A stretch of 64,000 bases of DNA, from NCBI GenBank assembly GCA_030431255.1, contig JAUIJL010000001.1, forward strand, positions 806,001-870,000, given 5' to 3'. A program made the position numbers and the translations under genes. This stretch comes from Thermoanaerobaculia bacterium. GTDB lineage: Bacteria > Acidobacteriota > Thermoanaerobaculia > Multivoradales > J023. Below are positions 1 through 64,000 of this stretch, piece by piece (position 1 is the stretch's first letter; each line of letters begins with the position of its first letter). A model generated the notes under the pieces. It made no database searches. It was not told the DNA's origin and worked only from the letters and a program-made list of their open reading frames with translations.

Positions 1-1972
1 CGGGCTCCGGACGCTCGACGAACTTACCGTCGACGAAGACCTTGAGCCTAGAGGCTTCTCGGGCGACCGGCTCGGCGCCGGAAGCTGACGAAGCCGCTGG
101 GTCGACACCGACCTTGGCGGCTTCAGTGGGATCGGCGGCGCTTGAGGGCTGGGCGGAAGCGGGCCTGGTGTCGATGTTTTCCGACCGCCGATCATCGGGT
201 GCCCGGGAAAGCTCATCCACCGGCCGTGTCCCGGCCCCGACAGCGGCGGTCGCCACGGCCTCCCCGCCAAGCTGGGTCTCCCCAGATACGGCTGGGGCTT
301 GTTCTTGGGCGAGCAAAACGGTCAAGCGCCGACAGGCGCGGAGCTCGTTGCCGGAGCACGCCCGCTCGTAGGCCAAACGCGCCTCGGATCGATCGACCTT
401 GCTGCCGTGGGAGGGGGATTCCAAGAGGTGGCCCAAGTGGTAACAGGACGACCAATCACCGCCGGTGCAGGCCTGCCGGTAATAGGTTTCCGCTTTGACG
501 GTGTCCTTTTGAACCCCTCGTCCGAGCTCGTAAATGGTGGCCAGCCGGACGCAAGCCAAATTGTGGCCGGCGTCACAGGCCGAGGCGTATCGGGGTAGCG
601 CCCGGCGTGTGGCTTCTGGATCGATGCTCTCGCTGGGTCGGCTGTCCACGGTTGCGGCGAGGTCGGACGCCTGCTCCGGAGGTGACAACCATGGGGCCAG
701 CGGGCCCATTCCCAAGGCGCCCGCCAAGCCTAGGCTGAGACCCATCACCACGACCGCCAGGGCGGCGGCGATTTGTCGCCAGTGAAAGTCGGATTTCGGA
801 GGTGGTGGGGGCTCCACCCAGGCCGCGAGTTGGTCGCGACGCTCTTGCTCAAGGCGAAATTGCGCCATTTCAAGACTTTGGGTGTCTTCTTCCACCTGTT
901 GTCGACGCGCCTCTTCAGAATGCCACAAATAGGCGTCGCGGCCGCCGAGATATGCGGTCGGGGAGGCCCAGGCAAAGCGCTCGGGCCGACTGTGGAAAAG
1001 GCGCTCGCGAGCTTCGTTGATCGCTTCGTCGATACGTCCGCTGAGGGCCAGCCCACGGTAGAGGTGGGTCGTGACTTTGGTCGCTTGGCTGACGGTCAAG
1101 GCGCGGCGGGTCACCACCACGGCCGGCAGACCCCTGGCGACCAATGCCGTCCCCAAACCGTGGAAGGGGTCCGCGCGGGTTTCGATGCCGTCGTGGCAGG
1201 CCATCAGGGTCATGAGATGGAGATGTGGATCCGCCCCGAGCAAATCCACCAGGGCCTGGCAGTCGGTCCACACGCCGCGCCCGGCGTCGTCTTCCAAGAG
1301 GATGCGAGCGGTATCCTCGTGGGCGAGCTTGCGGCCGTGTGCCACCAAATGCAGGGTGTGGAATGAGCCCTCCGCCAGGCGCTTCCTCAACCGTTCAGCA
1401 GTGATCGGTGCCTCGACCATCTCGCAATGGACCAAGTCCTGGAGGCGACGGAGCGCGCCGACCAGCGTCCGCTCCTCGAAACGACGGTCCAAGGCCGGCA
1501 GATTGTGATGCAAGACATCGTTGGGCGCCGACACCGCCAACAGTAGACGCATCCGACCTTCGATCGGTTGAGGAAACGGGTGGTCCGTATCCAGAGAACG
1601 CAGGAAGCTGACCTCTTGAGAATTTCCGAGGCCGACTCGGCGCCGAGGGTCGAAGAGCAGCTCCCAGGGTAGCTCATGGACCCACTCCGGGTTCGTTGCA
1701 TCGAGCAATAAGCGTACGCTTTGGCGCGCGCCCGTCTGCCGAAACTCGGTGGAAATCTTGCGATAGGCCTCGAGGGTAGCTTGGCCTTCGGGCAGGAGGG
1801 CGTCGAAGAGCAAAGAACCGGCCTTAATGGGGTCTTTGGCCTGTTGAATCTCATCGGCGAGGGAAGCGTCGACGGCGCAATCTCCCTCGATGATCAAACC
1901 GTCCAGCTCCAGCCGCGCTCGACCGGTTTCCAGAAGTCGGATCTCGCAGATCAGGTCGTTGGGCTCGGCCAC
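1..1972 (-). CDS. CHAT-domain caspase-like protease with TM segment and Sel1-like repeats (3' end off the window)
   Basis: This frame is open from a GTG at 1972, directly preceded in frame by TAA, to the left edge, giving about 657 residues so far. The N-terminal 300 or so residues form a CHAT domain. The caspase-like dyad is visible as His212 in HLVAHG and Cys259 in LMACHDG, 47 residues apart, which is normal for the family. One hydrophobic segment lies around residues 399-421. Residues from about 460 to 530 contain Cys-rich Sel1/TPR-like repeats (CDAGHNLACVRLATIYELG, then TYYRQACTGGDWSSCYHLG). A Pro/Ala/Ser-rich stretch runs to the edge. The likely arrangement is a membrane-anchored protease with its Sel1 part on the other side of the membrane, but orientation and targets are not shown. 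A GGGGGG run serves as the only candidate RBS. The reading was done by hand. Confidence 0.85.
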   Translation of the reverse strand, partial: MAEPNDLICEIRLLETGRARLELDGLIIEGDCAVDASLADEIQQAKDPIKAGSLLFDALLPEGQATLEAYRKISTEFRQTGARQSVRLLLDATNPEWVHELPWELLFDPRRRVGLGNSQEVSFLRSLDTDHPFPQPIEGRMRLLLAVSAPNDVLHHNLPALDRRFEERTLVGALRRLQDLVHCEMVEAPITAERLRKRLAEGSFHTLHLVAHGRKLAHEDTARILLEDDAGRGVWTDCQALVDLLGADPHLHLMTLMACHDGIETRADPFHGLGTALVARGLPAVVVTRRALTVSQATKVTTHLYRGLALSGRIDEAINEARERLFHSRPERFAWASPTAYLGGRDAYLWHSEEARRQQVEEDTQSLEMAQFRLEQERRDQLAAWVEPPPPPKSDFHWRQIAAALAVVVMGLSLGLAGALGMGPLAPWLSPPEQASDLAATVDSRPSESIDPEATRRALPRYASACDAGHNLACVRLATIYELGRGVQKDTVKAETYYRQACTGGDWSSCYHLGHLLESPSHGSKVDRSEARLAYERACSGNELRACRRLTVLLAQEQAPAVSGETQLGGEAVATAAVGAGTRPVDELSRAPDDRRSENIDTRPASAQPSSAADPTEAAKVGVDPAASSASGAEPVAREASRLKVFVDGKFVERPEP

Positions 1973-2154
1973 TTAACCCCCCGTCGTCGGCTGCCGTTTT
2001 TCGGACGTCGTCTTGGGCCCGGTCGTCTAGCACCTGGTCAATTTCGACAGCACCGGATGGTCTCATGCTTCGATGACTCTGTCTGGGCTCATAGCATTCT
2101 ACATCGTGGAGAGGTCGTACGTTAGGATACGACGATCTGCTATTGCCGATTTCC

Positions 2155-2160
2155 AAGGAG
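2155..2160 (+). promoter_or_regulatory. RBS deciding the start of the BNR protein
   Basis: AAGGAG lies 9 nt before GTG 2170. The nearby ATG 2161 directly abuts it and TTG 2143 lies upstream of it, so GTG 2170 is the best-spaced start. Confidence 0.55.
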
Positions 2161-2169
2161 ATGTTTTCT

Positions 2170-5100
2170 GTGAATGATTCCAACTCTCGCCGTCGCCCCG
2201 TTTGCGCGAGCCCACGCCTTCCGCTCCATCTGGCCGCGGGTTCGGCTCTCGCGGCGGCTGTAGCGCTCGCGATCTATGCACCGAGCCCTCTCATCGCGGA
2301 CCCAGCCCCGACGAATCCGGTTGCGACAAACGGTGACCCAATGGAGGCGCATCCGCTCAGCGGTTTAAATTATCGGAATATCGGTCCGGTCAATATGAGC
2401 GGCCGGGTGGCGGACGTCGAAGGCATTCCCGGGGACCCGAGGATCTTGTATGTCGGCTCCGCGTCCGGCGGAGTCTGGAAGACCACCAACGGTGGGGTGA
2501 CGTTCGAGCCCATTTTCGACGATCAACCCGTGGCGTCTATCGGCGATATCGCCCTCGCCCCTTCGAATCGAGAAGTGATTTATGTCGGTACGGGGGAAGG
2601 CAATCCTCGCAATAGCGTGTCTTTTGGGCAAGGGGTCTTCAAAAGCACGGACGGTGGTGAAACCTGGAGCCACCTGGGTCTGAAAGACAGCCGCTACATC
2701 ACTCGGATCGCCGTCCATCCGCGGGATCCCGACACGGCTTGGGTCGGGGCCCTGGGCTCCATTTTCGGTCCCGGGGAAAGCCGTGGGGTGTTCAAAACCA
2801 CCGACGGCGGACAAACGTGGCGCAAAGTGCTTTATGTGGACGACGAGCACGGGGTCGCGGACTTGGACCTGGATCCGCGAAATCCGAATGTGATCTACGC
2901 CGGCATGTGGCACTTCAATCGCAAGCCTTGGACTCACACCAGCGGTAGTGAAAAAGGCGGACTATTTCGCTCGGTGGACGGCGGGGAGACTTGGAATAAG
3001 GTGGAGAAGGGCCTGCCCAAGCTCATGGGGCGCCTTGGGGTCAAAGTCGCTCCGTCCGACTCCAATGTGGTTTACGTGATCGCCGAGTCGAACGAGGGGA
3101 CCCTCTTCCGGTCCAACGACCGCGGCAAGACGTTCGAAAAAGTCCATGACGAGGCTCAAATCGTGTCCCGCGGGCTCTATTACACGGACCTGCGGGTGGA
3201 TCCCGTGGATGCGAATAAGGTCTTCGCCATTTCGAGCCGTCTTTTCCGCTCGATCGACGGCGGCAAAACCTTCGAACGAATCTCCAGATCGACCCATGTG
3301 GACTTCCACTCCCTGTGGATCGATCCCCTGAATACGAATCGCATGTGGCAAGGGCAGGACGGAGGCATCGCGGCGTCGTGGGACGGCGGGGAGACCTGGG
3401 ATCCGATCCGCAATCTGCCGATCGCACAGTTTTACCAAGTCTTCTACGACCACCGCCTGCCCTTCTACTTTCTGGGCGGCGGGTTGCAGGACAACGGCAC
3501 GTGGGTGGGTCCGAGCCGCACCCGCGAGCCGGCCGGCATCTTGCCCGACGATTGGCGCTTGACCAGCTTCGGGGACGCCTATTTTGTGGTGCCCCATGCC
3601 CGACGGGTGGGTTTGTATTTGTCGGAATCCCAAGGCGGTGGCATTGTGCGCTACGACGAGACCACCCGCCAACAGGTGGAGGTCAATCCTCAAACCCGCC
3701 GAGCCGATGGTGGGCCGGTGAGCTCTTTGGCTTTTCGTTTCAATTGGAATGCGCCGATCGTCGCCTCGCCCCACGATCCTGAGAAGGTCTACTTTGCGGG
3801 CAATGTGGTCTTCGAATCCCGAGATTTCGGCACGACCTGGAGCCAAATCAGCCCGGACCTGACCACCGACGATCCGGAAAAGCAGAAAAGCGCGGGCGGA
3901 CCGGTTTGGTACGAAAACACCACCGCCGAATACCATTGCACCATCATCAGCTTCGCGGAGTCGCCCGCGGGCGCTGGGGTGTTGTGGGCGGGCACCGATG
4001 ACGGCAAGCTTCAGCTGTCGCGGGACGCGGGGGCGTCTTGGGTCGATTTGACCGCAAATCTCACCGCCGGCTTCAAGGCACCTGAGCCTTCACCGGTTTC
4101 CCACGTGGAGCCGTCCCGGGTGGATTCGGCCATCGCCTATGTGACGCTGGATCGACATATGTTCGACGACTTCCGACCCCATCTCTTCAAAACCATGGAT
4201 TTCGGGCAGACCTGGACCCGCCTGGGCCGGGGATTGCCCGAGGAGGGGTGGCTGTGGGTGGTGCGGGAAGATCCCAAGAATCCGGAGGTGGTGTATGCCG
4301 GCTCGGAAGTGGGACTCTTCGTGTCGTTCAACAGCGGCCAGGATTGGCAGGTCGCGGATTTCGGTGACCTGCCCCCGGTTTCCGTGCACGACGTGTTGGT
4401 GCATCCCGACTCCAACGATCTGATCGTCGGCACCCATGGCCGGGCGCTGTGGGTGATGGACGACATCTCGCCGATTCAGCAGTGGAATGCGGCGAAGGAC
4501 CAAGCCGCGTTCCTATTCGACATTCGTCCGGCCCTGCGTTTTCCCATGGATCCCAGCCGCTACGGGCAGGGCGACCGGGTATGGGTCGCCGAGAATCCCC
4601 CTTTCGGCGCGATGATCACCTATTTCTTAGGCACGAGCCTGGAGCCTCCCGAAGAGGAAACGGGCTCAGCCGGCGACGGCAACGGCGATGCGCAGCAAGA
4701 AGCCGCAGAGGCAGAGCCGGCCCCGGACCCTGCCTTGAGCCTGGAAATCCTCGACGGCGAAGGCCGCGTCGTCAGGACCTTGGAAGACTTACCCGCGTCC
4801 AAAGGGGTGCATCGCGTGGTCTGGGATCTGGCTGAGGACGGTCCGGATGTGCGCGCCGAAGAAGAGGAGGCGTCGGAATTCGGGAGCCCACCACGGGGAG
4901 CCAGGGTGTTGCCCGGTGGCTATGTGGCGCGCTTAACCGTTGGGCAAGAGGTGCTGGAAACCCCCATCGAAGTGAGGGTCGATCCGTTGGTCAACGTGGA
5001 GCCCGAGGCGCTTCGCGACCAGCAGAAGATGGCCCGCAAGCTGGCGTCGCTCTATTCGACGACCCAGCGCATCCTGAAAGCCATGGATCAAACCCTGGCG

Positions 5101-5508
5101 GAGCTCGAGGCCCGTCGCCACAGTCTGCTCGGCCGGGTGAAGGACGCCTCTTCCGGAGAGCCGGCGCTGGCGGATGTCTTGTCCGCCGACGCCGCCCAAC
5201 AATGGCAGGAGGCGGATCAGGAAATCCGTCGTCAGATGGATCTTCTGGCACGGCCGGAGGGAAAACCCTTTTGGAGTGAAGGACCCCGGTTGGAGAACCA
5301 CCTGCAGAGTCTCTTCCAAAGTGTCGATTCCGCGTTTTCGGCCCCGACGGAAGCTCAGCTGGCCTTCAGCGAAGAGCTCGCCACCTCGGTGCACGAAGCA
5401 GTCGAGGCTTGGAACGGCTTGTTGGAGGGGGAGCTGGCAGATCTAGAGGACGCTTTGAGCCGGCAAGACTTGGGCTTTCTGATCGTGCCGGAGGCCGTCG
5501 CCGAATAG
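2170..5508 (+). CDS. Secreted BNR/Asp-box (sortilin VPS10-like) repeat protein
   Basis: This protein of about 1112 residues has an N-terminal hydrophobic signal segment (around residues 20-40) followed by a long array of BNR/Asp-box repeats of the form S-x-D-x-G-x-T-W. Examples are KSTDGGETWSHL, KTTDGGQTWRKV, RSVDGGETWNKV and KTMDFGQTWTRL. Such arrays form the 10-bladed sortilin-type propeller usually annotated as 'glycosyl hydrolase, VPS10 or BNR repeat'. The last 300 or so residues are Glu/Ala-rich and then predicted helical. The substrate is unknown; it may bind or degrade polymers outside the cytoplasm. It stands alone between the divergent CHAT gene and the convergent mocA-like gene. A paralogue of similar length is encoded at 20765-24082. 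GTG 2170 was chosen over TTG 2143 or ATG 2161 because of the SD spacing. Confidence 0.85.
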   Translation: MNDSNSRRRPVCASPRLPLHLAAGSALAAAVALAIYAPSPLIADPAPTNPVATNGDPMEAHPLSGLNYRNIGPVNMSGRVADVEGIPGDPRILYVGSASGGVWKTTNGGVTFEPIFDDQPVASIGDIALAPSNREVIYVGTGEGNPRNSVSFGQGVFKSTDGGETWSHLGLKDSRYITRIAVHPRDPDTAWVGALGSIFGPGESRGVFKTTDGGQTWRKVLYVDDEHGVADLDLDPRNPNVIYAGMWHFNRKPWTHTSGSEKGGLFRSVDGGETWNKVEKGLPKLMGRLGVKVAPSDSNVVYVIAESNEGTLFRSNDRGKTFEKVHDEAQIVSRGLYYTDLRVDPVDANKVFAISSRLFRSIDGGKTFERISRSTHVDFHSLWIDPLNTNRMWQGQDGGIAASWDGGETWDPIRNLPIAQFYQVFYDHRLPFYFLGGGLQDNGTWVGPSRTREPAGILPDDWRLTSFGDAYFVVPHARRVGLYLSESQGGGIVRYDETTRQQVEVNPQTRRADGGPVSSLAFRFNWNAPIVASPHDPEKVYFAGNVVFESRDFGTTWSQISPDLTTDDPEKQKSAGGPVWYENTTAEYHCTIISFAESPAGAGVLWAGTDDGKLQLSRDAGASWVDLTANLTAGFKAPEPSPVSHVEPSRVDSAIAYVTLDRHMFDDFRPHLFKTMDFGQTWTRLGRGLPEEGWLWVVREDPKNPEVVYAGSEVGLFVSFNSGQDWQVADFGDLPPVSVHDVLVHPDSNDLIVGTHGRALWVMDDISPIQQWNAAKDQAAFLFDIRPALRFPMDPSRYGQGDRVWVAENPPFGAMITYFLGTSLEPPEEETGSAGDGNGDAQQEAAEAEPAPDPALSLEILDGEGRVVRTLEDLPASKGVHRVVWDLAEDGPDVRAEEEEASEFGSPPRGARVLPGGYVARLTVGQEVLETPIEVRVDPLVNVEPEALRDQQKMARKLASLYSTTQRILKAMDQTLAELEARRHSLLGRVKDASSGEPALADVLSADAAQQWQEADQEIRRQMDLLARPEGKPFWSEGPRLENHLQSLFQSVDSAFSAPTEAQLAFSEELATSVHEAVEAWNGLLEGELADLEDALSRQDLGFLIVPEAVAE

Positions 5509-5558
5509 CATCCCCGCCCCCAGGTCGCTGTGGATTCCGATCGGGTCAACAGCCGTGC

Positions 5559-6188
5559 CTAGAGTCGGCTCAGCCGCTCCAGAGCCTCGGGGGTGTCGGC
5601 ATCTCGCCCTTCATCGGCGTTTTCCACCGGCAGCTCCACGATGTGCTCTCGGTGTCGACACAACAGAGCTCGTCCCCCGGTGTCTCCTTCCAGGGAGCGG
5701 AGGTCCTGAAAGAATCTTCTCGGCCACAGCACCGGCGAGCCTCGATGCTCACCGTACCGAGGCACAATGATCGCTTCGGGATGTTTCCGGTGCCGGTCGA
5801 TGGAACGGTTGAGGGTCTGTGGGGTCAGCAGGGGCTGGTCGCAGGGCTGAAAAAGGGCGGCTCCGATGTGTGGCGGCAGCCCGTCTAAGCCGATGCGGAT
5901 CGAGGAGCTCTGCCCCTGGCTCCAGTCCGGGTTGTCGACGCAATTCGTCTGTGGACCCAGCACTGGACCCAGCACCGACCGTGCCTGATGGCTTCGGAAG
6001 CCTACGACCACGACCAGCCATTCGAAGCCGGAGGCGCTCAAGGTCTCGGCCATATGCCGGATCAAGGGCTGTCCCTTCCACAGAGCGAGCTGTTTAGGGC
6101 TGCCGAATCGTCTGGAGCCCCCGGCGGCCAACAACACCGCCGCGACCCCTGTGGTCTCAAGGCTCATCGACTCGTCCATCAAGCCCAT
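5559..6188 (-). CDS. MocA/MobA-like nucleotidyltransferase (molybdopterin cofactor maturation)
   Basis: A protein of about 209 residues in the MobA-like NTP transferase family. The nucleotide-binding signature AVLLAAGGSRRFGSPKQL lies near the N-terminus. The metal-binding region PCDQPLLT and a GSPVLW segment typical of MocA (molybdenum cofactor cytidylyltransferase) follow. It is expected to convert Mo-molybdopterin to its cytosine dinucleotide form for xanthine-dehydrogenase-type enzymes. The start ATG shares one base with the stop codon of xdhC (TGATG), so the two are translationally coupled. A TTG three bases further upstream is an alternative start. No molybdoenzyme gene is present in the window. 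Confidence 0.8.
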   Translation of the reverse strand: MGLMDESMSLETTGVAAVLLAAGGSRRFGSPKQLALWKGQPLIRHMAETLSASGFEWLVVVVGFRSHQARSVLGPVLGPQTNCVDNPDWSQGQSSSIRIGLDGLPPHIGAALFQPCDQPLLTPQTLNRSIDRHRKHPEAIIVPRYGEHRGSPVLWPRRFFQDLRSLEGDTGGRALLCRHREHIVELPVENADEGRDADTPEALERLSRL

Positions 6189-7333
6189 CAAGCAGTGGTG
6201 TCGGGGATCGGCTTGAAGGTCTTGCCGTGGCTTACAGAGACCATTTCCGCCAATACGGCCACGGCGATTTCCTCGGCCCGTCGGCCTCCCAGATCCAGAC
6301 CGATCGGGTTGTGGATGCGCTCCAAAAGCCGCTCGTCGATGCCCGCTTGCCGAGCCGCCGCCAGCCGTTTGCCCTGGGTCTTGCGCGATCCCAAAGCGCC
6401 GACATAACGCGCAGCGTGCAGGGACGCCTGCAATGCGGGCACATCGAGCTTGAGATCGTGGGAGAGGAGAGCCACGTAGGTGTTGGCGTCCACCCCGATT
6501 CGGCGCAACCCCTCGTCGGGCCAGTCGTGGAGCAGCTGATCCGCATGGCCGAAGCGTTCTCGGGTGGCAAAGGCCGTGCGTGGATCGATCACGATGGTCT
6601 CGAAACCGACGAGCTTGGCCATGGAAACCAGGGCGACCGCCACGTGAACCGCGCCGACGATGATCAGCCGAGGCGGCGGGGCGTGGACTTCCAAGAATAG
6701 CTCGTCCTCGTCGCTTTCATCGGAGGCGGCTGAAGGGATGCTTTGCTTGCGCGCTCCTAGCGTGGCCCACTGATCCGTCGCCATGGCGTCGGCCTGGCGG
6801 TTGAGGGCGGGAGATCCCAAGTCGCCGGTCGTATCGCCGTCGGGATAGATCAGCCGGCTGCGCCCCTTCTCTGTCCCACCCAGAACCAAGGCACGAGCCA
6901 CCAAGCGACGATTGCGCACGGCACCGATCAGCTCCGGTAGGAAGCCTCGCTCGATGAAAATGTCGATTTGGCCGCCGCAGGACAAACCCACCGACCAAGC
7001 GGTCTCTTGGTCGACCCCAAACGACACGAGCTTGGGTGAGCCTTCCCACAACACGCTTTGGGCTTCCTCGAAGACGGCCCCTTCCACGCATCCGCCGGAG
7101 ACGGAGCCTGCCATCTCACCGCGGCTGCTGATGGCCATTTTCGAGCCCAAGGGTCGGGGAGCGGAGCCCCACACCTTTACCACCGTGGCGATCGCGATGT
7201 CGCCCGTCAGCCGTTCCAGGGTTTGGTCCGTCGGGGCGGCGTCCGGAGCGCTGGGGGCGGGCGCGCCGTCCTTTGGATCGTCGTCGGCCCATTCGGCGGC
7301 CCAACGGTCGAGGTGGGGGAGGAGGTCGAGCAT
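6188..7333 (-). CDS. XdhC/CoxI family protein
   Basis: A 381-residue protein with both family domains. The N-terminal XdhC_CoxI domain carries SAPRPLGSKM followed by GSVSGGCVE around residues 76-84. A C-terminal Rossmann-like domain begins at LIIVGAVHVAVAL. XdhC proteins bind molybdenum cofactor and help insert its sulfurated form into xanthine-dehydrogenase-type enzymes. The start is well supported by AAGGAG about 7 nt upstream of ATG 7333. It sits between nhaC and the mocA-like gene in one minus-strand unit. Its client enzyme is not in view. Confidence 0.85.
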   Translation of the reverse strand: MLDLLPHLDRWAAEWADDDPKDGAPAPSAPDAAPTDQTLERLTGDIAIATVVKVWGSAPRPLGSKMAISSRGEMAGSVSGGCVEGAVFEEAQSVLWEGSPKLVSFGVDQETAWSVGLSCGGQIDIFIERGFLPELIGAVRNRRLVARALVLGGTEKGRSRLIYPDGDTTGDLGSPALNRQADAMATDQWATLGARKQSIPSAASDESDEDELFLEVHAPPPRLIIVGAVHVAVALVSMAKLVGFETIVIDPRTAFATRERFGHADQLLHDWPDEGLRRIGVDANTYVALLSHDLKLDVPALQASLHAARYVGALGSRKTQGKRLAAARQAGIDERLLERIHNPIGLDLGGRRAEEIAVAVLAEMVSVSHGKTFKPIPDTTA

Positions 7334-7354
7334 CTGGATCTCCTTGGAGGGCTC

Positions 7355-8815
7355 TTAGGGTTGGGGCTCCAACATCCGGATACCGATGCGCTGGGTGGCG
7401 CGGGTAGAAGCCCAAAATAGGGAAAAGATCGGTCCGCAGTAGCAGAAGACGGCCCAGGGAGCATAGCTCAGGGTCGGCACGCCGAGGGTCGTGGCCATGA
7501 ACAGGGCTGAGACGGTCCAAGGCATGAGCGGCTCGACGATCGTGACCGAATCTTCCATGGAGCGAGAGAGATTTTGCGGGGCCAACCCGTGTTTGCGGTA
7601 GGCCTTCTGGAAGAGACCGCCGAGGATCAGAGCGGTGACCCCGCCATGGCTGGTGAGCGAGATCAGCATCGCGCCGGCGGCCATGGTGGCGGCGATCAAA
7701 CCGAAGATGCCGCGGACACCCTCCAGTAGCTTTCCTAACAGAGCGTCGAGGGCACCGGATACATCGAGGCCGGCGGCGAAAAGGAAAGCGGCCAGAATCA
7801 CCAGGAGTGTCCCGGTCATGGAAGCCAGGCCGCCGCGGTCCATGAGGCGTTGGAACTCGGTTCCGAAAATCTGTGGATCGAGCCCGAGATCGGCCACCAT
7901 GGCGGTGCGAAAGCCGTCGACGGCGGAGGTCAGCGCATGTTTTAGGGGAAACCCTTGACCCCACACTCCGACTCCCATGGCGACCACCGACGAAAGCGCC
8001 ATGGCCGGCACCGCGGGCTTGCGTAAGAACACACCCAGGAGCACGACGAGCGGCGGCAGAAGCGCCGACCATCGGGCTCGAAAGGCGGTGTCGATCTCTT
8101 CGATCAATCGAGTCGCCGCCGCCGGAAGATCGCCGGCTAGCTCGGGGGTCGAGGCAAGGCCGAAGTAGACCACCAGCGCCAGCACGAACGAGGGGCCGGC
8201 GGTGAAGATCATGTGCCGGATGTGGGCGTAGAGATCGGCGCCGGCACCGATGGCGCAGATATTGGTGGAGTCCGACAGTGGTGAGAGCTTGTCGCCGAAA
8301 TAGGCTCCGGATACGACCGCTCCAGTGGTGGCCGCCATCGGGCCGTCGACCGCCGCCGACATGCCCACCAGCGCGACACCCAAGGTGCCGGCGGATCCCC
8401 AGGAAGTGCCGGTGACCAAGGACATGGTCGCGGTGGCCAAGAATGCGGTCGGCACCAAATAGGTCGGCTCCACGAGCTGCAATCCGTACAGCACCATCAA
8501 GGGAATGGTGCCGGCGAACACCCAGGTGCCGATCAACATGCCGATCGCCAGCAGGATGAGAATAGCCGGCAGCACTGAGGCCACCTTCTCTCCGCAGCAG
8601 CGCTGGATCGCATCCCAGTCGTGGCCCCGGGATCGGGCTTGGAGAGCCGCGACGGTTGCCGCTAGGAGCATCACCAACACCAAAAGCGGAGTGCCGAAAT
8701 CGAGCACGGCGGCCCCGGCGGCGAAACCCAGGACCAAGGTCAAGAGGGGCAAGAGGGCTTGGCCGAAGGGCAGGGGAGGAAGCTCCTCGATCTCGCGTGT
8801 CGACCGTCCGGTCAT
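7355..8815 (-). CDS. nhaC: NhaC-family Na+/H+ antiporter
   Basis: A 486-residue, strongly hydrophobic protein with about 11-12 predicted membrane segments. The family hallmark GAYFGDKLSPLSDSTNI is at residues 170-186. NhaC proteins exchange Na+ for H+, or amino-acid-like solutes, at the inner membrane. The start codon overlaps the stop of the upstream PLP-enzyme gene by 4 nt (8812-8815), indicating co-translation, and xdhC follows after about 20 nt. The pairing with a sulfur-amino-acid enzyme could point to solute rather than purely ion transport, but that is conjecture. Confidence 0.85.
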   Translation of the reverse strand: MTGRSTREIEELPPLPFGQALLPLLTLVLGFAAGAAVLDFGTPLLVLVMLLAATVAALQARSRGHDWDAIQRCCGEKVASVLPAILILLAIGMLIGTWVFAGTIPLMVLYGLQLVEPTYLVPTAFLATATMSLVTGTSWGSAGTLGVALVGMSAAVDGPMAATTGAVVSGAYFGDKLSPLSDSTNICAIGAGADLYAHIRHMIFTAGPSFVLALVVYFGLASTPELAGDLPAAATRLIEEIDTAFRARWSALLPPLVVLLGVFLRKPAVPAMALSSVVAMGVGVWGQGFPLKHALTSAVDGFRTAMVADLGLDPQIFGTEFQRLMDRGGLASMTGTLLVILAAFLFAAGLDVSGALDALLGKLLEGVRGIFGLIAATMAAGAMLISLTSHGGVTALILGGLFQKAYRKHGLAPQNLSRSMEDSVTIVEPLMPWTVSALFMATTLGVPTLSYAPWAVFCYCGPIFSLFWASTRATQRIGIRMLEPQP

Positions 8816-10002
8816 GTCGAGACCTCCAGCGCCCGACCCAAGTCGTCGATCAGCAGCTGAGAGCCCTCCAGCCCCACCGACAACCGAACCAATCCCGTGG
8901 GCATGTTCTGGGCGGCGAGCCCCTTGGCGTTGTCTCCTCGGAAGGGGGCGATGGCCAGGCTTTCGACTCCACCCCAGCTGACCCCGAGCTTGAAGAGCTT
9001 GAGGGAGTTGAGGAAGGCGCAGAGCCGGCTGTAGCTCTCCGTGGCGAGCTCGAAGGAGAAAAGCCCGGAGGTGCCGAGAAGCTCCGAGCCGAGCAGCTCC
9101 TGCGACGTGGAGTCCAAGGCAGGATGGAACACCCGCCGCACCCTCGGGTGATCGGCGAGATAGCGGGCCACTGCCAGACCATCCACTTGGTGTTGGAGCA
9201 TGCGGGTCGGCAGGGTCCTGAGGCCCCGATGGGCGAGCCAGGCATCCATGGGTCCGAGGGCTCCCCCGAGCAACAGGTAGGCATCGTAGAAGAGGGTGCG
9301 CACGAGCTCTCGCTTGCCGACGATCGCCCCGGCTACCACGTCGCTGTGTCCGGCCATGTATTTGGTCACCGAATGGATGACCAGGTCCACACCGAGCAGC
9401 AGGGGTTTTTGGAAAAGGGGCGTGGCCCAGGTGTTGTCGATCATCGTCAAAGCACCATGGGCACGGGCGATCTCCACGATCTCGGTGATCGATACCGTGC
9501 GAAAGAGCATGGTGCCCGGGCTCTCAAAGTAGATGAGCCTAGTATTCGGCTTGAGCTGGGCACGGATCTTCTCAGCCTCGGGGTCCAGCACGACGTCGAA
9601 GGAAATGCCGTATCGTCTCAACCTTCTCGCCAAGCCAAGGGTCGGGCCGTAGATGTGGTTGACGAAGAGGACGTGATCACCTTGTTTGAGGGTGCCGAAG
9701 AGGGCGGCGGCGACGGCGGCCATGCCCGATGACAGGCATTTACAGGATTCACCCCGCTCCAGGAGCGCGATTTTCCGCTCCAAGGCCTCGACAGTGGGGT
9801 TCTGTCCGCGGCTGTAGACGTTGTGGCCGAATTCGTTCGAAAGCGCGTCCACCAGCTCTTGATGGCTCTCCTTGGCAAAGAGGGAGGTCTGCACGATGGG
9901 CGGCGCCATGGCACCACCTTGGTGTTCCTCCAGACCATCGTGTCCGAGGCATGTTCGAACATCTTGTTGAAAGGCCGGGCTTTGTTGGAACGAAATGGTC
10001 AT
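8812..10002 (-). CDS. PLP-dependent trans-sulfuration enzyme (Cys/Met metabolism family)
   Basis: With ATG 10002 the product is 396 residues, the usual size for cystathionine gamma-synthase/beta-lyase/methionine gamma-lyase enzymes. Key features are YSRGQNPT near residue 63, SSGMAA around 91-96, the IDNTWATP segment, and the PLP Schiff-base lysine in HSVTKYMAGH (Lys214). The exact reaction within the family cannot be settled by eye. An in-frame extension to 10152 exists, but its composition is unlike the family, so it was not used. No clear SD is visible. It heads a minus-strand unit with nhaC, xdhC and the mocA-like gene. Confidence 0.85.
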   Translation of the reverse strand: MTISFQQSPAFQQDVRTCLGHDGLEEHQGGAMAPPIVQTSLFAKESHQELVDALSNEFGHNVYSRGQNPTVEALERKIALLERGESCKCLSSGMAAVAAALFGTLKQGDHVLFVNHIYGPTLGLARRLRRYGISFDVVLDPEAEKIRAQLKPNTRLIYFESPGTMLFRTVSITEIVEIARAHGALTMIDNTWATPLFQKPLLLGVDLVIHSVTKYMAGHSDVVAGAIVGKRELVRTLFYDAYLLLGGALGPMDAWLAHRGLRTLPTRMLQHQVDGLAVARYLADHPRVRRVFHPALDSTSQELLGSELLGTSGLFSFELATESYSRLCAFLNSLKLFKLGVSWGGVESLAIAPFRGDNAKGLAAQNMPTGLVRLSVGLEGSQLLIDDLGRALEVST

Positions 10003-10154
10003 GTAATCGGGGCCGTAATGTAGAAATGAAAATATCTCGAACGGTGTAACTTGAGTCTGAACGGAATCAAGCCGATTTGTACACCATCGATCCTGCTTCT
10101 TTTTGTGCCGTATCGAATTTTTGCTACCTTCAAAGTCACCTGAGAGATTCACCC

Positions 10155-10250
10155 ATGTCCAAAGACACCCAGAACACTCATATGAAGCTCGAGCTGGCCT
10201 TATGGGCCGCTCTCACCGGATTGGCATTGGTTTACGCGTACCTGCTCTAG
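10155..10250 (+). CDS. Possible 31-residue single-pass membrane peptide
   Basis: A short ATG frame encodes MSKDTQNTHMKLELALWAAL followed by a further hydrophobic stretch ending in VYAYLL. A polar N-terminus before one hydrophobic helix is a plausible small membrane protein. It lies in the divergent gap upstream of the PLP-enzyme gene. The RBS is weak, and no homologue is recognised. Its TAG stop is the first element of a 14-nt tandem repeat. It may be a chance frame. Confidence 0.35.
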   Translation: MSKDTQNTHMKLELALWAALTGLALVYAYLL

Positions 10251-10289
10251 CCGTTCCGCTTTAGCCGTTCCGCTTTAGCCGTTCCGCCC
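10248..10289. repeat. Three tandem copies of a 14-nt unit
   Basis: The unit TAGCCGTTCCGCTT occurs twice perfectly (10248-10261, 10262-10275) and a third time with two changes at its end (10276-10289). The first TAG is the stop codon of the small frame at 10155-10250. Confidence 0.85.
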
Positions 10290-10306
10290 GGTAGCGATCT
10301 CGGTCG

Positions 10307-10687
10307 CTAGATCCAGCTCTGATCGTCGGTGGCCACGGTCCTGTCGGTGATTTCCGATCCGGTGTGGGCCGTCGTCGCCGGCTCGAAGAGCAAAATATGA
10401 GCTTCTTGCTCGGCGTAGGGCTGGTGCTCCACTCCCCTCGGCACCACACAAAGCTCTCCCTCTCCCAAGGTCACCTCCCGATCTCGAAATCGAATGGTCA
10501 GCTCACCGCTGACGACCAAGAAGAGCTCATCTTCTTGCTCATGGCTGTGCCAAACGAATTCTCCTTGGACTTTGGCCAGCTTCACCCATTGTCCGTTCAG
10601 GGCCGCGATCACCTTCGGCGACCACTGGTCGTGAAAAAGAGAGAGCTTCTCTTTGAGGTTGAGGGCTTCGATCGGTTTATCGCTCAT
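10307..10687 (-). CDS. Single-domain cupin protein
   Basis: A 126-residue protein forming one cupin barrel. Motif 1 is visible as HSHEQEDELFLVVSGE, with the metal-ligand pattern H-x-H-x(3-4)-E, and motif 2 as PRGVEHQPYAEQ. It probably binds a divalent metal; no catalytic activity can be assigned. A GGAG lies 8 nt before the ATG. It lies 46 nt downstream of the phosphatase lipoprotein gene on the same strand and could be its last co-transcribed gene. Confidence 0.8.
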   Translation of the reverse strand: MSDKPIEALNLKEKLSLFHDQWSPKVIAALNGQWVKLAKVQGEFVWHSHEQEDELFLVVSGELTIRFRDREVTLGEGELCVVPRGVEHQPYAEQEAHILLFEPATTAHTGSEITDRTVATDDQSWI

Positions 10688-10733
10688 ATTCGGTCTCCGG
10701 ATGCGGGCTGATTACGGGGTAGATTCGAGCGGG

Positions 10734-12362
10734 TCAGATATATCCCAGGGACTGAAGCTCGTCGATGAGCTCTTGGTCTACCGGCGAGGATTCAGCGCTC
10801 TTCCAACTCTCCATGGTGCCCCAGGTGCGGATTTGACGCATGGGTGAGCGCTGCCGGAATTCCGGGGTCATCAGGGCCTCGAAGGGACGGCCCGCGAAAT
10901 CGGCGGCCACCGGCAGACCCAGCCCATAGAGTAGGGTTGGGGCAAAGTCGAAGATGGAAATGCCGTTCAGGTCCGCACCGGGTTGGATGTCGGGTCCCGC
11001 CGCGATCAAGATGCCGTGAGTGTCTACGGAATGGGTGCCGGACACCCGGTTGACGAGCTCGACGATGCCTTGAATCGGCTCTCCATCGAGCAGCACCCTT
11101 CGAGTCGCTCCCTTGCTCAGCACCAAAGCTTCGAAATCCGCCCCATCACGACGGTTCTGGGCGGTGGCGTCACGAACCAAGAACACCGATGAGCCGTCTT
11201 GATAGCTCAAGCGGCCCAGGTCTCGAGCCAGCGCTTCGCGCACGACTTGACGGTTCTCCGCGCCTACGGAACCGCCCTGCTCCCGTCCTTCCAAGCTGAA
11301 TCGCAGCTTTTTCTCGGGCAGGTTCTTGGCGGTGCCGTAAGAATAGACTCGGGATTTGGTGTGGTCGGGCTTTCCGTTTGGCTTTAAGGTCACGTAACCC
11401 AGCTTCTCCAGCACCCGATTCATATCCACCAGAATTTGCAGCTCTTCGCGAGGTTTGGCGTGAAAGCCGTGGTCGGAGATCACGATCACGTTGGTGTTGC
11501 TCGGCATATTCGACAAAACGTCGCCGAGGGCCTGGTCCACTGCCTGGTAGGCATTGGGGATGCGGTCCCGGTTGGCCAGTTGCTCGGCGGGGCGAACACC
11601 GAATTTTTCCGGCTCAAAATACTTCCAGGAGTTGTGGCATTCAATGTCGACGGAACGGTAGTAGAGCAAGGTCAGGTCGTAGCCGTCGCCACCGATCTGG
11701 TGGGCCGCATGGCTCATCAGGCGATCGCGACTGTTGCTCGCCGGGTTGCCGCCGAAATCGTAGGCAGATTCCTCGGCCTCCAGCTTCCAGCTCTCGATCA
11801 ACGAGCTGAGGGAATCGGGAGCGAATGGCTGCTCCACGGGCCGCAAGATGCGATCGGAAATGGTGATGCCGTTGACGGCCTCCGCGGGCCAAGTGGCCCA
11901 CCATCCCAACGTCGCGACTTTCAGGCCTGCGCGATCCGCCATATTCCACAGAGCCGGCACCTTGCGAATGCTCGACGACACCGGCACCTCGCCCTGATCG
12001 GTTTTGACGGTGAAACCCTCGATGCCATGAATCTCCGGAGGATGCCCGGTGGCGAGAGTGGTCCAGATGATCGGAGAGGTGGTGTAGGAGGTCTTGAGCA
12101 CCGCGCGCGTGCCGGAATCCGCCAAGGCTTTGAGATTCGGCAGCTTGCCCTGTCGCCAAAGATGCTCGACGACTTTCCATTCGCCCCCGTCGATTCCCAC
12201 CACCAACCAAGGATTGCGCCCTCGCCGATCCGCGGATTCACTATTCTCAGGGCGGGAGCAGGCGCTCAGACCCAAGAGAATCAAGGAAAGTGCGATCCAC
12301 GAGATCGTGGCGGGGACGGAGCTGAAGATCCTGGAAAAACTGAAAGAGACGGGGCTCGTCAT
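10734..12362 (-). CDS. Alkaline-phosphatase-superfamily lipoprotein (type I phosphodiesterase/nucleotide pyrophosphatase-like)
   Basis: A 542-residue protein with a lipoprotein signal ending in the lipobox LSAC (Cys35). The metallo-phosphatase core follows: GIDGGEW carries a metal-binding Asp, SPIIWTTLATGHPP the nucleophile Thr and flanking residues, ISDHGFHA the Asp-His pair, and SVDTHGIL a further metal-binding His. It should hydrolyse phospho-mono- or diesters in the periplasm; the substrate is unknown. The gene begins only 5 nt after the stop of the deoxynucleoside kinase gene, so the two are probably co-transcribed. Confidence 0.85.
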   Translation of the reverse strand: MTSPVSFSFSRIFSSVPATISWIALSLILLGLSACSRPENSESADRRGRNPWLVVGIDGGEWKVVEHLWRQGKLPNLKALADSGTRAVLKTSYTTSPIIWTTLATGHPPEIHGIEGFTVKTDQGEVPVSSSIRKVPALWNMADRAGLKVATLGWWATWPAEAVNGITISDRILRPVEQPFAPDSLSSLIESWKLEAEESAYDFGGNPASNSRDRLMSHAAHQIGGDGYDLTLLYYRSVDIECHNSWKYFEPEKFGVRPAEQLANRDRIPNAYQAVDQALGDVLSNMPSNTNVIVISDHGFHAKPREELQILVDMNRVLEKLGYVTLKPNGKPDHTKSRVYSYGTAKNLPEKKLRFSLEGREQGGSVGAENRQVVREALARDLGRLSYQDGSSVFLVRDATAQNRRDGADFEALVLSKGATRRVLLDGEPIQGIVELVNRVSGTHSVDTHGILIAAGPDIQPGADLNGISIFDFAPTLLYGLGLPVAADFAGRPFEALMTPEFRQRSPMRQIRTWGTMESWKSAESSPVDQELIDELQSLGYI

Positions 12363-12367
12363 GGGGC

Positions 12368-13021
12368 TCAGGTTCGGGCCGGATCGAAGCGCACGGCTTC
12401 CCTTAAGAAGCTGTGGTCGAGGAACTCGCTTTCGATCACCTTGGCCATTTCGTCAGCGGTGGCGAATCGGTCGTAGTCGACCCGGATGACCGGGATGACT
12501 TTGGAGATGTCTTGGATGAAATCCTCATAGCCGGCGTAGAGCGCCTTCAAATACTCGAGGCTGATGCCACTTTCCATGCCCCGTCCCCGATGGCGGATTC
12601 TCTCCATCGAGCGTTCGGGAGCGACATCTAGGTAGACGATCAAATTCGGCTTGCACATGAAATTCGACATATGCCGAAAGAGCTGCTCGTAGGTGCGGTA
12701 GTCCCGTTCATCCATGAGCCCGGTATTGGCCAGCATCTTGGCGAAGATAGAGTCTTCGTAGATGGTGCGGTCTTGAACCGCCGACCGGCCCCGCCAGATA
12801 ATCTCTTGATGCTGCTGAAATCTCCGGTTGAGGAGATAAATTTGGGTCGCGAAGGCGTAGCGAGCGGTATCGCGATAAAAGTCCTCTAGGTACTCGTTAT
12901 CTTGGATCGGCTCGTAGTAGACGTCGATCTCGAGGTGCTCGCCGAGGGCTTCAGCCAGGGTGGATTTGCCCGCGCCTATCATGCCTGCAATGCCAATAAA
13001 CAGATTCTCAAAAGCCGCCAT
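12368..13021 (-). CDS. Deoxynucleoside kinase
   Basis: A 217-residue member of the deoxyadenosine/deoxyguanosine/deoxycytidine kinase family. The Walker A motif GMIGAGKST is at residues 13-21. YYEP, QDRTIYED (the DRS/ERS-like motif region) and the lid arginines in RIRHRGRGME are also visible. It phosphorylates deoxynucleosides in the cytoplasm for dNTP salvage. GGAGG lies 5 nt before the ATG. It heads a two- or three-gene minus-strand unit and is divergent from the Smr gene across 138 nt. Confidence 0.88.
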   Translation of the reverse strand: MAAFENLFIGIAGMIGAGKSTLAEALGEHLEIDVYYEPIQDNEYLEDFYRDTARYAFATQIYLLNRRFQQHQEIIWRGRSAVQDRTIYEDSIFAKMLANTGLMDERDYRTYEQLFRHMSNFMCKPNLIVYLDVAPERSMERIRHRGRGMESGISLEYLKALYAGYEDFIQDISKVIPVIRVDYDRFATADEMAKVIESEFLDHSFLREAVRFDPART

Positions 13022-13159
13022 GTGTCCTCCGCAACCGGATCTTCGATGTCCGCGGCTCGTCGCCGCTTCCGACCGGAGTCATTCCATCATGCCGGGGTCG
13101 TCGAGCCAAGGTCTAGGAGCCCGCCGACGGCGGCAGCGCGCTCCATTCGGAGATCGGTG

Positions 13160-13627
13160 ATGGGACGCCGGCGCAAAGGGCGCCCCATGGGCCGTCCTAT
13201 CGACTTTTCTTCAGAGGATGAAGCGTTCAAAGCGGCCATGGACGCATTGGGGGCCGTCCCGGACAAGGACCTCGAGTCTGCGAGCCCCCCGACAACATTG
13301 AAAGGAACGTCACCGCGAAAGGCCAGAAGAGGAAAGGGCGATGTCCTGGAGTCGTTGGATCTCCACGGCAAGGACACGGAGCGAGCCCTGAGAGATCTGG
13401 ACAGCTTCATCCAACGGACCCGGGCTGCCGGTCGCCGAAGGGTGTTGGTGATTACCGGCAAGGGCCTGCGCTCGGAGGGCGGAGCTCCGGTTCTAAAAAA
13501 GGCAGTCGGGCGCTGGCTTCGCAAGTCCGGGACCAGTCGGGTGGAAAGGGCGGAAACGGCGCCGTCGCATCTCGGTGGAGAAGGGGCCATGATTCTATTT
13601 CTGCGCCCTCGAGCGCGTCGCCGCTAG
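13160..13627 (+). CDS. Smr-domain protein
   Basis: With ATG 13160 (GGAG 7 nt upstream) the product is 155 residues. A short basic N-terminus is followed by an Smr (MutS2 C-terminal) domain. Diagnostic motifs are LDLHGKDTERAL, the family's LDLHG box, and VLVITGKGLRSEGG, its (T/H)GxG box. Smr domains are nucleic-acid nicking or RNA-cleaving modules. Free-standing versions act in DNA repair or ribosome-associated quality control in other bacteria; which applies here is unknown. The longer frame from 12902 runs across the divergent promoter region and was rejected. Confidence 0.85.
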   Translation: MGRRRKGRPMGRPIDFSSEDEAFKAAMDALGAVPDKDLESASPPTTLKGTSPRKARRGKGDVLESLDLHGKDTERALRDLDSFIQRTRAAGRRRVLVITGKGLRSEGGAPVLKKAVGRWLRKSGTSRVERAETAPSHLGGEGAMILFLRPRARRR

Positions 13628-13679
13628 GAGCCGGGTGCAAAGGTGCGTTGGCGCAAAAGGCTCCGAGTTGGTTGGCGGC

Positions 13680-14123
13680 TCAAGCTCCGAATTGACGCAG
13701 GTGATGGTCCAGGTGTTTGGCCCCGAGAAAGCCCCAATCTCTTCCTGAGATGCTGCCGAATAGGGGATGGGCGGACCAAGCTCCTTCGGGGCCGAGCTCC
13801 GTCGCCCGATCGATGATTTGAATCAGCCGTTCGCGGGCGGGCTCGATTTCCTGGATGTCGGTCTTTAGCAGCTCGGGCGCGGTTTTGACGCCCTTGGGCC
13901 AGGGCATCCAATAGATCGCGAACCAGCGGACGGGAGGTAACGACATGGCGCTTCGGATCCGGCGCACTTGGATGTCACCCAATCCTGTGGCCAGCTGATC
14001 CGCCATGTGGCAGAGGGCCTTGGCGACGGTCATGGTGCCCCAGCGCCGTTCGCTTTCTGGGCCGAGGGATCGAATACGAGCCAGCAGCTGGCTTCTGTCC
14101 TTTGGATTGAAAAGGGTCGCCAT
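13680..14123 (-). CDS. DUF1569 family protein
   Basis: A 147-residue cytoplasmic protein. The DUF1569/DinB-like four-helix signature is seen in MTVAKALCHMADQLATGLGD near the N-terminus and the C-terminal GAKHLDHHLRQFG, whose histidines could bind a metal. Its function is unknown. It converges on the Smr gene and is transcribed away from nadA. Confidence 0.75.
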   Translation of the reverse strand: MATLFNPKDRSQLLARIRSLGPESERRWGTMTVAKALCHMADQLATGLGDIQVRRIRSAMSLPPVRWFAIYWMPWPKGVKTAPELLKTDIQEIEPARERLIQIIDRATELGPEGAWSAHPLFGSISGRDWGFLGAKHLDHHLRQFGA

Positions 14124-14290
14124 GGAGGATTCTCTTGGGTTCGGAAAGCCGGAACGGTTTTCGCGTTGGAAGGAAGATCGGGTGCAAGGAATCGAGGCCT
14201 GTGAGGCGATGCTTTGACGAGCCTATCATCGCCGGGAGGGGCCGGGCAGAGGTGGGTGCACGGCCCGGATGGGTTTGCATGGGATGGTCC

Positions 14291-14319
14291 TTGACAAGGC
14301 TTATGCTCATAAGTAGCAT
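14291..14319 (+). promoter_or_regulatory. Promoter of nadABC
   Basis: TTGACA (14291-14296), a 17-nt spacer and TAGCAT (14314-14319) form a sigma70-type promoter. The palindromic operator at 14301-14321 lies across the spacer and -10 box, so a bound regulator would block polymerase. Confidence 0.65.
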
Positions 14320-14321
14320 AA
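14301..14321. promoter_or_regulatory. Palindromic operator 1 of nadABC
   Basis: The half-site TTATGCTCA, 3 nt, then GTAGCATAA is an imperfect 9-3-9 palindrome (7 of 9 positions). It overlaps the -10 box. It shares its consensus with the site at 14373-14393. Confidence 0.65.
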
Positions 14322-14372
14322 ATAAGCGATAAACATCCCGACGAAACGGCGTCGGATTTTTTTAACCCTTGA

Positions 14373-14393
14373 TTATTCTCATATTGAGCATAA
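14373..14393. promoter_or_regulatory. Palindromic operator 2 of nadABC
   Basis: TTATTCTCA, 3 nt, then TGAGCATAA is a 9-3-9 palindrome with one mismatch. It lies between the promoter and the start codon. The architecture resembles repressor sites of NAD-biosynthesis regulators such as NadQ. That comparison is from memory and needs checking. Confidence 0.65.
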
Positions 14394-14467
14394 GTTGATC
14401 GCGGCTCTCCGCTTCAGCTTCAAGCTCTGTTAGACGTCATCGGTGAAGCTTAAAAGGAGGTTCCACC

Positions 14468-15520
14468 ATGTCCGACCCGACCCTCACTTCCGAAGCCCTG
14501 GATTTCGGATCGTTTCGACCGGAATACACGGCGGCGGTAGCGGCTGCTACCGCTCCTATCCTGGACAAAGTCAAAGGGGTGATTCCGGAGATCGAGTGGC
14601 CGGCTCACGCCCCTTATGTGGCGGAAATTCAACGGTTGAAGAAGGAACGCAACGCCGTCGTGTTAGCCCACAACTACATGACTCCACAGATTTTTCACGG
14701 CGTGGCGGATTTGGCGGGCGATTCCCTGGCTTTGGCGCGAATGGCGACCGAGGTCGATGCGGACGTCATCGTGCTTTGCGGTGTGCACTTCATGGCGGAA
14801 ACGGCCAAGATTCTGAATCCGGACAAGACCGTGCTGATTCCCGATCCGAAAGCGGGTTGCTCCCTGGCGTCTTCGATTACCGGCGCCGACGTTCGCCTGT
14901 TGAAGGAGCGCTACCCCGGAGTGCCGGTGGTCTCCTACGTCAACACCACCGCCGACGTAAAAGCTGAGACCGATGTTTGCTGCACGTCGTCCAACGCGGT
15001 CGAGGTGGTGGAGAGCTTGGGAGTCGATCGGGTGATTTTCTTGCCCGACCAATATCTGGGCAAATACGTCGCCGCCCAGACCGACGTCGAGCTCATCCTC
15101 TGGCAAGGGCAATGCGAGGTTCACGAGCGATTCACTGGCGAAGAAGTCCGGAGATATCGCGACGGACATCCCGGTGTGGTGGTCCTGGCTCACCCTGAAT
15201 GCCCTCCGGATGTGCTTCAAGAAGCAGACTATGTAGGTTCCACCTCCGGCATGATCCAACACGTGGATGACGCACGGCCCGCCAAGGTGGTGATGATCAC
15301 GGAATGCTCGATGAGTGACAACGTGGCGGTGAATTTTCCGGACGTGGAATTCGTTCGTCCGTGCAATCTCTGCCCCCACATGCAGCGGATCACTCTGCCG
15401 AAGATCCTACGCTCGCTCCAGACCCTCGAGCACGAGGTGGTCGTAGAGCCTGAGCTGGCGGCTAGGGCACGTTCCAGCGTCGAGCGCATGTTGCAAGTCG
15501 GTCGGGGGAAAAAAGGATGA
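14468..15520 (+). CDS. nadA: Quinolinate synthase
   Basis: A 350-residue NadA, which condenses iminoaspartate with dihydroxyacetone phosphate to make quinolinate for NAD synthesis. Visible motifs are [22 protein letters not shown] (Cys104), [21 protein letters not shown] and [16 protein letters not shown]. Cysteines in three of these fit the family's [4Fe-4S] ligands. An exceptionally good SD (AAGGAGG) precedes ATG 14468. Its last codons overlap nadB by 4 nt. Two operators upstream indicate regulation of the whole nadABC set. The gap 14124-14467 before it contains only these control elements. Confidence 0.95.
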
Positions 15521-17199
15521 ACAAGCTCTTGGTTCGAGACCTAGCGGACGAGGTGATCGACGCGGGTGTGGTGGTCATCGGCACGGGCGTGGCCGGGCTT
15601 TCCGCGGCACTTTCCTTATCGCCGATGCCGGTGACGGTGGTCACCAAGACGAAATTCGGCGCCGGCGGCTCCAGCCCTTGGGCTCAAGGAGGAATCGCCG
15701 CGGCGATGGCTTCGGGCGACTCGCCGTCCCTCCATGCTCAGGACACCTTGGACGCCGGTGCTGGATTGTGTGATCCGGAGGCCGTCGAGGTGCTGACGGA
15801 GGAAGGTCCGCGACGGGTTCGTCGTTTGATTGCCCTCGGCGCCAACTTCGATCGGGGGGAGGAAGGTCGGCTGTTGATGGGACGAGAAGGTGCCCATGGT
15901 CGCCGCCGTATCCTGCACGCCGGCGGCGACCAGACCGGTGCGGAGATGGTCAGGGCTTTGAAGACCGCAGTGGCCGCGGATCCGGCCATCGCCATCCACG
16001 AGCACACCTTTGCCATGGATTTGGTCCGGGTCGACGATCGCGTCGTCGGTGTGCTTTGCCGCAGTCGGGGTCGTCGGATCTTCTATCGGGCGTCTGCGGT
16101 GATTCTAGCCGCCGGCGGATTTGGCCAGCTCTATTCGAAGACCACGAACCCTGTAGAGAATACCGGAGACGGTCTAGCCATGGCGGCCCGGGCCGGGGCT
16201 CAGCTGGCAGATTTGGAGATGGTGCAATTTCATCCCACGGCCCTCGATGTCGAGGCGCCCGGCGGCACCTTGCCACTGGTCACCGAGGCCTTGCGGGGAG
16301 AAGGGGCTGTGCTGATTGACGAAGCCGGGTTCCGCTTCATGCCGGAGATTCATCCCGCGGCGGAGCTGGCCCCACGCGACGTGGTCGCCCGGGCGATTTG
16401 GCAACGCCAAAGTGGAGGGAAACGGGTTTTCTTAGACGCCCGAGAGTCCGTGGGCCCGGCTTTTCCGCAAAGATTCCCCACGGTTTACGATCACTGCCGG
16501 CGCTACGGCATCGATCCTTGTCGCGAGCCGATTCCGGTCACCCCGGCAGCCCACTACGTCATGGCGGGCGTGGTCAGCGATGAAAACGGACGGGCCTCCT
16601 TGGACGGGCTGTGGGTTTGCGGTGAGGTCTCGGCGACCGGAGTCCACGGCGCCAATCGGTTGGCCTCCAACTCCTTGCTCGAAGGTCTCGTCTTCGGACA
16701 TCGAGCAGCCCTCGATGTGGTCCGACATGTAGACCGAGGACGGGGCGGTCTGCGATTCCCGGGAGGACGGGCCGACTTCGGCTTCGATCTCGACTTCAGC
16801 TTCGACAAGGCCTTTGTTCTGCGCGACGAGATGACCCTCGCCGTTGATCGGCAGGCTGATCTCCGGGCCTTGATGTGGAATAAGGTGGGATTGATCCGCG
16901 ATGGCAAAGGGCTCAAAGCAGCCTTCGAAACCCTCGGCGAATGGGCCGATACCCAGACCGACCCCAATGAGACGGCCAATTTGTGGACGGTCGCCAGAAT
17001 GGTGACGGCGGCGGCTCTGATCCGTGAGGAGAGTCGGGGCAGTCACTATCGCACCGATTTTCCAGAGCCGGATCCGGTTTGGAAGCGGCGATTGCTCTGG
17101 ACGTATCGGACCTCCGGCGAGCTACCGTTGCAGCGGGTGATGGATCCCTTCGCCCCGGCTTCGAGCTTTGCGGATCGCTTGATGCGGGAGATTGCGTGA
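15517..17199 (+). CDS. nadB: L-aspartate oxidase
   Basis: A 560-residue FAD-dependent NadB that oxidises L-aspartate to iminoaspartate for NadA. The FAD-binding motif [15 protein letters not shown] lies at the N-terminus. Substrate and flavin-site motifs [22 protein letters not shown] and [16 protein letters not shown] follow. The C-terminal helical domain typical of the succinate dehydrogenase/fumarate reductase flavoprotein family is complete. It overlaps nadA by 4 nt and shares one base with the nadC start (TGATG), so the three genes form a tightly coupled operon. Confidence 0.95.
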
Positions 17200-18068
17200 T
17201 GTCGGTGGCGGTACCTAGGCTCTATCCGGTGATCTACCGGGATCTGATCGACGCGGCCCTGAAGGAGGATTTGGGGCGTGCCGGCGACCTCACCACGGAC
17301 GCCATCGTTCCTCCCGGGCTGGTGGCGGAAAGCCGGATTCGGGTGCGCAAGGAAGGGCGAGTCGCAGGATTGTGGCCGGCGCTCGAAACCTTCCGCAAGC
17401 TGGATCCTTCCGTGGAGATCGAAGTCGTTCACGACGATGGTCAGGACGTCCAGCCCGGCGATGAGCTGGCGATCATTCGCGGTGCGGCCCGGGAAATGCT
17501 CTCCGCGGAGCGGACGGCGCTCAACCTGCTGGGCCGTCTGTCCGGGATTGCCACCGTCACCCGGGATATGGTCCGAGCGGTGGCGGGCACGAACGCGCAC
17601 ATCGTCTGTACCCGCAAAACCACACCCCTGCTGAGGGCTCTCGAAAAACACGCGGTCAAGCTCGGCGGCGGAAGCAATCACCGTTTTGGGCTCGACGACG
17701 CGGTGTTGATCAAGGATAACCATCGGGCGATCGCCGGCTCGGCGGCGGAAGCTGTGCGCAGGGCCAGGGCCCACGCCGGCCATCTGGTCAAGATCGAGAT
17801 CGAGGTCGACGACTTGGAGGAGCTCGAGGCCATCCTGGATCTCGGGGTCGACGCGGTGTTGCTCGACAACATGGAGCCGGAGGTTTTGGCGCAGGCCGTT
17901 GAAATCGTCGCCGGTCGAGCGATCACCGAAGCCTCCGGCGGCATCACTCCGGAAACCGCGGCCGCCAAAGCCGCCAGCGGGGTGGATCTGCTGTCGGTGG
18001 GTTGGCTGACCCACAGCGCGCCGACTCTGGATGTGGGCCTGGACATGGATACCAGCTCGCAAAGGTGA
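17199..18068 (+). CDS. nadC: Nicotinate-nucleotide pyrophosphorylase (quinolinate phosphoribosyltransferase)
   Basis: With ATG 17199, overlapping the nadB stop by one base, the product is 289 residues, normal for NadC. It converts quinolinate and PRPP to nicotinate mononucleotide and CO2. Motifs are CTRKTTPLLRALEKHAVKLG, GGGSNHRFGLDDAVLIKDNH and the C-terminal phosphate-binding EASGGITPETA. The frame is open further upstream inside nadB, but the overlap start fits the family. Confidence 0.95.
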   Translation: MSVAVPRLYPVIYRDLIDAALKEDLGRAGDLTTDAIVPPGLVAESRIRVRKEGRVAGLWPALETFRKLDPSVEIEVVHDDGQDVQPGDELAIIRGAAREMLSAERTALNLLGRLSGIATVTRDMVRAVAGTNAHIVCTRKTTPLLRALEKHAVKLGGGSNHRFGLDDAVLIKDNHRAIAGSAAEAVRRARAHAGHLVKIEIEVDDLEELEAILDLGVDAVLLDNMEPEVLAQAVEIVAGRAITEASGGITPETAAAKAASGVDLLSVGWLTHSAPTLDVGLDMDTSSQR

Positions 18069-18121
18069 ATCGGTCGGCAGGAAAGTGCTAGCATCGCGGC
18101 AACCGTTTCGAGGAGGAATGG

Positions 18122-18796
18122 ATGTCTGCTGTGTATGGTCCTGTTGAGCATGCGGTTCGTTCGCAAATCTATAAGTGCTTCGTCGACACAGGGCAAGCGC
18201 CGACTGTAGAAGAGGTCGCGGCTGCCGTAGGTCTCGATGAAGAAGAAGTCGGCAGCGTGTTGGAATCTTTGAATGAGCTGCACGCCATCGTCCTCAAGCG
18301 GGGGACGCGGCAGATCGAGCGGGCCTTGCCGTTTTCAGCCCTACCGACCTCCCACCTAGCTCGGGTCGGCGGCCGCCAATATTGGGCAAATTGTGCCTGG
18401 GACGCATTGGGCATTCCGGCGGCCCTCAACGCCGACGGCGAAATCCGGTCCGATGGTTTTGCGGGCGGAGATACGGTTCACCTGGAGATTCGTGACGGCA
18501 GGGCTTTGGGTGATCCGATTTATATGGGTTTTGTCGTGCCGGCTCGACAGTGGTGGCATGACATCGGCTTCACGTGAAGCACCATCCTGTTCTTCAGGTC
18601 GGAAGAACACGTGGAACGGTGGGAATCGGAAACACAGCTGACAGTGGGAGCTTTGCTGCCCCTGAACCGGGCTTGGGAGCTTGCACGCATCTGGTACCAC
18701 GACCGTATGAGCCCCGATTGGCGCCCCAAGGTTCGTCCAGAGCTGCAAGGCCGTTTGACTTGGGTCGGCCTGATGTCGGAATTCTGGCAGCTCTGA
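18122..18796 (+). CDS. MerB (organomercurial/alkylmercury lyase)-family protein, candidate selenoprotein with in-frame TGA at 18575-18577
   Basis: Read through one TGA, this frame gives 224 residues homologous end to end with MerB-type lyases. The N-terminal winged-helix-like region (residues 1-60) is followed by the catalytic segment YWANCAWDALGIPA, where Cys91 and Asp94 match MerB Cys96 and Asp99. The motif WWHDIGFT-[UGA]-STILFFRSEEHVERW then follows. The UGA (position 152) stands where MerB has its second catalytic cysteine, Cys159. The final 72 residues after the TGA keep the frame. A SECIS-like hairpin follows the TGA (separate entry). A strong SD (GAGGAGG) precedes ATG 18122, and a TAGCAT -10-like box is at 18089-18094. 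It follows nadC by about 50 nt. In the absence of Sec insertion the product would stop at 151 residues without the second catalytic position. MerB cleaves carbon-mercury bonds; no other mer gene is nearby, so the substrate could differ. Confidence 0.85.
18575..18609 (+). promoter_or_regulatory. Bacterial SECIS-like element (UGA codon plus hairpin)
   Basis: After TGA 18575-18577 there are 10 nt, then a perfect 8-bp stem: TGTTCTTC (18588-18595) pairs with GAAGAACA (18602-18609). The 6-nt loop is AGGTCG (18596-18601). GGUC in the apical loop starts 19 nt after the UGA, close to the E. coli fdhF SECIS, where GGUCU starts 18 nt after it. This is the geometry SelB recognises in bacteria. Confidence 0.8.
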
Positions 18797-18859
18797 TCGG
18801 CTCGGGTCGTCCTCGCACCGTCGCGGCGTCGGAAGTCCGAAAACGCCCGCATCGGGCTA

Positions 18860-18888
18860 TTGAAGACAGGTGGCGAGCCTGTTAGCTT
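18860..18888 (+). promoter_or_regulatory. Candidate leaderless promoter of the GlxA-type regulator
   Basis: TTGAAG, a 17-nt spacer, then TAGCTT, which ends 6 nt before ATG 18895. No SD is visible, so transcription may start at the start codon. Confidence 0.4.
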
Positions 18889-18894
18889 GTTTGC

Positions 18895-19920
18895 ATGGAA
18901 ATTCCCACTTCGTACGCCGAGCCGCGTCGTATCGCGGTCGCCGCATTCCCGGGTTGTCAAAGTCTGGATGTCTTGGGGCCGCTGGAAATTTTTTCCACGG
19001 CCGACGCCCTACGTTTGTATCGCGATCCCGAGGCCCGGCCTCTTTTTCAAGTAGAGGTGTTGGGGCCCTCGGCCGGTCCCTTGCGCACCTCTTCCGGCTT
19101 GACCTTGGTTGCTGATCGAGGATTTGCCGAGGTGGAGGCGCCCGACGCGCCGAAGGTCGATACGTTGTTGGTGGCGGGCGGCAATCTCAAATCGGCCCTA
19201 CGCAATAAAGAATGGGTGGATTGGCTGCGACGACAAGAGCCCCGTGTGCGGCGAATGGGAGCCGTGTGCACGGGGTCGTTCATGTTGGCCGAAGCCGGCA
19301 TATTGAACGGACGCCGGGCGACCACCCACTGGGCGGCTGCGGATCATTTCGATCGCAAATATTCCGAGGTAGAGGTCGAGCGCGATGCGATCTACGTGGC
19401 GGATGGGGTGTATACCTCTGCCGGAGTGACCGCCGGCATGGATTTGGCCCTCAGCTTGTTGGAGCAAGATATCGGCCGTGAGGCGGCGCTCGAGGTCGCC
19501 CGATACCTGGTGATTTTTCTCAAAAGGGCCGGTGGCCAAAGCCAATTCTCCGGCCGTCTAGCCGCCCAAGCCGCCCAGCCGCCGAGCTCCTGGGATCGGC
19601 TTCTCACCTGGATCGCCGATCACCCTGATGAAAACCTCACCGTAGAAGCCCTGGCGGCCCGAGTCCACTTGAGCCCGCGGCATTTCTCCCGGCTCTTTTC
19701 CCGGCAGCTGGGGACGACTCCGGCGAAGTGGGTGGAGAAGACCCGGATCGACCATGCCCGGGGTCTCTTGGAAGAGCTGCCCGAGCTCTCCCTGGACGAG
19801 GTGGCCCGCCGGTGCGGGCTGTCGGAGTCTGGAGTCTTGAGAAGGCTGTTCATCCGCCACCTCGGAGTGACCCCCGGCGAATACCGTCGCCGATTCTCCG
19901 CGCCCGGCGCTACGGCTTAG
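18895..19920 (+). CDS. GlxA-family transcriptional regulator (DJ-1/PfpI domain plus AraC HTH)
   Basis: A 341-residue two-domain regulator. Residues of roughly 10-190 are a DJ-1/PfpI-like ligand domain with the nucleophile-elbow motif AVCTGSFMLAEAG and THWAAADHF. Residues of about 230-335 form an AraC-type double helix-turn-helix (VEALAARVHLSPRHFSRLF and SLDEVARRCGLSESGVLRRL). It is expected to sense a small molecule and activate or repress nearby genes. Candidates are the DJ-1-family gene just downstream and the MerB-like gene upstream. Confidence 0.88.
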   Translation: MEIPTSYAEPRRIAVAAFPGCQSLDVLGPLEIFSTADALRLYRDPEARPLFQVEVLGPSAGPLRTSSGLTLVADRGFAEVEAPDAPKVDTLLVAGGNLKSALRNKEWVDWLRRQEPRVRRMGAVCTGSFMLAEAGILNGRRATTHWAAADHFDRKYSEVEVERDAIYVADGVYTSAGVTAGMDLALSLLEQDIGREAALEVARYLVIFLKRAGGQSQFSGRLAAQAAQPPSSWDRLLTWIADHPDENLTVEALAARVHLSPRHFSRLFSRQLGTTPAKWVEKTRIDHARGLLEELPELSLDEVARRCGLSESGVLRRLFIRHLGVTPGEYRRRFSAPGATA

Positions 19921-20096
19921 TTTGCTTCCTCCGAATCGAGGTCCTCGCTCTGCGTGTCCGAAAAAGCTCGTTAGTGGTCATTGCTGACGAACTGGTGGGT
20001 TGTTAGCTTGAACAAAAGGGGACCCCTTCGGCTTGAAGCCGGATCTTCTTGATCCCCCCAAGCGATCCACAACCATCGGGACTGGAGGAGCATCAG

Positions 20097-20741
20097 ATGC
20101 AGATCGCCTTTTTGTTGTATGAGCAATTCACCGCCTTGGACATTGTCGGGCCCTACGAGCTTCTGCGCCAGCTGCCCGGCGCCGAGTCGATTTTCGTGGC
20201 CAAACAAACCGGTCCCGTGAAGAACGACGGCGGGCACTTGCACCTGGTGGCCGAGGCGACTCTGGCCGAGGTGCCGTCACCGGATGTGCTGGTGGTGGGC
20301 GGTGGCATGCAGGGCACTTTGGCGACGGCAAATGATCCGCAGGTCTTGGATTGGATCCGGAGCGTGCACGCCCAAAGCCGGTTTACCACCTCAGTGTGCA
20401 CCGGCTCGTTGATCCTCGCCGCCGCGGGTTTGTTGGCGGGAAAACCGGCGGCTTGCCATTGGGCAGCCAAGGACATGCTCGAGAAAATGGGGACCCACTA
20501 CAGCGGAGAGCGCTACGTTCGCGAGGGCAAGATCGTTACCGCGGCGGGTGTGTCGGCGGGCATGGATATGGCGCTCTATTTGATCGGAGAGCTGGCCGGA
20601 CGAAAGGCCGCGGAAATGATTCAGCTGAGCGCGGAATACGATCCCGATCCGCCGTTCGACAGCGGCAGCATCAAAAAAGCCGCGCCGGCCACCGTGGAGG
20701 CGGTCCTGGCGCGGCTGGGACGCGAGATCGCCGAGGGCTGA
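20097..20741 (+). CDS. DJ-1/PfpI family protein (isonitrile-hydratase-like)
   Basis: With ATG 20097, preceded by GGAGGAG, the product is 214 residues consisting of one DJ-1/PfpI domain. The elbow motif TSVCTGSLILAAAGLL holds the reactive cysteine, followed by HWAAKDML and the conserved TAAGVSAGMDMAL. The family includes isonitrile hydratase (InhA) and the ligand domains of GlxA regulators. It probably acts on, or binds, a small electrophile or nitrile-like compound. It lies downstream of the GlxA-type gene on the same strand with about 175 nt between. The longer frame from 20049 lacks an RBS. Confidence 0.8.
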   Translation: MQIAFLLYEQFTALDIVGPYELLRQLPGAESIFVAKQTGPVKNDGGHLHLVAEATLAEVPSPDVLVVGGGMQGTLATANDPQVLDWIRSVHAQSRFTTSVCTGSLILAAAGLLAGKPAACHWAAKDMLEKMGTHYSGERYVREGKIVTAAGVSAGMDMALYLIGELAGRKAAEMIQLSAEYDPDPPFDSGSIKKAAPATVEAVLARLGREIAEG

Positions 20742-20764
20742 TCTCGCGCGCGGGTGCCGATCGA

Positions 20765-23700
20765 TTAAAGACCGACGATCCCGTAGAACAGCATCTGACG
20801 TAGGGTCTGACGGTTGCGCTTGGTGCTCAGCAAGACCGCAGCCGAAGCTCCCGTGCCGCTGTTCTCGGCCATCCATTGATCTTCGGGCATCAGCTCGATG
20901 GTCTCGGCCCCGCGTTTGCTGAGCAACTGATTGGCCGCGGCCAGCTGCCCTTTCACAAAGGCGTCGACCTCGCGCTCGGCCTCTTCGAGCTGGGCGAAAA
21001 GGCGGTCTTTTTCGTCCATCTGCGAGTCGGTGGGCCGACCGTCGTAGGAGCTGATGTTGCCGTAGAGCGCGCCGAGGTTCTCCCTCAGCTTTTCATCGCC
21101 GGACAGCCAGCCCGCCTTATTGGTGGACACCAGCCCCGCTCGCATCTCTTCAGCCTTTTCACTCAGCTCCTGGAGCTTCTTGCGATCCCCCGACCGCTGC
21201 GTCGCCTCGGCACGTTCTTTGGCCTGGTCCCGAATGGTGGTCAGGGAAGTGGTGAGATAGGTCAATTGCTCCAAGGCGTCGTAGACCTCCAGGGCCGACT
21301 TCTGCTGCAGCTTTCGGTCGGCTTCAGGGAATGGGCTGCGCTGGTCGGGCACCAGCTGAACCTCGCCCTCGAGGACTTGCTTCCCCTTGGTGAGCTTCAC
21401 GGTATAGGTGCCCTCGGGAACCCGGGGACCGGAGAAAGCCGGTACCAGGTTGGTGGCGGCCGGAAGCTTTGGAGCCTTGTACCGCATAGGCCAGGATACC
21501 CGGTTGATGCCTTTGCGCTTGCCGCCCTGGAGGGTGGTGATGAGCTTGCCCGAAGCGTCGAAAATCTCCACTTTGAGGTCGCCGATGAGATGTCGCTTGG
21601 AAAGGTAGTAAACGATGCTGGCGGTCTCGCTCAGGCTTTCGCCGACGAATTCGTCGTCGGCGCCGATGGCAAAGGGGAAGGCACTGCCACTGACGTACAT
21701 CTCAGCGGGTTTGGAGGGCAAGAGCACGACTTTTTCCTTCAGCGCGTCCAGGGTCAAGGCGCGCAGAGGAGTCAAATCGTCGAGGATGTAGAAACCTCGG
21801 CCGTGGGTGGCGAGCACCAAATCACTTTCCCGTTCTTGAATGGTCATATCGTGGACCGGCACCTGGGGCAGATTTTCCTTGAACCGCGCCCATTGGCCAC
21901 CGCCGTCCAAGGAGATCCACAGGCCGAGCTCGGTGCCGACGAAGAGTAGATTCGGATTGACCGGATCCTGTTGGACCACGTGGGCATAGCCTTCGAGGCT
22001 CTCCAGGCCGAGGGCCGTCCAACTCTGTCCATAGTCGGTGGTTTGGTAGACGTAGGGATTGAAATCCCCGGTCCAATGGCCATCGAAGGTGGCGAAGGCG
22101 GTGGCTTCGTCGTGGGGTCCGGCGTGGACTTCCGACACCCACGCACCTTGGGGGATTCCGGGCACGTTAGCAGCCACGTTGGTCCAGGTGGCGCCGCCAT
22201 CTCGGCTGATCTGGAGATTGCCGTCGTCGGTGCCGACCCAAATGACATCGGGATTCTTCCTCGACTCGCTGATCGTGTAGATGGTGCAGTGATTCTCCGC
22301 CGTGGAATTGTCGGTGGTCAGCCCTCCGGACTCCGTTTGGCGTTGCTTGGCCGGGTCGTCGGTGGTGAGGTCGGGAGAGATCGTCTCCCAGCTCTCGCCC
22401 CGATCCCGGGAGCGGTGGAGATATTGCGAGCCGAAGTAGAGGGTCGCCGGGTCGTTGGGGGAGACGTAGATCGGCGTGTTCCAATTGAAGCGGAGCTTTT
22501 CCTCGCCCTCGCTGGGATACGGGAAAATGCTCTTGGCGGTGCCGAGCTTTTTGTCGACCCGCAACAGGCGGCCGCCCTGGATTTCGGAATACGCCGTATT
22601 GGCGTCTTCCGGATCGGGCACGACCCAAAAACCGTCCCCGAAGCTCAGCATCTGCCAAGCTCCGCCGACGATGCCGCCGGTGGCCCGTGAAGGACCGGTC
22701 CAGCTGCCGTTGTCCTGCAAGCCGCCGTAGACGTTGTAGGGCTGCTCATTGTCCACGTTCACGTGGTACGGCTGGGACAGGGGTAGGGTCTTGAGATGGT
22801 TCCAATGGATGGCCCGATCTTGGGATAGGTAGACCCCGCCGTCGGTGCCCAAGAGGATCTCATGGGGATTTTTGGGATTGATCCACAGGGCGTGGTGGTC
22901 CGGATGGACCGAGGACCCGAATCCGCTGCCGAACAACGAGGTGAAGCTCTTGCCCCCATCGACGCTGATGGTCAGCATGAAACCGGGTTTGTAGACCCGA
23001 TTGTGGTCGGTGGGGTCGACCAGAAGCTCACTGAAGTAGAAGGGGCGCATCTGCACGTTTTGGGATGCGTTGACCTCACTCCAGGATCGTCCGAGGTCCT
23101 CGGAGCGGTAGAGGGCAGTGTGCTCTGCTTCCACGGTGGCGTAAACCACATTGGGGCGAGACGGGGCCACCGCAACAGCGATGCGGCCGAGATCGCCTTC
23201 GGGCAAGCCTTCGCGGATTTCCTCCCACGTCGTGCCACCGTCGGTGGAGCGGTACAGGCCGCTGCCCGGCCCGCCGGATTCGAAGAAGTGGGCGGATCGG
23301 CGGAATTGCCACATGGCCGCGTACAGGATTTCCGGCTCCTGGGGATCGATGTCGATGTCCGCGCAACCCGTCTTTTCGTCGACATAGAGAATCTTGTCCC
23401 AGGTTTCGCCGCCGTCGGTGGTCTTGAATAGGCCGCGGGTCTCGTGGTCGTGGAAGAGAGGGCCCGTAGCGCATACGTAGACGACGTTGGGGTCTTCGGG
23501 ATGGATGCGGATCGCGCTGATGCGTTCCGTGCCTTCCAGGCCCATGGCTTTCCATTGCTCACCGGCGTCGGTGGATTTGTAGACCCCGAGGCCATAGGAC
23601 ACACTGTTGCGGGTCCACGGCTCGCCGGTGCCGACCCAAACCGTATTTGGATCGGAGGGAGCCACCCGAACCACACCCACGGATTGAGGGTGGTCGTCAA

Positions 23701-24082
23701 AGACCGGCTTGAAGGTGGTGCCGGCGTCCACGGACTTCCACAGACCGCCGCTCGCGGCACCGATGTAAATCGTCAGCGGATCGTCGGCCACGGCGTCGAT
23801 CGAAGAGACCCGGCCGCTCATGATCGCGGGACCGATGGCCCGTGCCCGCAGGCCGCCGAAAGTGTTGGAGCTGAAAAGAGTCTTGGCCTTTTTGGCGGGT
23901 TTGGCGGTCGCTTCTTTCTCCGCTGATTCGGAGGTCTTTGACGCTTCTTGGCCCGAGTCCTGGGAGGGGGCGGCGAAGAGGGGGAGCACGCTACCCATCG
24001 TCAGCAAAGCAAGGGCCGAAACGAAGGGGAGGGCGGATCGGGAATTGGCTCGGGGGCGGCTGAGCAGCGTACGCAAGATCAT
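20765..24082 (-). CDS. Secreted BNR/Asp-box (sortilin VPS10-like) repeat protein, paralogue of 2170-5508
   Basis: A protein of about 1105 residues with an N-terminal hydrophobic signal segment ending near FAAPSQDSG. A Lys/Ala/Glu-rich stretch follows, then at least ten BNR/Asp-box repeats, including KSVDAGTTFKPV, KTTDGGETWDKI, RSTDGGTTWEEI and QTTDYGQSWTAL. The C-terminal 300 residues carry a beta-rich part (GTYTVKLTKGKQVLEGEV) and then a helical region. It matches the paralogue in order and length. The role is unknown; it is probably a secreted propeller protein. ATG 24082 (GGAG 9 nt upstream) is preferred over the in-frame ATG 24139. It is followed convergently by the DJ-1 gene. Confidence 0.85.
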   Translation of the reverse strand: MILRTLLSRPRANSRSALPFVSALALLTMGSVLPLFAAPSQDSGQEASKTSESAEKEATAKPAKKAKTLFSSNTFGGLRARAIGPAIMSGRVSSIDAVADDPLTIYIGAASGGLWKSVDAGTTFKPVFDDHPQSVGVVRVAPSDPNTVWVGTGEPWTRNSVSYGLGVYKSTDAGEQWKAMGLEGTERISAIRIHPEDPNVVYVCATGPLFHDHETRGLFKTTDGGETWDKILYVDEKTGCADIDIDPQEPEILYAAMWQFRRSAHFFESGGPGSGLYRSTDGGTTWEEIREGLPEGDLGRIAVAVAPSRPNVVYATVEAEHTALYRSEDLGRSWSEVNASQNVQMRPFYFSELLVDPTDHNRVYKPGFMLTISVDGGKSFTSLFGSGFGSSVHPDHHALWINPKNPHEILLGTDGGVYLSQDRAIHWNHLKTLPLSQPYHVNVDNEQPYNVYGGLQDNGSWTGPSRATGGIVGGAWQMLSFGDGFWVVPDPEDANTAYSEIQGGRLLRVDKKLGTAKSIFPYPSEGEEKLRFNWNTPIYVSPNDPATLYFGSQYLHRSRDRGESWETISPDLTTDDPAKQRQTESGGLTTDNSTAENHCTIYTISESRKNPDVIWVGTDDGNLQISRDGGATWTNVAANVPGIPQGAWVSEVHAGPHDEATAFATFDGHWTGDFNPYVYQTTDYGQSWTALGLESLEGYAHVVQQDPVNPNLLFVGTELGLWISLDGGGQWARFKENLPQVPVHDMTIQERESDLVLATHGRGFYILDDLTPLRALTLDALKEKVVLLPSKPAEMYVSGSAFPFAIGADDEFVGESLSETASIVYYLSKRHLIGDLKVEIFDASGKLITTLQGGKRKGINRVSWPMRYKAPKLPAATNLVPAFSGPRVPEGTYTVKLTKGKQVLEGEVQLVPDQRSPFPEADRKLQQKSALEVYDALEQLTYLTTSLTTIRDQAKERAEATQRSGDRKKLQELSEKAEEMRAGLVSTNKAGWLSGDEKLRENLGALYGNISSYDGRPTDSQMDEKDRLFAQLEEAEREVDAFVKGQLAAANQLLSKRGAETIELMPEDQWMAENSGTGASAAVLLSTKRNRQTLRQMLFYGIVGL

Positions 24083-24223
24083 CGAGGGGGTCTCCGCGAA
24101 TCGAGGTGTGGCCGAGAACGGCGGGGTCGAGGAAGGCATCCAGCCGGGCAGTCGGTCCGTGGAGAACCGACTGCCCGAACGAAGGGGTAGGAGGAGCGAT
24201 TTCGGTCGCTGTGGACCGAGGGA

Positions 24224-25003
24224 TCAGCCGTCGTTCTTCTCGCCTTCGGCGGCTTCGGCGGCCGGCTCGACCTCAGGCATGGCGAATTGCTCATCGCTGA
24301 TGCCTTCCGGGTTGAGCTCTACGGAATCGATGACGATCATCAAGCTCTGGGGAAGACCCTCGGGCCTGATCTCCCGACTGTGGGCTAGCAAGAGGGAACC
24401 GATTTCTTTGTAGTCGCCGAGAGTCGTGGTGGTTTTGACCTCTTGGCCCGTTTGCGCTCGGCTTTTGCCTTCTTGTTGGAATTCGAGGAACGATTCGGTG
24501 TCGAGATATGAGTAGGTGACGTCACCGGTGTCGAGGGTGATTTCCAGCTTGTAGGCTTCGGTGCCCTCCACTTCCTCGATACCCATCAGCTTGACGGTGT
24601 GGCCCTTCTCTTTGTAGTTGAAGAGCGGACCCTCGAAATCGCTCTGGCTCTTGACTGTTTTGGCCTCGTCGTCGGTCATCTTCTGGGGCTCTGTTTTGCC
24701 CATCAGCGGCATGATCTGCCAGCCTTGCTCACCGTCGAAGGCTTGAACGATTTTCTGACCTTGCATCTCCATTTCCATGCGCACTTTGCCGGGGCGTTGG
24801 TAGATCACCGAAATCGGCATCTCCATCTGTCCGCCCATCACCATCTTGCCATCCATCTTGGCGGTTTTGACCGCGTTCCAGGCGTCGCGGCCGCCCATCG
24901 CCTCGATATAGCTCTCGACCACCTCGTCAACAGTCATCTCATCCGCGCCGACTGGTGCGACGAGCAACGCAAGGCAGATCAAAATCAAAGCTTTCTTAAG
25001 CAT
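24224..25003 (-). CDS. LolA-like outer-membrane lipoprotein-sorting protein
   Basis: A 259-residue protein with a clear signal peptide (MLKKALILICLALLVAPVGA). It has the LolA/DUF4292-like pattern VVESYIEAMGGRDAWNAVKT followed by beta-strand-rich sequence (PGKVRMEMEMQGQKIVQAFD, GWQIMP). Such proteins bind lipids or lipoprotein moieties in the periplasm. The C-terminal tail is Glu/Ala-rich. AGAGG lies about 6 nt before the ATG. It is encoded 141 nt upstream of the BNR gene on the same strand and may be co-transcribed with it. True LolA function is not shown. Confidence 0.75.
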   Translation of the reverse strand: MLKKALILICLALLVAPVGADEMTVDEVVESYIEAMGGRDAWNAVKTAKMDGKMVMGGQMEMPISVIYQRPGKVRMEMEMQGQKIVQAFDGEQGWQIMPLMGKTEPQKMTDDEAKTVKSQSDFEGPLFNYKEKGHTVKLMGIEEVEGTEAYKLEITLDTGDVTYSYLDTESFLEFQQEGKSRAQTGQEVKTTTTLGDYKEIGSLLLAHSREIRPEGLPQSLMIVIDSVELNPEGISDEQFAMPEVEPAAEAAEGEKNDG

Positions 25004-25157
25004 CGGTACCTCTTTCGTGGTCTGTTTAGGAGTTTAGTGACGTCGGCTTTTTTAGGGTGGGCCTCCGTAGGTAGGAGCCTACCAGAACCCAACTACGGAA
25101 AAATCCGACTTCAGCTCAGGGAAAATAGGGCGCTCCGAGGACAGCGCACACTTTGCG

Positions 25158-28100
25158 ATGATGTCCAACAAGGCGGTAGCATCCCACATGCCCTACTCAA
25201 AGAGCGACGTCATCGGCGTCAGCCGTTTTCTGTCTTGGCCTTCCGCGGTGGCATTGGGCGCTGGGCTGAGCCTGGCGATCCAGCTCACCCTGGTGGAAAC
25301 GCTGCTGCAATCCGCCGGGCCCTGGGCTTACGTTTCGGCTTGGGTGTTCTATTCGCCCCTTCTCTTGGTTTGGTTGGATCTTCCGGGCGAGCAAAGCCCG
25401 TTCGCTTGGCTGCGCACTGCGGGTTATCCGCGATTGGCGTTTGCCGTGGCATGGATCGAGCTCGGAGGGGTCTGTGCTTTGGCGGGTTTGCTGGCCAAAG
25501 GGGCGGCGTCGGCTTTGGTCACCGCCGGCGATCGCCTCTGGCAATTGGATTTGGCGCCCAGCGGTCTACCCGCCTTGGTCATCGGAGTGGTGGCGATCAA
25601 CGAGCTGATCGGCACCCGTGCCCATTCGAGGGTCGCTTCGCTGCTGGTCACCGCCGCGATCGGCGTTCCGGCGGTCTTTCTCGTGCTGTCCTTCTTTCAA
25701 CCCGAGTCGGCCCCGGAGTGGTCCTCGGCATCATCCGTCGGTGCTCACCAGCTGCTGAGCCCGGCCCTCTTGGCCTCGATGCTGTGGGGACCGTATTTGG
25801 TGCTCGCCCGGCGTCGGGTGATTCGCCGACACGCTCGGGGAGCCTTGATGCCGATGGCCGTGCTCTGGGGGCTGCTGCCGTTGATCGGCGGTGTCGGTCT
25901 TTGGCTCGGCTTGCTCTACCCGGAAATGACCACGTCCGGGATGCTCGAAAGCGGGTCCTCGACGGATCGCCTCGGTTTCTTCTTGCTGACGATCGGCTTG
26001 GCCCTTTGTCTGCTCGGGCTTTCCCAAGTCATGGCCGGCGGCCTTCGGGTCCTGTCGACCCTGGCGTTCAACGGCATGTTGCCGCAGTCCTTGACCGCGC
26101 GACGATCCGAGCGCGGGGTGCCGCTCATCCCCTTGGCGCTGATGGCTCTGGCCGCCTGGTCGGGCGCTCGGTGGGTGGACTTCCAAGGATTGGCCGCCGC
26201 GGCCGCCCTGGCGATCCTTTGGATGTCGTCGATTGCGGCTTGGCCCCACATTCGGACCCGGGCGAAGGACCGTCCACCCGGGTCGATCACCCTGCCGCTA
26301 CATCCTTTGCTGCCCGCTCTGGTCGCCGCTGCTTGCCTGTTCTTTTCGTTGGTGTTGCCGAAAGTCAACTTGGGTGCCGGATTGCTCTGGCTGCTGTTGG
26401 GCGCGGCTTATTTTGTTTTTCATGGACGCCGTGAGCTGGCTCTTTCCGACCTGCAAAAACACGTCGTCGGAGATCTACCCGAGCCGCAGGAAGAGCAACG
26501 TGATCGTGTGCTGGTGGTGGTCGGCGAAGGCCCGGATACCGAGAGCCTGTTGAAAGTGGGCTCGGCTTTGGCAGCTTCGCGGGACGGCGAGCTGCTGGTG
26601 CTCCGCATCGAGCTGATGATCGAGCAGGTGACTTGGAGCGAAGCCCGATTGACGGCCGAGGGATCGCTCGCCCGTTTGGAAAAGTTGGTGCAAGCGGCAG
26701 GCCTGCCGGCCGAGCTGCCGGTACATCCCTTGGTTCGGCTGGCGCCTTCGCTGGCGGAGGGTACCTTGGACGCGGTGTCCGAGGTGGAAGCCTGTTTCCT
26801 CGTCCTGGGCTGGCCGGACACCTATGAGAGCACCGACCTCGAACCGATGGTGGAGACCGTCTTCGCCGCCAGCTCCGTGGCCATCGCGGTGGTGCGGGGG
26901 ACCTTGTCTGCTCGGGCCGAGCGGGTGTTGGTGGCGTCAGCCGGGGGGCCCCATGCGGCCGTCGCCCTAGAGTTGGCGGAAGCCCTGTGCGAGCTGAACA
27001 GCTCCGGGGACGGGGAAGAGACCCCAGAGCTGCAAGCATCGATTCTGAATGTGGTGACCCCCAATCCTTCGATCGCCAAGGGATTTGAGGCGATCCAACA
27101 GACCCGCATCAAGCGTCGAGCTCGACGGCGGGGCCAGGGGTCGGACATGGGCCCGGAGTCCGATGTGGAATCTATCGACGCAGCCGGCTCAACCTCCGGC
27201 TCGACCTGGGCGGAGAGCCCTGAGCAGGGCGATACGATCGATGAGCTGTTGGTTCAGGCCCCATCGGTGGAAGCCGGGATCGAAAAGGAGGTCGGCGCGG
27301 GGGACGTCCTGCTCTTGGGAGCGTCCGTGGATCGGCTGCTCGGCCAGACCCGATGGGGTGGGTTTCCCGTCGAGGTCGCTTCCGATCGCCACGGCTTGAC
27401 TATTGTCGTCCGTGAGCAAGAGAACGCTCCCCGCTACTGGCGACGTCGAGTGTGGGAGTGGGTATCGAATCCCCTGCCGGCCCTGACCAACGAGCAGCGG
27501 GTGCGGGTACAGCTGGCGATGCGCAAAGCCGCGCGGGCGGATATCGACTTCTACATCTTGATTTCGCTGGCGGCCGCGATCGCCACCCTGGGATTGATGC
27601 AATCCAGCGCCGCGGTGGTCATCGGGGCCATGTTGGTGGCGCCGCTGATGAGCCCGATTCTCGGAATGGGCCACGCGATTGTGAGGGGGCATCTGCGATT
27701 GCTGCGCCGAGCGGCATCCTCGACCCTCAAAGGCGTCGGAATTGCCATCGCTGTGGGAGCGATGTTCCCGCTGATTTTCTCCGGGATTTCTCCAACTCCC
27801 GAAATATTGGCCCGCGGCGCGCCGAGCCTGCTCGACCTGGCGGTTGCGTTGGCCTCGGGAGCCGCGGCCGCCTACGCGGTCAGCCGTCCGTCGGTAGCTG
27901 CGGCGTTGCCGGGCGTGGCCATCGCGGCGGCGTTGGTCCCGCCCTTGTGCGTGGTTGGATTCGGTCTCGGAGCCTCGGAGCTGGCCTTGGCCGGCGGCGC
28001 GCTTCTGCTCTTCGTCACCAACTTGGGGGCGATCGTGGTTTCAGCGTCTTCGGTCTTCCTCATGATGGGCTTTCGACCCCGCAAGGAGGAAAGGGGGAAA

Positions 28101-28499
28101 GCAGTCTGGCGATCCCTGGCCATCGCCGGCTTGGTGCTGCTGGTGGTTTCGATTCCATTGGGTATGAAAACCCGGGAAATCGTCGGCTCCTCCCAAGCGA
28201 AACGCCTTGTCATGCAAGGCTTGGAGCGGGTCGATACCGATCTCTGTCGCATCGCCGAGGTGCGATTCGATCGACAGGACGGTGTGCTGTGGGTCCACGT
28301 GGCGGTGCACGCTTTTGTCGACGATCTGCCGTTGGACCCCTTGGCCGAGCTGCAGCGGGAGATCTCCCGCAAGATGGACGGGGATATCCGTTTTGATCTC
28401 TCCGTATCCCGCGCCCAACGTTTCGTGCTCGAAGGGCATAGGGATAGGGACGGAGATGGGGAAGGGGTAGGGATGCCGGACCGGAAACCCAACCCTTGA
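25158..28499 (+). CDS. Fusion of APC-like permease, UspA-like domain and DUF389 membrane domain
   Basis: A 1113-residue inner-membrane protein with three recognisable parts. Residues of about 20-425 contain roughly 12 hydrophobic segments and resemble amino acid-polyamine permeases. Residues of about 440-760 are soluble and look like universal-stress-protein repeats (DRVLVVVGEGPDTESLLKVG; RAERVLVASAGGPHAAVALE). Residues of about 790-990 form a DUF389 (TIGR00341) domain with the motifs ADIDFYILISLAAAIATLGL and GAMLVAPLMSPILGMGHAIV. A Ser/Glu-rich linker interrupts the second UspA-like part. The transport substrate is unknown. Its stop overlaps a TTG start of the DUF3604 gene. Confidence 0.8.
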   Translation: MMSNKAVASHMPYSKSDVIGVSRFLSWPSAVALGAGLSLAIQLTLVETLLQSAGPWAYVSAWVFYSPLLLVWLDLPGEQSPFAWLRTAGYPRLAFAVAWIELGGVCALAGLLAKGAASALVTAGDRLWQLDLAPSGLPALVIGVVAINELIGTRAHSRVASLLVTAAIGVPAVFLVLSFFQPESAPEWSSASSVGAHQLLSPALLASMLWGPYLVLARRRVIRRHARGALMPMAVLWGLLPLIGGVGLWLGLLYPEMTTSGMLESGSSTDRLGFFLLTIGLALCLLGLSQVMAGGLRVLSTLAFNGMLPQSLTARRSERGVPLIPLALMALAAWSGARWVDFQGLAAAAALAILWMSSIAAWPHIRTRAKDRPPGSITLPLHPLLPALVAAACLFFSLVLPKVNLGAGLLWLLLGAAYFVFHGRRELALSDLQKHVVGDLPEPQEEQRDRVLVVVGEGPDTESLLKVGSALAASRDGELLVLRIELMIEQVTWSEARLTAEGSLARLEKLVQAAGLPAELPVHPLVRLAPSLAEGTLDAVSEVEACFLVLGWPDTYESTDLEPMVETVFAASSVAIAVVRGTLSARAERVLVASAGGPHAAVALELAEALCELNSSGDGEETPELQASILNVVTPNPSIAKGFEAIQQTRIKRRARRRGQGSDMGPESDVESIDAAGSTSGSTWAESPEQGDTIDELLVQAPSVEAGIEKEVGAGDVLLLGASVDRLLGQTRWGGFPVEVASDRHGLTIVVREQENAPRYWRRRVWEWVSNPLPALTNEQRVRVQLAMRKAARADIDFYILISLAAAIATLGLMQSSAAVVIGAMLVAPLMSPILGMGHAIVRGHLRLLRRAASSTLKGVGIAIAVGAMFPLIFSGISPTPEILARGAPSLLDLAVALASGAAAAYAVSRPSVAAALPGVAIAAALVPPLCVVGFGLGASELALAGGALLLFVTNLGAIVVSASSVFLMMGFRPRKEERGKAVWRSLAIAGLVLLVVSIPLGMKTREIVGSSQAKRLVMQGLERVDTDLCRIAEVRFDRQDGVLWVHVAVHAFVDDLPLDPLAELQREISRKMDGDIRFDLSVSRAQRFVLEGHRDRDGDGEGVGMPDRKPNP

Positions 28500-30610
28500 G
28501 CAGAATCGGGTCACAGCCGGAACGAAGCGACAACGAGCTCCGGTCGAGTCGGGCTTCGCTCAGAGCGTTGCTCGTCCTGTGGGTAGCCCTGGCCACTGCA
28601 TGGGCAGGCTGCTCGGGAGATCCCCCCACGGAAATCTCAAATGAGCCCAAGCCCGCCGACCAGGGCTCGAGCCCGGATCCTCGCCGACCCAGGGTGGCGG
28701 TGGTGGAGTCCCTAAGGGAGGATTTGGCGGCGGAGAGACATCCGGCGGACGGGGGCGGCACGGCTCGCCTTGAGATCCTCGCTGCAACGGGCTCGGGCAT
28801 GGAGCCCAGTGGCAACCCCAGTAAAGTTGGGAGCTTGGAGGCCGGTGGGCTCGGGCGGATGCTCATCACCTGGACCGCGGGTCCGATGGGTGTTGTAGAG
28901 GGCGGCGCGATCTATCTCCAGATCTCCCCGTTTTGGGGCTGGTCGACTCCCCAAGTCACGCATCCTGAAGGTCCGGGATTCACGGAGGTTTCAACGTCCG
29001 CTGAGGGGGCTGGCTTGCGGGTGGAGACCTTGGACCGCCAGCTCTTGGTGGCCCACGTTGAGGGCAGGCCGCTGAAGGCCGGAGAAACGGTCCAATGGCT
29101 TTACGGGGCAGGACCGGCGATGGCCGGGGTCGATCGCTTCGCGGAGGCCGGTGAGCGACTTTGGCTCGCCGTCGATGGTGACGGTGACGGCGTCCGGGGG
29201 TTGTTGGCCGGTCCTCCCACGGTGAGCATTGATCCCGGACCCGCGGCACGTCTGGTGGCGTTTCTGCCCTCCACTGTGGCACCGAATGCTCCAGCCCGTT
29301 TGCACATTTCCGTGTTGGATCGCTGGGGGAATGCCGGTGTTACCGCGACGGGCAGATTGCGGATTGAGGAACCCGGTGGCCGCAGCCTCGAACATTGCAT
29401 ATCGGCTGGGGATGCGGGCACCGTGATCATTCCCTGGCAAGTGGAAAGCTCGGGGATCTATCAGTTGGTGGTGTCGTTTTGGGACGACCAAAAACAGAGC
29501 CCCGAGCCGCTGCGCACCCGAACCAATCCCATGTGGGTCGCGGAAGGAGCCGCGCCCATTTTCTGGGGCGACCTGCAAGTCCATTCCAATCGGTCGGACG
29601 GCACTGGCCTTCCCCGCGACCTCTACCGCTACGGCCGTGACGTGGCACGCCTGGACGTGATGAGCGTGACGGATCACGACCATTGGGGGTTGCGCTTCCT
29701 CGACCGAGATCGAGCCGAGTGGCAAGAGATCCAATCCGTCACGGAGAGCTTGCATCAACCCGGGCGTTTCGTCACGATCCGCGGTTTCGAATGGACGAAT
29801 TGGATTCATGGGCATCGTCATGTGCTGGTCTTCGACGATCAGCCCTTGCCGATCCTCAGCTCCTTGGACGAAGCCTACGACCATCCGGAAGAGCTGTGGG
29901 CGGCCCTAAAAGGTCGAGATGCGGTGACTATCGCCCACCACACCGCCGGCGGACCGATTGCCACGGATTGGTCCATCGCCCCGGATCCTGTCTTGGAGCC
30001 GATCACCGAGGTGGTTTCGGTCCATGGATCGAGCGAGGCTGAGGACTCCCCGAAGCGGATCTACCAGCCGGTGTCGGGAAATTTCGTGCGCGAGGCGGCC
30101 CTTGGCCGGGGGTATCGGTTGGGCCTCATCGGCTCTACCGATGGTCACGACGGGCATCCCGGATTGGGCCACCTAGCGGGACCGAGCGGCGGGCTGGCGG
30201 CCATCCTGGCGGACGATCTGACCCGATCCGGGGTGCTCGAAGCCTTGAGGAGCCGCCGGGTCTACGCCACCAGCGGTCCGCGGATCATCCTCCGGACCCT
30301 TTTGGCCGGTCGACACCGCATGGGTAGCGAGGTGCCGGTCGGCGCCGGGAAGGTCCACGGGACTGATGACCGGAGTCTTTGGGTGTATGCGGCGGGGCAT
30401 GCCGAGCTGGAGCGGGTCGACGTCATCCGGTCGGGAGTTGTGGATTCAGTGCCCTGTGAGCACAGGACGTGCTCCTTCTCTTTGCAGCTCGAGTCCCTGC
30501 AGCCCAACGGATTTCTCTACTTGCGCGCCGTGCAACGAGACGGCCACTTCGCGGTCTCTAGCCCCTTCTTTTTCGTCGAGCCTCCCGGCTCAGAGTCTGT
30601 GGGCTCCTAG
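28496..30610 (+). CDS. DUF3604/PHP-like lipoprotein
   Basis: About 704 residues from TTG 28496, which overlaps the preceding stop (TTGA). A lipoprotein signal is visible (ALLVLWVALATAWAGC). The C-terminal half has a PHP-type metal-site layout: WGDLQVHSNRSDG, VMSVTDHDHWG, TIRGFEWTNWIHGHRHV, TIAHHTAGG and LIGSTDGHDGHPG. DUF3604 proteins are predicted metallo-phosphoesterases or hydrolases located in the periplasm or on the cell surface. A later internal start is possible. It converges with the O-antigen ligase-like gene with a 4-nt overlap. Confidence 0.8.
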   Translation: MSRIGSQPERSDNELRSSRASLRALLVLWVALATAWAGCSGDPPTEISNEPKPADQGSSPDPRRPRVAVVESLREDLAAERHPADGGGTARLEILAATGSGMEPSGNPSKVGSLEAGGLGRMLITWTAGPMGVVEGGAIYLQISPFWGWSTPQVTHPEGPGFTEVSTSAEGAGLRVETLDRQLLVAHVEGRPLKAGETVQWLYGAGPAMAGVDRFAEAGERLWLAVDGDGDGVRGLLAGPPTVSIDPGPAARLVAFLPSTVAPNAPARLHISVLDRWGNAGVTATGRLRIEEPGGRSLEHCISAGDAGTVIIPWQVESSGIYQLVVSFWDDQKQSPEPLRTRTNPMWVAEGAAPIFWGDLQVHSNRSDGTGLPRDLYRYGRDVARLDVMSVTDHDHWGLRFLDRDRAEWQEIQSVTESLHQPGRFVTIRGFEWTNWIHGHRHVLVFDDQPLPILSSLDEAYDHPEELWAALKGRDAVTIAHHTAGGPIATDWSIAPDPVLEPITEVVSVHGSSEAEDSPKRIYQPVSGNFVREAALGRGYRLGLIGSTDGHDGHPGLGHLAGPSGGLAAILADDLTRSGVLEALRSRRVYATSGPRIILRTLLAGRHRMGSEVPVGAGKVHGTDDRSLWVYAAGHAELERVDVIRSGVVDSVPCEHRTCSFSLQLESLQPNGFLYLRAVQRDGHFAVSSPFFFVEPPGSESVGS

Positions 30611-31956
30611 GCCGAGCGGGGCAGCGGACGAAACTCTTGGATCGGCTCCAGGCCGTGCAGCTCCCGCTTCGATTTGAAGACCGGAGGTGCGTTTTCGTCC
30701 TCGTCGGGCCAACGTTTGGCCAGCTCGGTAGTGGCGGCGAGGATCCAGAAGATCTTGAAGGTGAACGGCGCGTTCAAGGTGACCTCGACCAATTGGTGGG
30801 TCAAGATCCCCGCGACTCCGGCCGCTACGGCCAAGCCATGGACCCGGTGATCGGGATTTTTCGCCCACCAAAACAGCAGACATCCATTCCAAATCGTGCG
30901 AAAGGCGAAAAACATGAGGATGCCGAAAGCCGGGAATCCCCACATGACCAACATGGATAGGAATCCATTGTGGGGCGTGTTGGCTTTGGGACCCAGGGAA
31001 AGATCCACGGCCGTGCCCACCCCGAGCAGAGGATTGGCCACGGCGATGCCCCAAAAATGAGGCCATCGTTCCTGCATTCGCCACTGCATGGTGCTCGCCT
31101 TAGAGCCGTCGGCGGCGGAAATCGCGTGGGAGACGAAGGGGTTGGCGAGCACGAAAGGCAGCGCCGGCAGCGCCGCGATGGCGCCGATTCCGATAAAGGG
31201 GGAGAGCCATTTCAGCCGCTGCCGCCCGAGATTGCGAGTCACCAAGAGGGCGCCGAAAATGATCCCGCCGCCGAGGCAGGCGACCATCGCCCCACGGGAC
31301 TGACAAAACAGCATGGCCCGGGCCATCAATCCAAAGCTGATGAAGCTGAACGCCCAGTGGAACCGGTTGCGTGGGAAGAAGGTTCCCGTCATCGCCAGAA
31401 TGATGGGGATCACCAGCACGCCGCCGAGCTGATTGCCGGTACGGAACGGTCCGGGGGCGGCCGCCATGCCGGCATAACCCTGCTGAATGGCCAACAGCGA
31501 GCAGTGCACGGCGCCGGCCATGATGAAGTAGGCCACCACGTAGGTGCGCTTCGCGGTGCGCAGCAGGATCATGGCGATCGCGAAATAAGCCACCGGACGG
31601 ACGCAATAACGGGACAGTTGGTAGACGATGCGAATCGGGTCGGTGAGATTGCGTTGATTGATCGGCGCATTCAAATACGACAGGCAGAGCAGCACCGCCA
31701 GAATCAGCCAGGGCACCAGAAGCGGCAGCTTGCCGAGGCGCCATTCCTCGGAGCGGCGTCCCCGGAGCACGATCGCCGCCATGATGAAGGCGATCATGAT
31801 GTCGTTGGGCCCGATGCGCAGGAAACCGATCGACCAATTGCCGAAATAGGTCACGGTCGATAGATCGAAGAGCACGATCCACCAAATCGGTAAGAAAACG
31901 ATGAAGAAGACCCCGAGGGCCGACATCATCAGGAACGTGCTGAAGGGCAGGAGCAT
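30607..31956 (-). CDS. O-antigen ligase/polymerase-like membrane protein
   Basis: A 449-residue protein with about 10-12 hydrophobic segments. It has the family's large periplasmic loop and the Wzy/WaaL-type motif RMQERWPHFWGIAVANPLLGVG, followed by NTPHNGFLSMLVMWG, in which the H-N-x-F/Y pattern is typical. It probably polymerises or ligates exopolysaccharide repeat units at the outer face of the inner membrane. It is the last gene of a wza, wzc-like, kinase-like, wzy-like minus-strand unit and follows the kinase-like gene by 3 nt. Confidence 0.8.
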   Translation of the reverse strand: MLLPFSTFLMMSALGVFFIVFLPIWWIVLFDLSTVTYFGNWSIGFLRIGPNDIMIAFIMAAIVLRGRRSEEWRLGKLPLLVPWLILAVLLCLSYLNAPINQRNLTDPIRIVYQLSRYCVRPVAYFAIAMILLRTAKRTYVVAYFIMAGAVHCSLLAIQQGYAGMAAAPGPFRTGNQLGGVLVIPIILAMTGTFFPRNRFHWAFSFISFGLMARAMLFCQSRGAMVACLGGGIIFGALLVTRNLGRQRLKWLSPFIGIGAIAALPALPFVLANPFVSHAISAADGSKASTMQWRMQERWPHFWGIAVANPLLGVGTAVDLSLGPKANTPHNGFLSMLVMWGFPAFGILMFFAFRTIWNGCLLFWWAKNPDHRVHGLAVAAGVAGILTHQLVEVTLNAPFTFKIFWILAATTELAKRWPDEDENAPPVFKSKRELHGLEPIQEFRPLPRSA

Positions 31957-31959
31957 GGG

Positions 31960-32709
31960 TCAGCTTTCGACGCGCCGCCTGAAGGATCTCGGATAGGCGG
32001 GCAGGATCTTTCGAATGACCCGGGGAAGCCAGTCTCGGTGCTGGTCCATCACCAAGCCGATGGGAGGGCTGCCGGCGGCTCGGGCCTTTTCCACCGCCAG
32101 CTCGAAATCCTCTTGGCGGGTCGCCATGGGCTGGGCGACCAGGATCACGCCGTCGCAGGCCCTTCCGAGCAGCGCGGCGTCCACGGATTTGAGCATGGGT
32201 GGCGCTTCCACCAACAGCAAGTCCGCGCCTTCCGCGGCTCGCTGATACCACTTCCGCAACGTGGTGGAATCCGGCGCGCCGACGATTTGCAGGGCGAGAT
32301 CCTCGGGGCCGGAAGCGCCGGGAGCACGGGTGTCTTCGCCCGGCTCGGCGCGGGAAATCCTTTTGCGTAGCATGCGAAAGCCTTTGCCCGGGACCAGCTT
32401 GCCCAAAGCCAAATGCAGCCCGGAAAGGTGCGCCTGGATGATCAATCCAGCGATCACCGGGCGCGCGGATTCGGCGGTGGTGATGCCGGCGATGACCACG
32501 GTCGGGACCTCCAAGGTGGTTTCGAGGGCGCGCAGACCGTCCAGGAGGCCGGCGTGGGCCACTTGCTGCTTAGCCGAGGGGAGGTCGGCTGGATCCAGAT
32601 CCTCGTGCAGCTCTCCCAGCAAGTCATAGCCGTGCGGGCGCGAAGCCGACGCGCGGGATTTCTGCCACAACCTGCCGATCACAGGCGCTTTTTGGAGCCA
32701 GCCGCGCAT
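31960..32709 (-). CDS. CpsD/BY-kinase-like ATPase-fold protein lacking Walker A
   Basis: With ATG 32709 (AAGGAG 8 nt upstream) the product is 249 residues. The C-terminal half closely follows bacterial tyrosine kinase/CpsD patterns: ADLLLVEAPPMLKSVDAALL occupies the Walker B position, DGVILVAQPMATRQEDFE follows, and GLVMDQHRD ends it. Where the P-loop GxxxxGK[ST] should be, the sequence reads VVIAGITTAESARPVIAG, with no GKS/T. It is therefore likely a catalytically dead or non-ATP-binding relative that works with the Wzc-like protein in chain-length control. The longer frame from 32775 has no better RBS. Confidence 0.7.
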   Translation of the reverse strand: MRGWLQKAPVIGRLWQKSRASASRPHGYDLLGELHEDLDPADLPSAKQQVAHAGLLDGLRALETTLEVPTVVIAGITTAESARPVIAGLIIQAHLSGLHLALGKLVPGKGFRMLRKRISRAEPGEDTRAPGASGPEDLALQIVGAPDSTTLRKWYQRAAEGADLLLVEAPPMLKSVDAALLGRACDGVILVAQPMATRQEDFELAVEKARAAGSPPIGLVMDQHRDWLPRVIRKILPAYPRSFRRRVES

Positions 32710-32752
32710 CACGGATGCTCCTTCCAGGGGCCGGCGACGCGGAGCTTGAGAG

Positions 32753-34234
32753 TCATTTCTTGGGGATCTCTGCAACGATCGGCACCAAGCTCTGGCGGAA
32801 GGCTTGGGCGCTACCTTTGACGGTCGGATCGAGGAAATCGCGGACGAAAGCCAGGATGACCCCGAGGGCGAGGCCGAAAATCAATCCGGCGGCGACGAGT
32901 ATTTTGGCTTTCGACGCCTCCGGCGCGATCGGTGGCTCAGCCCTTTCGAAAATGTCCAGGTTGACGATACCGCTCTCGTCCAGCGAGCTGCTCAACCGGG
33001 CCTCTTCTTCTTTCTGCAGGTACGTCTGATGGGCTTTTTGCTTATTCTCCACGTCGTTCTTGAGCCGTTGTAGCTCGGTGGAGAGCATCTCCAGGCGGTT
33101 GAGCTTGTCGCGGTAGAGGTCGATTTGGGATTCCAGGGCGTCGAGGCGGGCCTGGGAAGCGACCAATCTGGCCTCGGTCTGCACCAGCTCCAAATTCAGG
33201 GTTTGGAAAGCCGGGTTTACCGACGTCAACACCTCTTCTTCTTGGCGATCCAAATTGCCCGAGAGCATTTTTCGTGCTTGTTGGATTTGCTGCTCGATAT
33301 CCTGGACCCGGGTCGAGGTGGGGGTGAAGGCAGACAGCGCTTTCGCCCGTTCCAGCTCGAGATTGAGCAGGTTCTGCTTCAGCAGCTTGACGGTTTCGCT
33401 CTCGGAAATGGTCGATTCCGCGGCGATATTCTCCGGCAAAGATTCGAGCTGGCCGTTGAGGAAGTCGACCTTCGCTTGGTTCTCGAGCACCCGAGTTTCG
33501 GTCTCCACTCGATCCGCCTCGAGCTGCGAGAGAACCTTGCGCAGGTGCTCTTCGTCGCCGGAAAGCAAGCTCGCGCCGTATTTCTTGCGGAATTCGGTGA
33601 GGGTCTCCTGGGCTTCCTTCCAGCCCACATAGAGCAGGTTGCGCTGCTCGAGATAGAAGTTGTCCGCCCGATTCTCCTCGTTCTTTTTGGCGATGCGTTT
33701 GATGTGCTGATCGAGCAGGTCGTTGACGAATCTCGCCGTCCACTCGGGATCGGTGCCCTTTTGCACGATTTCGATCACATTGGTGCCGCTGATCGAGCGG
33801 GGTTTGATCTTCGGGATCAGCTCCTGGGTGCGGACGTCTAAGTTGGTGGCGGCCGGGGCCTCGTGGATTTTCCCGTAAAGGCTCTGGACCCTGCGCTTCA
33901 GGCTGCGGGTGAGCTGTTTGAAGGCCGGTGCCTCCGGGCGCAGCGGTTGGTGGGTTTCTTGGTAGAACTCCAAAACCGCCCGGATCAACGCGGGGCTCTG
34001 CAAGTGGTGCAGCTCTGTTTTGATTTGGGTGTCCGACATGGCCTCTTCCCGTGGACCTGAGACCGCCTTGTCGGTGAGCAGAATCTTGGCCCGGGCGACG
34101 TAGGTCGGCGGGGTGGTGACGGCAATGAACACGGTGACAGCGAGGCCGAGCACCCCGAAGGCCGCGATGATCAGGCTACGTCGAAAAAAGATCTCGAGCA
34201 GCTCCTGCCAAGGAAGTGGTCTTTCCTCGATCAC
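32753..34234 (-). CDS. Wzc/GumC-type polysaccharide chain-length/export protein
   Basis: A 493-residue inner-membrane protein of the Wzz/PCP family. One membrane segment lies near the N-terminus (LIIAAFGVLGLAVTVFIAVT), with the Wzz motif PPTYVARAKILL directly after. A long periplasmic coiled-coil occupies residues of about 170-420. The second membrane segment (ILVAAGLIFGLALGVILAF) is near the C-terminus, and the tail is short. No kinase domain is fused, so it is a PCP-2b/3-like protein. The start overlaps the wza-like stop by 4 nt. Confidence 0.85.
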   Translation of the reverse strand: MIEERPLPWQELLEIFFRRSLIIAAFGVLGLAVTVFIAVTTPPTYVARAKILLTDKAVSGPREEAMSDTQIKTELHHLQSPALIRAVLEFYQETHQPLRPEAPAFKQLTRSLKRRVQSLYGKIHEAPAATNLDVRTQELIPKIKPRSISGTNVIEIVQKGTDPEWTARFVNDLLDQHIKRIAKKNEENRADNFYLEQRNLLYVGWKEAQETLTEFRKKYGASLLSGDEEHLRKVLSQLEADRVETETRVLENQAKVDFLNGQLESLPENIAAESTISESETVKLLKQNLLNLELERAKALSAFTPTSTRVQDIEQQIQQARKMLSGNLDRQEEEVLTSVNPAFQTLNLELVQTEARLVASQARLDALESQIDLYRDKLNRLEMLSTELQRLKNDVENKQKAHQTYLQKEEEARLSSSLDESGIVNLDIFERAEPPIAPEASKAKILVAAGLIFGLALGVILAFVRDFLDPTVKGSAQAFRQSLVPIVAEIPKK

Positions 34235-35049
34235 GGATTCTGCCCTCCGCCCGTTTCCGTTCCCGTGGTGGTAGAGGTGGTGTTAGTGGTGTTATTGGAC
34301 GAGTTGTTGTTGTTTTGGGTCACGTCCGCCAGGACCGCGCCGCTGACCACGCTCTGCAGGGGAATGACGTCGTCGATATATTGAGAGATGAAGAGATTGA
34401 CGTTGGAGATCTTGGTGCGCGGCACAAAAATGACGTCGCGTGCGGCGAGGCGTACATCGGCGGCCGGATTGCTGCCGGACATCACCGGCAGCAGATTGAC
34501 GGCCCTTGCGATCGGGGTGCCGTCGGGTTGCTGCCGGATGAGCACGACTTGCTTGCGCCGGGCAGTGGTCAAGAAACCGCCGGAGGCTTGGATGGCCTGA
34601 AAGAGGGTCAAACCCTGGGTCCATGTCACGGTTCCCTGAATCCCGACCTCACCGCCGATGTAGATCCTCGGTTCCACCGCCTCGCGAACGATCACCGTGA
34701 GATTGGGCCGAGCCAGCTCCACCGAATAGAGGTCGGTGAGCCGATCATCGAGCTCTTGGGGCGTCAAACCGGCCGCGGCGACCTCATCGACATAGGGCAA
34801 CGAGATGGCGCCGTCTGGACGAATGCGTTGCTCCTCATCGAGCTCGCTCACCCCCCAGAACTTCACTGCGATCAGGTCGCCGGCCTGGAGGCGATAGGGG
34901 CCGACGGCTTCGACCGGAAGCGGCTCGAGTGAGATTTCAGGCGCGTCGACGGGAGTTCTTCCGGCACAGCCCGAATGCATCAGAGCAGCGGTCAGCAGCG
35001 CGCAAAGCGTGCCGAAGCGTAGCCATGGGGAATCGACTGGGGACACCAT
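34231..35049 (-). CDS. Polysaccharide export outer-membrane lipoprotein (Wza-like)
   Basis: A 272-residue lipoprotein with lipobox near MHSGC. The Poly_export domain (GPYRLQAGDLIAVKFWGVSE, DGAISLPYVDEV) and an SLBB-like domain (IYIGGEVGIQGTV, TLFQAIQASGG) follow. The C-terminal tail is an unusual Asn/Thr/Ser-rich low-complexity stretch. It should form the outer-membrane export channel with the Wzc-like partner encoded immediately downstream. No SD is seen. TATACT ends 6 nt before the ATG, suggesting a leaderless message. Confidence 0.85.
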   Translation of the reverse strand: MVSPVDSPWLRFGTLCALLTAALMHSGCAGRTPVDAPEISLEPLPVEAVGPYRLQAGDLIAVKFWGVSELDEEQRIRPDGAISLPYVDEVAAAGLTPQELDDRLTDLYSVELARPNLTVIVREAVEPRIYIGGEVGIQGTVTWTQGLTLFQAIQASGGFLTTARRKQVVLIRQQPDGTPIARAVNLLPVMSGSNPAADVRLAARDVIFVPRTKISNVNLFISQYIDDVIPLQSVVSGAVLADVTQNNNNSSNNTTNTTSTTTGTETGGGQNP

Positions 35050-35055
35050 GGGCGG

Positions 35056-35061
35056 AGTATA
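35056..35061 (-). promoter_or_regulatory. Candidate -10 box of the export operon
   Basis: TATACT (5 of 6 to TATAAT) lies 6 nt upstream of ATG 35049 on the minus strand. No convincing -35 hexamer is seen at 16-18 nt. Confidence 0.4.
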
Positions 35062-35255
35062 GCAAGAGCCTTATTTGTTCAGTACTTAGAGCTCAAAGAT
35101 CATCGACGATATTTCCCTGTGTAAGATGGAAACGCCAGCTGAATTGTTATTGTTCATGGGGATTCGTGGTAGGCTCAGGGGATATAAGCCCGTTTTATGT
35201 CGGCTTGAATCTTCGACTGGATCTCGGTCTTGATCGTAGGAAGGGAAGCGGCCCT

Positions 35256-36275
35256 GTGACGACCCACACCAGCTCAATCGGTCCCCAATGGCCGCCCGAG
35301 AAGGCGTCCTACGGGCGTATCAAGGGAATCGACAATCGAGGTCGAATCAACGGAGCCACCGAGCTGGCGGATTTATTGGGCCAGCTGGCCGGCCTTCGGG
35401 AGACCCTGCAGCCGCTGATCTTGGATCGCATCAGCATCCGAGCGCTGATATCGAACCGGCTGCTCGCTGAGCGCTCGGAGATGTTGCGACCTTGGGGAGA
35501 AGCGTTGATTCCCCTCGAGGGCTGCGGCCAAGGTCTCGAGGAGGTGTCCTTGGTCTATCTGGGAGGCAACGGAGAGAGCCGAGCCACGGACCCCAAGGAT
35601 TTGAACCGTTGCTTGGGCAACGTGACCACCGCGGAATCCCGGGAGGCCCGTCCGGCCTCGACCATGATCGACCGAGCGCGGGATGGCGGGTATGTGGTGA
35701 GGATTCTCGACGAGCAAGAGCGAAGGGGCGATCCCGAGCTGCACAGCTCCATGGCCGAGCTCTATTCCCGATTCGGTTGGAGCTCCGACGAAACCCGTGA
35801 GATTCTGGCCAACCCATCCAGCCTCATCGCCGTTGCGGAACATGAGGGGATGCCGGTCTCCGCGGGCATTGCCGAGCTGAGCCATGTCGCCTTCCAGGAC
35901 GGGCATCAGCTGCGCATGGCGGAGTTTACCGAGGCTGCCACCCGAGCGAGCCACCAGGGAAAGGGCCTCTATTCGGCGATCGTCGCCACCCTGTCCCGGG
36001 AGCTGGCGGCGAGATCCCGTGCCGGGCAGATCCTCGGCGGCGAGCTGAATGTGGCTTTTGGTGAATGTAGTGGTCACGACTTGGGCGTCTTGATCGCCGC
36101 CAAACATCTGGGCCGTCGTTTCAGCCGTCGTATTTGTCGGGAGCGCGAGCTGCCCTTCGAAGGTTTCTTGCCCCAGCACGTGCCGATTGCCGGCGCGCCC
36201 AGATCCACGCCCTATAACGACCTCTTTCCCACCTTCCTCTCCCGCGACACCCTCTACGCCTTCTCGGAAAGCTAA
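35256..36275 (+). CDS. GNAT-like acetyltransferase-fold protein
   Basis: From GTG 35256, with purine-rich GGAAGGGAAG 7 nt upstream, the product is 339 residues. The C-terminal 200 residues look like a GNAT fold, with LIAVAEHEGMPVSAGIAEL followed by TRASHQGKGLYSAIVATL, which fits the acetyl-CoA-binding Q-x-G-x-G loop. The N-terminal part (residues 1-120) has no family that I recognise. The ending FLSRDTLYAFSES is preceded by NDLFPTF. The acceptor is unknown. It is divergent from the export operon and ends in front of a strong bidirectional hairpin. The frame is open up to 34929, but that part overlaps the wza-like gene. Confidence 0.6.
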   Translation: MTTHTSSIGPQWPPEKASYGRIKGIDNRGRINGATELADLLGQLAGLRETLQPLILDRISIRALISNRLLAERSEMLRPWGEALIPLEGCGQGLEEVSLVYLGGNGESRATDPKDLNRCLGNVTTAESREARPASTMIDRARDGGYVVRILDEQERRGDPELHSSMAELYSRFGWSSDETREILANPSSLIAVAEHEGMPVSAGIAELSHVAFQDGHQLRMAEFTEAATRASHQGKGLYSAIVATLSRELAARSRAGQILGGELNVAFGECSGHDLGVLIAAKHLGRRFSRRICRERELPFEGFLPQHVPIAGAPRSTPYNDLFPTFLSRDTLYAFSES

Positions 36276-36285
36276 AGCTCGACGA

Positions 36286-36310
36286 GCCCGGACACTCGGA
36301 GTGTCCGGGC
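36286..36310. terminator. Perfect 11-bp inverted repeat between convergent genes
   Basis: GCCCGGACACT (36286-36296), loop CGG, AGTGTCCGGGC (36300-36310). It lies between the GNAT-like gene and the FG-GAP gene and could terminate both. No T-tract follows on either side. Confidence 0.6.
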
Positions 36311-36324
36311 CGCTTCTAGCCGGC

Positions 36325-39300
36325 TCAGGGTGTGGTGCTCGTCCAAGCCGACGTATTGCCGGCCTCGAAACCATCGAGGAAGATCCAATCCCCTAGAGTC
36401 CGATCGGTGACCGACGTGTTGTTGCCGGTATCCGAGTCGTTCGAGCTGGTGACGCCGGCCGTATTGGTCAGGGTGCCGGTGGTGCTGGCGGGCACGTCGC
36501 CGTGGGCGTAGAAAACGACCCGGCCGTTGACCGGCAAGGTCACCGGCTCGGACGAGATGTCGCCCACACCCGAGCTTGCGCAGCTACCGCCGTCGAGCCC
36601 TTCGCAAGACCATGCCTTGCCGGTCAGCACCGACGGCAGGCTGTTGCTGACGGTGGCGCCGGTGGCGTCTCCCGGACCGCTGTTGGTGACCCGGATGACG
36701 TAATAGAGCGGGAAGCCGTCGGCGTAGTCCGCGGGGAAGGCAAAGGTGGAGATCTCCAAATCCCCCTCGCCGGGAACCGTGGTCATTTCGCTGCCGCTTT
36801 CGTCACCGGGATTGGCTTCCGTGGTGTCCGAAGACACCGAGGCTTGATAGGTCAGCACGGTGCCCAAGGCCGCGGGATCCACATCCAAGGTGATGTCGAA
36901 GGAATCCGAGGCCCCGGAGCCGATCGACCCGAGAGTACAGGTGGCGGAGCCGTTGGGGTCCTCGGTGCAGCCACTGGTCGAGGAGAAGGTGGTGTTGGCG
37001 GGCAGCGTGCTCGTGACCTTCACGTTGAGGGCGGGCCATGGGCCGTTGTTGGTGACGGTGACCGTGTAGGTGACCTGCCCACCGACGCTGACCGGATCCG
37101 GTGAGTCGGTGATCGAGCTGAGCACCAAGTCGGCGCTGGTTTCGCCGCTGTTGACCTCGAAGAGATTCGACGACACGTTCTCCGCCCACTCGAGCAGCAG
37201 CGGAGTGTCGTGGGTTCGATCCTCGGCGGTGCTCGAAGCCTCCGTGACATGGGTGACACTGAAGAAGCTCAGCCCCGCGCTCGAATAGGTGCCGGTGGTT
37301 TCGAGCACCACAAAGAAGGTGACCGGAGTCCCTTGGGCCACCTGCACATTGGGGTCGGCGTCCACGAAGGGCACGCTTTGGATGCCGTCGGCGTCGAGGG
37401 AGAGAGCCGCCACCGTGGTGACCAAGGTGTCCGTGCCGGAATCCCAGGTGCTATTCGCATTGGCGTCCCGGTAGACGAAGAGGTTCTCGATGATCGAGCT
37501 CGCCTCGGCGGTGGTCAGCACGTCGCCGGGCACCTCTTCGAAGAGCAGCTCGAAGGACGTCAGCTCAATATCTTGCTCACCGACCAAGCCGTTGTGGGTG
37601 GCGACGATTCGCAGCACATCGTCGGTCACCGAGTCACCGAGGCTGACCGGTGCGGTGTTGGTGGACGACAAGCCGAATTGGCCACCTCGATTCGGCAGAT
37701 AAGAGACGTCGCCGTCGGTCTCGGCCGCGGCGACCACGTCGATTTGGCTGTTGGAGTCCAGATCGCCCAGGGCGAGGGCCCTCGCGCCGTCGAAAGCGGA
37801 GGCCAGATCATGGGCGGGCCAGGGATTGACGAAATCGTTGACGTTTTCGAAGAGGGTGACTTTGCCGCCGTCTTTGGCCTGGGTGGCGATGACATCCAAG
37901 TCGCCGTCGGCATCGAAGTCCGCGATCACCAAGTCCCGGGCTTCGTTGTGGAAGCTGTCGATGGTCTGGGCGGCGGACCAGGTGGAGCCGTCGCCGGAAG
38001 CGCTGGTGTTCTCCCACCAGACCACGGTGTCCGCCACGGCGTTGGCACCGACCACGTCGAGGTCGCCGTCACCGTCCACGTCACCGGCGCGGACCGTGTT
38101 GATGCCGTCCGCCGAGCCGTCGATGACCACCGCGGTCCAGGCGGACCCGTCCCCGGCGGTATTGCGGAAGAAGAGCGCATCGTCGTCGGTTTCGGCACCG
38201 GCGATCACGTCCAAGTCGCCGTCACCGTCCAGGTCGACGACTTGCACGGAAATGGCCCCGTTACGGCTGGTGCCGATGGACGTTTTTGTCCAGGTCAGGC
38301 CGTCACCGGAGTCGTTGGACCACCAGGCGATCTCCTCGGCGTCGAAGCCGGCCGCGGCCACGTCCAAGGTGCCGTCCTGATCGATATCCCCGATGCTGAT
38401 CGCCCTGGCGCCGGAGAAGCCGGCGTCGATGGTGCGCTCGGTCCAAGCCGTGCCGTCGCCGGCGGTGCTGTCGAACCAGGCGACACCATCAGTTTCAGCG
38501 GCGCCGATCACGTCCTGGTCGCCATCGGCGTCGATATCGGCCACCGCTACGCCCGCGGCTCCAGTGAACGAGGGGGCGATGGAGGTTTCAGTCCAAGAGC
38601 CGTCGTTTTCTTGGGCCCACCACGACACGGCATCGCCGCCGGCGGCGACCACATCGCCGTCGGCGTCACCTTCGATATCGCCTACGGCGACGCCGCGAGC
38701 TCCGGTGAACGCGGCGTCCACGGGTTGCTCCGTGAATGACGCGTTGCGATGGATCGAGAGGTTGTCGTACCAAATGACCTTGTCGTTGTCGCCGGTTCCG
38801 GCGGCATCGCCGAGCCCGTCACCGTTGAGGTCGCCGAACCAGACGGACCGGGCGCCGCCGAAGCCTTCGTCGACATCATGCTCCACCCAGGACGCTCCCT
38901 GATCGAGGCGGTTTTCCCACCAGGTGATGGCGCCGGCCGGGTTGGGCTCCTCGGTGCGACCCGCGGCGAAAATATCTTTGTCGCCGTCGCCGTCCATGTC
39001 GGCACAGAAGATGCCGTGGGCACGGCCGAAGGCCGCTTCGATCACGTGCTCGGTGAAGGTCAGGTTGTCGCCGGAGTTTTCATACCAAAGCACTTGCTCA
39101 GGATTGGCGCCGGTGCCGTCGGCCACGGCTCCGACGTCCAAATCTCCATCCTCGTCGAGATCACAGGTGCACACTGCGCCGGGGCCGTCCAAAGCGGCGG
39201 GATTGATGACGTTGCGCGTCCACGAGGCGGCGCCGATCACCAGGGCCGGTCCCGGATTCTCGAACCAAGCGAATTCGTCTTCGAACTCGCCCGCGGCCAC

Positions 39301-39963
39301 GACATCGATGTCGCCGTCTTTGTCGAAATCCACGGCTTCGGTGGAGCGGGTGCCGTTGAAGGAAAGATCGATGACGTGGGCGGTCCAAGCCGAGCCGTTG
39401 CCGGCGGTGTTCTCGAACCAGTAGAAATCGTCGGTATTCATGCCACCGCCGAAAATATCCAAGTCGCCGTCGGCATCGACATCCGCCACCGCCGCGGCGT
39501 CCGCGCCCGTGAGCAAGGTGTCGGTCACGGTGATGGCGTTCCAGGCGGTGCCGACGCCATCGGTGTTTTCATAGAAAATGACCCGGGAAGCACCGCCCAG
39601 GGAGCCACCTCCCAAAGCGGTCGCCACGACGTCGGTATCACCGTCGAAATCCAGGTCTACCGCCAGCGCATGGGAGGCGTTCGGTAGGGCCGAGTCGATC
39701 GAGCGTTTGATCCAGGTCGAGCCGTCACCGACGCTGTTGTCCCACCAAGCCACCTCGTTTTGTGTATCCGGACCGGCGGTGAGAAGGTCGTAGTCGCCGT
39801 CGCCGTCCATGTCCGCGCCGACGACGGATCGACCGCGATCGAAAGAGGCTGTAATTTCATCCCCCCCGGAGAAGGGAACCTCGCCGCCTCCCGCCGCATG
39901 GGAAATGAGCAGAAGAAAAATGAGTAGGAAGGGTTGGGCTCTGAAGAGTCGGGTGAGCTTCAT
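36325..39963 (-). CDS. Secreted FG-GAP/VCBS-repeat protein with DUF11 domains and a C-terminal DGFE-type tail
   Basis: A 1212-residue protein with a clear signal peptide (LFRAQPFLLIFLLLISHAAG). About fourteen FG-GAP/VCBS repeats follow, each with a Ca2+-loop-like D-x-D-x-D-G-D pattern (DMDGDGDYD, DVDADGDLD, DIDQDGTLD). They form a predicted beta-propeller. Two DUF11-like Ig-fold domains lie near the C-terminus (GGQVTYTVTVTNNGP; LYYVIRVTNSGPGDATGATV). The last 20 or so residues read IFLDGFEAGNTSAW and then a short tail, a motif shared at the ends of many secreted proteins and perhaps a sorting or processing tag. AGGAG lies 7 nt before the ATG. Probably surface-exposed or secreted; no enzymatic domain is recognised. 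Confidence 0.85.
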   Translation of the reverse strand: MKLTRLFRAQPFLLIFLLLISHAAGGGEVPFSGGDEITASFDRGRSVVGADMDGDGDYDLLTAGPDTQNEVAWWDNSVGDGSTWIKRSIDSALPNASHALAVDLDFDGDTDVVATALGGGSLGGASRVIFYENTDGVGTAWNAITVTDTLLTGADAAAVADVDADGDLDIFGGGMNTDDFYWFENTAGNGSAWTAHVIDLSFNGTRSTEAVDFDKDGDIDVVAAGEFEDEFAWFENPGPALVIGAASWTRNVINPAALDGPGAVCTCDLDEDGDLDVGAVADGTGANPEQVLWYENSGDNLTFTEHVIEAAFGRAHGIFCADMDGDGDKDIFAAGRTEEPNPAGAITWWENRLDQGASWVEHDVDEGFGGARSVWFGDLNGDGLGDAAGTGDNDKVIWYDNLSIHRNASFTEQPVDAAFTGARGVAVGDIEGDADGDVVAAGGDAVSWWAQENDGSWTETSIAPSFTGAAGVAVADIDADGDQDVIGAAETDGVAWFDSTAGDGTAWTERTIDAGFSGARAISIGDIDQDGTLDVAAAGFDAEEIAWWSNDSGDGLTWTKTSIGTSRNGAISVQVVDLDGDGDLDVIAGAETDDDALFFRNTAGDGSAWTAVVIDGSADGINTVRAGDVDGDGDLDVVGANAVADTVVWWENTSASGDGSTWSAAQTIDSFHNEARDLVIADFDADGDLDVIATQAKDGGKVTLFENVNDFVNPWPAHDLASAFDGARALALGDLDSNSQIDVVAAAETDGDVSYLPNRGGQFGLSSTNTAPVSLGDSVTDDVLRIVATHNGLVGEQDIELTSFELLFEEVPGDVLTTAEASSIIENLFVYRDANANSTWDSGTDTLVTTVAALSLDADGIQSVPFVDADPNVQVAQGTPVTFFVVLETTGTYSSAGLSFFSVTHVTEASSTAEDRTHDTPLLLEWAENVSSNLFEVNSGETSADLVLSSITDSPDPVSVGGQVTYTVTVTNNGPWPALNVKVTSTLPANTTFSSTSGCTEDPNGSATCTLGSIGSGASDSFDITLDVDPAALGTVLTYQASVSSDTTEANPGDESGSEMTTVPGEGDLEISTFAFPADYADGFPLYYVIRVTNSGPGDATGATVSNSLPSVLTGKAWSCEGLDGGSCASSGVGDISSEPVTLPVNGRVVFYAHGDVPASTTGTLTNTAGVTSSNDSDTGNNTSVTDRTLGDWIFLDGFEAGNTSAWTSTTP

Positions 39964-40409
39964 GGTTCAGCTCCTGGAGTCTGTGACCCAGATAAACGGG
40001 TCGATAAGAAATTTTCTCTCTGCTCATCAACCCGACCGAAGCACGGCTTTTCGCCAGCTTTGATTTTCTCTTGGGTCGAAGGCGGGTGAAGGCGGTTGCA
40101 GCTCAGTGACGGGGCAGGCAAGGCGCTGCGTATCGAGCTCACGAGTGCTGGAAGTCGAGGCACTGCCGTGTGTTGGGTCGTTGGTCGTGGGCAGCCGGGG
40201 GTGCTCATCTGGGGGTACGGGCTCCGCTCCCTGAGGCCGATTTCGGCGGTCGGAATCCGGGGGGGCGAATCCGGGCCTCATGTTAATACCGTTGCCATGG
40301 TACACCGTTGAATGCCGGGACGCGAGTCGTTCGGTGCGGAGATGTCGCCCAAAAACGAAGGATGGCGAAGATTGCCACGGCAACTCGGCTGCGCGTAAAC
40401 TGTGGGAAC
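39964..40409. other. Gene-free 446-nt divergent intergenic region
   Basis: It holds the leader of the FG-GAP gene, including a possible structured segment at 40026-40064, and the promoter of the membrane operon at 40372-40401. The middle has GC-rich sequence with no convincing ORF or RNA. Confidence 0.6.
40372..40401 (+). promoter_or_regulatory. Candidate leaderless promoter of the 40.4-44.4 kb operon
   Basis: TTGCCA (5 of 6), 18-nt spacer, TAAACT (4 of 6). The -10 box ends 8 nt before ATG 40410, and no SD is present. Confidence 0.4.
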
Positions 40410-42086
40410 ATGCTGAAACTCGATTTCTCTGGATTATGGGTCCCCGTCAAGGAGCATTTTGACCCCAAGGTCAGCTCCCTGGACTTCACCCAAGCCGCGG
40501 CTGTGGCCTTGTTGGCCGCCGTGCTGAGCTTCTCCGTGTTGTCCTATTGGACCCCGATGGGACTGCCGAATGGGGATGCCGCGGTCTACGCCCAGCAGAT
40601 CCAACAACACCGTTTCGATGAGCGCTCCGTGCATCTGGGGTACTACCTTTGGGCAGCAGCCCTCAACGGTTTCAGCCGCGATTTTTCCGATCGAGCCCTG
40701 AATCTCGTCAGCGCGGGTTTCGGCGCGGCAACGATCGGGTTGTTGGCGTGGATCAGCATGTTGGCGGTGGGCAATCCATTAGGAGGCGCCGCGGCGGCGG
40801 TCGTGGCTCTAGGTCATTTGACGTTGGTGGAGAATTGGGTGTGGGCGGAAGTCTACGGCCCGCAGACCTTCTTTCTGGTCGCCGCGTTTTTGGCCATGGG
40901 AACGGGCCGGTGTGTGCCGGCCGGGGTGATGCTGGCCAACGCGGTGCTCATCTCACCCTCGAGCCTCTTAGTGGTACCGGCGCTGTGCCTGTTGAAGCCG
41001 GATCTGCGGTCGGTGCTACGTCTTGGGCTGACCGGTGGCGGGATCACCCTCGTGGCGATCCTTCCGGTGTGGCGGGACTACCTCTACGGAAACCGCGGGC
41101 TTTTGAAGGCGTCCGGCGTGTCGGTGGACCTCAAGATGGCGGTGCTCAAGGAAAGCGTTGAGATGGTCTTCGGCGTCTTTGCCTTTCTGCCGTTTTTGGC
41201 TTGGGCGGTTTGGGCCCTTTGCCGGCGTCCGGGGCTACGACCCTTACTTTTGTTCTTGGCGGTCCTTTGGGCTCCTCCCTTCTTTGTAGGTGAGAAATTC
41301 CGAGACGTTCCAGTGCAATTGACCTTGTGGGCGTTGTTGGTGCCTCTGGTGGTGCTCGGGGCGTGGCAGCTGATGGAGCAGCTCGGCCGAGAGAAGAGAC
41401 CACGATGGCCGGCGCTCTGGCTCACCGGCGGAATGTGGGCTCTCATTCCTCTCTTTCTAGTGGCCCGCAGACAGGTGGATCAGCTGACCGCCGTGCCGCG
41501 GGACGTCGTGGTCGTGGCTTTGGCGGTTTCCGGGGTCTTGGCGGGAGGCTGGATGCTCGGAGCAAAGTGGCGTCCTCTTCCTACGGTGTTGGCGGTGTTG
41601 GCCTTGGCGGCCGCTGTGAATTTGACTTGGGTCGGACGGCTGGTGCAGGAGGAGAATGAGGCCATCGACACCTACCGTGAGCAAGTCTTGGAGCTGGGGG
41701 CGACAGCAGGACCGGGCTACCGAGCGATCGGAACCTGGGATCGTGGGATTCTTTTGGAGCACTACCTTTTTCGAACATCCTACTCCGGGACCTGGATCAA
41801 TCTCGCTCAGTTGGAAGGGCATTGGGGAGAGGAAGATCGAGCCGAGGCTTGGTCCAGCTGGCTGGACGCAGCCGAGGCAGGCAGTGAAATCTGGCTGCTG
41901 GACCACTATCCGGACCAAATTCAACGCCTAGAGCAGAAGCGATATGAATTCGACTCGCCGATCGGCCCGTTCATTCGTGCTCGACCGCTCTCGTCACCGG
42001 CGACCAACGACAGCCCAGGTGAGGGTGCGTCCGCGGGAGAGCTGAAGGAGAAAGATATGCCCGGGAAGGGTGAAGACGATGCCTGA
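40410..42086 (+). CDS. Polytopic membrane protein, glycosyltransferase-39/DUF2723-like
   Basis: From ATG 40410 the product is 558 residues with about 10-12 hydrophobic segments. The pattern WTPMGLPNGDAAVYAQQI followed by HLGYYLWAAALN resembles the first periplasmic loop of PMT/GT-C type transferases, where acidic residues bind the lipid-linked sugar. A C-terminal soluble part of about 120 residues ends in a Glu/Gly/Lys-rich tail. It may transfer a sugar from a lipid carrier. It overlaps the SGNH-hydrolase gene by 8 nt. An upstream in-frame start at 40308 is unlikely. Confidence 0.6.
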   Translation: MLKLDFSGLWVPVKEHFDPKVSSLDFTQAAAVALLAAVLSFSVLSYWTPMGLPNGDAAVYAQQIQQHRFDERSVHLGYYLWAAALNGFSRDFSDRALNLVSAGFGAATIGLLAWISMLAVGNPLGGAAAAVVALGHLTLVENWVWAEVYGPQTFFLVAAFLAMGTGRCVPAGVMLANAVLISPSSLLVVPALCLLKPDLRSVLRLGLTGGGITLVAILPVWRDYLYGNRGLLKASGVSVDLKMAVLKESVEMVFGVFAFLPFLAWAVWALCRRPGLRPLLLFLAVLWAPPFFVGEKFRDVPVQLTLWALLVPLVVLGAWQLMEQLGREKRPRWPALWLTGGMWALIPLFLVARRQVDQLTAVPRDVVVVALAVSGVLAGGWMLGAKWRPLPTVLAVLALAAAVNLTWVGRLVQEENEAIDTYREQVLELGATAGPGYRAIGTWDRGILLEHYLFRTSYSGTWINLAQLEGHWGEEDRAEAWSSWLDAAEAGSEIWLLDHYPDQIQRLEQKRYEFDSPIGPFIRARPLSSPATNDSPGEGASAGELKEKDMPGKGEDDA

Positions 42087-43635
42087 GACCTCAGAGGGTA
42101 GGCAATCCGAGGATTGGGGACCTGAGAGCAGCGATGCCGGGTTGAAGGGACCGGCGGCAATCGACCCGAAGGCTTTGACGGTGGCGTTGATCAAGGCCGC
42201 AGCCTGGGTGGCTGTCCCCTTTGTGGTATTGATCGGTTACCTACTGTTGCATCGGGCGGGAGCGGTGCCGCGGATCAAAGAAATCGCGTACGAGCGCACG
42301 CTGATCCTCAATCTAGGGCTCTATTGGCTGGGGGCTACTTTCGCCTTGGCGTCTTGGCTTCATCGTCGTAAGTTGCTTCGATTTCTGGGCTCGATCAAGG
42401 CCCAGATCGCCCTATTAGCCTTTTCCACACTCCTGTCGTTTGCCTTCGCCGAAGTCGCGCTGCGACTGTTGCGACCCCATACGGCGGCCCAGCCGTTCGA
42501 GCGATTGGCCTCGGAGACCTTGCACCACAAGAACGCTCCGAACCGACGTAGCCTGGGCATGGGTGGGCAATGGGTGGAGACCAACTCTGACGGTTTCCGC
42601 AGCCCCTATGAGCGAGAAGAATTTCTGAAGCTGACCCATCGTGTGGTCCTGTTGGGCGACTCTTTCACCTTCGGGCTCGGGGTGGCGGAAGAGGAGTCGG
42701 TCGGGGCGGTGCTGGAAGTGGAGCTCCAGAAACATCTGCGGGAAATAGGATCTGAGGATTCCGTCGGCGTGCTCAATACCGGGGTGATCAGCTATTCGCC
42801 GCTCTTGGTGCGCCAAGCATTCCGCCGGGTCGTTCATGAGTATCGCCCCACGGTGGTGTTGATGTTGGTGGATGCCAACGACATCGGCGATGATCATCAA
42901 TATGCTCGAGAGAACGAATCGGGGGATCCCGAGGATCCTCGGTTCGATGTACCGCCGATGCAGGAGAGCAGTCCCGGGTTGTGCGACCGATCCGCTATTT
43001 GCCGCAGCCTCGGGCCGCTTTGGGATCGCTTGGGCAAGCCGAAGCAAGTTCTGCTCAATCTGCTCGGCAAGCATCGAGACGCTTACGACTATTACGCCTT
43101 CGAGGTCGAGGTGGACGGCGTCAAAGAACGCAATCGCTTCTTTATCCTGCGTCACCCGCTGACCAAGACGTTGCCCTTCTTCGAGCGGAGCTGGAGCTAT
43201 ATTGAGGACGTGTCCCGAGACGTCCAGGAGGTAGGGGCGGATTTTGTGCTCGTGGTCATGCCGAGGTATTTCCACTGGGACGACAGCGAATGCCCTGAGA
43301 ATTGGGAAAAGGATCGTTACGGGGTCGACGAGCCGTTCGAGGATGCTTTTCTCGAATTCTTCGACCAGAAGATCGCGGCCGGCCGGCCGGGCATTCCCAT
43401 CTGGTCCTTGCTCGAGCCGTTTCGTGAAGCCGGAGGCGGGCCGGAAGTCTCGTTGGTTTTCGATCACGATCCCCATTGGAATTCGGCGGGACACCGCGTG
43501 GCCGGTGAGGCCCTGGCGGCTGAGCTGGTGAGCTCGGGTTGGCCGACCAATCCTGCTTCCGCAGGGTTGGGTCCCGTGTCGAGCAAACGGTCCTTCCCAT
43601 CGACGTCCGAAGGCAAACCGGAGGAGAGCCCTTGA
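42079..43635 (+). CDS. Membrane-anchored SGNH/GDSL hydrolase
   Basis: 518 residues from ATG 42079, or GTG 42070 in the same frame. Three hydrophobic segments lie at residues of about 36-58, 77-93 and 107-129. A periplasmic SGNH hydrolase domain follows. The nucleophile is Ser195 in VVLLGDSFTFGLGV, NTGVISYSPL fits block II/III, and the C-terminal DHDPHWNSAGH carries the D-x-x-H pair. Such proteins usually add or remove acetyl groups on polysaccharides. It is co-translated with both neighbours (8-nt and 4-nt overlaps), so the three probably modify one glycan. Confidence 0.78.
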   Translation: MPETSEGRQSEDWGPESSDAGLKGPAAIDPKALTVALIKAAAWVAVPFVVLIGYLLLHRAGAVPRIKEIAYERTLILNLGLYWLGATFALASWLHRRKLLRFLGSIKAQIALLAFSTLLSFAFAEVALRLLRPHTAAQPFERLASETLHHKNAPNRRSLGMGGQWVETNSDGFRSPYEREEFLKLTHRVVLLGDSFTFGLGVAEEESVGAVLEVELQKHLREIGSEDSVGVLNTGVISYSPLLVRQAFRRVVHEYRPTVVLMLVDANDIGDDHQYARENESGDPEDPRFDVPPMQESSPGLCDRSAICRSLGPLWDRLGKPKQVLLNLLGKHRDAYDYYAFEVEVDGVKERNRFFILRHPLTKTLPFFERSWSYIEDVSRDVQEVGADFVLVVMPRYFHWDDSECPENWEKDRYGVDEPFEDAFLEFFDQKIAAGRPGIPIWSLLEPFREAGGGPEVSLVFDHDPHWNSAGHRVAGEALAAELVSSGWPTNPASAGLGPVSSKRSFPSTSEGKPEESP

Positions 43636-44387
43636 TCGAAGAGAGCCACTTCAAAAAACTTATGTGGTGGACATCCAGCTTCGTGATTGCCACCTACTGC
43701 GTCGTGTTGCTGCCTGCCTGGTGGGTAGAGGTTCTGGCGGGTCGGGAGAAGGTCTTCGAAACTCTCGGATCTTTGCTCTTCCTGACGTCGAGCGTTTTTT
43801 TCTTCCGAGCGTTCTTGGCGGTGGGGCAGCGGGGTGCAACGGGCTCGTCGGCAGCCGATTCGCAGGCGGTCGAATCACGGGCGAGGTGGAGAAGGGTCGC
43901 ATATGCGCTCTTGGCCCTGTTGCTGTTCGTGGCCTGCGGCGAGGAGCTGAGCTGGGGACAGCACCTCTTCGGATTCGAGCCGCCCGAGCGAATCAAGGAG
44001 CTCAACGCTCAACAAGAGCTCAACCTTCACAATATGTGGTGGCTGGACAGCTTCGATGAGGAGGGACAGAAGAAAAGCGGGTGGCGGTCCTTCTTGAACT
44101 CTAATCGCCTCTTCGATTACTTCATGGTCACGCTTCTCTGGCTTCTTCCCTGGGCTCACCACCTCATTCCGACCCTCGGCCGCTGGATCGATCGGTTCGG
44201 TGGGCCGGTGGTTCCAAGGAGCTTGGGTGCCCCGTTGGCGATTTCCTTCGCCATGACCGTGGTGATCGAGCTGGTGCTCGTGGACGGGATGTTTTTGCAT
44301 CTGGCGGTCTCCGAGACCCGCGAGCTGAGCTACGCCCTTTTGTGTGCAATCGCCGCCTGGGCATTGTGGCGGAAAGAGTTGGCCTGA
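43632..44387 (+). CDS. Polytopic membrane protein with conserved GEELSWGQ motif
   Basis: TTG 43632 overlaps the previous stop (TTGA) and has GGAGGAG just upstream, giving 251 residues with about six hydrophobic segments. The conserved core is CGEELSWGQHLFGFEPPE, then NAQQELNLHN. Acidic and His residues next to membrane segments suggest a metal site or catalysis at the membrane. I recognise this as a widespread uncharacterised family seen near exopolysaccharide genes but cannot assign a function. It is the last gene of the three-gene operon. Confidence 0.65.
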   Translation: MIEESHFKKLMWWTSSFVIATYCVVLLPAWWVEVLAGREKVFETLGSLLFLTSSVFFFRAFLAVGQRGATGSSAADSQAVESRARWRRVAYALLALLLFVACGEELSWGQHLFGFEPPERIKELNAQQELNLHNMWWLDSFDEEGQKKSGWRSFLNSNRLFDYFMVTLLWLLPWAHHLIPTLGRWIDRFGGPVVPRSLGAPLAISFAMTVVIELVLVDGMFLHLAVSETRELSYALLCAIAAWALWRKELA

Positions 44388-44438
44388 AGCTTTGCCGAAT
44401 CGGCGAGTCACGGCGAAAACTCTATAATTTATAGACAT

Positions 44439-44467
44439 TTGACAGTAAGTTCGTGGACCTCTAGCAT
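44439..44467 (+). promoter_or_regulatory. Promoter of spoVG
   Basis: TTGACA (44439-44444), 17-nt spacer, TAGCAT (44462-44467): the same hexamers and spacing as the nadA promoter. This predicts a leader of about 105 nt before ATG 44581. Confidence 0.65.
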
Positions 44468-44580
44468 TGACGTGCCTTCTTAATTGGCCCCCTTAGAACG
44501 AGCCGATTGATCGAGGTCAACGCCGCTCTCACACGCCGGCCCAGCGGCCGGTCCTGACGTTTCAGCTCGGAGACGCTCCT

Positions 44581-44991
44581 ATGGATATCACCCAGGTCAA
44601 GATCTTCCCGGTCCAGGAAGACAAGCTGAAGGCATTTGTCTCGGTGGTTTTCGACCATTGCTTCATGGTCAACGACATCAAAGTGATCCAAGGAAAAGAC
44701 GGGCTTTTCCTGAGCATGCCCAGCCGTCGAAAGAAAAGTGGCGAGTTTAAGGATGTGGCACATCCTCTGAACAATGAGACTCGTCGCATGTTGGAAGAAC
44801 GGGTGTTGACAGAGTACCGGGAGGTGGTCAACGACGAGACCCCTCGACGACCGGACCGGGAGCTCGAAGAGGGCGCGGTTCCGGCTGCGGCGACGCCGAC
44901 CCTGGTCGCCGCCCCCGAGTCTGCCCCGGAAAAAACCCTGGAGGAAGTCCAGGAAATGCACTTGAGAGACTCTTTCTGGTCGGTTTCTTGA
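44581..44991 (+). CDS. spoVG: SpoVG family RNA/DNA-binding regulator
   Basis: A 136-residue protein. Residues 1-85 are a standard SpoVG domain with MDITQVKIFPVQEDKLKAFV, VNDIKVIQGKDGLFLSMPSR and VAHPLNNETRRML. The remaining 50 residues form a Glu/Pro/Ala-rich tail not found in short SpoVG proteins. SpoVG binds nucleic acid and affects division, virulence or sporulation genes in Firmicutes and spirochaetes; a role in this organism is unknown. It is followed by prs, rplY and pth, an order shared with Bacillus, which also has glmU. Confidence 0.9.
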   Translation: MDITQVKIFPVQEDKLKAFVSVVFDHCFMVNDIKVIQGKDGLFLSMPSRRKKSGEFKDVAHPLNNETRRMLEERVLTEYREVVNDETPRRPDRELEEGAVPAAATPTLVAAPESAPEKTLEEVQEMHLRDSFWSVS

Positions 44992-45304
44992 CCTCAGAGG
45001 TCATTGACGCTTGACGCCGGGGGCCGACTCCACCGAAGATAAGCCGCGCAACGAACGTGCGTCCCGCCGGGTCGCTTCAAGCTCCCGATCCCGACGCTTC
45101 AGGCGTAGGGCGAAGGGAAGCTTCTGTTCGAAGCGGGAGCGCTGAGCTCTCGCTTAGACCCTCAAGCACGTTCGACCTCAAAACACGACGGTCCCAGCAA
45201 ACGCGACCGAACCAGCGTTCGGGAGTTTTCCCGATATCTGCGGCTCGTCCGCGGGGCGAGGGTCCGGCTCAGATCACCAGCTTTCAGAACCCCAGGCTCG
45301 ATTC
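44992..45304. other. Gene-free 313-nt region before prs with several hairpins
   Basis: No credible ORF or tRNA. The clearest structure is a 10-bp stem, AAGCGGGAGC (45131-45140) with GCTCTCGCTT (45146-45155), loop GCTGA. Smaller stems are ACGC/GCGT near 45093-45105 and GCTTC/GAAGC near 45120-45134, which would compete with it. It may be a structured 5' leader of prs. Confidence 0.45.
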
Positions 45305-46249
45305 ATGATGTATGGCGAGTTGATTCTCTTCAGTGGGCGGGCTCACCCCAGCCTGGCACAGGGTATTGCGGACTATCTGAATACACCCCTGCGACGGGTG
45401 GACTGCTTCAACTTTTCTGATGGAGAGATTTTCGTTCAGCTGCACGAAAACGTTCGTGGAGCCGACACCTACGTGATTCAGCCGACCTGTAAGCCGGTCA
45501 ATGAGAATCTGATGGAGCTGCTGATCATGCTCGACGCGATCAAACGCTCTTCCGCCAGCCGTGTGACGGCGGTGATTCCCTACTACGGCTATGCCAGGCA
45601 GGATAAGAAGGATGCCCCCAGGGTGCCGATTACCGCCAAGCTGGTGGCAGATTTGCTCTCCCAAGCGGGCGCGGACCGAATCCTGACCATGGACTTGCAC
45701 GCTCCCCAAATTCAAGCGTATTTCGATATGCCGGTGGACCACCTTTTCGCGACTCCGGTGCTGTTGGACGCCATCCGTTCCTTGGGCATTCCGGATTTGG
45801 TCATCGTGTCCCCGGACGCTGGGGGTGTGGAGCGGGCCAGGGCCGTCGCGAAACGCCTAAATTGCGGCTTGGCGATCGTCGATAAGCGGCGAACGGCACC
45901 GAACGAGGCATCGATCATGCACATCATCGGTGATGTCGAGGATCGCTCGGTGTTGATCCTCGACGACATCATCGACACGGCCGGCACCTTGACCCATACC
46001 GTGGACGCCCTGAAAGAGAAGGGCGCCAATCGGGTGTTTGCGGCAGGCGTGCACGGCGTGCTCTCCGGGCCTGCCCTCGAACGCATCGAAAGCTCGCCTA
46101 TCGAGCAAGTCTTGATTACCGACACCACTCCCCTCGACGAGAAGCTGGAACGCTGCGGCAAATTGAAGCCGCTGTCGGTCGCGGCTTTGCTCGGCGAGGC
46201 GATTCAACGTATTCACAGCAACAGCTCGGTCAGCTCCCTCTTTGTGTGA
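45305..46249 (+). CDS. prs: Ribose-phosphate pyrophosphokinase (PRPP synthetase)
   Basis: A 314-residue class I PRPP synthetase, making PRPP from ribose-5-phosphate and ATP for nucleotide, His, Trp and NAD synthesis. Motifs are FSDGEIFVQLHENVRG, PYYGYARQDKK (ATP loop), MDLHAPQIQAYFD and the PRPP-binding loop VLILDDIIDTAGT. The enzyme is cytoplasmic. Two consecutive ATG codons are possible (45305, 45308). It is followed by rplY at 45 nt. Confidence 0.95.
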   Translation: MMYGELILFSGRAHPSLAQGIADYLNTPLRRVDCFNFSDGEIFVQLHENVRGADTYVIQPTCKPVNENLMELLIMLDAIKRSSASRVTAVIPYYGYARQDKKDAPRVPITAKLVADLLSQAGADRILTMDLHAPQIQAYFDMPVDHLFATPVLLDAIRSLGIPDLVIVSPDAGGVERARAVAKRLNCGLAIVDKRRTAPNEASIMHIIGDVEDRSVLILDDIIDTAGTLTHTVDALKEKGANRVFAAGVHGVLSGPALERIESSPIEQVLITDTTPLDEKLERCGKLKPLSVAALLGEAIQRIHSNSSVSSLFV

Positions 46250-46294
46250 GCCTGAGAATCAGTCCGAGCTTCCCTATTCACTGAGGTAAACACC

Positions 46295-46927
46295 ATGTCC
46301 GAACTAGTCATTGAAGTCCAGAACCGTGAGAAAATCGGTAAGAACCATAATCGCCGTCTGCGCGCTGCCGGTGAGGTTCCCGCCGTGGTCTACGGCTCCG
46401 GTCTGGACCCAGCCACCATTCAGGTCGACCGCAAGTCCATTGACGAGCTGCTGCGTAAGACCGAAGGTGACAACCCGGTGTTTCTGCTCAAGCTTGCGGG
46501 CACGGACAAGAGCCGCCACTGCATGATCCGCGAGCTGCTGACCGATCCGATTACCGGCAAAATGCTGCACATCGACTTTCAGCGGATCGATCTGAAAAAA
46601 GAAGTCCACGTTTCGGTTCATGTCGAGCTGCAAGGCACCCCAGTGGGCGTCAAGACCGATGGCGGTATTCTCGACTTCGTCACCCGCGAGCTGGAGATTT
46701 GGGCCCTACCCAATTCCATTCCGCCACGCCTCGACTTGGACGTTTCTGGGCTCCACGTCGGTCAGCACGTGGAAGCCGGTCAGGTCGAGCTGCCCGAGGG
46801 CGTGCGTCTCGAAACCGAGCCCGAGCGGGTCGTGGTCTCGATTCATGGTAAGGCCGCGGCCGAGGAAGAGGTCGAGGGTGACGAGCTGGATGAGCCCGAG
46901 CGGATCGGCGGCGGCGCCGAAGAGTGA
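46295..46927 (+). CDS. rplY: 50S ribosomal protein L25/TL5/CTC (long form)
   Basis: A 210-residue L25 with the N-terminal 5S-rRNA-binding domain (KIGKNHNRRLRAAGEVPAVVYG, HCMIRELLTDPITGKMLHIDF). It also has the C-terminal beta domain of the TL5/CTC type (LQGTPVGVKTDGGILDF, LEIWALPNSIPPRLDLDVSG) and an acidic tail. It binds 5S rRNA in the large subunit; the CTC form is a general stress protein in Bacillus. It lies between prs and pth, as in Firmicutes. Confidence 0.93.
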   Translation: MSELVIEVQNREKIGKNHNRRLRAAGEVPAVVYGSGLDPATIQVDRKSIDELLRKTEGDNPVFLLKLAGTDKSRHCMIRELLTDPITGKMLHIDFQRIDLKKEVHVSVHVELQGTPVGVKTDGGILDFVTRELEIWALPNSIPPRLDLDVSGLHVGQHVEAGQVELPEGVRLETEPERVVVSIHGKAAAEEEVEGDELDEPERIGGGAEE

Positions 46928-46981
46928 TTCCAGTGGCTTTCCCCACGGGGAGAGCCACGCGGCTTCCAGAAGCCTGAATGC

Positions 46982-47662
46982 ATGACGATGACGAATGATC
47001 GAGAAAGCGCAGAGCCCGGCCATCAAGGTGAGTCCCGGGGCTCCGCTGTTCCCCCAAACCCGTCCGAGCCTTCCGAAGCTCCGGCCAACCCCCGCGTTGT
47101 CGTTGGGTTGGGAAACCCTGGAGCCCAATACGCGAATACCCGCCACAACGTGGGTTTCTTGGTGGTGGAAGAGCTGGCACGGCGGCGGAGAGCTGAGCTC
47201 TCGCTCGAAGAGTGTCGGTCAAAGATCTTCAAGGATCGCCGCGCAGAGCCGGAGATCTGGATGGTTGCTCCCCAGACTTACATGAACCGAAGCGGATTTG
47301 CCGTCCGTTGCCTGCAGGAGCGATTCAGTCTCGACGCCACGGATTTCTTGATTGTCTACGACGAGGTTCATTTGGGCCTCGGCACCCTGCGTTTGCGGAC
47401 CCAGGGAAGCCCGGGAGGACACCGGGGAATGGAATCCGTGGCTGAGAACCTCGGTACCGACAAAGTTGCGAGATTGCGGCTCGGAGTCGGCACGGAGGAT
47501 GCGCTGGACGGTGCGGATTTAGTGGACTTTGTGCTCGGCGAGCTCACAGACGATGAGCAAGAAGCTGTGCGGTCGATGACTCTCCGCGCCGCGGATGCTT
47601 GCGAGGTTTGGTGCCAGGGCGGTGCCGAGCCGGCGATGCAGAAATTCAACGGGCGGGCCTGA
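46982..47662 (+). CDS. pth: Peptidyl-tRNA hydrolase with N-terminal extension
   Basis: 226 residues. Residues of about 38-226 are Pth, which recycles peptidyl-tRNA: VVVGLGNPGAQYANTRHNVGF contains the catalytic His, and TYMNRSG, YDEVHLGLG and GSPGGHRGMES follow. The classical D-D-x-D/GGHNG residues appear here as Y-D-E-V and GGHRG, a modest variation. The first 37 or so residues are Pro/Glu/Ser-rich and unlike the family; no internal in-frame start that would remove them is evident. It follows rplY by about 55 nt. Confidence 0.9.
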   Translation: MTMTNDRESAEPGHQGESRGSAVPPNPSEPSEAPANPRVVVGLGNPGAQYANTRHNVGFLVVEELARRRRAELSLEECRSKIFKDRRAEPEIWMVAPQTYMNRSGFAVRCLQERFSLDATDFLIVYDEVHLGLGTLRLRTQGSPGGHRGMESVAENLGTDKVARLRLGVGTEDALDGADLVDFVLGELTDDEQEAVRSMTLRAADACEVWCQGGAEPAMQKFNGRA

Positions 47663-47819
47663 GGTTTCGCCAAACGGGCCGCCACCCGGGGACCTGATGC
47701 CTGAGCGGCTGATCCTGTCCAATCGGCAATTCAGACCTGATCGGCAGGCCCGGGCCCGTCGGCAGATCCGGGGCCGGTGGGCAAATTCGGATTAAATGAG
47801 ATAGAGAAGGAGATACAAC

Positions 47820-49886
47820 GTGGATAGTCAGACTTTGCTTTACGCCGTGCCAGTGGCCGGCGCACTGGCATTGCTTTTTGCGTTTTTGCGCAGTGGATGG
47901 ATCAACAAACAGGATGCCGGTGACGGCACCATGGTCAAGATCGCCGGCCATATCCGGGACGGCGCAATGGCCTTTCTGGCTCGGGAGTACCGCATCCTCG
48001 GTATTTTCGTAGTGGTGGTGGCCGGTCTTCTGGCCTTCGCCAACGCCGGTCGCGAGGATAGCCACGCGCTGATCGGCTTGTCGGTGCTGGTCGGCGCCTT
48101 TTGCTCCGGCTTGGCCGGCTTCATCGGCATGCGGGTCGCTACCGCAGCCAACGTGCGGACCGCCGCAGCCGCTCGCACCAGCCTCAACGACGCCCTGCAA
48201 GTGGCCTTCTCCGGCGGTGCCGTGATGGGCTTCGCAGTGGTCGGGCTCGGCGTGCTCGGGCTCTCCACGTTGATCTTGGTCTATTGGAGCATGTTCGGCG
48301 GAGATCTGATGAAGGTGATCAACGTGGTCACCGGTTTCTCCTTCGGCGCCAGCTCGATCGCCCTATTCGCCCGTGTCGGTGGTGGTATTTACACCAAAGC
48401 CGCCGATGTGGGCGCGGATTTGGTGGGTAAGGTAGAAGCGGGAATTCCCGAGGACGACCCTCGTAACCCGGCCACCATCGCCGACAACGTCGGTGACAAC
48501 GTCGGTGACGTCGCCGGTATGGGCGCGGACCTTTTCGAGTCCTACGTCGGCTCTATCGTCGGCGCCTTGGTGCTCGGCGCCGCCGCCACCGGCGGAGCCG
48601 CCGTGGCCCAGGGCGAGATGCCGGTTTTGGTGCTGCTGCCGCTGATGCTGGCCGGTTTGGGCATCGTGATCTCCCTCGGCGGTACCTTCTTGGTGCGCAC
48701 CAAAGAAGGTGGAAACCCATCCACCGCCCTGCACACGGGAACCTGGGCGGCCGCCGGCGTAATGTTGGTGGCGACCTATGTGGTGTGCACCCAATTCGCC
48801 ACCGGCACCTTCGAGCTACAAGGTGTTGAGTTCACCGGCATGGGCATCTTCTTGGCCACGGTCGCGGGTCTGATCGGCGGTGTGGCTATCGGCATGATTA
48901 CCGAGCACTACACCGCGGAGTCGCGCAAGCCGGCTCAGGGTATCGCCAAAGAATCCGAGACCGGCGCGGCCACCAACATCATCGCCGGTTTAGGCTTGGG
49001 CATGAAATCGACCGCTTGGCCCACCGTGGTTTTGGTCGCGGCAGTGCTCATCGCCTACGACCAGGCCGGACTCTACGGCATTGCTATCGCGGCGTTGGGC
49101 ATGTTGTCGACCACCGGCATCCAATTGGCAGTCGACGCCTACGGCCCGATCGCCGACAACGCCGGTGGCATTGCTGAAATGTCCCACTTGGGCTCGGACG
49201 TCCGCGCCCGCACCGACAAGCTCGACGCCGTCGGCAATACCACCGCCGCCATCGGCAAGGGCTTTGCCATCGGCTCCGCGGCACTGACCGCCCTGGGCCT
49301 TTTCGCCGCCTTCCGGACCATCGTCGGTCTCGACACGATCGACGTCTCCAATCCGACGGTGATGGGAGGCCTCTTCATCGGCGCCATGTTGCCGTTCCTC
49401 TTCTCTTCCATGGCGATGGAAGCGGTCGGCCGCGCGGCCGGCGAGATGATTGAAGAGGTCCGTCGGCAATTCCGGGAAATCCCCGGATTGCTCGAAGGCA
49501 AGGCCGAGGCCGAGTACGCCAAATGCGTGGACATCTCCACCAGTGCCGCTATCCGCGAGATGGTCCTGCCCGGAACCCTGGCTGTGGTCGTGCCGGTGGC
49601 TGTCGGCTTCTACGACGTCGCGGCTCTGGGTGGCCTGTTGGCGGGTGTGACCTCCGCCGGTGTGATGATGGCCATTTTCCAATCCAACGCCGGTGGCGCT
49701 TGGGACAACGCCAAGAAGTACATCGAGGCAGGGAACCACGGCGGCAAGGGCTCCGAAGCCCACAAAGCCGCGGTGGTCGGCGATACCGTCGGCGATCCCT
49801 TCAAAGACACTTCCGGCCCCAGCTTGAATATCTTGATCAAGCTGATGTCGGTGGTCGCTTTGGTGATCGCGCCGCTGCTCGTCTGA
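47820..49886 (+). CDS. hppA: Membrane-bound ion-translocating pyrophosphatase
   Basis: A 688-residue protein with about 16 membrane segments. It couples PPi hydrolysis to H+ or Na+ pumping across the inner membrane. The PPi-binding motifs are [21 protein letters not shown] (first 20 residues at about 197-217) and [20 protein letters not shown]; the C-terminal set is [14 protein letters not shown]. The K+-dependence region reads [16 protein letters not shown], with Ala where K+-independent enzymes have Lys. This predicts a K+-dependent type. The GTG start has AAGGAG 7 nt upstream. It is a single gene with about 157 nt before it. Confidence 0.95.
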
Positions 49887-49942
49887 TTTCGCGAAGTCGC
49901 CTTCCTCCCAGTGGGGATGGGCGGCTTTTGCTTGTACGGGCC

Positions 49943-49970
49943 TTGCCTTTTCGCCGAGAGCTCGTACAAT
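49943..49970 (+). promoter_or_regulatory. Promoter of rpsF-rpsR-rplI
   Basis: TTGCCT (49943-49948), 16-nt spacer, TACAAT (49965-49970; 5 of 6). The transcript would start near 49977 and contain the structured leader at 50019-50069. Confidence 0.55.
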
Positions 49971-50018
49971 AACCAGCCTTCCGCCCGCCATCGTGGTGGG
50001 CGGATCTTTGAAACGAAA

Positions 50019-50069
50019 CCTCTCTGTTCCGACCCATAGGGATCGGGACCGAACGAGGCCAGAGGGAGG
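50019..50069 (+). promoter_or_regulatory. Putative S6:S18 autoregulatory leader of rpsF
   Basis: CCTCTCT (50019-50025) can pair with AGGGAGG (50063-50069), burying the rpsF Shine-Dalgarno. Inside, a 7-bp stem with an ATA loop (50029-50046, one bulged A) is followed by unpaired ACCGAAC. A CCG-containing single-stranded element beside an SD-sequestering stem is the architecture of S6:S18-binding leaders. An additional hairpin lies at 49981-50003. Confidence 0.5.
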
Positions 50070-50074
50070 TCAAA

Positions 50075-50725
50075 ATGACCCGTACCTACGAGCTGGGTTT
50101 CATCGTCGAGCCGAGGCAAAACGACGATGAGGTCCAAGCGATCACTGATCGCTTCACGGGCATGCTCGAGGACGCGGGCTCCAAAGTCACCTACGTTGAC
50201 AATTGGGGCAAGCGTAAGCTCGCGTATCCCATCCGAAAGTTCCAAGAAGGCAAATACGTCTTCGTCTACGTCACCTCTGAGGCCGGTAGCCCGCCGTGGC
50301 CCGACATCGAGCGTTTGATGATGCAGGACGAGAAAATCCTGCGCTTCTTGGTGATCCGCACTGACGAAGACCTGAAACGCGCCAACCGCAAAGGCAAGGT
50401 CAAACCCGAAGTGCCGGGCTCGACGCCCGCCGCGGAAGCTTCGGCCGGGGAGGAATCCGCCCCGGAGGCCAAGGCTGAGGAAGCTGCTCCCACCGAGGAG
50501 GCCGCTCCCGCCGAGGAGGCCGCTCCCGCCGAGGAGGCCGCTCCCGCCGAGGAGGCCGCTCCCGCCGAGGAGGCCGCTCCCGCCGAGGAGGCCGCTCCCG
50601 CTGAGGAGGCCGCTCCTGAAGCGGAGGCCGATTCCGCTGAGGAGGCCGCTCCTGAAGCGGAGGCCGACTCCGGTGGCGAAGAGGCTGCCGAAGCTGATGA
50701 CAAGAAAGCTGAGGGGGACGAATAA
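50075..50725 (+). CDS. rpsF: 30S ribosomal protein S6 with long Ala/Glu repeat tail
   Basis: 216 residues; S6 proteins are usually 95-135. Residues 1-105 are standard S6 ([54 protein letters not shown]). S6 pairs with S18 on the small subunit platform. The remaining 110 residues are an acidic low-complexity tail of E-E-A-A-P-A units encoded by an 18-nt tandem repeat. Its stop overlaps the rpsR start by 1 nt (TAATG). GGGAGG precedes the ATG. Confidence 0.93.
50494..50620 (+). repeat. 18-nt tandem repeat within rpsF
   Basis: About seven near-perfect copies of a unit such as GAGGAGGCCGCTCCCGCC, each coding E-E-A-A-P-A. Two diverged longer copies (E-A-E-A-D-S type) follow. Such arrays change length by slippage. 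Confidence 0.85.
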
Positions 50726-50955
50726 TGGCACGCAGACGCGTTTTCTATCGTCGCCGCAAGGTCTGTAAGTTCACTGCCGAAGGCATTGAGCACATCGATT
50801 ACAAAGATGTGAAGCTTCTTCAGGCCTACATCCTGGAGCGGGCGAAGATTCTCCCGCGCCGGATTTCAGGTACCTCATCGCGTCATCAGCGTATGTTGGC
50901 CAAAGCCATCAAACGCGCCCGTCACATGGCGCTGATCCCGTATACCGCGGATTAA
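50725..50955 (+). CDS. rpsR: 30S ribosomal protein S18
   Basis: A 76-residue S18 with [40 protein letters not shown] and the C-terminal [20 protein letters not shown]. It is the partner of S6 on the 30S platform. It overlaps rpsF by one base, and rplI follows after 12 nt. No ssb gene sits between rpsF and rpsR, unlike in many bacteria. Confidence 0.95.
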
Positions 50956-50967
50956 TAGGAGGTCGAC

Positions 50968-51417
50968 ATGGAAGTCATTCTCCTTGAAGACTCACGTTAC
51001 CTCGGTAAGCGAGGTGAGGTGGTCAAAGTCAAGCCCGGTTACGCCCGTAACTTCCTGTTTCCGCAGGGAGTCGCGCTGGAAGCGACGAAAGGCAACATCG
51101 CCTACTTCGAGCAGCAACGTCGCAAAATCGACGCTGCCCACGCCAAGCGCCTCGAAGAGGCCGAGCAGATGGCGAAAGAGATCTCCGAGATCAACATCAC
51201 CATCAAGAAGCGTGTCGGTGATCGCGAAACCCTCTACGGCTCGGTGACGGCGAGCGACATCGTCGATGCCTTGGCTGCGAAGGGAGTCACGGTCGAGAAG
51301 AAGCAGCTCGATCTGGGCGCGCCGACGCTGAAAACTCTCGGTGATCACTCCGTTGCCGTCGACCTCCACGCAGACGTGGATGCGAGTGTGGTGGTGTCGA
51401 TCGTTCCCGCAGAGTAA
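50968..51417 (+). CDS. rplI: 50S ribosomal protein L9
   Basis: A 149-residue L9 with the N-terminal rRNA-binding domain (MEVILLEDSRYLGKRGEVVK, GYARNFLFPQGVALEAT). A connecting helix and the C-terminal domain (LYGSVTASDIVDALAAKGVT) follow. TAATAGGAGGTCGAC places AGGAGG 6-7 nt before the ATG. It is the last ribosomal gene of the rpsF-rpsR-rplI operon; the methyltransferase gene starts 6 nt later. Confidence 0.95.
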   Translation: MEVILLEDSRYLGKRGEVVKVKPGYARNFLFPQGVALEATKGNIAYFEQQRRKIDAAHAKRLEEAEQMAKEISEINITIKKRVGDRETLYGSVTASDIVDALAAKGVTVEKKQLDLGAPTLKTLGDHSVAVDLHADVDASVVVSIVPAE

Positions 51418-51423
51418 ATCGGC

Positions 51424-52647
51424 GTGGTGGACGAGTCGGTCCAAGAAGAGTCGCAAGAGACCGGTCGAGATCCCTCGGCCGGTCCGGTCTCGATCGAGGA
51501 TTTTCTCGGCGAGCCGACCCGCGACCTAGTAGCTTGGGCCGAGCTCTGGACGGAAGATCTTCCATTTCCCGTGCAGAGCGGAGGCGGCCTCAAAGGCCGC
51601 CTTTCTTCTTGGATCAAGAAGTGTTTGCGGCCGATCCTGAAGGCGAGTCTGGGTGACCTTTGGGATCGCCAGCGGGTTTTCAACTTGATCTTGTTGGAGA
51701 CCTTGGTCAAGCAGCGGGAGGAGTACAACGACCGCTTGGACCAACATCACGCCCGTCTGGAATTTCTGGATGCTCGCACGATCCAAGGTTTTCAGGAGGT
51801 CATGCGTCATAACGACGCGCTTTTCGCCCGGGTCGATCAGAAGATGGACCGCTACCGGCGAGATGCCAAAGACCTATGGCATCGCCTCGGCGGATTGATG
51901 ACCGCCCAAGAGGCCGCCGCGCCGGCAGAGAAGCCGGCGGCGGGCGCCAAGACCCTCGAAGAGCAAGAGTACTTGGCCCTCGAGCAACGCTTCCGCGGCT
52001 CGGAGTCGGATATCGCCGGCCGAGTCTCCGCCTATCGCTCCTATCTCGAAGACCGGGGCTCCGTGCTCGATCTGGGATGCGGCCGAGGCGAGGCGCTAGA
52101 GATTTTCTCCGGATATGGTTTGCGTGCGGAAGGGGTCGACAGCTCCGCGGAGATGGTCGCCCGATGTCGCGAGAAAGGGCTGAGCGCGGAGCAAGGGGAC
52201 CTCTTCGACCTATTGGCGGCCCGTCCTGAGGGCAGCCTCGGCGCCGTGGTTTCTTTTCACGTCATCGAGCACCTTCCCGCCACCATGGTGCCCCGATTGG
52301 TACGGTTGGCATGGCGGGCGCTCGAGCCCGGCGGGGTGTTGATCCTCGAAACTCCGAGCCCCCTCGCTCTGGCCATGTCCGCCCGGGATTTTTGGATGGA
52401 TCCGACCCACCGACGGCCAGTGCATCCGTCCCACCTGGAAACCACTTTTCGCGAGGCGGGATTCGAACCGGTTCATCGCGTGGACTTGCACCCGTTTCCC
52501 GACGAGCAGCACCTTCCCGAGCTCGATCTTTCCAACCTGCCCGAATCCCAACGGCAGCTCGGAGACCACATCAACCGAATGCGGGACCTTCTGGATGATC
52601 TCCTCTTTGGTGACCGAGACTTCGGAATGGTGGGAGTCAAACCCTGA
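51424..52647 (+). CDS. SAM-dependent methyltransferase with N-terminal coiled-coil module
   Basis: 407 residues from GTG 51424 (GTG 51427 also possible). Residues of about 55-160 are a helical or coiled-coil module (RLSSWIKKCLRPILKASL, LVKQREEYNDRLDQHHARLE) that also occurs in the protein at 60820-61521. After a linker, residues of about 180-400 are a class I methyltransferase: RFRGSESDIAGRVSAY, SAM motif I VLDLGCGRGEALEIF, VVSFHVIEHLP and GGVLILETPSPLA. The same methyltransferase type ends the protein at 56261-58498. It probably modifies a sugar or glycan. It is only 6 nt after rplI, so it could be co-transcribed with the ribosomal genes. Confidence 0.82.
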   Translation: MVDESVQEESQETGRDPSAGPVSIEDFLGEPTRDLVAWAELWTEDLPFPVQSGGGLKGRLSSWIKKCLRPILKASLGDLWDRQRVFNLILLETLVKQREEYNDRLDQHHARLEFLDARTIQGFQEVMRHNDALFARVDQKMDRYRRDAKDLWHRLGGLMTAQEAAAPAEKPAAGAKTLEEQEYLALEQRFRGSESDIAGRVSAYRSYLEDRGSVLDLGCGRGEALEIFSGYGLRAEGVDSSAEMVARCREKGLSAEQGDLFDLLAARPEGSLGAVVSFHVIEHLPATMVPRLVRLAWRALEPGGVLILETPSPLALAMSARDFWMDPTHRRPVHPSHLETTFREAGFEPVHRVDLHPFPDEQHLPELDLSNLPESQRQLGDHINRMRDLLDDLLFGDRDFGMVGVKP

Positions 52648-52685
52648 GCTTCTAGGTCGCGGCGCAGTCCGACACTAGGCTTTTC

Positions 52686-53564
52686 CTAGTCTCGAGCTCC
52701 ACGAACAAAACCCTTGAGCAGCGCTTTTCGGCAGGCGAGATCCCATGGGTCGGTGGCTCGGCCCTTGCCGATCAGACGTCTGACGGGGATCCAAAGTGAA
52801 AAGAGCGTGGGCTGCAGCAGCAGGGGCCACAGCAGCCGGGGGTGGCGTCGGACCGCATGGCGGATGGAGACGCCGGCCCGGCGTTGTCGTTGCAGAAAAG
52901 ACTCTATTTCGTCGTAGCGATGGTGATGCAGGCATCGAGCCTTTTGGGCGTAGACCGCAGTCCAACCCCTACGGTACCAGCGCCAGGCCATCTCGGTATC
53001 TTCGACCGCGGCGTAGGGAAAGCGCTCGTCGAAAGGCTCGTCGAGCAGCCATTGCCTGGGAGCACAGAGGTTGGAGCCGAGGACGGCGGTGAAGGGCACC
53101 TCCCGGCCGTCCTGCAGTCCTCTAAAGTAGAATTGCGGACCGGCCGGAGCGAGGAAGGTCATCAGGGGCGTGATCTCTTGCTCGGGATCCCAGTCGATAT
53201 GCCCTTGGACGGCGCAGCCCGTCGCTTTCAAGGTCTCTACATGGAGACGCAAAGTGCCCGGCACCGGTCGCGTATCGTCGCCGAGAAAGAGAATGGTCGA
53301 CGACCTCGCCGACCGGACCCCCCGATTTCGCGCAACAGCTGGACCAAGGGACGCCTGATTCAAACTTTGCAGGGAGAAGGGCAGGCTCGGACGCCGATCT
53401 TCGAGCATCTCCACTGTGTTGTCGGACCCGCCGTCGTGGATCACGATCAGCTCGAATCGAATCTGCGTCGCTTCTTCGACCAACGCGTCGATGGTTTCGC
53501 CCAACCGTTCCATGCGATCACGGGTCGGGATCACCACCGACAGCTCGAGCTCATCCATCGTCAT
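52686..53564 (-). CDS. Family 2 glycosyltransferase
   Basis: A 292-residue GT-A fold protein: LELSVVIPTRDRMERLGETI at the N-terminus, IHDGGSDNT, the DxD-like TILFLGDDTRP, and the C-terminal AVEDTEMAWRWYRRG, with its ED acceptor-side motif. The tail is basic and partly hydrophobic. It transfers sugar from a nucleotide sugar, probably to a surface glycan. The start overlaps the preceding glycosyltransferase stop by 4 nt (ATGA). It is the last gene of a six-gene operon running from 60680. Confidence 0.85.
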   Translation of the reverse strand: MTMDELELSVVIPTRDRMERLGETIDALVEEATQIRFELIVIHDGGSDNTVEMLEDRRPSLPFSLQSLNQASLGPAVARNRGVRSARSSTILFLGDDTRPVPGTLRLHVETLKATGCAVQGHIDWDPEQEITPLMTFLAPAGPQFYFRGLQDGREVPFTAVLGSNLCAPRQWLLDEPFDERFPYAAVEDTEMAWRWYRRGWTAVYAQKARCLHHHRYDEIESFLQRQRRAGVSIRHAVRRHPRLLWPLLLQPTLFSLWIPVRRLIGKGRATDPWDLACRKALLKGFVRGARD

Positions 53565-54547
53565 GACCGATCGCCGCCTCGGGCGCGCTCGTTGCCGGCA
53601 ATCCGCCGCAAGAAGTCCATTAAGTCCAGCCGAAACGGATCGTCGCTGCTCAGGAGCTCCATGAAGCTCTGCAGCGGCTCGGCCTCACTTCCTCGAAGGG
53701 CGAATAGGGACTTCGGGGGCCCTTGGCCGGCAAATGGTGGCAGCCCTGACCAGAACCGTGAGGCCGAATCGGGTATGTCCGGGAGCTGTTGCAAGAGGGG
53801 AATTCCGTGGGCCAACAAGACCCACCAGATTTCGAGCCACATCTGCTCCTGACCTGCGCCCTGGCCCTCCCGCAGGGTGTTTTCGGAATGCACCCGATAT
53901 TCCACCAAGGCCTCTTGCACGAGCTCCATGGGGCCTCGGCGCGCTAGGCCGAGCAAGAAGTCCCAATCGTGACAATACCGCAGGGGACGGAAACTCAGCC
54001 CATCGGCGGCCGACCTCCGGAAAGCGACGTTCGAGGTCGTGGACACCCAATTGGTTTCCAACAAGGCGGCCCGGGGGTCGCCGAGCTCGCTCAGGCGGGG
54101 TCGTCGAGAGGGCGCCGGCCACGGCGGTGAGTCGTGCCAGGCGTGTTTGACGCCCAGGACTTGACCATCGTCGTGGATGAGCTCAAGCCACGAGGCAGCA
54201 GCGACGGAATCGCCTTCCAGCAAGAGGGAGGTCAAGCGGGCAATTCGATCCGGCTTGAATCGGTCGTCCGAGTTGATCAGGAAAACGACCTCGCCTCGGG
54301 CGAGATCCAGGGCTCGATTGAAGGCGACATGGGCACCTTGATTGCTCTGGACGTGCACCTTCATCCGCACATCGTCAATCGCCCGAAGCCTTTCGACGGT
54401 GGAGTCCGTAGACCCGTCGTCGACCACGATCAGCTCCAAATCGGAGAACGTGCTGTGGAGCACGCTGTGGACCGCCTGCTCCACATAGAGCTCATGGTTG
54501 TAGGACGGCATCAACACGGAGACCTTAGGGGGAGAAGAGCTAGCCAT
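53561..54547 (-). CDS. Family 2 glycosyltransferase
   Basis: With ATG 54547 (GGAG 9 nt upstream) the product is 328 residues. The GT-A domain shows PKVSVLMPSYNHELYVEQAV, ELIVVDDGSTDSTVERL and VVFLINSDDRFKPDRI, the last with the DxD-like metal site. The C-terminal half carries CHDWDFLLGLARRG. Acceptor and donor are unknown. The start overlaps the upstream GT4 gene by 8 nt and the end overlaps the next GT2 gene by 4 nt. The longer frame from 54661 is inside the upstream gene. Confidence 0.85.
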   Translation of the reverse strand: MASSSPPKVSVLMPSYNHELYVEQAVHSVLHSTFSDLELIVVDDGSTDSTVERLRAIDDVRMKVHVQSNQGAHVAFNRALDLARGEVVFLINSDDRFKPDRIARLTSLLLEGDSVAAASWLELIHDDGQVLGVKHAWHDSPPWPAPSRRPRLSELGDPRAALLETNWVSTTSNVAFRRSAADGLSFRPLRYCHDWDFLLGLARRGPMELVQEALVEYRVHSENTLREGQGAGQEQMWLEIWWVLLAHGIPLLQQLPDIPDSASRFWSGLPPFAGQGPPKSLFALRGSEAEPLQSFMELLSSDDPFRLDLMDFLRRIAGNERARGGDRS

Positions 54548-56249
54548 CGGCAGAGCTCCGAGGGGGATTGTCGAGGAAAGCCCGCTCATAGGCTCGGCAA
54601 TAGGTTTGAAGATCGAAACGGTCTTCGATGGTCCTGCGTGCCGAGCGGGCCGCCTCGGCACGCGTCTCCCGATCCAAGAGCCGGCGTATGGCTCGTTCCA
54701 AGGCGTCGAGATCGCCCGGGGTTCCGGTCGTCAGCCCGCCCCCGCCTTGCAGCAAGAAGGGGATATCACCGACCGCCGGGGCCACTGCTGGGATGCCACG
54801 GGCCATCCCGTCGAGCAAGAAGACCGGCAGACCTTCGTAGTCGGAGGTCATCAAGCAGAGGTCTAGGGCTTCGTAGTAGGGAAGCGGGTCGGTTTGCATG
54901 GGAAGTCTGGTGAGCCCGAGGATGGGGCGCTCCCCGAGCCGGCGGTCGACCTCGTCGTCCATGGGACCTCCACCCATGAGTAGAAACCACGGCCGCCCGG
55001 GCAACGAGGAGTCGGCGCCCATGCGTTCGGCGAGCCTGAGAATATCCAACGGCCGCTTTTGTGGATGCAAGCGGATGAAGCTGCCGATGACCACTGCGTC
55101 CTCGGGAATGCCGAGCCGTTTTCTCAGCTCGGCGCCCCGCTCCGAGCGCCTGCCGGGCTCCCTCGCCGGTGTCGGAATCGACACGCCGTGGTAGATCAGC
55201 TCGACACAACCCGGCGAGATCCGGAGGCGCTGAATCAGTGCATCACGGATCGGACCGTTGACCGCCAAATGCGTGTCGACCGCGCGAATGACCTCTGGTG
55301 AGGTTCGGGCGGTCCAGCCACCTTCGAAATGGTAGAGCTGGCTTAGGATCCGAAGGTTCGGAAAACGCCTGCGCAGCTCGGCCACACGGTCGAAGAAGAA
55401 GACGGTGCCGTTCCACGAGATCAAAGACCTCACGCCGAAGCGTCGGATCAGGTGGCTGAGAGCCCCGAAATGGGCCTCCCGCGGGAGCCAATCGCCGAGG
55501 GGGAACACATAGGGCGTGTGCTCGACGCAGCGGTCCAGGGTGACGCCGAGCTGGGTGCAGTGGGCATCGAGGGTCACCACCAAACAACGATAGCGGCTCG
55601 TGAGATCTGCCAGCAGGTCGAAGAGCAGGCGCTCGGCGCCGCCGACCGCGAGAAACGGCAGCAAAAACAGAAGCGTGGGTGGACCGTCCAGCTCGGGCAA
55701 ATCACCCAAGACGTGAAAGGCATCATAAACAGGGTGCCTTAGACGCCGACCACGGCTCTCGCCCGGTGGCAACCAATAGCCTTCGATGTTGTCGAACGGA
55801 TGCTCGGCCATCTCCGCGTCTCGGTGCTCGCCGGGCATCCTGAGTGTCTTTGCCGTCAGCCTTGGCTGGGATGCCGCCGGCAAGCTCAGTCGTTTGAATC
55901 GGATGGGAGGGTCGCCGACTTCCGATGACGCGGATTTTCCTCGCTTCAGCAAGTTCACCACCTCGAGATCCTCGGCCGCGGCCACCAAGCTGAGAGCTTC
56001 TTCGATCTCCGTCGGGATTTCGGTGTCTTCGCCGTCAGGGGGGTCTACGACCCACCGATGCCGTCGGTCTGAGGCGGTGCTCGGCTCGGCCGTCGCGGCG
56101 ACAGCTCGAATGCGCGTAGGGGGACACCGGCCGGCCCAAGTGCTCAAAAGGTGTTTGAGATCGGCAAGCCGTCCGCGAGCCACCCTGAGCCACCGCCGGA
56201 TCGGCAAGCTCCTGCCCCAAAGTCGGGATTCCAAGCGTAGGCGGTCCAT
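54540..56249 (-). CDS. Family 4-type (GT-B) glycosyltransferase with N-terminal extension
   Basis: A 569-residue protein. Residues of about 1-180 are Arg-rich and of unknown function. Residues of about 190-560 are a GT-B retaining glycosyltransferase: LLPFLAVGGAERLLFDLLAD, a Rossmann half with VVIGSFIRLHPQKRPLDIL, and the donor-site E-x7-E-like pattern SDYEGLPVFLLDGMARGIPA. It is probably involved in building the same glycan as its neighbours. It lies 11 nt after the methyltransferase fusion gene and overlaps the downstream GT2 gene. Confidence 0.82.
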   Translation of the reverse strand: MDRLRLESRLWGRSLPIRRWLRVARGRLADLKHLLSTWAGRCPPTRIRAVAATAEPSTASDRRHRWVVDPPDGEDTEIPTEIEEALSLVAAAEDLEVVNLLKRGKSASSEVGDPPIRFKRLSLPAASQPRLTAKTLRMPGEHRDAEMAEHPFDNIEGYWLPPGESRGRRLRHPVYDAFHVLGDLPELDGPPTLLFLLPFLAVGGAERLLFDLLADLTSRYRCLVVTLDAHCTQLGVTLDRCVEHTPYVFPLGDWLPREAHFGALSHLIRRFGVRSLISWNGTVFFFDRVAELRRRFPNLRILSQLYHFEGGWTARTSPEVIRAVDTHLAVNGPIRDALIQRLRISPGCVELIYHGVSIPTPAREPGRRSERGAELRKRLGIPEDAVVIGSFIRLHPQKRPLDILRLAERMGADSSLPGRPWFLLMGGGPMDDEVDRRLGERPILGLTRLPMQTDPLPYYEALDLCLMTSDYEGLPVFLLDGMARGIPAVAPAVGDIPFLLQGGGGLTTGTPGDLDALERAIRRLLDRETRAEAARSARRTIEDRFDLQTYCRAYERAFLDNPPRSSADG

Positions 56250-56260
56250 GGCTCGGGGGC

Positions 56261-58498
56261 TCAGCCCTCGTCAAGGGGCTTTCGACCCACCACCGCGAAA
56301 TCCGGCGCCGACAATAGGTGATTGTTGAGCAGGCGGAAGACCTTGCCCAGCTCCTCCGACATAGGAGCTTCGGGATCGGGGGTTTCGAAGGGTGGCTCCG
56401 AGGCTCGGCCGTGAACCAACCTGAGGACTTTCGTTTCCGCAAAACCCGTGGACCGCATCAAGAGCCCTACACTCTCGGGATGCAACGGCTTTCGGTGGGT
56501 ATGATCGAGGTAAAAAGAGCAGGCTCCCACCGTCAGATTTTCCGGGTTCGGCGATTCGAAAATCACCAATCCGCCAGGCATCAGGACTCGCATGGATTCG
56601 GAGGCGAGCGCGGCGAGGCTTTCAAAGCTCGGTAGGTGCTCGATGATGTGGAAACCGGTCAACAGAGCGACCGAGGCGTCCTCATAGTCGGCAAGTCGCT
56701 CCAACCCATCACCCCAATGGGTTTCGAAACCGAGCTCGCGGCAAGTCTCGACCATGACCGAGTTGCTGTCGATGCCCACGGCCTTAAGTCCTCTGGCGGC
56801 GAGGATTTCCAACCATTCTCCGCGGCCACAACCGAGGTCCAAGCAGAGCCCTCCGGGAAAACAAGCCGCGGTCTCGAGGATCTGTGGTCCATAGACTTCG
56901 AGCCGCTTTTTGATTTCCGCGGAGCTTCCCCGGAATCGGTTTTCAAACGCCAGGTAATAGTGGTCGAGCTTCTGAGAGTGGCTCTTGCGGTCTGGGGGTG
57001 GCGTGCCCGTCAGCCCGGACAGCTGGGTTTCGAGGGCGGCCAAACGGGAATCTACGTCCATCCGAGCTTTCCGTTCGGCTTCAAGAGAAGTCTTTAGCTC
57101 GCGGATCTGATCGGCGGAATAGTCCGGCGTGCGTCCGGGATCGAAGCGACTCATATCAGGGCTCCGTCGGCGTCTGGATGGGGACGGTTGGAGGCTCAGC
57201 CCCTCGAGGAAGGACGCGATCTGGTGCTGAACGGATCCGCGTCCGGCGTCCGGCAGCCAATCCAGCCGGACGCTCATTCGATGGGCGAATCGTCGGCAAG
57301 CGGCAGGGGTGTTCTGATCCACCGCTCGAGCTGCGATGTCGAGCAGCGCATCCACGTATCGATCGGGGTGGTGAGCATTTCGTAGGTATTGCTGAGCACG
57401 CTGTCCCAGCTCGAAGAGGGAATCGGTGGAGCCATGCAGCAGGTTTAGGTGGCGGCTGAAGTCCTCCAACGCGTGATCCGGGCGAATACCGAGCACCAGA
57501 CCCTGGCGGCAGAGGGGGTGGTCGGGGGCGAGGGGAGCGCTGGTGGGTGTGGCCGATTGCCAAAAGGAAAAGAGTCGGTAATAAAGCTCCTGCTCAGGGG
57601 CTCGGCGATAGTCCACGACCAAATCCGCTTGGTGAGCTCGGAGCTTCAGCTCGGGATCCGCGGGATCGTAGAAAAGCTCGGTCTGCTCGGTGAGCTGCAG
57701 CTCTTGAAGCGCTTCTTGGAGATTTCGCTTTTGTGACCTCGGAGCAAAAACCGCCAAGTCGAGACTCGACCGCACGGGGTGGAGCACCAAGGTTTCGAGC
57801 ACCGGAAATAGGCTCAGCTCGGGCTCACCGAAAAGCACCAGGCTCCGCTTTTCCGTGGTGGGCGCGGATTTCGTGGGCAAGCCGGACGTGGGCTGCTCTG
57901 AGAACGGTAAGGGGATGTGCAGGGTCGGTATTTGAGCGGATTCGAGCAGTGTTGAACCCAAAGCCGGCTCGTGGGTGACGACCGCGAGCGCCGATTCCAA
58001 AAGGTAGTCGAGCAAAGGGACGTCGTCGGGTTTTTGATCGGCGGCAAGCCCGGCTTTCAGCCACTGGCGAGCCGCTTCGAGGTGTTGCTCGCCGGCATAT
58101 CGCTTGACGATTTCGAGATAAGCTCGCGGCTGTTTGCGAAATCTGGCCCAAATAGACGCCACTAGGGAGTGGATGGTCGGCTCGTGGAGGACCACCAGGC
58201 CCGGCTGGGTTCGGGAAAGGTCGAGTAACTCTGCAAACGTCCTGGGGTAGTCGGCGAGATGGTAGACGGACAGCCGGCCCCGGTGAACCTCGGACCAAAA
58301 ATTGTCCGACGCGGTGATCGGTTTAACCGTCACCAAATCGTCGATCCAAGTCTCCCACCGCTGCTGCTTGGTGAAAACGGTCAGCTCCACCCGCTCCCGC
58401 AAGGCCGGTAGCAGATGCTGTAGATACAAACTTAGGGAAACCGGAAGCTCCGGATCGTTGTCCTCGGAGGGCAGCGGAGTGAACCAGCTCAATTTCAT
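56261..58498 (-). CDS. Bifunctional GT-B-like/methyltransferase protein
   Basis: A 745-residue fusion. Residues of about 1-430 resemble a GT-B glycosyltransferase lacking a clear E-x7-E motif (MKLSWFTPLPSEDND, RSLVLFGEPELSLFPVLETL). A coiled-coil at about 480-520 (RELKTSLEAERKARMDVDSR) links it to a class I SAM methyltransferase. That part shows FENRFRGSSAEIKKRLEVY, LCLDLGCGRGEWLEILAARG, LLTGFHIIEHLPS and GGLVIFESPNPEN. The methyltransferase half matches that of 51424-52647. It could both extend and cap or methylate a glycan chain. The start overlaps the preceding GT4 stop by 4 nt. Confidence 0.78.
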   Translation of the reverse strand: MKLSWFTPLPSEDNDPELPVSLSLYLQHLLPALRERVELTVFTKQQRWETWIDDLVTVKPITASDNFWSEVHRGRLSVYHLADYPRTFAELLDLSRTQPGLVVLHEPTIHSLVASIWARFRKQPRAYLEIVKRYAGEQHLEAARQWLKAGLAADQKPDDVPLLDYLLESALAVVTHEPALGSTLLESAQIPTLHIPLPFSEQPTSGLPTKSAPTTEKRSLVLFGEPELSLFPVLETLVLHPVRSSLDLAVFAPRSQKRNLQEALQELQLTEQTELFYDPADPELKLRAHQADLVVDYRRAPEQELYYRLFSFWQSATPTSAPLAPDHPLCRQGLVLGIRPDHALEDFSRHLNLLHGSTDSLFELGQRAQQYLRNAHHPDRYVDALLDIAARAVDQNTPAACRRFAHRMSVRLDWLPDAGRGSVQHQIASFLEGLSLQPSPSRRRRSPDMSRFDPGRTPDYSADQIRELKTSLEAERKARMDVDSRLAALETQLSGLTGTPPPDRKSHSQKLDHYYLAFENRFRGSSAEIKKRLEVYGPQILETAACFPGGLCLDLGCGRGEWLEILAARGLKAVGIDSNSVMVETCRELGFETHWGDGLERLADYEDASVALLTGFHIIEHLPSFESLAALASESMRVLMPGGLVIFESPNPENLTVGACSFYLDHTHRKPLHPESVGLLMRSTGFAETKVLRLVHGRASEPPFETPDPEAPMSEELGKVFRLLNNHLLSAPDFAVVGRKPLDEG

Positions 58499-59538
58499 GA
58501 CAGCAACCGATCTGCGATCTCATGCCAGGAGACGGACAATCGATGCCAGCGATCACGACCGTTGATCCCCAGCTCCTCGGCCTTTGCGCGCTGTCTCCAG
58601 ACCTGATCGAAGACCGTGGCCAAGGCCTCCGGTCTCGGCTCGCTCACCCAACCGGTGGCATCGTGGAGCACCCATTCGAGGGGACCTCCCGAGTCGGTGC
58701 ATGTGATCACCGGCTTGGAGGCGAGCATCGCCTCGACCGTAATATAACCGTAGTCTTCGTCGTAGGGAGGAAAGAGCACGGCCAACGAACGGGCGAAACA
58801 CTCGAGGTAGTCCGGCTCGGAAAGCAGGCCGAGCCACTCCACACGATCTTGTACTCCCAGCTCCGAAGCCTGGAGCTCCAAGGATTTGAGCTCCGGGGAG
58901 TCTTCTCTGAAACCCGCAAATCGAATGCGCACGTCTTCCTGGGTTTTGGCTAGGGCCTTGAGCACCAGCTGCTGTCGCTTCCACGGCGAGAGGCGGCTTG
59001 GAAAGAAGAGGTAATCCTCAGCCTCGGCCGTGTACAGACGTTCTGCGTTACGGGGTGGTGGTGGCAGCGGAGTCGACGGAATCGACAGGCTGCTCTTGAG
59101 CCTACGGGTCACGGTCTTGGAGATGGTGAAAATCTCTCGGGCCTCCTGCAAGCCGAGCCGATCCGCTTGATAAATCAGATCCCGGATCTGTTGTCCGCCC
59201 GCGACTTGGGAAAGTCCCAGCTGATCGTCCCAGAGCTCGTAGGCCTGGCGCTGCTGATGCATCAACCAAACGACTTTGTTGGGGTGCGGGATGAGATAGG
59301 CCGGAAATTTCATGGCGACCAAGCGGTCGATGGGCTCTCCCTGGCTGTGGGTGAGGTCCAACAGCCGAAAGGCCGCCAGGTGATCCATGAAGCTGTCGGA
59401 GCCGGTCCAACCCCAAGGTAGGGCGATCACGTCGACCCGATGACCGAATTCGACCAGAGCCCGACGGAGATCCTCGACCAAGACCTCAGCGCCTCCGGTG
59501 GCGAACGGGGTCTGCACGGTGGCGATGAGGATTCGCAT
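58495..59538 (-). CDS. Family 4 glycosyltransferase
   Basis: With ATG 59538, sharing one base with the upstream stop (TGATG), the product is 347 residues. It is a complete GT-B fold: MRILIATVQTPFATGGAEVL, the acceptor half, FFPSRLSPWKRQQLVLKAL opening the donor half, and the catalytic pattern PPYDEDYGYITVEAMLASKP, with E-x7-E. It probably transfers a sugar from a nucleotide sugar during glycan assembly. The longer frame from 59637 lies within the upstream gene. Confidence 0.87.
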   Translation of the reverse strand: MRILIATVQTPFATGGAEVLVEDLRRALVEFGHRVDVIALPWGWTGSDSFMDHLAAFRLLDLTHSQGEPIDRLVAMKFPAYLIPHPNKVVWLMHQQRQAYELWDDQLGLSQVAGGQQIRDLIYQADRLGLQEAREIFTISKTVTRRLKSSLSIPSTPLPPPPRNAERLYTAEAEDYLFFPSRLSPWKRQQLVLKALAKTQEDVRIRFAGFREDSPELKSLELQASELGVQDRVEWLGLLSEPDYLECFARSLAVLFPPYDEDYGYITVEAMLASKPVITCTDSGGPLEWVLHDATGWVSEPRPEALATVFDQVWRQRAKAEELGINGRDRWHRLSVSWHEIADRLLS

Positions 59539-60680
59539 CAGCGGCCGGCTCCCACCAGATCGTCGACGACGGATTTCCAGGTGGGGTAGGACTCTCGCAG
59601 GAACGACTCGGCCCGTGCCCCGGCATGGGAGGTCCACCTGTCGGTGGACGATTCATCGTTGAGATCGACCAGGGCGTTGACGACCGAATCGACCCCGGGC
59701 TCAACCACCACACCCGCTTGGGACGCACGGACCATTTCGACGGACGCTCCGCCATCGCTCGTGGTCACCAGGGGTATCTTTCTCGCCAAAGCGTTCCAAG
59801 CAGACCACGGGGAGCTTTCTTGCACGGCGCACAACCACATCCCAGAAAGGGGCAGGTCCTCCAACCGTACGGAATGGCCGTCCGTAGGGACCGTCTCGCG
59901 GGAGCCGGATCCCTCCGGTGCCAGTCGAATCAAGTCCAACCCCCGGTCCGCCGCGGAGCGGAAAAGCGCTTCCGTTCGGAATGCCGCCAGGCTACCGGAA
60001 GCTGCCGGCGAGCCGGCGAAAGCCAGCCGCTCACCGCTTGCCTCGACCACGTCACAGATTCGATCGACTGGCAGATAGCCGGCCTCCGCGCCTTGTAGCA
60101 GCACAGTCGGTCTGCCTTTAGGGCGCTCAGCTTCGGGGTGTTGATCCTTCGGCTCTGGAAAGCTCGGCAGGTTGCCGAAGAGGGGAGGCCAAAGCGCCCG
60201 TAGGCCGAGGTCGGCCAGCTGCTGTAGCTCCCCGGCGACAAATGCCGAGGTCGAGAAACGACGAGCGGCTTCGGGCAAAAAAAGCCTCGCACATCGCTCC
60301 AGGGTTTGGCGGATCGCCGAAGACAACAGCTCCGAGGAGCTCGGCGTGGAACCGGTCGGTGGAAGAGCAGAAGGCACCAAGCCGCCATATGGATGATTGA
60401 TCCACAGCACCTTGGCGGGATGGCGGAGGCAAGCGGTGGGAAGGTCGAGGCAGATCAGGACGTCGCCGGGATCACCGTCACAAGCAGAAAGATCGATCAG
60501 CCGAAACGCCGCCAGATGTCGTGGTAACTCCTCAAGAGTCGGCGACAAGGGAAAACGTAAGCGCATGGCTTGGAAACCGAAATGGCGGAGCACTCCCACG
60601 AGGGTTTCGGCCAGGCGATCATTGGAGGACTCCGCCATCGGAATTTGGCCGTTGGCGACGATGACTTTCAGCGGTGGCAT
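59538..60680 (-). CDS. GT-B-fold glycosyltransferase-like protein
   Basis: 380 residues from ATG 60680. The N-terminus (LKVIVANGQIPMAESSNDRL) and the phrase FRLIDLSACDGDPGDVLICL parallel the next gene's product. The donor half is present (PTVLLQGAEAGYLPVDRICD; IPLVTTSDGGASVEMVRASQ), but the E-x7-E motif is degenerate. It is therefore likely a related glycosyltransferase of uncertain activity. It heads the six-gene operon. A TTGAGG-N17-TACACT promoter sits 8 nt before the ATG and no SD is visible. Confidence 0.72.
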   Translation of the reverse strand: MPPLKVIVANGQIPMAESSNDRLAETLVGVLRHFGFQAMRLRFPLSPTLEELPRHLAAFRLIDLSACDGDPGDVLICLDLPTACLRHPAKVLWINHPYGGLVPSALPPTGSTPSSSELLSSAIRQTLERCARLFLPEAARRFSTSAFVAGELQQLADLGLRALWPPLFGNLPSFPEPKDQHPEAERPKGRPTVLLQGAEAGYLPVDRICDVVEASGERLAFAGSPAASGSLAAFRTEALFRSAADRGLDLIRLAPEGSGSRETVPTDGHSVRLEDLPLSGMWLCAVQESSPWSAWNALARKIPLVTTSDGGASVEMVRASQAGVVVEPGVDSVVNALVDLNDESSTDRWTSHAGARAESFLRESYPTWKSVVDDLVGAGR

Positions 60681-60688
60681 GTCTGCGC

Positions 60689-60717
60689 AGTGTATTCGCT
60701 CCACTCCGCGGCCTCAA
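60689..60717 (-). promoter_or_regulatory. Candidate leaderless promoter of the glycosyltransferase operon
   Basis: On the minus strand: TTGAGG (60717-60712), 17-nt spacer, TACACT (60694-60689), then 8 nt to ATG 60680. No Shine-Dalgarno is present. Confidence 0.5.
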
Positions 60718-60819
60718 GAGCCGGCCACCGGGAGTGATCGCCTCTCCCCCCGATTCTGGCGACGTGTTAGAGTTCGGGTTGCCAAGCTGCCTTCTCCTTC
60801 AATTCTTTGTGGTCAACCG

Positions 60820-61521
60820 ATGTCTGAGCAAGACGTAATCCCCCCCGACGGCGCACCGTGGATGTCTATCCTCGAACGACAAGGCAGAGGCGACCAACGG
60901 ACAGAGTTGGATGATCGCCGATCCGCGGAGCACGGCCTTTGGCAAGCCTCCTTGAAACGAAGGGACGATGCCATTGCCGAGTTGGAGCTGCTGCGTGCGG
61001 AACCCTTGGCGGGTCGAGAGCCCTACGTCGCCTCCGAGCCCATCGAGCCCCTGGGGCCGATAGATGATGATGAGGCTCGATACGCTGGCGAAATGGGCCG
61101 CTGGATTCCACAATTTGAGTATTACTCCCCGGTCCGCAGGTGGATTGCTAAGGGGGCAAGCCGGGTGATCCTATTTTTGACCGGCTTTATCAGCGTTCAC
61201 CAGAGACGTTACAACCACCTCGTGCTGGACAAGATAGCCGCCACCCAAGAACGTCTCGACGAGCTGGTCGGGGCCGTCAATGAGATGAACCGGCGCTTGG
61301 AGGAGATGGAGGGAGTCGACCTCGGCTCCGTGCCCGAAGTGGCCGCCGACGATTCGGAAGTGGATCTCGATCGCAAGATTTCCGTGAAGAACGCTCGCGT
61401 GGACGCCCTCCGTCGTGAGGTGCACCGCCTGCAATGCGAGGTCCTGTCTCAAAGCGTGGAAGTCGCGGATCTGCAGGCCGAGCGTCTGGGCCGTCGACTA
61501 CGTGAGCTCGACGAGAGCTGA
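60820..61521 (+). CDS. Coiled-coil protein sharing a module with the 51424 methyltransferase
   Basis: From ATG 60820 the product is 233 residues. There is no catalytic domain. The middle segment VRRWIAKGASRVILFLTGF and RYNHLVLDKIAATQERLDEL aligns in pattern with the N-terminal module of the methyltransferase at 51424. Two coiled-coil stretches follow (AVNEMNRRLEEMEG; ARVDALRREVHRLQCEVLSQ). It may be a stand-alone membrane-associating or scaffold module for the glycan enzymes. It is divergent from the glycosyltransferase operon. The long upstream frame from 60397 is antisense to the neighbour and not credible. Confidence 0.6.
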   Translation: MSEQDVIPPDGAPWMSILERQGRGDQRTELDDRRSAEHGLWQASLKRRDDAIAELELLRAEPLAGREPYVASEPIEPLGPIDDDEARYAGEMGRWIPQFEYYSPVRRWIAKGASRVILFLTGFISVHQRRYNHLVLDKIAATQERLDELVGAVNEMNRRLEEMEGVDLGSVPEVAADDSEVDLDRKISVKNARVDALRREVHRLQCEVLSQSVEVADLQAERLGRRLRELDES

Positions 61522-61582
61522 GCAAGCCGAGCCGGCCTCTATCCCCAGCCGATTTCGAAACATCGCTGCTTTGCACTTCGGT

Positions 61583-62500
61583 TCACAACAGGCTGAGCTG
61601 TCCGCCGGTTTCCTCGGGCCGATCGGCAGGGAATGCGGGCAAAGGATCCAGGGCTTCGAGCTGTTTTCTCAAAGCTCTGTGGATCTTCGCCGCCAATTGT
61701 GGCGCAGCCGTATTGTCCGGAAGGTGGACCAGAAAATAGGGTGTCCGCCCCTCTCGAATCCATTCCGCCAGCACGCCGGTCCATCGTCTGACCCACGGCT
61801 CGGTGACCGCCTCCTCAGGGTGGCCGACGAATCGGATCATGGGAAACGAGCCCAGGGCGGTTTCCTTGGCCGGCACCCTCATCGGCAAATCCGGTTTTTT
61901 GCGGCGAGCCTCCTGCGTCTCGGGAAGGTCGGCCTCCCCGGACCGCAAAGCTCTGGTATCCATCCAACAGCGCTCCACACCGTGTCGAGCCAGCAGCTCA
62001 TCCAATCGGAAGCCGTGCGGCGCGCGAAAGAAATCCGGATGGCGGACCTCTGCGGCGTAGTGAAAGCTCGAAGGACAAGCCGACAGATAGCGGTCGAGAA
62101 TCTGAAGATGAGGGGGCCCGAAGGACGGAGGGAGCTGGATCAAAAAAGGTCCGAGGCGCTCGCCGAGCGGTGCCAAGCGGTCGAAAAACTCACGGCTGGA
62201 GTCGCCGGCACCCCGCAAACCCTGCTCATGGGTGATCCAGCGGGGAATCTTGAAGCAAAAGCGGAAATTGTCTGGAACTGACTCGCACCAGCGATCGACG
62301 CTCTCTCGGCTCGGAAGGCTGTAGAAGGTCGTATTGCCTTCGACGGTGTTGAAGACTTCGGAGTATTGGCTCAGATGGTCTCTCGGCCGGGTGCGGGCTC
62401 GATAGAAATGTCCCGCCCACTGCTTGTGGCCCCAAAAAGGTAATCCGAGATAGAGCGGGGCGGGAAACGGGCGGTCCGGGGACGAAGATGGCGGCTCCAT
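61583..62500 (-). CDS. DUF72 (YecE-like) family protein
   Basis: A 305-residue TIM-barrel-like DUF72 protein: LYLGLPFWGHKQWAGHFYRA, FNTVEGNTTFYSLPSRESVD, FRFCFKIPRWITHEQGL, and PFLIQLPPSFGP, followed by YAAEVRHPDFF. The family is cytoplasmic and of unknown function. The start has no SD; TATGAT ends 6 nt before the ATG. It lies close downstream of the DUF2911 gene on the same strand (36 nt). Confidence 0.82.
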   Translation of the reverse strand: MEPPSSSPDRPFPAPLYLGLPFWGHKQWAGHFYRARTRPRDHLSQYSEVFNTVEGNTTFYSLPSRESVDRWCESVPDNFRFCFKIPRWITHEQGLRGAGDSSREFFDRLAPLGERLGPFLIQLPPSFGPPHLQILDRYLSACPSSFHYAAEVRHPDFFRAPHGFRLDELLARHGVERCWMDTRALRSGEADLPETQEARRKKPDLPMRVPAKETALGSFPMIRFVGHPEEAVTEPWVRRWTGVLAEWIREGRTPYFLVHLPDNTAAPQLAAKIHRALRKQLEALDPLPAFPADRPEETGGQLSLL

Positions 62501-62506
62501 GGCCTG

Positions 62507-62512
62507 ATCATA
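62507..62512 (-). promoter_or_regulatory. Candidate -10 box of the DUF72 gene
   Basis: TATGAT (5 of 6 to TATAAT) lies 6 nt upstream of ATG 62500. A -35 at the normal distance is not evident; TTGGAC occurs with a 14-nt spacer. Confidence 0.35.
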
Positions 62513-62536
62513 ATCGAGCCCCGGACGTCCAAGAGA

Positions 62537-63727
62537 TCAGTTGACGTCCTCTCCCTTGGACAAGGACTCGATCATGCCCTTGAGGCTTTCCCGATTGAGA
62601 TCGTCCGGGGCCTGCTCCAGGGCGACCTTGGCGTGCTTCAAGGCTTCGTCGTAACGGCCCAGGGCCGACAATCCCCGTGCCATGCCCACATTGGTGGGCC
62701 ATGCTCCGTCGAATCGCTCGAGATTCTTCTTGAAGACGTCGAGCGCCCGCTCTTTTTCACCCATGGTCAGCAGGGTGCGACCCAGCTGGTGGATTTCGCC
62801 GGAGGTGGTGGAGGGCAAGCCGATCGCCTTGTCGAGCACCGCGAAGGTCTCTTCGGTCTTTCCGTGTTTGCGGAGCACTTGGGCTTTGGTGGTCAACGTG
62901 GTGAAATTCTCGCGGCCTATGAACGGTGCGCCGATCGCGGAATCAATCCACTGCAGGGCGAGGTCGTTGTGCTTGCCTTCTGCGTCTCGGTTGATCAGGA
63001 ATTGTGCCGCCGCATTCCAATTTTGCCAGCTGAATCCGACCGAGCCCGTCAGCTCTTGGCGCATGATGTCGACATAGCGGTCGACCATGTCAGGGACCGA
63101 AACACGGAACGGAATTCGCAGCTTTTCCCAATGCAGGGCGATAACGGTGGAATCCAACCGGCGATCGACGGCGTCGAAGGTCAGCCACTCGCGGAATTCC
63201 GCGGCTTCCGGCTTGACGGTCACCCGCAGGGCGTCCTCGGCCGGATCGTAGAAGAAGCTACCCCAAGCCCGGTGGTTGTGGGAGAAGACGACCGTCCACT
63301 CCGACTCACCGGGAATCATGTGCAAACCGTAGATGCCGGCGGCGAGGGGTTTTCCTTCGACCTCGACATCGTGGGATACCTCGAAGGTGGTGTTCTCATT
63401 GGCACCAGCCCGCCACGGGGTCGGCAACCCGTTGCCGAATCCGGTTTGGCTCATGCCGTAGGGCACCAGCTCTCCCCAGATCTTGCCGGTGCGATCCTCA
63501 CCGGTCGGGCTGGTGACGTCGGGGCTGTTGTAAGTCACCGTCACCGAAACGAAACCCATGTATTGGGTCATGACGGACTTCTGATTGTCGCCACCCGGCG
63601 GGCTGGTCAAACCCGGGAACTGCGCGGCCAGCGGCCCGGCGGTCAGCACCATGGTCGTGATCGCTAGGGCCGCCAGGGTCCGATGAAGCATTCGTGTACC
63701 TACGTTCGATCTCGAGACGTTGAGCAT
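62537..63727 (-). CDS. Secreted DUF2911 protein with C-terminal TPR repeats
   Basis: 396 residues from ATG 63727 (GAGG 6 nt upstream; ATG 63733 abuts the GAGG). A signal peptide ends near TAGPLAAQ. Residues of about 50-190 are a DUF2911 domain (VTVTYNSPDVTSPTGEDRTG, WGELVPYGMSQTGFG, WRAGANENTTFEVSHDVEVE, AGIYGLHMIPGESEWTVVFS). The C-terminal half contains TPR-like helical repeats (RALDVFKKNLERFDGAWPTN). Typical of Acidobacteriota and Bacteroidetes; location is likely periplasmic and the function is unknown. Confidence 0.85.
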   Translation of the reverse strand: MLNVSRSNVGTRMLHRTLAALAITTMVLTAGPLAAQFPGLTSPPGGDNQKSVMTQYMGFVSVTVTYNSPDVTSPTGEDRTGKIWGELVPYGMSQTGFGNGLPTPWRAGANENTTFEVSHDVEVEGKPLAAGIYGLHMIPGESEWTVVFSHNHRAWGSFFYDPAEDALRVTVKPEAAEFREWLTFDAVDRRLDSTVIALHWEKLRIPFRVSVPDMVDRYVDIMRQELTGSVGFSWQNWNAAAQFLINRDAEGKHNDLALQWIDSAIGAPFIGRENFTTLTTKAQVLRKHGKTEETFAVLDKAIGLPSTTSGEIHQLGRTLLTMGEKERALDVFKKNLERFDGAWPTNVGMARGLSALGRYDEALKHAKVALEQAPDDLNRESLKGMIESLSKGEDVN

Positions 63728-63814
63728 GGACATCCTCGTTCTTCCAGTTGCTTTATGGGTAGAGCCGGTCTGGCTCGTCCGACTTCAACATAAGGTTCGA
63801 AGAGGAATTACGGC

Positions 63815-63934
63815 GGCTCGACACCAGGGTTCGAGCCCGGAGCCGTTCCGGACGTCGAGCGGTCTGCAATGGGTGTAGGGCGCGGTTTCTGGGGGTTGTT
63901 CCGCCGGCCTGCTAGCCGGCGCTGCCGGTGGCAG
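63815..63934. other. Cluster of three perfect hairpins in non-coding sequence
   Basis: GGCTCGA/TCGAGCC (63815-63837), CGCCGGC/GCCGGCG (63902-63921) and CTGCC/GGCAG (63922-63934). No ORF, tRNA or known RNA is recognised. They lie upstream of the DUF2911 gene, or downstream of a gene off the right edge. Confidence 0.5.
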
Positions 63935-64000
63935 ACCAACGGACCGGCAAGCAGAGCCGTGGAAGCTCGGACGAAAAAACTTGGAATAAGAACAAAACCT

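Follow-up and report, generated by a model that had tools for sequence, protein, structure and literature searches.

A MerB-family protein of a Thermoanaerobaculia bacterium with a predicted selenocysteine at the second catalytic position

The window, which is the whole stretch of 64,000 nucleotides analysed here, contains a gene for a protein of the MerB (organomercurial lyase) family, interrupted by a single in-frame UGA (Table 1). The UGA corresponds to the second catalytic cysteine of MerB, and it is almost certainly decoded as selenocysteine (Sec), although this rests on sequence comparison without any experiment. The protein is a member of a real and widespread family with the MerB fold and one Sec at the second catalytic position. 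The gene, its homology, the conservation of the UGA, the hairpin behind it, the Sec machinery and the fold of the predicted protein were all computed. The statement as a whole, a MerB-family selenoprotein working by the mechanism proposed below, is favoured without being firm, and its activity and substrate are inferred.

Table 1. Positions of the Sec-MerB gene and its elements in the window.
Feature	Position	Strand	Remarks
Sec-MerB gene	18122..18796	+	224-residue MerB-family protein; single UGA (putative Sec152) read through; TGA stop
Inner UGA, inferred selenocysteine codon	18575..18577	+	Cys159 column of MerB
Cys91 codon	18392..18394	+	Equivalent of MerB Cys96
Asp94 codon	18401..18403	+	Equivalent of MerB Asp99
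GAGGAGGA, likely ribosome-binding site	18110..18117	+	Read off the sequence, 5' of the ATG at 18122
SECIS-like hairpin	18588..18609	+	8-bp stem 18588-18595/18602-18609; loop AGGUCG 18596-18601
C-terminal extension, residues 193-224	18698..18793	+	Lies past the Pfam domain; some conservation in the family (..DWRR....GL.G.FW)

The first-pass annotation of this DNA described a MerB-like frame split by one TGA and open for 72 codons beyond it. Both statements are confirmed. The frame begins with ATG and ends with TGA at 18794-18796, and the inner TGA is preceded by 151 codons and followed by 72. The open frame after the TGA is by itself no evidence, because 72 codons would stay open by chance with a probability of about 0.11 at the window's 62% G+C, and because a mechanical count finds 39 open stretches in it that bridge a TGA and have at least 120 + 70 codons. 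The candidate stands above chance because the homology spans the TGA and the TGA is conserved in relatives. In the whole window, Rfam gives no match at gathering scores, no tRNA genes were found, and a promoter scan found nothing. One terminator-like site was found, at chance level.

A search against PF03243 had been named in the same annotation as a check, and the read-through product passes it with 100.5 bits, where the gathering cut-off is 27 bits. The match covers residues 71-192 and thus spans the TGA, since position 152 lies inside. Based on the phmmer alignments, Cys91 and Asp94 pair with Cys96 and Asp99 of MerB, and residue 152 pairs with the second catalytic cysteine of both MerB2 (5c17; E 3.6e-14) and MerB (3f2g; weak, E 0.0024). 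These are the correspondences originally claimed from the letters alone. Of the MerB catalytic set, Cys96 and Asp99 are therefore met, and Cys159 is not, UGA being there instead. The structural Cys117 is not met either. The phmmer alignment places Gly112 there, a point absent from the first-pass annotation, and many relatives do have Cys near this place in the alignment of relatives. The cut-offs of the NCBIfam MerB models are not reached (53.9 of 193 bits for NF009710 and 48.6 of 200 bits for NF033555).

The AlphaFold model of the protein, made with an alignment of 50 relatives as input, has a mean pLDDT of 94.4. Its best resemblances in the PDB are MerB2 (5c17, Z 18.4) and MerB (3f2f_B, Z 14.7), and the first non-MerB row has 5.8. 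The likeness to MerB and MerB2 (PF03243; PDB 3f0o, 5c17) lies in the fold, the Cys-x-x-Asp motif and the second catalytic position. In contrast to them, the window protein has Sec for Cys159, carries a C-terminal extension, lacks Cys117, and is encoded without a mer operon seen around it. The identity is 19-27% in structure alignments. The N-terminal part weakly resembles the helix-turn-helix domains of sigma factors, TrmB, LexA and MntR. It can be speculated from this that there are two products, the shorter one being a truncated form of 151 residues made under selenium shortage, with its own role such as DNA binding or metal sensing by an N-terminal winged helix. There is only a slim chance of this, considering that the canonical MerB structure match covers the same N-terminal part and that the 72 downstream codons are conserved across phyla.

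In a search of 148 genomes of the window genome's class, the protein is matched in 27. The column of the inner TGA contains TGA in 22 of them and Cys in four, and the remaining one is a stray match. Among the 22 TGA genomes, 20 have full-length matches, and the matches of the other two are at contig ends. When public genomes were scanned with the alignment, 229 relatives were detected. The best 80 of them were analysed; these partly overlap the genomes of the class search. TGA is seen at the column in 79 of the best 80, and TGC in the other one (L124). The matched regions of all 80 are free of further in-frame stops. The equivalent of Cys91 is kept in all 80 and that of Asp94 in 79, L124 having Cys there.

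According to the NCBI taxonomy, the best 80 relatives span nine named phyla: Chloroflexota (28, including L124), Acidobacteriota (18), Actinomycetota (13), Gemmatimonadota (10), Thermomicrobiota (2), Fidelibacterota (2), Planctomycetota (2), Myxococcota (1) and Calditrichota (1), with three unplaced. Single placements may be wrong, because nearly all these genomes are metagenome-assembled. The first-pass expectation of UGA or Cys at this column in homologues was fulfilled wherever the column could be aligned. A single-protein query of genome contigs (48 stretches) and a single scan of viral contigs (7 stretches) found no relative.

The protein downstream of the TGA is also conserved across phyla. 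This bears on the suspicion that the gene is a pseudogene or contains a sequencing error, with a Cys codon TGC or TGT mutated or misread as TGA. Annotation would call a gene with an in-frame TGA broken, and raw-read evidence is lacking. However, the same TGA in 79 of the best 80 loci comes from other genome records, which makes a sequencing error very unlikely. In the 396 Acidobacteriota genomes (the window genome included), 31 PF03243 matches exceed the cut-off; 14 of them have one TGA, five have two and 12 have none, and neither TAA nor TAG is seen in any. These counts do not imply that the TGA lies at the catalytic column in every row. One of the two rows below the cut-off has three TGA and a TAG. 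With the hairpin and the frozen codons described next, a broken or misread gene is hardly conceivable, and it was rejected on the conserved TGA, the conserved downstream protein and the hairpin.

The hairpin of the window has a minimum free energy of -17 kcal/mol (z -2.0), and three of 200 shuffled sequences fold as low. Among 94 distinct copies from the family, the commonest form is CTCTTCC-GGTC-GGAAGAG. At least 81 copies carry GGTC at the loop, and nine lack it throughout the stretch. The codons here are strongly restricted relative to the rest of the same genes: the Arg codon at +7 is CGG in 88 of the 94 copies (0.264 elsewhere), the Ser codon at +8 is TCG in all 85 Ser codons (0.332 elsewhere), and the Glu codon at +9 is GAA in 75 of 92 Glu codons (0.343 elsewhere). 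The pair +15:+28 is CG in 77 copies, GC in seven, TA in four and AT in two, and is unpaired in four. The pair +16:+27 is TA in 77, TG in 13 and CG in four. Outer pairs are weaker, with +13:+30 paired in 71 of 94 and +12:+31 in 23 of 94. The stems have 3 to 9 contiguous pairs with a mean of 5.76, whereas 300 synonymous shuffles give a mean stem of 4.56 +- 0.16 with a maximum of 5.03. The mean hairpin energy is -9.3 kcal/mol, against -5.8 kcal/mol in the 300 shuffles. Related sequences are not independent in these statistics, yet the copies span phyla. The hairpin is thus conserved in its nucleotides, as the compensatory base changes and the heavily skewed codon choice show.

In the five Cys forms, the stems have two pairs in L026, one in L039, five in L040, nine in L041 and four in L124. 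Only L041 folds strongly (-14.7), and GGTC is absent from all five in the bases printed. A hairpin with the same GGUC loop is found in the selD gene of the window genome, two bases closer to its UGA. The criterion that a selenoprotein gene should have a SECIS hairpin just past the UGA is met by sequence and covariation, without functional data.

All four genes of the Sec machinery, selA, selB, selC and selD, are present in the window genome, as the first-pass reading of a selenoprotein had required. The scores are 72.7 bits for tRNA-Sec (anticodon tca), 358.7 bits for SelB, 458.7 bits for SelA and 359.6 bits for SelD. Together with the TGA or Cys column in homologues, this supports that reading. 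SelD itself contains an in-frame TGA (..CGUAAKL..) and is a selenoprotein candidate (L129; C48:70921-71844, minus strand), with the GGUC hairpin 3' of its UGA. The window gene and genome show nothing unusual compared with the bacterial Sec system of the selD or formate dehydrogenase type: SelA, SelB, SelD, tRNA-Sec and a hairpin right after the UGA are shared. The frame would also stay open if an altered genetic code or general read-through put Trp or some other standard amino acid at the UGA. This reading was rejected and deserves practically no credence, as the gene's own final stop is TGA, the aligned column of relatives contains only Cys or UGA, and the Sec machinery is complete.

In the class, tRNA-Sec is matched in 138 of 148 genomes at E 1e-8, with nine weak matches (best E 1.3e-9 to 9e-9). 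Of the 22 class genomes with UGA, G088 has no tRNA-Sec match and G117 a weak one. Fifty genomes, 49 with UGA and one with Cys, were reached through the loci and chosen to spread over groups. They have a tRNA-Sec match in 42 cases, one of them weak (49.4 bits). Eight of the 49 with UGA yielded no match; many of the assemblies are drafts. The sole Cys genome has a match. Among 14 control genomes, five exceed the cut-off for tRNA-Sec, two for SelB, two for SelD and one for SelA. Weak tRNA-Sec matches may thus be false, since five of 14 controls pass. The four Cys genomes of the class are also matched, G015 weakly. Sec and Cys forms cannot be told apart by whether tRNA-Sec is present.

Sec-containing relatives of MerB are not wholly new. 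The first-pass annotation named no described Sec form of MerB, but a Sec-containing relative has already been published: SaoL, a MerB-like selenoprotein of the SAO system (NF040728, motif CU; Haft and Gwadz 2023), appears in a 2026 review (PMC13188914). In a 2022 review (PMC9312934), the same accession, WP_238493467.1, is entered as an alkylmercury lyase MerB-like selenoprotein. SaoL is likewise MerB-like with one Sec, and its profile matches the window protein weakly. In SaoL, Cys precedes Sec (CU), whereas in the window protein Thr directly precedes it. Because the score is 50.5 bits and the cut-off of NF040728 is 140, the window protein was not filed as SaoL. The SaoL cut-off is passed by none of 400 genomes searched in the phylum to which G498 belongs (Chloroflexota by its record title). 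As judged by these profile scores and alignments, the window protein belongs to a widespread family separate from SaoL.

Besides these review entries (PMC13188914, PMC9312934), no Sec MerB in print is found among the matches listed, nor is any paper on the single-Sec family; subscription papers for the most part, and preprints wholly, lay outside the search. The word MerB is absent from the main texts of PMC2398784 and PMC5029168, and from the available portion of the main text of the 2025 deep-Sep paper (PMC12013277). A table of PMC13188914 gives Sec also for a putative mercuric transport protein, HgcA and HgcB. A GDCCVxC (seleno)protein is annotated beside merB in L183. All of these represent mercury biochemistry with Sec or capable of Sec, but they belong to other families.

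Based on the fold and the residues, the following mechanism can be proposed. The ribosome would read the inner UGA as Sec through SelB, tRNA-Sec and the hairpin. The MerB-like fold would place Cys91, Asp94 and Sec152 at the positions of Cys96, Asp99 and Cys159. An organometallic substrate, probably R-Hg+, would be held between Cys91 and the Sec selenolate, Asp94 would help deliver the proton cleaving the metal-carbon bond, and Hg2+ would then be handed to cell thiols. A selenolate is a stronger mercury ligand than a thiolate and is more acidic. It could speed the attack on R-Hg+, or it could act as a trap. In MerB, according to PMC4525700, Hg2+ is held after cleavage by Cys96, Cys159 and Asp99 and is removed by outside thiols; the computational study there gives loss of Cys159 by protonation as one feasible first step. 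Organomercurial lyase activity of the window protein is a reasonable expectation, inferred from the fold and residues only. Protonolysis and mercury as the substrate are likewise inferences, somewhat favoured.

The window gene follows nadA, a probable nadB and nadC. Two adjoining DJ-1/PfpI genes are located downstream (18895-19920 and 20049-20741), the first of which is fused to an AraC-type DNA-binding domain. Queries of MerT, MerP-like proteins and MerA give no match in the ORFs of at least 90 aa of 56 neighbourhoods, i.e., 55 of the best 80 loci and the window; merR was not queried, and the 75-aa GDCCVxC protein is outside this ORF size. No MerA exceeds the cut-off in the window genome (best 376.4 of 454.45 bits). 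The surroundings thus do not look like a classical mer operon, and a stand-alone demethylase passing Hg2+ to cell thiols fits better.

In eleven Chloroflexota loci (L085, L100, L102, L103, L105, L107, L112, L114, L120, L121 and L127), the Sec-MerB gene is located between rpsB-tsf and an amino-acid-kinase gene resembling pyrH. One representative of each neighbour gene was checked with Pfam. This is the sole large set of shared neighbours in the 55 loci and the window.

These neighbourhoods leave possible, if clearly second in rank, a MerB-fold selenoprotein that is no organomercurial lyase and instead binds another metal through Sec and Cys, cleaves another organo-metalloid, or works in redox chemistry or metal sensing. 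The missing mer-like neighbours, the rpsB-tsf and pyrH-like surroundings and the nad genes before the window gene are compatible with this, and very strong binding between Hg and Se could, by inference, trap the product of a lyase. On the other hand, 79 of the best 80 loci retain the equivalents of Cys91 and Asp94 alongside Sec, and the Z of 18.4 to MerB2 speaks for a lyase. If the lyase reading is right, the chemistry is testable: what is the role of a selenolate in an enzyme acting on a metal with so high an affinity for selenium, and is the product still released?

MerB is the bacterial enzyme that splits methylmercury, and merB genes commonly serve as a measure of its degradation in the environment. 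Routine gene prediction would probably truncate Sec-MerB at the UGA. The same change from Cys to Sec is seen in many phyla, and therefore a large group of such proteins is probably missed by mercury-gene surveys and by automatic annotation. A 2026 ocean survey drops merB sequences lacking Cys-96, Asp-99, Cys-117 or Cys-159 (PMC12874090). By such rules Sec-MerB proteins would be discarded, since Cys-159 is among the residues required. If the Sec forms are active, the demethylation potential is undercounted in Acidobacteriota, Chloroflexota, Gemmatimonadota and Actinomycetota.

Another MerB-like group contains TGA at both catalytic columns. It was seen in two loci of the class search, L046 and L047, with the motifs AAU-x-x-DA at Cys96 and ..DDFU-x-KSVFFWSEE at Cys159. 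The L046 protein (L046:1318-2076) matches PF03243 with 60.2 bits. Further loci come from the 396 Acidobacteriota genomes, and four more from the 400 genomes searched for SaoL. Based on profile alignment, Sec-Asp-Sec is read in 13 loci in all: L046, L047, L131-L136, L148, L167, L170, L176 and the divergent L177. Extra stops in L136 (TAA) and L148 (a third TGA) are at the C-terminal end. In 13 of 14 loci checked, TTCTTCTGGTCAGAAGAA comes after the second TGA, and in 12 of 13 a CCTTCGTGCAAGG-type hairpin comes after the first; L177 is the exception in both cases. In the double-Sec hairpin, Trp TGG replaces Arg CGG and the GGTC loop is kept. At the level of the compared loci, the protein changes here and the RNA does not. 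No neighbours shared by double-Sec genes were found in 10 stretches at E 1e-6.

A tree built from 88 sequences places the main double-Sec group (12 of the 13 loci), itself on a long branch, beside plasmid-type MerB (98/95) and outside the single-Sec family. L177 is a very long branch inside the single-Sec family, and its second hairpin is of the single-Sec type. Sec was probably gained more than once, because the double-Sec group stands apart from the single-Sec family and L177 lies inside the latter. L177 possibly represents an independent gain of the first Sec. We lean slightly toward the view that MerB chemistry moved to selenium repeatedly, in the single-Sec family of nine named phyla and in a separate double-Sec family where both mercury ligands would be selenolates, as hidden demethylases or diselenolate metal-binding enzymes unseen by annotation and merB surveys.

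The catalytic columns of 53 loci are Cys-Asp-Cys in 14, Cys-Asp-Sec in 15, Sec-Asp-Sec in 13 and Cys-Cys-Cys in five, and six are not fully aligned. L178 represents another MerB-like group; its UGA occupies the second Cys column, within SHLUSRI, and its hairpin lacks the GGUC loop. L160 and L173 are grouped with it by the motif TWCALDAVGIP, and the column is not aligned there. A Cys-x-x-Cys variant (CAWC or CMWC) is seen in L039, L040, L041, L124 and L182. It has Cys for Asp99 and Cys at the Cys159 column, and forms one clade (100/100) in the tree.
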